DNA of 21,680 bases from a virus: the IMG/VR virus record IMGVR_UViG_3300025138_009789, positions 1 through 21,680 of that record, one strand, 5' to 3'. The stretch's first letter is position 1; each line of letters starts with the position of its first letter. The translations under genes were made by a program, and so were the position numbers. The notes under the pieces are model-generated. The model made no database searches, was not told the origin of the DNA, and saw nothing but the letters and a program-made list of their open reading frames with translations. Shown here piece after piece: positions 1 to 21,680 of the stretch.

Positions 1-1
1 C

Positions 2-910
2 AATTTTACCTCTTGATTGCATACCATTAACATGGTTTTTATCAATTTGTAAATTTGTTCTTTTACCCCATTCTACTTGCATACCACCTTTAATTGCTTT
101 AATTTTAGATGTTCCAGCATTTGATATGTTTCCAAATGTAACTACAAATGTAGCATCATACCACATTGCCATTCCACCTTTGTTCATCATTTTTGGTTGA
201 CCCATAGGGGATTCAGCTTTTGCTGTCCAAACTTTATTAACTGCAATTAATGTATTAGTATATGGTGATGATTCTTTACGAGACATTACAATACTCTGAT
301 TAACTGTATTGCCAAATTGGGTTGACATTGCTCCTGCATTCCATTCATTGTTATTTTTCAGTTTTTCAACTGACATTGCACAAGGGATAGAACCAATAGA
401 ATCCCAGAAAAATGTTAGATCATAAGGTAAATTACCTTTTTTCTGTTCATTTTGTAGGTCCATTATAAATGCTGCTACGTCTTCAATAGTATGTAAAGTT
501 TCTCTATCAACATAAATAAAGTTTCCTTCATAGTCAATAACATTACCCTCATCATCTTTGATAAGTTTAACTTTTAACCCCATTTGAGCTGCATGTTCCC
601 AATTCCATTTCATCTCAGTAATAATAAATACAGGAAGTTGTCCCATATTTTGAGATGAAACCGCTGCTTCTAATAATGCTGTAGTTTTACCTGTGTCAGA
701 ATGACCTCTAAGTAATGTAATATGTCCCATTGGTATACCAGGTACTCCTGCTATTGCTTGAAAAGCTGGGGATAGTGGTATCCAGTTTTGTTCCTTAAAT
801 TTGACATTTTTGTCTAAACCTTTTGTTGCTTTAAACTTATTTAAATCAAATTTGCTCTTAATCTCGGCAGACACTGCTGCCGAGAGAGACTTTGATATCT
901 TTTTTGCCAT
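2..910 (-). CDS. uvsX: UvsX-like RecA family recombinase (partial, 3' end beyond window)
   Basis: Strand-exchange ATPase that coats single-stranded DNA and drives homologous pairing in T4-type recombination-dependent replication. I translated 303 codons from the ATG at 910; the frame is still open at the window edge, so about 75-90 residues are missing if the length is like T4 UvsX (391). A Walker A motif GHSDTGKT lies at residues 69-76, the RecA-type catalytic glutamate is probably Glu99 in FIITEM, and a Walker B strand (LTFFWDS) is at about 165-171. The gene starts 2 bases after the gp32 stop, so the two are probably co-transcribed and translationally coupled, which fits their joint action on ssDNA. 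No Shine-Dalgarno sequence precedes the start. A 9-bp GC-rich inverted repeat lies inside the first 17 codons. Family assignment is secure; UvsX rather than host-type RecA is inferred from gene context and sequence style. Confidence 0.88.
   Translation of the reverse strand, partial: MAKKISKSLSAAVSAEIKSKFDLNKFKATKGLDKNVKFKEQNWIPLSPAFQAIAGVPGIPMGHITLLRGHSDTGKTTALLEAAVSSQNMGQLPVFIITEMKWNWEHAAQMGLKVKLIKDDEGNVIDYEGNFIYVDRETLHTIEDVAAFIMDLQNEQKKGNLPYDLTFFWDSIGSIPCAMSVEKLKNNNEWNAGAMSTQFGNTVNQSIVMSRKESSPYTNTLIAVNKVWTAKAESPMGQPKMMNKGGMAMWYDATFVVTFGNISNAGTSKIKAIKGGMQVEWGKRTNLQIDKNHVNGMQSRGKI
862..885 (-). other. GC-rich 9-bp hairpin in the 5' end of uvsX
   Basis: The arms TCTCGGCAG and CTGCCGAGA (862-870 and 877-885) are perfect inverted repeats around a 6-base loop. 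They encode about residues 9-17 of UvsX. In such an AT-rich genome a 9-bp GC-rich stem inside a coding start is conspicuous. No T-run follows on the minus strand, so it is not a standard intrinsic terminator. It could slow UvsX translation or protect the gp32 transcript end; the function is inferred. Confidence 0.5.
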
Positions 911-912
911 AT

Positions 913-1743
913 TTAGAAAGGAAGATCATCACCATTACTACTATCTTTTTTGTCAAATAATGAATCAAATTGATCTACTTTACTTTGTTTAGCTTTAGTA
1001 GTATCTAGACTAAAATTTGTAGGGGGTGTTGATGGAGTTGATGGAGTACTAACATCATCAGATCCTTCTTCTTCTGGTGATAGCCATTTTTCTAAAGCAG
1101 ATTTCATATCGTCAAATGAATATTTTTTAAATAATCCTTCTTTAGGATTAGGTTGTTCATTTGTCCATTTTTCTACTGTAGCAGCATCTTCACTAAGAGG
1201 AGATGTCTTTAACCTTACTCTAACGGATGATTTATTATAAGGAGTACCTGTTGCTTCTGGTCCTACTGTTTCTACTGTAAGATCTCTACCACTTACAATA
1301 TCAGTATAATCTCCGATTTCATCATCAACAGCAAGTGCTAATAATTCTTCATAAACTAATTTCCCAAATTGCCATAATCTAACACCTTTATCTTCTTCTC
1401 CACGTACTACAACGGGAACAAAAACTCGGTTTTTAGCATCTAACTTTTTAGCAAGTACATAGTTTTCTTTATTATATTCTCCTTCACGTAATTTTCCTGC
1501 AAATAATGCAATTGGGTCTTTTTCACCATAATTTGAAGGTGAAATCATTACTTTATTAGTAATACCATAGTAGAACTTAAGTTCGGTAAATGGGTTTGAA
1601 GCATCATACGCTGATGGTACGATTCTTATTTGTTGTTTACCTACTGTAGGTCTCCAAAAAATAGTTGTGTAATCGGTCTTTTGACCACCCTGTGGTTTTG
1701 ATTGGAGGGTATCCAATTTCTGTTTAAGCTTTGATAAATCCAT
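913..1743 (-). CDS. 32: gp32-like single-stranded DNA binding protein
   Basis: Binds ssDNA cooperatively at the replication fork and during recombination. The 276-residue protein is close to T4 gp32 (301). It has the basic N-terminal stretch expected for cooperative self-contact (MDLSKLKQKL), a central OB-type core with aromatic-rich segments (TTIFWRP, TELKFYYG, VRLWQFGKL), then a Ser/Thr/Pro-rich linker and an acidic tail ending in DDLPF, the type of tip that contacts replication partners. The core contains no cysteine at all, so the zinc ribbon of T4 gp32 is absent. The gene has its own upstream region with a motif shared with the polymerase gene and is followed directly by uvsX. Identification rests on architecture, tail motif and the uvsX neighbour; fairly sure. 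Confidence 0.85.
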   Translation of the reverse strand: MDLSKLKQKLDTLQSKPQGGQKTDYTTIFWRPTVGKQQIRIVPSAYDASNPFTELKFYYGITNKVMISPSNYGEKDPIALFAGKLREGEYNKENYVLAKKLDAKNRVFVPVVVRGEEDKGVRLWQFGKLVYEELLALAVDDEIGDYTDIVSGRDLTVETVGPEATGTPYNKSSVRVRLKTSPLSEDAATVEKWTNEQPNPKEGLFKKYSFDDMKSALEKWLSPEEEGSDDVSTPSTPSTPPTNFSLDTTKAKQSKVDQFDSLFDKKDSSNGDDLPF

Positions 1744-1784
1744 AAATGTAACTTTTTTTAATTATAACTGTTTATATGTGACTA

Positions 1785-1804
1785 AATATACGAAATGTAT
1801 TTAG
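1785..1804 (-). promoter_or_regulatory. Candidate early/middle promoter element upstream of gp32
   Basis: On the minus strand this reads CTAAATACATTTCGTATATT, about 40 bases upstream of the gp32 start. It matches the sequence before the DNA polymerase gene (6173-6191) except for one inserted base. TATATTTA right after the CG is close to the TAnnTTTG element of Bacteroidota promoters. Promoter activity is inferred from the repeat and its position. Confidence 0.4.
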
Positions 1805-1818
1805 GGGAGCCAAACTAT

Positions 1819-2610
1819 TTATCTATTATTTAAATATTTTTTATATAAATTAGTACCTCTTTTTATATCATATTCTGGGTACCATCCAGGCACCCATTTA
1901 TTTTTATCGGCTTGTGTATAAAATTGATACCAAGATGGAATTTTACTTTTATCTGTATAGGTATACTTAATACCCATACCTTCTACTAAAGATTCAAATG
2001 ATTGAGCTTCTCCAGTACCTACATCATAAACTCCACTAGGTGAAGTAACAGATTGTAAATTAGCATTTATAATATCTTCAACATATATGAAATCTCTTAA
2101 TGGGTTATTTGGGAAAAGTTTTTGTTTACCATTTTTATAAGCTTGATACGCAATAGAGGACATTTTACCTTTATGTTCTTCACCCGGACCATATACATTA
2201 AAATATCTTAAAGCTATAAAATTACCTCCTTTAGCTACACCATATTCTTCAGCTAATTTTTTAGACCAACCATAAATGTTATTAGGTATATCATCCCCAT
2301 TTCCATAATTTGCAGCTGAAGAAGAATATATTATTTTTTTATTTAATTTGTAAGCATAATCTATTAATATTTTACTAAACTCATAATTGTATAATAACAT
2401 TTTTCCGCTATCTTGTAAAGTAGTATCTGATATTGCCCCTACATGGAATATAATATCGTTATTTTTTACTTTATTATATAATTTTGTTTTCCATAAGGGA
2501 TCATCTAAGTAATCCATTTCTAGGGAATCTACATTATATTTATCAGCTATTAATCTATTAAATAAATTTTTACCTATAAAACCTCTATGTCCTGTTACTA
2601 GTATTTTCAT
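1819..2610 (-). CDS. hldD: HldD-like ADP-heptose 6-epimerase (NAD-dependent SDR family)
   Basis: Extended short-chain dehydrogenase/reductase resembling HldD, which converts ADP-D-glycero-D-manno-heptose to the L-glycero form. Visible features are the Rossmann motif GHRGFIG at residues 7-13, HVGAISDTT at 56-64, a serine-rich catalytic strand YSSSAANYG at 95-103, the YxxxK pair Tyr113/Lys117 in YGWSK, and RYFNVYGPGEEHKG at 135-148. The last motif, followed by a KM-SSIAY segment and RDFIYVEDI, is characteristic of HldD rather than GalE-type epimerases. At 263 residues it is shorter than E. coli HldD (310). Its ATG overlaps the kinase stop as ATGA, so translation is coupled; it is the last gene of the sugar cassette. 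The exact substrate in this phage is inferred. Confidence 0.8.
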   Translation of the reverse strand: MKILVTGHRGFIGKNLFNRLIADKYNVDSLEMDYLDDPLWKTKLYNKVKNNDIIFHVGAISDTTLQDSGKMLLYNYEFSKILIDYAYKLNKKIIYSSSAANYGNGDDIPNNIYGWSKKLAEEYGVAKGGNFIALRYFNVYGPGEEHKGKMSSIAYQAYKNGKQKLFPNNPLRDFIYVEDIINANLQSVTSPSGVYDVGTGEAQSFESLVEGMGIKYTYTDKSKIPSWYQFYTQADKNKWVPGWYPEYDIKRGTNLYKKYLNNR

Positions 2611-3338
2611 ATTATTGATACTCCTTTTTTTTCTATTACTTTAAGTGAACAATTTTGTGCAAAATAAATACTATTACTTATACTTCTTTTATGAGCTAAA
2701 TAATGATATATAAAAGCAGCAAAGAATGTATCTCCAGCTCCCGATAAATCTGAGACTTCTGCCTGTCTAGATGGGGGATGGATTAATTTATTCCATTTTA
2801 CACCTTTTTCTCCTAAAGTAACTATTAATTGTCCTCTATAATCTATTAAATTTGCTTTATTTTTTTCATATTCAGGTTGATTTATTTTTATAAATGAAGC
2901 ACCCATAACCCACTTTCCGAATACTTTTTTAGAATCAATAAAAGTTAAAGGATATTTGTCAGTCAATTTTTTAATATCTTCTTCATGTAAAAATCCTTTA
3001 TCATAGTCACTAATGATTACAACATCATATTTTCCTAATTTATCTAAACCCTCAAACCTTTCACATTGGTCATTATCATCAATTCTTACTAACATTTGGT
3101 TAGTTTTAACATCTATTATTCTAGATTTTAAAATCTTATTTTTGTTAGTAATAAAATCTACCTCATATTTTTCTTTATTAAGGCTTAAAAAATTATTTAA
3201 AACATTTTTCGCCATTCCACCATTTTTAGTAGAATTAATTGGGCTAAATACAGGTACAGGTGCTTCTGGGCAAATCCTTTTACATTCTCCATAAATGAAT
3301 TCATCAGTACAACTATCTCCTATTATTAATATTTTCAT
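2607..3338 (-). CDS. PfkB-family sugar kinase, HldE N-terminal domain-like
   Basis: Ribokinase-fold kinase most like the first domain of HldE (RfaE), which phosphorylates D-glycero-D-manno-heptose 7-phosphate at O1. The N-terminus GDSCTDEFIYG followed by RICPEAPVPVF (residues 21-31) and NGGMAKNV is the HldE pattern. ISDYDKGFL (109-117) and the INQPEYE segment match HldE motifs, and SGAGDT (199-204) carries the anion hole and catalytic base Asp203. At 243 residues it is shorter than the HldE kinase domain (about 315) and has no fused nucleotidyltransferase; that activity is a separate gene at 4031-4423. ATGA overlaps couple it to both the cupin gene and hldD. Kinase family certain, heptose substrate likely. 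Confidence 0.8.
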   Translation of the reverse strand: MKILIIGDSCTDEFIYGECKRICPEAPVPVFSPINSTKNGGMAKNVLNNFLSLNKEKYEVDFITNKNKILKSRIIDVKTNQMLVRIDDNDQCERFEGLDKLGKYDVVIISDYDKGFLHEEDIKKLTDKYPLTFIDSKKVFGKWVMGASFIKINQPEYEKNKANLIDYRGQLIVTLGEKGVKWNKLIHPPSRQAEVSDLSGAGDTFFAAFIYHYLAHKRSISNSIYFAQNCSLKVIEKKGVSII

Positions 3339-3697
3339 AATGTATCTCCTATTCTAATTCTATAACTATCTTCGTCAAAATGTTGTGTTGATACCTCAAA
3401 TATTTCTGACATATCTTCTAATGCTATTAATTGGTGTGGTTCCTGTCTATCTATTGTTAAACAAGTTCCTTCATGTATAGTCTTTTTAATTTCAATCCCC
3501 TTTACAAGGTCTAAATAGATATATGTAAACGAACCTTTAGCTACATACCAACTTTCTTTTTTTATAATGTGGTAATGTAAAGAAAATTTATTACCTGCTT
3601 TAAAAAATCTAAGTAATTTACCACAATATTCTTCATCATTATGAATCCATATTTCTTCACCCCATCCTTTTTGTACAATTTTTGGTTTAACTATCAT
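3335..3697 (-). CDS. Small cupin protein, phosphomannose isomerase type II-like
   Basis: A 120-residue single-domain beta-barrel cupin. Metal-binding residues of the family are visible: HYH at 41-43, Glu48 in the KKESWYV segment and His88 in EPHQL. The opening KGWGEEIWIHN and FEVSTQHFDEDSYR are typical of the C-terminal cupin of mannose-6-phosphate isomerase/ManC proteins. It starts at an ATGA overlap with the HAD gene and ends in an ATGA overlap with the kinase gene. In the cassette it could act as a sugar-phosphate isomerase, thus filling the GmhA step that is otherwise missing, or as an epimerase or sensor; the sequence does not decide between these. Confidence 0.75.
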   Translation of the reverse strand: MIVKPKIVQKGWGEEIWIHNDEEYCGKLLRFFKAGNKFSLHYHIIKKESWYVAKGSFTYIYLDLVKGIEIKKTIHEGTCLTIDRQEPHQLIALEDMSEIFEVSTQHFDEDSYRIRIGDTL

Positions 3698-4044
3698 AAT
3701 TCTTCTATACGTTTAGCCTTATCATCTATAATTAGATCATAAGATGGTTTTGTTGGTAATGTAATATCTTCTTTGTAACCTACCACGAGATCATCAAAAA
3801 GACATCCCCACTTATTTAATTGTTTTAAAGTTAATTCAGTATAATCAATTTTACTAAAACCACCTCTAGCTGTATAATAGGTTATATGCCATCCTTCTTT
3901 TTTAAGTTTATTTATTTTAGCTATATTATCAATGCTAGGGATTGCTTTTTCATAGATTCTTTTACTTGCATAAAAACATATTGTTTCATCAATATCTATA
4001 AAAGCTTTTTGTTGACCCTTAGAATTTAATTTACTTTCTCTCAT
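3694..4044 (-). CDS. HAD-superfamily phosphatase
   Basis: A 116-residue haloacid-dehalogenase-fold hydrolase without a large cap domain. Motif I is FIDIDET at residues 15-21, with nucleophile Asp17 and acid/base Asp19. Motif II is the threonine in YYTARG (Thr58), motif III is probably Lys99, and motif IV is IIDD at 105-108. Such small HAD enzymes occur in capsule and LPS sugar pathways. In this cassette the obvious role is removal of the 7-phosphate from heptose bisphosphate, the GmhB step, but there is no GmhB-specific zinc-binding cysteine loop, so that role is inferred from neighbours. It overlaps the upstream nucleotidyltransferase by 14 bases and the cupin start by ATGA. Confidence 0.75.
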   Translation of the reverse strand: MRESKLNSKGQQKAFIDIDETICFYASKRIYEKAIPSIDNIAKINKLKKEGWHITYYTARGGFSKIDYTELTLKQLNKWGCLFDDLVVGYKEDITLPTKPSYDLIIDDKAKRIEEL

Positions 4045-4423
4045 TTTTTAAAATGTTTGTAGTTGAATATTGAGAAATCCTTTCGAAGAATAAAACTTTT
4101 TTAGCAAACCGTGCACCTACAACATCTCCACCTCTCCAATCACTTCCTACTACTAAAATATCAGGAAAGTAAAAGTTAATCAAACCCTCTAATTCTATTC
4201 TAGAATTAAAAGAAACAACTTTATCAATATATTTTATAGATTGTAATGCAAATATTCTATCTTGAAGATTATTATAAGGTCTATCTGGGCCTTTATCTTG
4301 TGATACTTTAAAATCAGTATCTACCCCAACAACTAGTTCATTTCCTAATGATTTAGCATATTTAAATAATTCAAAATGACCTCTGTGAAGTACATCAAAA
4401 CAACCGTTTACCCAAATTTTCAT
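4031..4423 (-). CDS. Cytidylyltransferase-fold nucleotidyltransferase, HldE C-terminal domain-like
   Basis: Transfers a nucleotidyl group to a sugar or polyol phosphate. GCFDVLHRGH at residues 7-16 contains the intact HxGH catalytic motif (His13, His16), and ISQYSTTNIL at 116-125 is the C-terminal motif that closes on the nucleotide. PDRPYNNLQDR (46-56) and PDILVVGSDW (87-96) resemble HldE domain 2, whose product is ADP-heptose, more than glycerol-3-phosphate cytidylyltransferase. At 130 residues it is a stand-alone domain. It is the first gene of the five-gene overlapping cassette and lies 14 bases after the 155-residue protein gene, so it probably shares the polymerase transcript. ADP versus CDP specificity cannot be read from sequence alone. 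Confidence 0.8.
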   Translation of the reverse strand: MKIWVNGCFDVLHRGHFELFKYAKSLGNELVVGVDTDFKVSQDKGPDRPYNNLQDRIFALQSIKYIDKVVSFNSRIELEGLINFYFPDILVVGSDWRGGDVVGARFAKKVLFFERISQYSTTNILKNERK

Positions 4424-4437
4424 AACCTATTTTTACT

Positions 4438-4905
4438 TTATAACTCTATAATTTTATATATTTTTGTATTTAATTGATTTAATTCATTATGTTGGGTAAG
4501 TAAAACACAATTTCTATAATGTTGCCAATCTACTTTGTAGCTTGTATCAACAACTCCACCATTAAGCTTTTTAATAAGTTCATTTAAAGCATTAATAGTA
4601 TATAAGGTATTAGATTCCTTTTTTCTATGTACTAAAATAGTATTATCTGGGATATAATTTAAATTAGTTTGGTCGACATTATATGTTATTACATATTCAT
4701 CTTTACCAACTATTTCTAGTACAAAAAGTTTATTGTATATAATATCATACTTAGCTTTTATATCTTCAATGAGTGCATCCAACCCATTTAAATCAGTAAA
4801 TGTACAAAAAAGTTTATTATTCAAATCTCCTAATATTTTAATGTCTGATACGACATCATATTCTGCATTATACATATTGGGATTATTCTGTAAAATTGTA
4901 GTCAT
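4438..4905 (-). CDS. Unknown 155-residue protein resembling the polymerase N-terminus
   Basis: No family recognised. Its first part, from LFCTFTDLNGLDAL through AKYDIIY (residues 32-57), lines up with the adjoining polymerase at FMVCVTHSEGLNAL through SKFDILY (54-82), sharing the Cys, GL-x-AL, an Ile and DI-x-Y with one 3-residue gap. A further YIPDN/YFPNK match follows in both. No catalytic motif, signal peptide or membrane segment is visible. Its start overlaps the polymerase 3' end by 23 bases, so the two are co-translated. It could be a polymerase accessory subunit descended from a duplication of that N-terminal domain; this is inference from a weak alignment. Confidence 0.7.
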   Translation of the reverse strand: MTTILQNNPNMYNAEYDVVSDIKILGDLNNKLFCTFTDLNGLDALIEDIKAKYDIIYNKLFVLEIVGKDEYVITYNVDQTNLNYIPDNTILVHRKKESNTLYTINALNELIKKLNGGVVDTSYKVDWQHYRNCVLLTQHNELNQLNTKIYKIIEL

Positions 4906-6154
4906 AACCTTTTATTTCTTTAATGTTTAATTTATATTTTTTAAATATTTCTCTAATTTTATCTAAAATTTCTATTTCCTTATCATCTATATCTAATAAA
5001 AACGAATCATAAGTATATAATACTAGTTTCGTTTTGCACCCCCTTAATATACGACACATATCCCACAATATCAACACATTTGTAGATGTTTCTAAGTTTT
5101 GTAAAATGTAATTAAATAACTTTTGTGGATTCATATTATCTAAGTTTTCTTTTTTATATCTATATCCAGAAACCTCACATTCTACAAACCCATCTCTTTG
5201 AAACTTACTCCAAATTTCTCCTACGTATTTTTCTACTTTTTGAAAGAATTCCAGGCTTTTATAATTTTCAAAAACGCCACCATAGAGTTGTTTGAAAGTA
5301 AGTTCTTTCGATTTTTTATAATCCACTTTATATAAGGAAGCAAAATGAGCGTGAATATCAACATTGGCAAAATCATAACCAACGAGACGAGCAGCCAAAC
5401 TAGGATGGTAAGCACTAATATCCATCTCCATAAACCTATTATTACGTGGTATAAAACTTTTTCTACATCCATTTTCTTTATTAAGTGCTGCATAATTTAC
5501 ATTTTTAAATTTATTTGAGGGACGTGTTGTTGTTGTTTTTAGGTTGAACTGAGTGTGGACGTATTCACCGTCAACTGCGTGGAAGTATTCACTGAAGGTT
5601 TTATTATGTATACGTATGCCATTTCTCTCGATGGCGTTGAATACCATGGATACTCTACTGTTAAAGAACTCATCATATTTTGTTTTTTTATTGTTAATAT
5701 TCGTTTTTAGATCCTCAAAAATTGTCTCACACAATTCATAGTGTTTAACAATAGGTATAATTAAATTTAACTCCGGATTATCTTTGTGTTGTCTATAATA
5801 TAATTCGTGTGTTGGTGTTGTTGGTCGTATATATGTATGAGGAGGTGGATTTATGTCATAAAGAGCTTTGTTTGGAAAATAATGTAATATTTCTTTTTTA
5901 TCACGGCAATACAATATATCAAACTTCGATATTAATGCGTTTATACGCGCGTTTAACGCATTCAAACCCTCGCTATGCGTAACACATACCATAAATCCTT
6001 TACGCGCGTTAATCGGGCGTAAGTACACTAATGAAATATCATTTAAAACAGGGTGAATATTGTTGTTATAAGGAATGACTTCAATGAATGCCTCTTTATA
6101 ACCACTATTTATTAAAACCTCTATTTGCTCCTCGTCTTCTACTAACCAATACAT
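4883..6154 (-). CDS. Divergent family A DNA polymerase (polymerase domain)
   Basis: Template-directed DNA synthesis, probably the phage replicative or repair polymerase. Motif B has KELTFKQLYGG (283-293), with Lys283, Phe287 and Tyr291 in the family A spacing, preceded by VDIHAHFASLY (265-275), equal to the DIHxxTA segment. Motif A is DISAYHPSL (245-253) and motif C is TYDSFLLD (381-388), keeping both catalytic aspartates Asp245 and Asp383. Unlike E. coli Pol I, the steric-gate glutamate position holds His250 and motif C reads YDS rather than HDE. The protein has only 423 residues; the first 150 show no recognisable 3'-5' exonuclease DxE motif. It has its own promoter-like element upstream and overlaps the next gene. 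T4 itself uses a family B enzyme, so this is a replacement. Confidence 0.8.
   Translation of the reverse strand: MYWLVEDEEQIEVLINSGYKEAFIEVIPYNNNIHPVLNDISLVYLRPINARKGFMVCVTHSEGLNALNARINALISKFDILYCRDKKEILHYFPNKALYDINPPPHTYIRPTTPTHELYYRQHKDNPELNLIIPIVKHYELCETIFEDLKTNINNKKTKYDEFFNSRVSMVFNAIERNGIRIHNKTFSEYFHAVDGEYVHTQFNLKTTTTRPSNKFKNVNYAALNKENGCRKSFIPRNNRFMEMDISAYHPSLAARLVGYDFANVDIHAHFASLYKVDYKKSKELTFKQLYGGVFENYKSLEFFQKVEKYVGEIWSKFQRDGFVECEVSGYRYKKENLDNMNPQKLFNYILQNLETSTNVLILWDMCRILRGCKTKLVLYTYDSFLLDIDDKEIEILDKIREIFKKYKLNIKEIKGYDYNFTE
5934..6012. repeat. CpG-rich patch with dyad and repeated ACGCGCGT palindrome
   Basis: An 8-bp inverted repeat, AATGCGTT at 5934-5941 and AACGCATT at 5955-5962, surrounds TACGCGCGTT (5944-5953), and the same 10-mer recurs at 6001-6010. 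The 8-base palindrome ACGCGCGT is thus present twice, 57 bases apart, in an otherwise AT-rich region. It lies within the 5' part of the polymerase gene (residues about 48-74). It may be a protein-binding site or just arginine/alanine codon use; no function can be assigned. Confidence 0.4.
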
Positions 6155-6172
6155 TTATAACCATTTTACCCC

Positions 6173-6191
6173 AATATACGAAATTATTTAG
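6173..6191 (-). promoter_or_regulatory. Candidate early/middle promoter element upstream of DNA polymerase
   Basis: The minus strand reads CTAAATAATTTCGTATATT, ending about 18 bases before the polymerase ATG. It matches the element before gp32 except for one base. TATATTGG just after CG is near the Bacteroidota -7 consensus TAnnTTTG. It marks the switch from tail genes to replication genes, where a separate start of transcription would be expected. Inferred from similarity and position. Confidence 0.45.
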
Positions 6192-7036
6192 TAACCTCCA
6201 CCCCTTCTATTACTACTTTGAGTTTCAATATTATCATATTCAATATTTACATTTGAACCACTAACCGGAATTAAAAAATCATGTAAAGCTTTAATATGTT
6301 GTCTTCCTTCCATTGGCCCTTTATCGGGGTGAATATGGTAATATCCTTGATATAATTGACCAGTTGTAGAAGATATAAATTCATTTCCTTCAGTATATAA
6401 ATTTTCATTAGGAGAATATTTAAAAAATTGGTCAAATCTACCTTTAAAATAAGATTTAAAACCTATAATTTGCTTATTTTTTTCTTTTCTTTCTACTGTT
6501 TTTTTATTTACTTTAAAAGCTTCCTTTCTGTTACCCGCTATAACCCAAGGTAAAGAAAATGCTATATATAATTGGTAGCTTACTGATGGTAAATTTCTAA
6601 CATATTGTGAATAAATAGATTCATTTATTTCTAAATATTGTATTTCATTTATCTTTTTTAGAAAATATCTTTGTATTTCTTCCCGTTTGTAATCTTCTTT
6701 TGTTGGGGTTGGTAATGATGATAATGGGATTGGTGGAGGAGGTCCTATAGTTGTATAATTAATTCCTCTAGCATAATAATAACTTTCATTTACAATATAA
6801 AAATCTAAGGGTAAATCTTCCACTAATTTTGGAGAAGGATTGTTTATGTAACCGTCACCATTATCAATAAGTACTATTCTAAAATTAGGTTTATCATTTT
6901 GATTTCTACCTGTAAAGAATTTACCATCAGATGTTGCAAAATAATCACCAGAATAATCTTGTCCATTTCTTTCTAAGACATATTCATCCCCTTTGGTAAC
7001 TAAATTAGGTATTATTTGTGATGAAGGATAGTACAT
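6188..7036 (-). CDS. Putative baseplate-region structural protein with internal repeat
   Basis: Not assigned to a named family. The 282-residue protein carries the same short pattern near both ends: G-Q-x-Y-x-G-x-Y, four residues, D, five residues, G-R, at 25-44 and at 226-245. The second copy includes HIHPDKGPMEGRQH (234-247), which is histidine-rich. Between the copies lie a proline run (99-102), a basic/charged stretch (about 165-190) and aromatic segments. The pattern looks like a small beta-hairpin module that might form paired contacts in a virion protein. The gene directly abuts the hub-lysin stop, and it is the last gene of the tail module, so a baseplate role is inferred from position only. 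A tail-fibre attachment or adaptor role is equally possible. Confidence 0.75.
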   Translation of the reverse strand: MYYPSSQIIPNLVTKGDEYVLERNGQDYSGDYFATSDGKFFTGRNQNDKPNFRIVLIDNGDGYINNPSPKLVEDLPLDFYIVNESYYYARGINYTTIGPPPPIPLSSLPTPTKEDYKREEIQRYFLKKINEIQYLEINESIYSQYVRNLPSVSYQLYIAFSLPWVIAGNRKEAFKVNKKTVERKEKNKQIIGFKSYFKGRFDQFFKYSPNENLYTEGNEFISSTTGQLYQGYYHIHPDKGPMEGRQHIKALHDFLIPVSGSNVNIEYDNIETQSSNRRGGGY

Positions 7037-10000
7037 TTATGTTAGTTTTGTATATGGAGAAAGATTATTAGTAACCCATTGTGACTCTGGTTTGCCTGCG
7101 TTTGCTTTTTTAGCGTTATATGTAGAAGTTGAAGTTACTCTAGTTACATCAAAATGCACACAATCTACATAATTTGCAAAATCTCCTCCCCATCTCATTC
7201 CGAAACTTACTGCTAATGCTGGGATACCTGAAGCTACCCATGGAGCACGTTCTTTTTTCCTCCAAGTTTTTCCGTTTGGATCTTTAATTTGTAAATCCAT
7301 TCCATAGGCAAAGTTATGTGGTGATTTACCCGGTGATGCATTACTTGTATTTCCTTTTGGAGGAGTTTTTAATTCTCGTGATCTTTGATATGTACGATAA
7401 GTAGCATTTATTTTTAAAGTATATCCTGGGTATTTTTCATTTAAAGCATTTAAGAATTTTCTCCATGTTTCTTGAACTGTGATATTCATAGTACCAACTA
7501 ACCAGTCTATACCTTGGAATTTTTTGTAGGTTCTTGGGTCGACGGGAACACCACGAGTTGTTCTTTGGTCATATATTAAAAGTTTTTCGTTAGGGTTTTT
7601 AGGTGGTATTGCGCCTGTTACAGTAGTTGGAGTAATAGGTTTTACATATGGTTTTGGTGCAGCTTTTTTATTTGTAATAGCAGCTGGGGTTGTTGTAGGT
7701 TTAGCATTATTTAAAGTAGTGGATATTGTTTCTAACTGTGTTGACCATTGATTATTTTCAATTTTATGATTAACTCCACGTATAACAAATTTTAAGGCAT
7801 TAGGATAAGAAGCTGGAAGAAATCTTTGGTTAATTTCTAATTTATTATAAATTTTTATTCCACTTATACCATCTACAGTTAATCCTAGTTCAACGGGAAT
7901 AAAACCATTTAAACTAGACCCAACACCCCCCTCTTTTAATTCTTTTTCATTAAGTTGTGTTATATAGGCATTAAAAGAAGTTTTACCCCTATTAATAAAC
8001 CCCGAATTATCTTTACCAAACCACCATAAACTGTCATCTCTATCAACATCTAAAACCTTATATCCAGGCCAAAATGATCTTTTTTTAGCTAATCCTGTAT
8101 TTCCTCCAAAGGCGTTTATAAAATATTGTTTATATTCTTGACCTTCTGGGACCTCTCCATCCTCACCAACTACAGCTGTTATATTTAATTTACCATCTAA
8201 TTCTGCGCTTGTTTTTGCAACAAGTGCCTGTTGTTCCTTTTCTACTTCATGTACTTTTCTAACAACTTCTTCTAACAAAGCTTCGTTTTTAGAATCTGTT
8301 TCCGCACTACTAAGACCAAGATTTGGACCTGATGAAGGTAAAATATCATCTACATCCACACCATTCCATTTCCAATCATACCCTGGTGAAAATGTAATGT
8401 GATCATAATCTATATTACCTGCTAAAAGGTCACTCTTAAAGGCCGCTTTAATACTTTCTGGGGTTGATAATCCTACTTCAAGTGCCGCAGGAGATGGTGG
8501 AATAGGTTGTTTTTTTTCATAACCTTCTTCATATCGATTTTTAATTCCTGCATACCATTTTTTCCAAGGGGCAGCATCTATTTCTCTTGAATCTAACCCA
8601 GCCGCTGTTGCACCAATTGATATCATAGACATCATATCAGGGGTTATTTTAGTATTAAATGAAAAATCTTGAACAAAATTTGATTGCCCCGTAGGAGAAT
8701 ACCCCAATATTTCTATAGGTGCAGTATCTGTACCTGATCCTTTTCCTTTTATAGGGTTTTGTTCTAAAATATATACTGTTCTATCATCTTTTATAGCAGG
8801 TTCTAAATTTGTTGCTCCACCAGTACATTCATTTATTCCCTCACAAATACTTGATAACAAAGAAAATAAAGAAAGATCACCTTTATCATCAACCTTTTCT
8901 GCTATTGTTTTTTGTAAGAAATTAATATTCATATAAGTATTCATTATTTGACCATAAACAATACCATCTTTATTTACAGCAAAAGGTTTACAATTTGAAT
9001 TAAAATTCCCTACATCTAAATAGGTTGAGTCTTCAAATTCTTGATCTAATAAAAATGTAAATATACATATAGAAGGATCTAAAGGAACTAAATTAGTAAC
9101 ATAGTTACATTGGTTGTTTGCTTCATTTAAATCCATTTCTAAAGAAGGAGAAGCTTTTGTGCCTCCATTTTTAACATAGGGAACACATAATTTTTGTAGT
9201 TGTTCTAGAAATAAACCTAATCTTATATAATAACGATCTTCTTCTGGTATATTACCTGTAAATGAAGTAAGGTATTTAGCTAAAGCTAACGCACCACCAA
9301 CAATTGTACCAAGCCCTGAAATTGCACTAATTGCTCCTATCTCACCATATGATAATGAAATTAATTCAGTAGCTAAAGCAGGTGAATATACAAAATCTTG
9401 ATTAGATTCTGGAAAATTTATTACACATAAAGATAAAAATTGAGCTAATGTATTATCTCCTATATTATTAACCATAGGACTGTCATATGTTCCATCATCA
9501 TTTGCTTCTGTATCTATTACATCTGCTATTGCCTTTTGGTTGTTTTTAATTACAGCTTCATCTAAAATTGTTCCTGATGTAAGATTTATTTTTAATGATT
9601 CAATTACACTACCTAAAGTAATTAAATCTATAGATATATCATAACTTCCATCTTTATTAGCCTTCCAATTAAAATTAGACACTTTACCAAAAAATGCATC
9701 ATAATTTCCTTTATGTTTAATCCTATTAGCGTTAATTTTATTTAACATCTGTTGTTGGGTATAAGAATTACCAAACCAATCCTTTTCAATAATGGTTTTA
9801 CCCATTTGTTTTATATTAGCCGTAGGAGTACCGGTTTCTTTTCCAACGGAGTCAATATATTTATCCCATCCCCATTCTAACATCATTATATAACCTAATT
9901 TTAAATAAGCTAACTCTAATAAATTAAATTGAAATCTATTATATACTTTAATACTAACTGTTGCTTTAGAAATTGAACCCCTATTAATATTTTCTATTTC

Positions 10001-10462
10001 TATTCCCGTAATACCTCCTACTGGTTGTAAACCTTGGGAAGTACCTCCTAATCCCCCATACATTTTACTAATGTTTGATCCATAAGTACGTTTATCGTCA
10101 GTAATTAAATTTCCTAACCCACTTCTTGAAGTATAAGTACCATTATTTGATAAAGTTTGGATAGTATTAAAGAGTACTACACCTTTAGCTAAACCTTCAC
10201 CTGATAAATTTTCAATATCTTTTGTAGATAAAAAATCATTATCTAGTTTAGATATTGTTTTTAATTGACCAATAGCAGCACTCTCTATAGAAACACCAGA
10301 AGCCATTTTTATCCAGGCATTTCTATTATTTAAAAAGTTTAAAACTTCAGGAGTTCTGTGTGTAGATTGGGAGTTATAACTAGCACCACTAATAGATTGT
10401 CTATCATCTATTTGTGTTATTATAACTGGATTTATTGGTTCCCCTATTATATTCCCTGCCAT
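7037..10462 (-). CDS. Baseplate hub protein fused to M15-type peptidoglycan peptidase
   Basis: A large 1141-residue virion protein. The first 900 or so residues look like a tail hub: an early GITGIEIENINRGSISKATV segment (about 150-170) followed by MLEWGWDKYID resembles gp27/gpD-type hub barrels, and a domain around 870-920 (NALKFVIRGVNHKIENNQW) also fits hub folds. A Pro/Thr/Lys-rich linker (about 925-965) leads to a C-terminal metallopeptidase of the M15 (VanY/L-Ala-D-Glu or D-Ala-D-Ala peptidase) type. Zinc ligands are visible as His1049 and Asp1056 in KSPHNFAYGMD and His1103 in DCVHFDV. The likely job is to cut the cell wall locally as the tube penetrates, as the lysozyme domain of T4 gp5 does. 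It follows the LysM-like gene by 2 bases. Peptidase identification is strong; hub assignment is moderate. Confidence 0.8.
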   Translation of the reverse strand: MAGNIIGEPINPVIITQIDDRQSISGASYNSQSTHRTPEVLNFLNNRNAWIKMASGVSIESAAIGQLKTISKLDNDFLSTKDIENLSGEGLAKGVVLFNTIQTLSNNGTYTSRSGLGNLITDDKRTYGSNISKMYGGLGGTSQGLQPVGGITGIEIENINRGSISKATVSIKVYNRFQFNLLELAYLKLGYIMMLEWGWDKYIDSVGKETGTPTANIKQMGKTIIEKDWFGNSYTQQQMLNKINANRIKHKGNYDAFFGKVSNFNWKANKDGSYDISIDLITLGSVIESLKINLTSGTILDEAVIKNNQKAIADVIDTEANDDGTYDSPMVNNIGDNTLAQFLSLCVINFPESNQDFVYSPALATELISLSYGEIGAISAISGLGTIVGGALALAKYLTSFTGNIPEEDRYYIRLGLFLEQLQKLCVPYVKNGGTKASPSLEMDLNEANNQCNYVTNLVPLDPSICIFTFLLDQEFEDSTYLDVGNFNSNCKPFAVNKDGIVYGQIMNTYMNINFLQKTIAEKVDDKGDLSLFSLLSSICEGINECTGGATNLEPAIKDDRTVYILEQNPIKGKGSGTDTAPIEILGYSPTGQSNFVQDFSFNTKITPDMMSMISIGATAAGLDSREIDAAPWKKWYAGIKNRYEEGYEKKQPIPPSPAALEVGLSTPESIKAAFKSDLLAGNIDYDHITFSPGYDWKWNGVDVDDILPSSGPNLGLSSAETDSKNEALLEEVVRKVHEVEKEQQALVAKTSAELDGKLNITAVVGEDGEVPEGQEYKQYFINAFGGNTGLAKKRSFWPGYKVLDVDRDDSLWWFGKDNSGFINRGKTSFNAYITQLNEKELKEGGVGSSLNGFIPVELGLTVDGISGIKIYNKLEINQRFLPASYPNALKFVIRGVNHKIENNQWSTQLETISTTLNNAKPTTTPAAITNKKAAPKPYVKPITPTTVTGAIPPKNPNEKLLIYDQRTTRGVPVDPRTYKKFQGIDWLVGTMNITVQETWRKFLNALNEKYPGYTLKINATYRTYQRSRELKTPPKGNTSNASPGKSPHNFAYGMDLQIKDPNGKTWRKKERAPWVASGIPALAVSFGMRWGGDFANYVDCVHFDVTRVTSTSTYNAKKANAGKPESQWVTNNLSPYTKLT

Positions 10463-10464
10463 AG

Positions 10465-10767
10465 TTAAATTGCATTTATTTTCTCATAAGATAATAATAT
10501 TTCTCCAATATTCCCCGGGATTCTAATTTGAACACCAATGGGGGGAATTATAGAACCTTGATCTAATTGATCATTTGCTATTGAAATAACCCACCAAAGG
10601 TTTGAATCCCCATAATAATTTTGAGCTAATATGTCAAATCTATCTCCTATATCTGTATAAACATAAATATCATCAAAACTTAATGGTATTTCTGGATATA
10701 GAACTTGTCTTCTATATCTTTTCCCACCTATAGTGGTTAGAAGTGGTATGTTTGTATATCTTCCCAT
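10465..10767 (-). CDS. LysM-like baseplate protein (gp53/gpX-like)
   Basis: A 100-residue protein. DIGDRFDILAQNYYGDSNLW (about 39-58) followed by WVISIAN and then PPIGVQIRIP is the pattern of LysM-like domains in contractile tails: a start signal, an aromatic turn with a tryptophan pair and a PxGxxIxIP close. Related proteins include the LysM-like part of T4 gp53 and P2 gpX, which tie hub and wedge parts together. The extreme N-terminus (RYTNIPLLTT) looks unstructured. Its start overlaps the 677-residue protein stop by one base, and it is followed by the hub-lysin gene, the order expected for a hub adaptor. Fold assignment likely; gp53 equivalence uncertain. Confidence 0.7.
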   Translation of the reverse strand: MGRYTNIPLLTTIGGKRYRRQVLYPEIPLSFDDIYVYTDIGDRFDILAQNYYGDSNLWWVISIANDQLDQGSIIPPIGVQIRIPGNIGEILLSYEKINAI

Positions 10768-12800
10768 TATGAATCGTAGTTATTATTAAAACCGTTTTGT
10801 AAAGAAATATATCTTTGCTCTCCGAATTTTTTAACATCTCCAGATGAGTTTGATGCTTCTGAAACTGTTCCAGTACCTGTATATTTATTTTTCTGTATAT
10901 TTGGTACAAAATTATGTATAGGTATAAATGTAAAACCACTTACATTAATAATCATAGGCATTTCTTTTACTGATTTGTCTGATCTATCAGTATCAAACCC
11001 CGTAGTACCTATAGCTGAGTCATTAATTGCTATTTCCCATGGTGATTCTTGTGGGATTCCATATTGTATTCCTTGCATAATACCAACTTGTTCATAAAGA
11101 TATCCTCCTACAGTTAATGATATTAAATTACCTCTCATAAAACCATCAGGTGAATAGTCAGGGGCACATGCCGATGCTAAGTAATTTAACTTTTGATACA
11201 TAGGCATTAATTCTTGTTTAGATTGAGCTGCTACAGTCCAAGATAAATTTATTGATCGGTCAAAACCAGTATAATTATATAAAGACTCTCCTCTACCCAT
11301 ATATTTTCTACTTTCCCATTCAGCATTATAAGAATCATTAAATGAATCTAAAAATGCTCTAAAATGTATATATGTTTTTAATGTAGGGTTATCATTATTA
11401 ATTACACCTATTCTAAATTTTACTAAATCGTTGATTTCTTTATTTGTATCAACATTTGCTGATTGGTATAAAGGTAAGGCGTTAATTTTATCTAATGCTC
11501 TTCCTCTACCAACTACATAACTAGTTCTTTGAAATTTACTTCCTGGTGTGCCTAAATTAACTCTATCATCTAATCTTTGATTAGGATCTGTATAGTCTAT
11601 AGATTTTGGAGAATTTGATTTTGTTTTAGTTCTAAAATCCTGATTAAACCCAGTATCTTCTCTTGATCCTGAGTCTCCAGCAACCATTAATCCATCGTAA
11701 TCAAGGGTATTTTCTAGGCCAGGAACATTTGCTTTATTTGATTGAAATGAGCCTGTTTGGAATACACTTGTTGAAAAATCTCTTAGGGCGCTTGTATCAG
11801 TATTTACTAATTTATAAGAATCTTTTAAGAAATCTTCACCAGTAATATTTTGGTATACTTTACTTACTGTGTTATTAAATATCCTTGCTCCTTGGAAATT
11901 TGGGGTTTGTCTAGTAAATACAGAATAATCTTCAAAAGCATTTACTCCAATCCCTATTTTTTTATAATTATTAAAAAATTTTGCTGTTGATGTAGCATCA
12001 CCCGCAAGTAAAGGATTGTTTACTCCTGTTCTATTTTTAGATAATTGAATATTAGTTACTCCTACTCCTAATGTTGAACCTGGTCCACCAGAGTATGAAT
12101 AAAGGTTTATTTCATTATTTTGAAGAAAAAATCCTGGTTGTCTATTAAAAGGGTCATTTATTCCATCTTTTATAAAATCATTTGTAAATGCTGTTAATCT
12201 ACTAGTTGATGATATTTGAGGGTTTATTCTTTCACTATTAGCAGTAGAATTTAAATAAATGGGTTGTGATAAAGGAAATTTATCATCAAATCCTGTAGAC
12301 AAGATGTTACCATTTGCAACATTGTTAGTAGGTGCAGATGGGTTAATACCTTGCTTTAATAAATGTCCCCCAAAAGGGTTTGCAGCTGCTTGTAGTATAG
12401 TAGAAGTAGGTAGATAAATACCATTATTTAAAGGTAAATTATTTAAATTATCTAATTCTACATTACTACCATTGCTATTTGCTGAAATGGGACTTGAAGT
12501 AGCTAGTATATTTACTCCACTCCTGGATAAAGCATTTTGTTTAACTGTAAATAAAAGCCCATTAGGGGATTTTAAGTCAAACATCATTTGTGTTAATCTA
12601 GAAACGTCCTGTGCCACAGTTCTAGGTAATAATGATCCTCCTCTTAAAAGATAATCAGCATCGCCCAAACCGGGAATATTCCCATTTGGTATAGAAGATT
12701 TAATGTAAGGCTGATTGCTACCATTTGTATAACCAGCTCCTAATCTATCATTCCCATACCTTAAGGATTTAAGGTCGGTTTTTAGATTAATTAAAGGCAT
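10767..12800 (-). CDS. Large tail/baseplate structural protein, possible tube-initiator (gp48/gp54-like) C-terminus
   Basis: A 677-residue protein rich in Asn, Ser, Gly and Thr in its first 400 residues, with many short NPF/NGN-type loops and no catalytic motif. The C-terminal third is better conserved in character: segments such as LKTYIHFRAFLDSFNDSYNA, RKYMGRGESLYNYTG, INLSWTVAAQSKQELMPMY and LASACAPDYSPDGFMRG suggest a tube-like beta fold of the kind used by tail-tube initiator and distal-tail proteins. The gene lies between the tape-measure-like gene and the LysM/hub genes, where T4 keeps genes 48 and 54. It starts with MPL like the 61-residue gene 3 bases upstream. Structural role is confident; the precise T4 counterpart is not. 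Confidence 0.7.
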   Translation of the reverse strand: MPLINLKTDLKSLRYGNDRLGAGYTNGSNQPYIKSSIPNGNIPGLGDADYLLRGGSLLPRTVAQDVSRLTQMMFDLKSPNGLLFTVKQNALSRSGVNILATSSPISANSNGSNVELDNLNNLPLNNGIYLPTSTILQAAANPFGGHLLKQGINPSAPTNNVANGNILSTGFDDKFPLSQPIYLNSTANSERINPQISSTSRLTAFTNDFIKDGINDPFNRQPGFFLQNNEINLYSYSGGPGSTLGVGVTNIQLSKNRTGVNNPLLAGDATSTAKFFNNYKKIGIGVNAFEDYSVFTRQTPNFQGARIFNNTVSKVYQNITGEDFLKDSYKLVNTDTSALRDFSTSVFQTGSFQSNKANVPGLENTLDYDGLMVAGDSGSREDTGFNQDFRTKTKSNSPKSIDYTDPNQRLDDRVNLGTPGSKFQRTSYVVGRGRALDKINALPLYQSANVDTNKEINDLVKFRIGVINNDNPTLKTYIHFRAFLDSFNDSYNAEWESRKYMGRGESLYNYTGFDRSINLSWTVAAQSKQELMPMYQKLNYLASACAPDYSPDGFMRGNLISLTVGGYLYEQVGIMQGIQYGIPQESPWEIAINDSAIGTTGFDTDRSDKSVKEMPMIINVSGFTFIPIHNFVPNIQKNKYTGTGTVSEASNSSGDVKKFGEQRYISLQNGFNNNYDS

Positions 12801-12803
12801 ATA

Positions 12804-12989
12804 TTATTGTATATTACCTGTTGTATCTACTGCTCTTGGTGTTTCTAAAATAGTATTTTCATAAGTACCATTTTGAAAGGAATTATTAACTGGGATAGTA
12901 CCTGCATTTTTTAAAGGTGCTGTTGGTTGGTTACCAGTTAAAGGTGTTAAAGTAGACCCTTCGGTTTCAAACTTTTTAAGTAAAGGCAT
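12804..12989 (-). CDS. Small hypothetical protein of the tail module
   Basis: A 61-residue protein of unknown function, rich in Thr, Pro, Asn and Gly (TPLTGNQPTAPL, TIPVNNSF), with no helix-rich, membrane or metal-binding segment. It has its own upstream late-type motif (13020-13027) and ends 3 bases before the 677-residue structural gene. That placement, and shared low-complexity character with the N-terminus of the next protein, suggest a small virion or assembly protein. Coding status rests on the promoter-like motif, tight spacing and lack of any alternative gene on either strand. Confidence 0.6.
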   Translation of the reverse strand: MPLLKKFETEGSTLTPLTGNQPTAPLKNAGTIPVNNSFQNGTYENTILETPRAVDTTGNIQ

Positions 12990-13016
12990 AATTTTTAATT
13001 TTAATTGTTAAACATT

Positions 13017-13030
13017 TATTATAAATATTA
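13017..13030 (-). promoter_or_regulatory. Late-type promoter motif upstream of the 61-residue gene
   Basis: The minus strand reads TAATATTTATAATAAA, ending about 30 bases before the ATG at 12989. It is one of five near-identical copies placed before tail-module genes. It contains a TATAAT hexamer, while the T4 late octamer TATAAATA is present on the opposite strand. Function inferred from repetition. Confidence 0.5.
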
Positions 13031-13042
13031 AAAAAATATAAT

Positions 13043-15628
13043 TTATTGAGTAGAATATGAATACTTACCTATTGCTGTACCTAATCTATCTCCATTCATT
13101 TTAATTACAGGATCAGGTCTATTAACTGCTTTTTGTAATAACATTTCCATTCGTGAGTTATCTGGGGCCATATTTACAGAACCTGCTGGTCCAGATACAA
13201 CATCGTCTCCCTTAGGGAATAAATTTGTACCTGCTATAACCGTATCTTTATTATTTAATGCTATTGCTCCTTCTGGGCCCATTAATGTTCTGCTACCATA
13301 TCCTGATGTATTAGATCCAGGTGACATTATATCATTACCTGTTGAAACACTAGCTAAATATGCTATACCTGCTGCCGCTGCTGCTAAAGCAACTACTGTT
13401 CCAATACCTACAGTAGCTGCAGATACACCTACTAAGGCTGCGGCCGCAATTGCTGTTTGAATAGCTAATCTAACTCCTAATATTGCAATAGTTGCGACAG
13501 ATGCAGCTTTTTCTGCAATTAAAGTTCCTAAATTTATTTTACTAACCATTGCTATACCAGTGGTAATTGCTGATTTTATACCTAGGTATACATTAGTAAG
13601 CCCACGTTGTATATTTTCTTTTACCGTAAGTAAATAATCTTGTCTTTGAACAGCAACTATTGCCCTCATTAATCCCATTTTTACCCCAAGATAAAGTGCT
13701 GCTGCTTTATCCATAACAGCATCTTTTAATTTTATTGCATTACCTTTAACAAGTGTAACTATATTTTGTTTTTCAATCATAGCTTTCTGACCAGCACTTA
13801 ATACAGCTCCCCTATCTACTATACTATTTGCTAATTTAACTTTCTTTTTTTGATTTTCAGTAAGTAACCCTAATTTATTTGCTACATTTGTTAATATTTG
13901 TTGTCTATAAACATCATTCCCTATAAATTTAATAACTTTCATAACCGCAGCTATACTTCCTAATACTTTTAAGAATCCCATAGATTTAGAAATTAGATTA
14001 GCCATAAAACCAACTACTGCTGCTATAGGTGTAACTATAGGAATTAAAGCAGCAGCAACTTGTACAAATAATTCTTTCATTTTTGCTACAGAGGCTGTAA
14101 ATTGGGACTGTACTCCCTCTGAGTGTAAAGATTGTGCTAATTGTTTATCTCCTAATTCAACTGCTATTTGTTCTTGTGATAAACCTTCTTCTTTTAACCT
14201 ATTATAAGCAGCCTGCATGTCTGCATCTTGACCACCCAATTTAGCTAATATTTCTCTAGATTGTAAAGATTTTGCTAAATCTTCTCTACTCATTCCTACA
14301 GCTTTAGCTAATGCTTCTTGCTGTATTCTATTCATAGCTGTAAATTCAGCTGCGGATCCTGCTTGTTTAGCAATTTCTTCTGCTACCCCGGCTAAATCAT
14401 TATTTAAAGCAAATTGTCTTGCTTTCTCTAAATTGATGTTTTTACCTAACAATACTTCAGCTTCCAATTCGGAGGCGATTGATTGTTCAAAATTAAGTAA
14501 ACCACCCGCTATACCGTCTACACTTGATAATTCCATACCAAATTGCTTAGCAGTTTGAACTGCTTTAGCTAACTCAATAGGGTTATTAGCCATGCTTAAT
14601 TGTATACTACTTGATAAATTTGCTACTTCTTCAAGTATTGCTTTTTCTGTAATTGCCGTACCATTGGCAGCGTTCATAGCTACAGATTGACCCAGTACAT
14701 TAGCTGCTATTTCTTTTGATGTTTTACCTGTTAGTAAACCAAGTTTAGCAATTTCAGCACTTGTTCCTTCACTTAACTTTAATTGATGCGTTAACTCTGT
14801 TTGAGTTTGCAACATCTCAGCAGTAAACATTGCGTTAGTTCCAAGAGCAGATGATAATTGTATTTGAGATTCTGCAATTCCTTTAGTAGTAACAAATATA
14901 TTATTTGAATCTTTTGCAATCTGGGAGAATTCCCCCATCATATTTCCAGCTTCACTAAATCCTATTCCTAAATTTTGGGCAACTTTTTCTGTTGTTTTAT
15001 CTATATCTAAAAAGGCCTCAACTATACCCACAACAATTAATTCAAATACTCTAAGGGGGGTTATTGTTTTTAAAAGATTACCAGTTAATGCTTTTGATAA
15101 AGTACCACTTTTATCTAGTTTAAGAGCTATAGCACCAGCATTTTCCTGGATTAATTGAAATAAACCTTTAGATTTTTGTAAAGCATCATTTTTAGCTGCT
15201 ATTACATTGAGCATATCTTGTTGTTTACCTAGCTCACCTTCTTGTAAGACAAAAAATTCTTTTTGTTGGGCAGTAATATTGTTACCTAAAGCTTTTCTTT
15301 TAATTTGTAATCTAATTCGATTAGAATCTATTTTTTCTTGTTCTTTAGCTATATCTTTTTGGGTAATAGCATCTCTTGATAATTTAGCAAATAAATCAAT
15401 TAAAGAATCTGTATTTTTTATACTTTGTTTTAAATCTGCAGCTAAACCTCTTTGAAATGTTTTACTAGCAACATCTAAAGCATTATTCATATTACCAGCT
15501 TCATCAACAGCTTGTTCAAAAGAATCAATTAATTTATCACCTAAGCTAGTAATAGCATCATACATGAATGCTAATTCCTGTTTTAAGTCTACTGCTTCTT
15601 TTTTAGCTTTTCCGTCTCCGAGGGCCAT
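13043..15628 (-). CDS. Tail tape-measure-like protein
   Basis: An 861-residue protein that probably sets tail length and leaves with the DNA on infection. The first 150 residues are charged and helical with coiled-coil character (QKDIAKEQEKIDSNRIRLQ). Hydrophobic helices occur at about 195-210, 545-570 and 727-761, the last very rich in alanine. The C-terminal 100 residues are Gly/Pro-rich with GPEGAIALNNKDTVIAG, common at the end of tape measures. It lies directly after the gp26/gp51-like frameshift pair, exactly where tape measure genes sit behind tail chaperones in many phages. It replaces the position of T4 gene 29. A late-type motif precedes it and no Shine-Dalgarno sequence is present. 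Confidence 0.75.
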   Translation of the reverse strand: MALGDGKAKKEAVDLKQELAFMYDAITSLGDKLIDSFEQAVDEAGNMNNALDVASKTFQRGLAADLKQSIKNTDSLIDLFAKLSRDAITQKDIAKEQEKIDSNRIRLQIKRKALGNNITAQQKEFFVLQEGELGKQQDMLNVIAAKNDALQKSKGLFQLIQENAGAIALKLDKSGTLSKALTGNLLKTITPLRVFELIVVGIVEAFLDIDKTTEKVAQNLGIGFSEAGNMMGEFSQIAKDSNNIFVTTKGIAESQIQLSSALGTNAMFTAEMLQTQTELTHQLKLSEGTSAEIAKLGLLTGKTSKEIAANVLGQSVAMNAANGTAITEKAILEEVANLSSSIQLSMANNPIELAKAVQTAKQFGMELSSVDGIAGGLLNFEQSIASELEAEVLLGKNINLEKARQFALNNDLAGVAEEIAKQAGSAAEFTAMNRIQQEALAKAVGMSREDLAKSLQSREILAKLGGQDADMQAAYNRLKEEGLSQEQIAVELGDKQLAQSLHSEGVQSQFTASVAKMKELFVQVAAALIPIVTPIAAVVGFMANLISKSMGFLKVLGSIAAVMKVIKFIGNDVYRQQILTNVANKLGLLTENQKKKVKLANSIVDRGAVLSAGQKAMIEKQNIVTLVKGNAIKLKDAVMDKAAALYLGVKMGLMRAIVAVQRQDYLLTVKENIQRGLTNVYLGIKSAITTGIAMVSKINLGTLIAEKAASVATIAILGVRLAIQTAIAAAALVGVSAATVGIGTVVALAAAAAGIAYLASVSTGNDIMSPGSNTSGYGSRTLMGPEGAIALNNKDTVIAGTNLFPKGDDVVSGPAGSVNMAPDNSRMEMLLQKAVNRPDPVIKMNGDRLGTAIGKYSYSTQ

Positions 15629-15640
15629 ATAAAGTTATTT

Positions 15641-15654
15641 TATTATAAATATGA
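15641..15654 (-). promoter_or_regulatory. Late-type promoter motif upstream of the tape measure gene
   Basis: The minus strand reads CATATTTATAATAAAA, about 15 bases before the ATG at 15628. If TATAAT (15647-15642) is the -10 box, the leader would be under 10 bases. Part of the five-copy family. Confidence 0.5.
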
Positions 15655-15683
15655 AAAAAAGTAACTATTTATAACTACTTTTT
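15654..15683 (-). terminator. Possible weak intrinsic terminator after the gp51-like frame
   Basis: On the minus strand a 12-bp stem (AAAAAGTAGTTA with TAGTTACTTTTT, two G-U pairs) closes a TAAA loop and runs into extra Ts. It covers the stop codon of the gp51-like frame. The stem is AU-rich, so efficiency is doubtful. It lies just upstream of the tape measure promoter motif, where a stop of the upstream transcript would make sense. Confidence 0.35.
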
Positions 15684-15967
15684 CCTTCATATGGTTTAGA
15701 TGCTTGTTTAAATTGAGGAGCATTTACTTTACCTTCTGAGTTTACTAAGGATGTTTTACCAGCAGACATTTCGTTTTTTTCTGCTGCGGCTTTTGCTTCG
15801 TAAAAATCATTTATTTCTTTAAATGTAAATTTACGTAACCATATAGGCATATTATAAATAGTATTATAATCATACCCACCTTTACCGTGGAAAATTATTT
15901 CATGAATTTGTTTAAAGATACTTAATCTAATTTGAGGTGCTGTCTCCGAAGTCAGGCCAAAAAAAGT
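15665..15967 (-). CDS. gp51-like extension frame, probably fused to the gp26-like protein by ribosomal frameshift
   Basis: An open frame of 100 codons plus stop. It has an ATG at 15850 giving a 61-residue product (MPIWLRKFTF), but the same frame is open upstream to 15967 and encodes a protein-like sequence (ETAPQIRLSIFKQIHEIIF, then HGKGGYDYNTIYN) right up to that ATG. The only stop-free entry is from the gp26-like frame, which overlaps it over 15930-15967 and contains a T7 run. A +1 or -2 shift would yield a fusion of about 334 residues. This mirrors the G/GT tail assembly chaperones that precede tape measure genes. Alternatives are separate initiation at 15850 or a homopolymer error in the sequence. 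Confidence 0.7.
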   Translation of the reverse strand, partial: TFFGLTSETAPQIRLSIFKQIHEIIFHGKGGYDYNTIYNMPIWLRKFTFKEINDFYEAKAAAEKNEMSAGKTSLVNSEGKVNAPQFKQASKPYEGKSSYK

Positions 15968-16670
15968 TTAGTCCTATAGGGACCGTTACCTCCTCTCCGC
16001 TATCTAGAATGACATTAAGATCTACGTCTGGTGATGTAGTTAATAAATGTTTTCTAAATGCTCTAGCATCTCTTGCTAAAAAATAAGTGTCAACAAATTC
16101 TCTGATATCTTTAGTTTCAGTTTCTCCGTTAACAGAAGTTAATGAATATTTTAATCTTGTAGAAGCTTCAAAAGAAGCATTTTTATTAATTTTTTTAAGC
16201 CCTTTTAGTTCTCTTTCAATTTTAGACTCATCATGCCCCGTTAATAACTTATATGTTATTTTTGTATCGCTATGAGGTAAGGTAAATGCAAATTCATTTT
16301 TACCTTCTATCATATTAGAACCATCAAAAAATTTATTTTCTAATTCTGAAAGGTCTATTATTTCTTGTTTACCATTAACCGTTGTTTTATAATCATTTCC
16401 ATATCCTAAAACACGAGTAGCAATTAAAATAGCATTTTTATCACCTGTAATTAAATCTTTTAAATCAATTTTAGATACAATTACTGATTCTAATAATTTA
16501 TCAAGTACATTTCCTTTTTCAATAAATGCCTGGTTAGAAAGAATATCTTCTTCCTTTGCAGTCATATACTTAATTTCTATTTTACCACTTGATAGGGGAT
16601 TGTCTTTTGAATATACTAAACCTTTTGAAGGTAGTTCTATTTCTTCCGTTGGGAATTTAAATTCAGCCAT
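15927..16670 (-). CDS. 26: gp26-like T4 baseplate/tail assembly protein
   Basis: A 247-residue protein of the T4 gp26 baseplate family (T4 gp26 has 208). Characteristic segments are IELPSKGLVYSKDNPLSSG (12-30), IKYMTAKEEDILSNQAFI (33-50), LLESVIVSKIDLKDLITGDK followed by NAILIATRVLGYG, and the end GLNFFWPDFGD. Its gene lies between the tail tube and the tape measure, the position of tail assembly chaperones, and its 3' end carries a U7 run where translation may shift into the gp51-like frame. The short normal C-terminus (after FFWP) would be the unshifted product. A strong terminator upstream separates it from the tube gene; I see no exact late motif before it. Confidence 0.8.
   Translation of the reverse strand: MAEFKFPTEEIELPSKGLVYSKDNPLSSGKIEIKYMTAKEEDILSNQAFIEKGNVLDKLLESVIVSKIDLKDLITGDKNAILIATRVLGYGNDYKTTVNGKQEIIDLSELENKFFDGSNMIEGKNEFAFTLPHSDTKITYKLLTGHDESKIERELKGLKKINKNASFEASTRLKYSLTSVNGETETKDIREFVDTYFLARDARAFRKHLLTTSPDVDLNVILDSGEEVTVPIGLNFFWPDFGDSTSN
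15959..15965 (-). other. U7 candidate slippery site for +1/-2 frameshift
   Basis: On the minus strand the zero frame reads AAC TTT TTT TGG. Phe tRNA on TTT can re-pair perfectly either one base forward or two bases back, and both place the ribosome in the open frame that starts right here (its upstream stop TAA is at 15968-15970). The zero-frame stop TAG follows at 15929. Mechanism and use are inferred from frame geometry. Confidence 0.5.
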
Positions 16671-16716
16671 AATCTTTATTTAGTTAAAACGTTTTTATCG
16701 TTGATACATATTAAGA

Positions 16717-16744
16717 TAAAAAAAAGCTTGACCGAAGCCAAGCT
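16717..16744 (-). terminator. Intrinsic terminator after the tail tube gene
   Basis: The minus strand reads AGCTTGGC, TTCG loop, GTCAAGCT, then a run of Ts (8 counted from the end of the stem). The 8-bp stem has one G-U pair that is a mismatch on the other strand, and the C(UUCG)G tetraloop is very stable, so the hairpin is built for minus-strand transcripts. It lies 30 bases after the tube stop and would limit read-through from the highly expressed sheath/tube genes into the gp26-like gene. Confidence 0.85.
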
Positions 16745-16773
16745 ATTTTTCAAATTAAGGGTGGGTAAAATTT

Positions 16774-17262
16774 TTAGAAATTTAATACACAGTAATCTGG
16801 TTGAACTGTCATTTGTATTTCTTGGGCAGCGTTTTCAGTATCCCAATTAAAATCTCCAAAGTTAGCTTCTGTAATCATTGCTCCTTTGATAATCCATTCT
16901 GATACGATATCACCTACAGGTCCTAATACATTGATTGTTAGATCTTTCTTATAGAAATCACTATAACCATCTCTACCAGTTACTGATTCATGATGTAATC
17001 TAACCCATTCCATTACGGATTGTGCACCCGATGGTGTAATTGGATCAAATAATGTAAATTGAATAGTACCCCAAGTTGTTTTACCTTTTACAAACCTTTG
17101 TACATTAATATGGTTTAAAGGCACTGTACCTTGTGATAGTGTTACAGCTCCTACACCTTTCATAATGTAAGCCGGAAATCCATCTACAAAACAGATAAAT
17201 CTATTCTTTTGTTTTGGTTCGAATGCTGTGAAAAATATTTCGTTTGGGTTTAATACTGCCAT
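16774..17262 (-). CDS. 19: Tail tube protein (gp19-like)
   Basis: Forms the rigid inner tube of the contractile tail. The length of 162 residues is almost identical to T4 gp19 (163). The motifs NRFICFVDGFPAYIMKGV (about 20-37), TWGTIQFTLFDPI (63-75), VMEWVRLHHESVTGRDGY (83-100), the KKDLTINVLGPVGDIVSEW strand pair and the end IQMTVQPDYCVLNF are typical of T4-type tube proteins with their all-beta fold. The gene follows the sheath gene, has its own late-type motif 18 bases upstream of its start, and is closed by a strong terminator, consistent with separate high-level expression. Identification is firm. Confidence 0.92.
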   Translation of the reverse strand: MAVLNPNEIFFTAFEPKQKNRFICFVDGFPAYIMKGVGAVTLSQGTVPLNHINVQRFVKGKTTWGTIQFTLFDPITPSGAQSVMEWVRLHHESVTGRDGYSDFYKKDLTINVLGPVGDIVSEWIIKGAMITEANFGDFNWDTENAAQEIQMTVQPDYCVLNF

Positions 17263-17276
17263 TTTATTATCTTATT

Positions 17277-17290
17277 TTATTATAAATATT
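17277..17290 (-). promoter_or_regulatory. Late-type promoter motif upstream of the tail tube gene
   Basis: The minus strand reads AATATTTATAATAAAA; the motif core lies 18 bases before the ATG at 17262, in the gap between sheath and tube genes. Same sequence as the copies before the sheath and tape measure genes. Confidence 0.55.
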
Positions 17291-17304
17291 TGTTCTTTTA
17301 ATTT

Positions 17305-19671
17305 TTATGCTGGGAATGTTGCTCCAGTTGGTAATACATTGAAATCTAGTATAATAAATTCAGCTGTTTTTGTAGGTTGTAGGAATATTTGTCCAATCAA
17401 CTCATTTCTATCAATAACATCTGGTGTATTATTACTTTCGTCCATTACTACTTTAAAAGCATATAATCCTTGTCTTTGTTGTACACTTTCTAAATACGGA
17501 TTAACTTGCGTTAAGAAATTTTGTCTTGTTGCAATTGTATTTTGTTCAAATACTAAGTTATCAGCAATTTGAGAAATATATCCTTTAAGTGTGATTAACA
17601 ATCTACGTACATTTACTCTATCTAATGCAGATGCTGCTTTTTGTAATGTTTTTTGTCCAAATACAACTACTCCTTGTTGTGGGAATGATGCTATTGGGTT
17701 TACATTTGCTTCATATAAAGTATCTCTATTAGCAGCTGTTAATTTTCTTTCAGCTCTTACTACAGCACCTAAACCACCTCTAGTAATTCCTGCTGGTGCA
17801 AACCATGGGTCTGCAGAAGCATCTGTAAAGGCATATACACCTGGTATCATTACTGAAGCTGGTACATAAACTAATAATCCAGTACTTGGATCAATAGTTT
17901 GTAACCAAGGCCAATATGCAGCGGCATAACTTGAATCAATAGCTGCGGCATTTTGTGTTACATTTCCTATTAATACATTGTAAGGGACTAAATCTAATAT
18001 ATAAATTGAATCTCCTCTTGAAATAGTATTATTTTTTATTGAATTACATTGCGTTCCATATCCTGAAAAATATAAACCAGGAGCTGTAATTACATTATAT
18101 TGGTAATCATCTTGATTTGATAATAAAGCAATTGCGTTTGTATAATCAGTTCCTACTAAACCTTGAGTGTTTGAAGCATTAATATTTTCGTAAAAATTAT
18201 TTGCTGATGTTGCGTTAATGTTAGATCCTACAGCTCCATCAAATGAACCTGAACCTACTACTGGTAAAGAAGCAGTGAACTCGGTTTTTGGAGTTCCATC
18301 ATTATTAAAGTAATGAGGTGTATTAAAGTTAACTTGTTTTACTCTTACATAATTTGAAACATTTGGATATGATCCAGATTCTTGTAAGAAAGTGTCTCCT
18401 CCTTCTGTTATTAAAGTACTCGATAAATCACCAATAGCTCTTGAAATATAATTTGGAGAGAATGGATCTAAAGAAATGTTATTATATGTTTCTAAAAATA
18501 CTCTTTGGTTATTATTATCGTTACCACGTCTTATTCCTAATGAAAATACACCTGAACCTGTGTTTACAGCTGTAACTTCCCATCTAATATTATCAGCTGA
18601 CCCACTAAATAAAGCGCCACCTGGTAATTCTGTTCCACCATCATCAGCTCCTACAGGGGAAGTATTATTCATAATAACACCCTCTGATATTGTTTCTAAT
18701 ACAAAAGCATTTTCGTTTTGTAAATTTGTATCTGATATAGGTCCAAAAGTAGCGGGTGATGCTGGAGTTCCTATTGCATCCGCAGGTACTGTTACATTTT
18801 CTCCTAATGTGTACCCTGAACCATCTGTTGTTACTGTAGCTGATGTTATTTGTATTTTTAAATTATTTTGTACTACTGTAAATACTGCGGGACCACCTGA
18901 AAAAGAAGTACCTATTGTTGCATCTGCTATATTGTTATTTATATTATCTGCTGTGATTGAAATTTGAGAACCAATTACAAATCCTGATCCAGTAGCTGTT
19001 GTACTAACTGTTGCTAAATCTAAAACACCAGCTGCACTTGTTCTTAATACAACTTGTAAACCTGTACCTCCACCTGTAGTAGTACTATTAGCATCTGTTA
19101 GTGTTATTGCAGCTGATGATACACTAACATTTCCTCCAGTTAATGTTCCTGTTGGAGCAATGGTTTGACCATCATTTACAAATTCTCCGTTTGAATTACT
19201 TCTTACAATTGTTGCAAGTGAAGTTTCTTCTGCAGATGTACTTCCTGTTAAGCCAACATTAATAAAAGTTCCTGCTGTCCCTCCTTCTGCACCACCTAAA
19301 GTAAATATAGGTAATAAATCACCTTCTAAACCGTTTGTAGCGGATGGAATTAAATTTGGAATTGTTGTTGAATCCGCAGCACTAAAAGAACCACTAGTTA
19401 CTCTAGTAACTAACAACGAATCACCTCCTTGTTGGAAATAATTATTTGCTGATATGGACGTTAGATATGTGTAATCCGTAGATCCACTTTCTAAAGCACC
19501 ACCAAAAATTGCTTGAAAAGAACTAAAAGAACTAACGTATATTGGTCTTTCAACTGGTCCTTTAACTGTTGGACCAATTATTGCCGCACCTCTAGTTAAA
19601 GGTTGAGCTGTAACAAGGGATTGATCGTTTTCTCTTGCTAATACTCCAGGAGATATTAATGTTTCTGCCAT
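17305..19671 (-). CDS. 18: Contractile tail sheath protein (gp18-like)
   Basis: The sheath subunit that contracts to drive the tube into the host. The N-terminus (ETLISPGVLARENDQSLV) and TRGAAIIGPTVKGPVERP are the standard sheath opening, and the C-terminal 150 residues (RKLTAANRDTLYEANVNPI, VFGQKTLQKAASALDRVNV, RQNFLTQVNPYLESVQQRQG) form the conserved inner domain. At 788 residues it exceeds T4 gp18 (659). The extra length lies in a Ser/Thr/Gly-rich beta region at about 150-320 holding two copies of a module: TGSGFVIGSQISITADNI (227-244) and DGSGYTLGENVTVPADAI (283-300). These probably form an outward-facing domain on the sheath surface. A late-type motif sits 29 bases upstream; no Shine-Dalgarno sequence. 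Identification firm. Confidence 0.93.
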   Translation of the reverse strand: MAETLISPGVLARENDQSLVTAQPLTRGAAIIGPTVKGPVERPIYVSSFSSFQAIFGGALESGSTDYTYLTSISANNYFQQGGDSLLVTRVTSGSFSAADSTTIPNLIPSATNGLEGDLLPIFTLGGAEGGTAGTFINVGLTGSTSAEETSLATIVRSNSNGEFVNDGQTIAPTGTLTGGNVSVSSAAITLTDANSTTTGGGTGLQVVLRTSAAGVLDLATVSTTATGSGFVIGSQISITADNINNNIADATIGTSFSGGPAVFTVVQNNLKIQITSATVTTDGSGYTLGENVTVPADAIGTPASPATFGPISDTNLQNENAFVLETISEGVIMNNTSPVGADDGGTELPGGALFSGSADNIRWEVTAVNTGSGVFSLGIRRGNDNNNQRVFLETYNNISLDPFSPNYISRAIGDLSSTLITEGGDTFLQESGSYPNVSNYVRVKQVNFNTPHYFNNDGTPKTEFTASLPVVGSGSFDGAVGSNINATSANNFYENINASNTQGLVGTDYTNAIALLSNQDDYQYNVITAPGLYFSGYGTQCNSIKNNTISRGDSIYILDLVPYNVLIGNVTQNAAAIDSSYAAAYWPWLQTIDPSTGLLVYVPASVMIPGVYAFTDASADPWFAPAGITRGGLGAVVRAERKLTAANRDTLYEANVNPIASFPQQGVVVFGQKTLQKAASALDRVNVRRLLITLKGYISQIADNLVFEQNTIATRQNFLTQVNPYLESVQQRQGLYAFKVVMDESNNTPDVIDRNELIGQIFLQPTKTAEFIILDFNVLPTGATFPA

Positions 19672-19696
19672 CTTATTATATTATTTTAATATTGTT

Positions 19697-19710
19697 TTAT
19701 TATAAATATT
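19697..19710 (-). promoter_or_regulatory. Late-type promoter motif upstream of the sheath gene
   Basis: The minus strand reads AATATTTATAATAAAA, its core 29 bases before the ATG at 19671. It is one of five copies, identical over 14 or more bases to the one before the tube gene. Confidence 0.55.
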
Positions 19711-19728
19711 AGAAGAAAATTCAAAAAC

Positions 19729-19983
19729 CTATTTTGCTGTAGTAAATTCTCCAGTTTCTAAATTTATATTTCCTTCTCCATATTTGTCTTGTAGGCCTTT
19801 AGCTGTTTTATTAGACTTTTCTTGTAAATCACCTAATTTATCTAAAACTGATGCTCTTTGGCCTTCTAAAATTGCTCGATTAATATCAACTTGACCTAAT
19901 TCAAAAGTAATTTTATTTTGTTGTTGTTGATAACCTTTTAGAATTTCTAATTCTTCTTCTGATAACTTAATTGTTTTGCTCAT
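19729..19983 (-). CDS. Small coiled-coil protein of unknown function
   Basis: An 84-residue acidic/basic helical protein. The segment from about residue 8 to 60 (LSEEELEILKGYQQQQNKI, DINRAILEGQRASVLDKL) has heptad-like hydrophobic spacing with many Gln/Glu/Lys and no proline, typical of a coiled coil; the last 20 residues are a short loop/strand tail (NINLETGEFTTA). It carries its own late-type motif and lies 57 bases upstream of the sheath gene, so it is probably a late protein, such as an assembly factor or minor virion part. No catalytic or binding motif is visible. Confidence 0.7.
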   Translation of the reverse strand: MSKTIKLSEEELEILKGYQQQQNKITFELGQVDINRAILEGQRASVLDKLGDLQEKSNKTAKGLQDKYGEGNINLETGEFTTAK

Positions 19984-19993
19984 TGTTTTTATT

Positions 19994-20006
19994 GTTTATA
20001 AATATT
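19994..20006 (-). promoter_or_regulatory. Late-type promoter motif upstream of the coiled-coil gene
   Basis: The minus strand reads TTAATATTTATAAACAA, 13 bases before the ATG at 19983. It differs from the other copies after TATAA (CAA instead of TAA), making it the most divergent of the five. A still looser variant (ATTATATTTATTATATT, about 20457-20473) precedes the nucleotidyltransferase gene. Confidence 0.45.
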
Positions 20007-20015
20007 AATTATTTT

Positions 20016-20450
20016 TTATTCATTAATTAAATTGGGATTTTGTTTAATAGTTTGTTTTGTAATTAAATTTTTTATTTTAGTTGTTGACCATTCATGTGAA
20101 CGGGTAGTATAAATAACCTCAATAGGTAAATCTTTACCTGTAAAATCTTTTCCTAAATAATCTTCCCCTAATATTCTTATATTTGGTTTCCAAAACTTCA
20201 TTAATTGTAATAAATCATCTTCGGTTTTATAAGTATAAACCGCATCAATATATTTTATTGCCATTAGAGTTTTATATCTTTCATATAAAGGAACTACTGG
20301 TTTGTATTTATTGTTTCTATATTCAGAAGGATCTGCATGTAAAAATACAAAAAATGTATCACAATGTTTCTTTGCTTCTTCAAATGTATAAATATAACCT
20401 GGGTGTAGTAAATCAAAGTTACCTGCTGTAAATCCTAGTTTATTTTTCAT
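20016..20450 (-). CDS. Cytidylyltransferase-fold nucleotidyltransferase with altered HxGH motif
   Basis: A 144-residue member of the glycerol-3-phosphate cytidylyltransferase/HldE-C fold. GNFDLLHPGY (10-19) aligns with the catalytic HxGH motif, but the second histidine is Tyr19. KPVVPLYERYKTLMAI (50-65) matches the family's substrate loop, GEDYLGKDF (95-103) the mid-region, and EWSTTKIKNLI (120-130) the C-terminal STT motif. The loss of the second His, normally important for catalysis, means activity is uncertain or uses a different residue. The gene is followed by the tail module and preceded by a glycosyltransferase-like gene, so it probably supplies an activated sugar or polyol for surface decoration. 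It is clearly different in sequence from the nucleotidyltransferase at 4031-4423. Confidence 0.75.
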   Translation of the reverse strand: MKNKLGFTAGNFDLLHPGYIYTFEEAKKHCDTFFVFLHADPSEYRNNKYKPVVPLYERYKTLMAIKYIDAVYTYKTEDDLLQLMKFWKPNIRILGEDYLGKDFTGKDLPIEVIYTTRSHEWSTTKIKNLITKQTIKQNPNLINE

Positions 20451-20486
20451 GTGCTCAATATAATAAATATAATTAATAAATCCAAA

Positions 20487-21467
20487 TTATTGTTTTTCTG
20501 AAAAACTCATTTTTATAAATTCATCTTTTTCATTATCACTAAATAAATTAATTTCATTTCTAATTTTGTTATTTTCCATAATAATAAGATGGTTAATGTT
20601 TTCAATTTTACCTAAATCAACTATTTTCCAATTATTATAATTAACATTACCAGTATTTATTATTTTTTCGTTATTAATAATAATACTATTAGTAATACCT
20701 TTAATATTTGTAGTATTCCATGTTATAAATTTAATATTATTTTCTAGTTTATCATAATATGGTACCCCCCAAGGGTTAAATTGTAGATTATTATTAGATT
20801 TAGCAAATGTATTATATTCTGTTTCTAAATCGCTTCTATTTTTAACAAAATAATCTCCTACCTCATGTATTAAATCTTTTAACATACCCTCAGGTGATTT
20901 TGAATTAGATTTACGAATCATATTTTTAATATTATCTTCATCTAAGTTAAGTAATGTTGGGTGGATATAATCAACATTATAAGATTGAATACTACCAAAT
21001 AAAATAGGATCTGTATTGTTCTTACTTTCTAAATAATAAATTGACTTGTAAGTATCTAATAATTTACTATTGTCTTTTAATTCATTTATATTTTTAATAC
21101 TAGCATCATATTCTATAGTATGAATTTTTTTATAACCTATATTTTTAGCTAATGAAAAACCTAATATAAACATTCTCCAAATGGCTAAATGGGTATTTCT
21201 ACCTGTTAAATAACCACTTATAATTTTTCTACCAGTAGGAGAAAACCAAGGTTTATTTATTAAATCCCAATCGTATAGTAATTCATTTTTACTATCGTAA
21301 AATGAATAATTACATTTATCTTGGATATCTAAAGGTATAGGTGTATGAGATACCACCATTAAATCTAAATTTTGAGATTGGGTGTTGATTTGAGTTACTA
21401 AATTACGAAGTATTTCTTCTTTTTCTTTAGTATTACAATAAGCCGAAATTAAAATTAAGTCTTTCAT
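20487..21467 (-). CDS. Putative glycosyltransferase (GT-A-like)
   Basis: A 326-residue protein starting at the ATG at 21467 (MKDLILISAYC), which lies 4 bases after the upstream stop; an ATG at 21512 in the same frame would add 15 residues overlapping the upstream gene and is less likely. The N-terminal beta strand (LILISAYCNT), the LMVVSHTPIP strand, GRNTHLAIWRMFILG (about 95-110) and KKIHTIEYDASI (about 130-140), where EYD could stand in for the DxD metal motif, suggest a nucleotide-sugar glycosyltransferase. The C-terminal 90 residues are Asn/Ile-rich and beta-like, possibly a substrate-binding add-on. Grouping with an acyltransferase and a nucleotidyltransferase supports a sugar role. Family assignment is tentative. 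Confidence 0.55.
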   Translation of the reverse strand: MKDLILISAYCNTKEKEEILRNLVTQINTQSQNLDLMVVSHTPIPLDIQDKCNYSFYDSKNELLYDWDLINKPWFSPTGRKIISGYLTGRNTHLAIWRMFILGFSLAKNIGYKKIHTIEYDASIKNINELKDNSKLLDTYKSIYYLESKNNTDPILFGSIQSYNVDYIHPTLLNLDEDNIKNMIRKSNSKSPEGMLKDLIHEVGDYFVKNRSDLETEYNTFAKSNNNLQFNPWGVPYYDKLENNIKFITWNTTNIKGITNSIIINNEKIINTGNVNYNNWKIVDLGKIENINHLIIMENNKIRNEINLFSDNEKDEFIKMSFSEKQ

Positions 21468-21471
21468 TATC

Positions 21472-21680
21472 TCAGGATTTGATTTTTGATTTTTTAGCAG
21501 GTACCCCAACATATGTCCCTGGAGTTGTAAGGTTTGTTACTACAGCGGCATTTATACCAATTAAAATATTAGATGCTATGTTGATTTTTTCCCTTATGTT
21601 ACTACAACTACCCAGATAAACATTATCACCTATGGTTACATTACCACCTACAACAGCACTTGGCATCATACTAAAAAAGG
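21472..21680 (-). CDS. Hexapeptide-repeat acyltransferase, C-terminal part (partial, 5' end beyond window)
   Basis: The frame is open to the window edge, so the visible 69 or so residues are only the end of the gene; the internal Met pair at 21669 is not necessarily the start. The repeats AVVGGNVTIGDNVYLGSCS, then ILIGINAAVVTNLT, follow the [LIV]-G-x4 hexapeptide rhythm of left-handed beta helices, and PGTYVGVPAKK is the usual C-terminal cap in O-acetyltransferases of the NeuD/maltose acetyltransferase type. It probably acetylates a sugar. The stop is 4 bases before the glycosyltransferase ATG, which implies coupled translation. Confidence 0.75.
   Translation of the reverse strand, partial: FFSMMPSAVVGGNVTIGDNVYLGSCSNIREKINIASNILIGINAAVVTNLTTPGTYVGVPAKKSKIKS

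Follow-up and report, generated by a model that had tools for sequence, protein, structure and literature searches.

A mobile phage cassette that probably encodes a nucleotide-activated heptose pathway, with a cupin as candidate phosphoheptose isomerase

The window analysed here, a whole stretch of 21,680 nucleotides identical to a virus record that is a 21.7-kb fragment, carries beside its replication genes a cassette of five genes, which in our judgement probably constitutes a compact and mobile pathway for a nucleotide-activated heptose destined for a surface glycan, with a small cupin as its candidate isomerase. Sequence or structure supports the families of the kinase, the epimerase and the nucleotidyltransferase (NT), the integrity of the catalytic residues and the purifying selection acting on the genes, and a nucleotide heptose is the likely class of product. 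In the proposed pathway, the cupin would convert sedoheptulose 7-phosphate of the host into D-glycero-D-manno-heptose 7-phosphate, which the short HldA-like kinase would phosphorylate at C1; the small HAD phosphatase would then strip the 7-phosphate from the bisphosphate, and the NT would couple the heptose to a nucleotide, presumably from ATP or CTP. In the window phage, the HldD-like epimerase would finally act at C6, turning NDP-D-glycero-D-manno-heptose into its L-glycero form, and glycosyltransferases of phage or host would put the sugar on a surface glycan, the likeliest target being the envelope of the infected host, with virion tail fibres as another possibility.

The five genes are complete open reading frames that follow each other on the minus strand from 4423 to 1819: an HldE-C/HldC-like NT (4031-4423, 130 aa), a small HAD phosphatase (PHROG 1238; 3694-4044, 116 aa), a single-domain cupin (PHROG 7851; 3335-3697, 120 aa), a short PfkB kinase resembling HldA/HldE-N (PHROG 8133; 2607-3338, 243 aa) and a short HldD-like NAD-dependent epimerase (1819-2610, 263 aa). 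The frames of the NT and the HAD overlap by 14 bases and the three remaining junctions by four bases each (ATGA), exactly as the original prediction had described them. Since every protein of the cassette has family matches, the reading frames are not due to chance. Directly downstream lies gp32 (913-1743), recognized by its Pfam match and followed by uvsX, while upstream there are a frame of 155 aa and a fragment of a polymerase-like gene (4883-6154), the match of which to PHROG polymerases is weak (28 bits); the location between polymerase and gp32/uvsX is thus borne out. The tail sheath, which is the sole hint to the host, is closest to that of Flavobacterium phage immuto (55% identity over 72%), and therefore the host of the virus is probably a member of the Bacteroidota.

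The kinase is well supported, by both profile and predicted fold, as a short subfamily of the HldA/HldE-N type that is nearest to HldA, in accordance with what had been proposed for it. It matches rfaE_dom_I with 113 bits versus 37 for ribokinase, its family profile finds HldA among PDB entries with an E value of 7e-26 (next match, 3e-10), and the seven best Foldseek chains for its AlphaFold2 model (pLDDT 93.5) are all HldA; moreover, the motifs R..PEAPVPV, K-x-R, R-x-D, SDY-x-KG and GAGD are kept. The HldD-like nature of the epimerase holds equally: the HldD model TIGR02197 gives 182 bits versus 44 for galE, the maximum-likelihood tree places the protein within a clade of 34 HldD rows with support of 99/99, and residues Y113, K117 and K147 correspond to Y140, K144 and K178 of Escherichia coli HldD (aligned to 1eq2), the equivalent of K178 being missing from relatives that are not HldD. 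This evidence needs to be read together with the curated cut-offs, which the epimerase (182 vs 274.6 bits for TIGR02197), the kinase (113 vs 345 bits for TIGR02198) and the NT (102 vs 181.5 bits for TIGR02199) all fail to reach. The epimerase is hence well supported as a diverged and shortened relative of HldD rather than an equivalog and, because none of the three proteins attains its cut-off, we class all of them by sequence as diverged relatives of heptose families, not members. The profile comparisons with heptose families that had been suggested return these families as the best match for all three enzymes, short of their curated thresholds, and give no such result for GmhB and GmhA.

For the NT, the support for a heptose reading is fair. 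As had been anticipated, the best family is that of HldE-C, with 102 bits for NCBIfam rfaE_dom_II versus 76 for glycerol-3-phosphate cytidylyltransferase (TagD), and this is consistent over the 34 members of the NT alignment, all of which match both models. Its motifs, GSDW and R..STT, resemble those of TagD, whereas most bacterial HldE-C relatives that were compared have GGDY or GADY and a Phe or Leu in place of the Arg. In addition, the best PDB match is ethanolamine-phosphate cytidylyltransferase, and the NT tree, built on few columns and showing long branches, cannot settle the nucleotide. Given the TagD-like GSDW and Arg motifs, the 'ADP' of the ADP-heptose originally predicted becomes an assumption, and either ATP or CTP could be the nucleotide used. 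The separation of kinase and NT into two genes is not unusual, stand-alone HldA and HldC genes being ordinary.

The HAD protein stands further from the known pathway. Its best PDB match by profile is a 'capsule biosynthesis protein' (9iqw, E 1e-21), with E values of only 0.4-0.5 for GmhB, and on this ground we assign it to the EcbF/BcbF 'capsule phosphatase' type rather than to the GmhB family. It nonetheless looks like an active phosphatase, the catalytic motifs DxD, TARG, K and DD being kept in 30 relatives, so that it may still work in the manner of GmhB; the step once attributed to it could stand, while the family could not. The label 'phosphoheptose isomerase' attached to PHROG 1238 is a misnomer, for its proteins are HAD phosphatases.

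Equally a misnomer is the label 'cysteine dioxygenase' of PHROG 7851, the family of the cupin. This protein has a complete and invariant metal site of three His and one Glu (H41, H43, E48 and H88) and its AlphaFold2 model (pLDDT 93.9) shows a cupin fold, different from the fold of GmhA. Its neighbours in structure include the phosphomannose isomerase of an archaeon (7zvy; Z 15.1, rmsd 2.0, 105 residues aligned) and a D-lyxose isomerase (7nzo; Z 13.9, rmsd 2.0, 109 aligned), with which CapF, KdgF and other cupins of unrelated function tie at equal Z. A profile search of PDB sequences returned oxalate decarboxylase as the best candidate, which was rejected because its E value of 0.02 is not significant. 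In profile searches of the Pfam/NCBIfam type, none of the five cassette proteins matched SIS or GmhA, and since the isomerase is the only step with no other candidate, we propose the cupin for it.

How does this assignment fare when the distribution of the cupin is considered? In a search of 50,697 phage records, all 35 that bear the cupin also have a heptose-7-phosphate kinase (a count read from two match lists in which many rows are near-identical isolates). In 31 of these records the kinase is HldA-like, while in four (Bellamy twice, SynMITS9220M01 and AG-345-E15) a D-glycero-D-manno-heptose-7-phosphate kinase of HddA type lies beside the cupin. HddA-like kinases belong to the GHMP family and are unrelated to the PfkB kinases resembling HldA; three loci (L018-L020) show the order HddA-cupin-HddC, where bacteria have HddA-GmhA. 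Being common to both branches, the cupin should act before they split, namely at the isomerase step. Conversely, GmhA (TIGR00441) is absent from 10 of 11 complete cyanophage records and from all 24 viral contigs, leaving one positive in 35, and is found in none of 33 further viral records that partly overlap with them. The GmhA of SynMITS9220M01 is weak (47 bits) and belongs to a second cassette, which lacks the cupin and has an HddA-like gene reaching 91 bits only; in the same phage the small HAD is fused to an NT, beside the weak GmhA and a kinase.

In cells the pattern is more mixed. Of the nine genomes of cellular organisms in which the phage-type kinase occurs, three contain the cupin alone, three GmhA alone, two (G025 and G026) both and one neither, suggesting that GmhA tends to take the place of the cupin, with exceptions; among 251 relatives, at the order level, of the genome containing the actinobacterial contig L035, one has the cupin and 13 have GmhA, never both, numbers that are too small to weigh much. 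Some bacteria possibly use the cupin for GmhA, an example being an actinobacterium with no detectable GmhA. Large viral records also deviate in both directions, since four of them (158, 221, 207 and 120 kb) have the kinase with neither cupin nor GmhA and three others (126, 101 and 84 kb) have the cupin with neither type of kinase. Many cupins lie outside cassettes, beside UvdE or thymidylate synthase, and most of the large records with such lone cupins carry the kinase elsewhere. Among the papers searched, none joins GmhA, cupin and heptose.

It could then be that a nucleotide heptose is made from heptose 7-phosphate supplied by the GmhA of the host, the cupin performing another step such as an epimerization or some tailoring. 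We regard this as rather unlikely, despite the equal Z scores of CapF and KdgF, the large kinase-positive viral records devoid of both cupin and GmhA and the presence of the two together in G025 and G026, because the association of the cupin with two unrelated kinases from different heptose branches indicates a shared step, the isomerase being the one that lacks a candidate, and three kinase-bearing cellular genomes have the cupin without GmhA. A cupin filling the isomerase step, as first suggested, thus gains comparative backing and, given the exceptions, keeps the status of a candidate: that the window protein is a non-orthologous phosphoheptose isomerase appears plausible from sequence comparisons, if tentative, and the broader idea of a second, unrelated class of sedoheptulose 7-phosphate isomerases, replacing GmhA in viruses and some bacteria for pathways of both HldE and HddA type, is to be held just as cautiously.

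The first four genes of the cassette recur in the same order, at the same site between polymerase and gp32, in four related phages (L001, L101, L102 and L183), while in L104 a group-1 glycosyltransferase occupies the place of HAD and cupin. All close relatives seen (L001, L002, L101, L102, L103, L104 and L183) are devoid of the epimerase at this site, so the survey of gene order that had been advised confirms the NT-HAD-cupin-kinase series without its end, and the epimerase would appear to be an optional last step. The NT is 62% identical to that of two relatives and 85% to that of a third, while the HAD is evenly 85-87% identical to those of the same three, which may be a sign of NT allele exchange. 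For these genes, dN/dS values are 0.10-0.40 per gene pair, which is similar to or slightly higher than the 0.15-0.18 of gp32; the cassette is thus under purifying selection, which shows selection for function.

All five families are found as linked genes in the cyanophages P-SSM2 (genes 309-313), S-CAM1, S-CAM3, S-SSM7, S-SM2, P-TIM68 and Sf-FS3, occur also in single-cell viruses, and are very common in viral contigs, at least 600 stretches of which have the kinase and at least 600 the cupin. Four of them (T4-GC 304, 305, 307 and 308) were already noted to co-occur in three phages and thought to be functionally linked, a role as 'stuffer DNA' being left open for the LPS genes of cyanophages (Sullivan et al. 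2010, PMC3037559); rfaE has been mentioned as an LPS-related auxiliary gene of pelagimyophages (PMC7029224). The cassette is therefore not the novelty that it first seemed. What is new is the finding of this known cyanophage-type set at another site in a different phage lineage, together with the bacterial operon described below, the cupin accompanying two unrelated kinases, the near-absence of GmhA, the optional epimerase and the purifying selection. The gene comparisons indicate that the cassette moves horizontally, changing both its place in the genome and its gene content, which is what non-functional stuffer would also do; its dN/dS values and the integrity of all catalytic motifs make that explanation barely credible.

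In other phages, the set is found next to genes for tail fibres or the neck, or next to clusters of glycosyltransferases. This bears on the idea, also raised originally, that the activated sugar modifies phage DNA instead of a surface glycan, which would fit the place of the set between polymerase and gp32. Such a position is peculiar to the present lineage and lends no support to a role linked to replication; considering also that no DNA glycosyltransferase was seen within the window and that the bacterial version of the set lies beside a GT9 gene, we find DNA modification very unlikely and a surface glycan the probable end use. No heptosyltransferase was identified within the window.

That bacterial version is found in L027, a Bacteroidota MAG contig (a kind of sequence that can be misbinned), where the same short kinase and GSDW-type NT precede, in an apparent operon, a canonical HldD (374.8 bits, above the cut-off of 274.6) and a GT9 heptosyltransferase. 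In S-SM2, P-TIM68 and L035, the set is instead adjoined by transketolase-like and Zn-alcohol dehydrogenase genes. Combined with the TagD-like motif of the NT and the short, diverged kinase and epimerase scoring below curated cut-offs, these neighbours could mean that heptose enzymes were recruited for some other product, either an NDP-sugar (such as one activated with CDP) or an NDP-polyol. This seems improbable to us, considering the company of HldD and GT9 in L027, the HldD catalytic triad kept in the epimerase, the lack of transketolase-like and dehydrogenase genes in cassettes of the window lineage and the replacement of the kinase by HddA in three phages.

Should the nucleotide-heptose reading be true, an abundant gene set of marine phages now described as 'LPS or stuffer' would become a defined pathway and two widespread misnomers, those of PHROG 1238 and PHROG 7851, would be corrected. 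As a possible non-orthologous substitute for GmhA, the cupin lends itself to direct testing, and the identity of the product would allow testing whether such phages remodel the surface of their host during infection.

Among known systems, the cyanophage set T4-GC 304-308 has the same five families as the window, linked and often overlapping. Its epimerase gene, however, mostly lies on the other strand or at a distance, whereas in the window it overlaps the kinase; the set sits beside tail fibres or hli genes rather than at the polymerase/gp32 site, its host is a cyanobacterium, and its proteins are 30-61% identical to those of the window. Archaeal phosphomannose isomerase and D-lyxose isomerase are small cupins with a complete metal site and a fold near that of the window cupin, which has no significant sequence match to the cupin aldose-ketose isomerases and scores equally with other cupins. 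The bacterial ADP-heptose pathway shares with the window the families of kinase, NT and epimerase as well as the HldD catalytic residues, but it has GmhA and a HAD of the GmhB family where the window has a cupin and a non-GmhB HAD, and its kinase and epimerase are longer. The pathway for GDP-D-glycero-alpha-D-manno-heptose (GmhA, HddA, GmhB, HddC) employs a GHMP-family kinase and a guanylyltransferase, in contrast to the PfkB kinase and HldE-C-like NT of the window; it is nevertheless between HddA-like and HddC-like genes that the window cupin family sits in Bellamy, SynMITS9220M01 and AG-345-E15, with a small HAD nearby in the first two.

The polymerase-like gene (4883-6154, minus strand) encodes 423 amino acids only and has a weak PHROG match; it may correspond to a single piece of a split polymerase or belong to an unusual one. 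Between it and the cassette nucleotidyltransferase lies, on the same strand, an ORF of 155 amino acids without assigned family (4438-4905), which keeps this position in same-site relatives. In L104, a close relative of the window, a group-1 glycosyltransferase (L104:1175-2284) replaces the HAD and cupin genes, and the interval between polymerase and gp32 is therefore a variable slot.

The PHROG names of these two cassette proteins look wrong: PHROG 1238 (3694-4044) is titled 'phosphoheptose isomerase' and the protein is a small HAD phosphatase, while PHROG 7851 (3335-3697) is titled 'cysteine dioxygenase' and the protein is the cassette cupin. Relatives of the HAD occur in 376 phage records, many from T4-like phages of enterobacteria and Acinetobacter. 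Cupins close to that of the window also stand alone in L189, L207 and similar viral contigs, adjoining genes for UV-damage endonuclease-like, thymidylate synthase or NadR-like proteins.

Among cellular sequences, contig L035 carries a set of genes in the order nucleotidyltransferase, cupin, ADH, transketolase-like, kinase, epimerase and HAD (L035:4163-9858), and no GmhA is detectable in its MAG. The label of this 1.4-Mb genome, Bifidobacterium breve, is probably wrong; its chromosome looks actinobacterial, and the bacterium carrying these heptose genes probably has no LPS.

A second, diverged nucleotidyltransferase of the cassette family (20016-20450, minus strand; 29% identical to the first) probably belongs to a second sugar locus. 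Its upstream neighbors at the window end are a 341-amino-acid protein that has no assigned family and a fragment resembling hexapeptide repeats. The closest relative of this nucleotidyltransferase (44%) is the nucleotidyltransferase half of a HAD-nucleotidyltransferase fusion in the cyanophage SynMITS9220M01 (L019:16003-16755). The fusion, next to which lie a GHMP kinase and a weakly matching GmhA, ties the small HAD to nucleotide-heptose synthesis.
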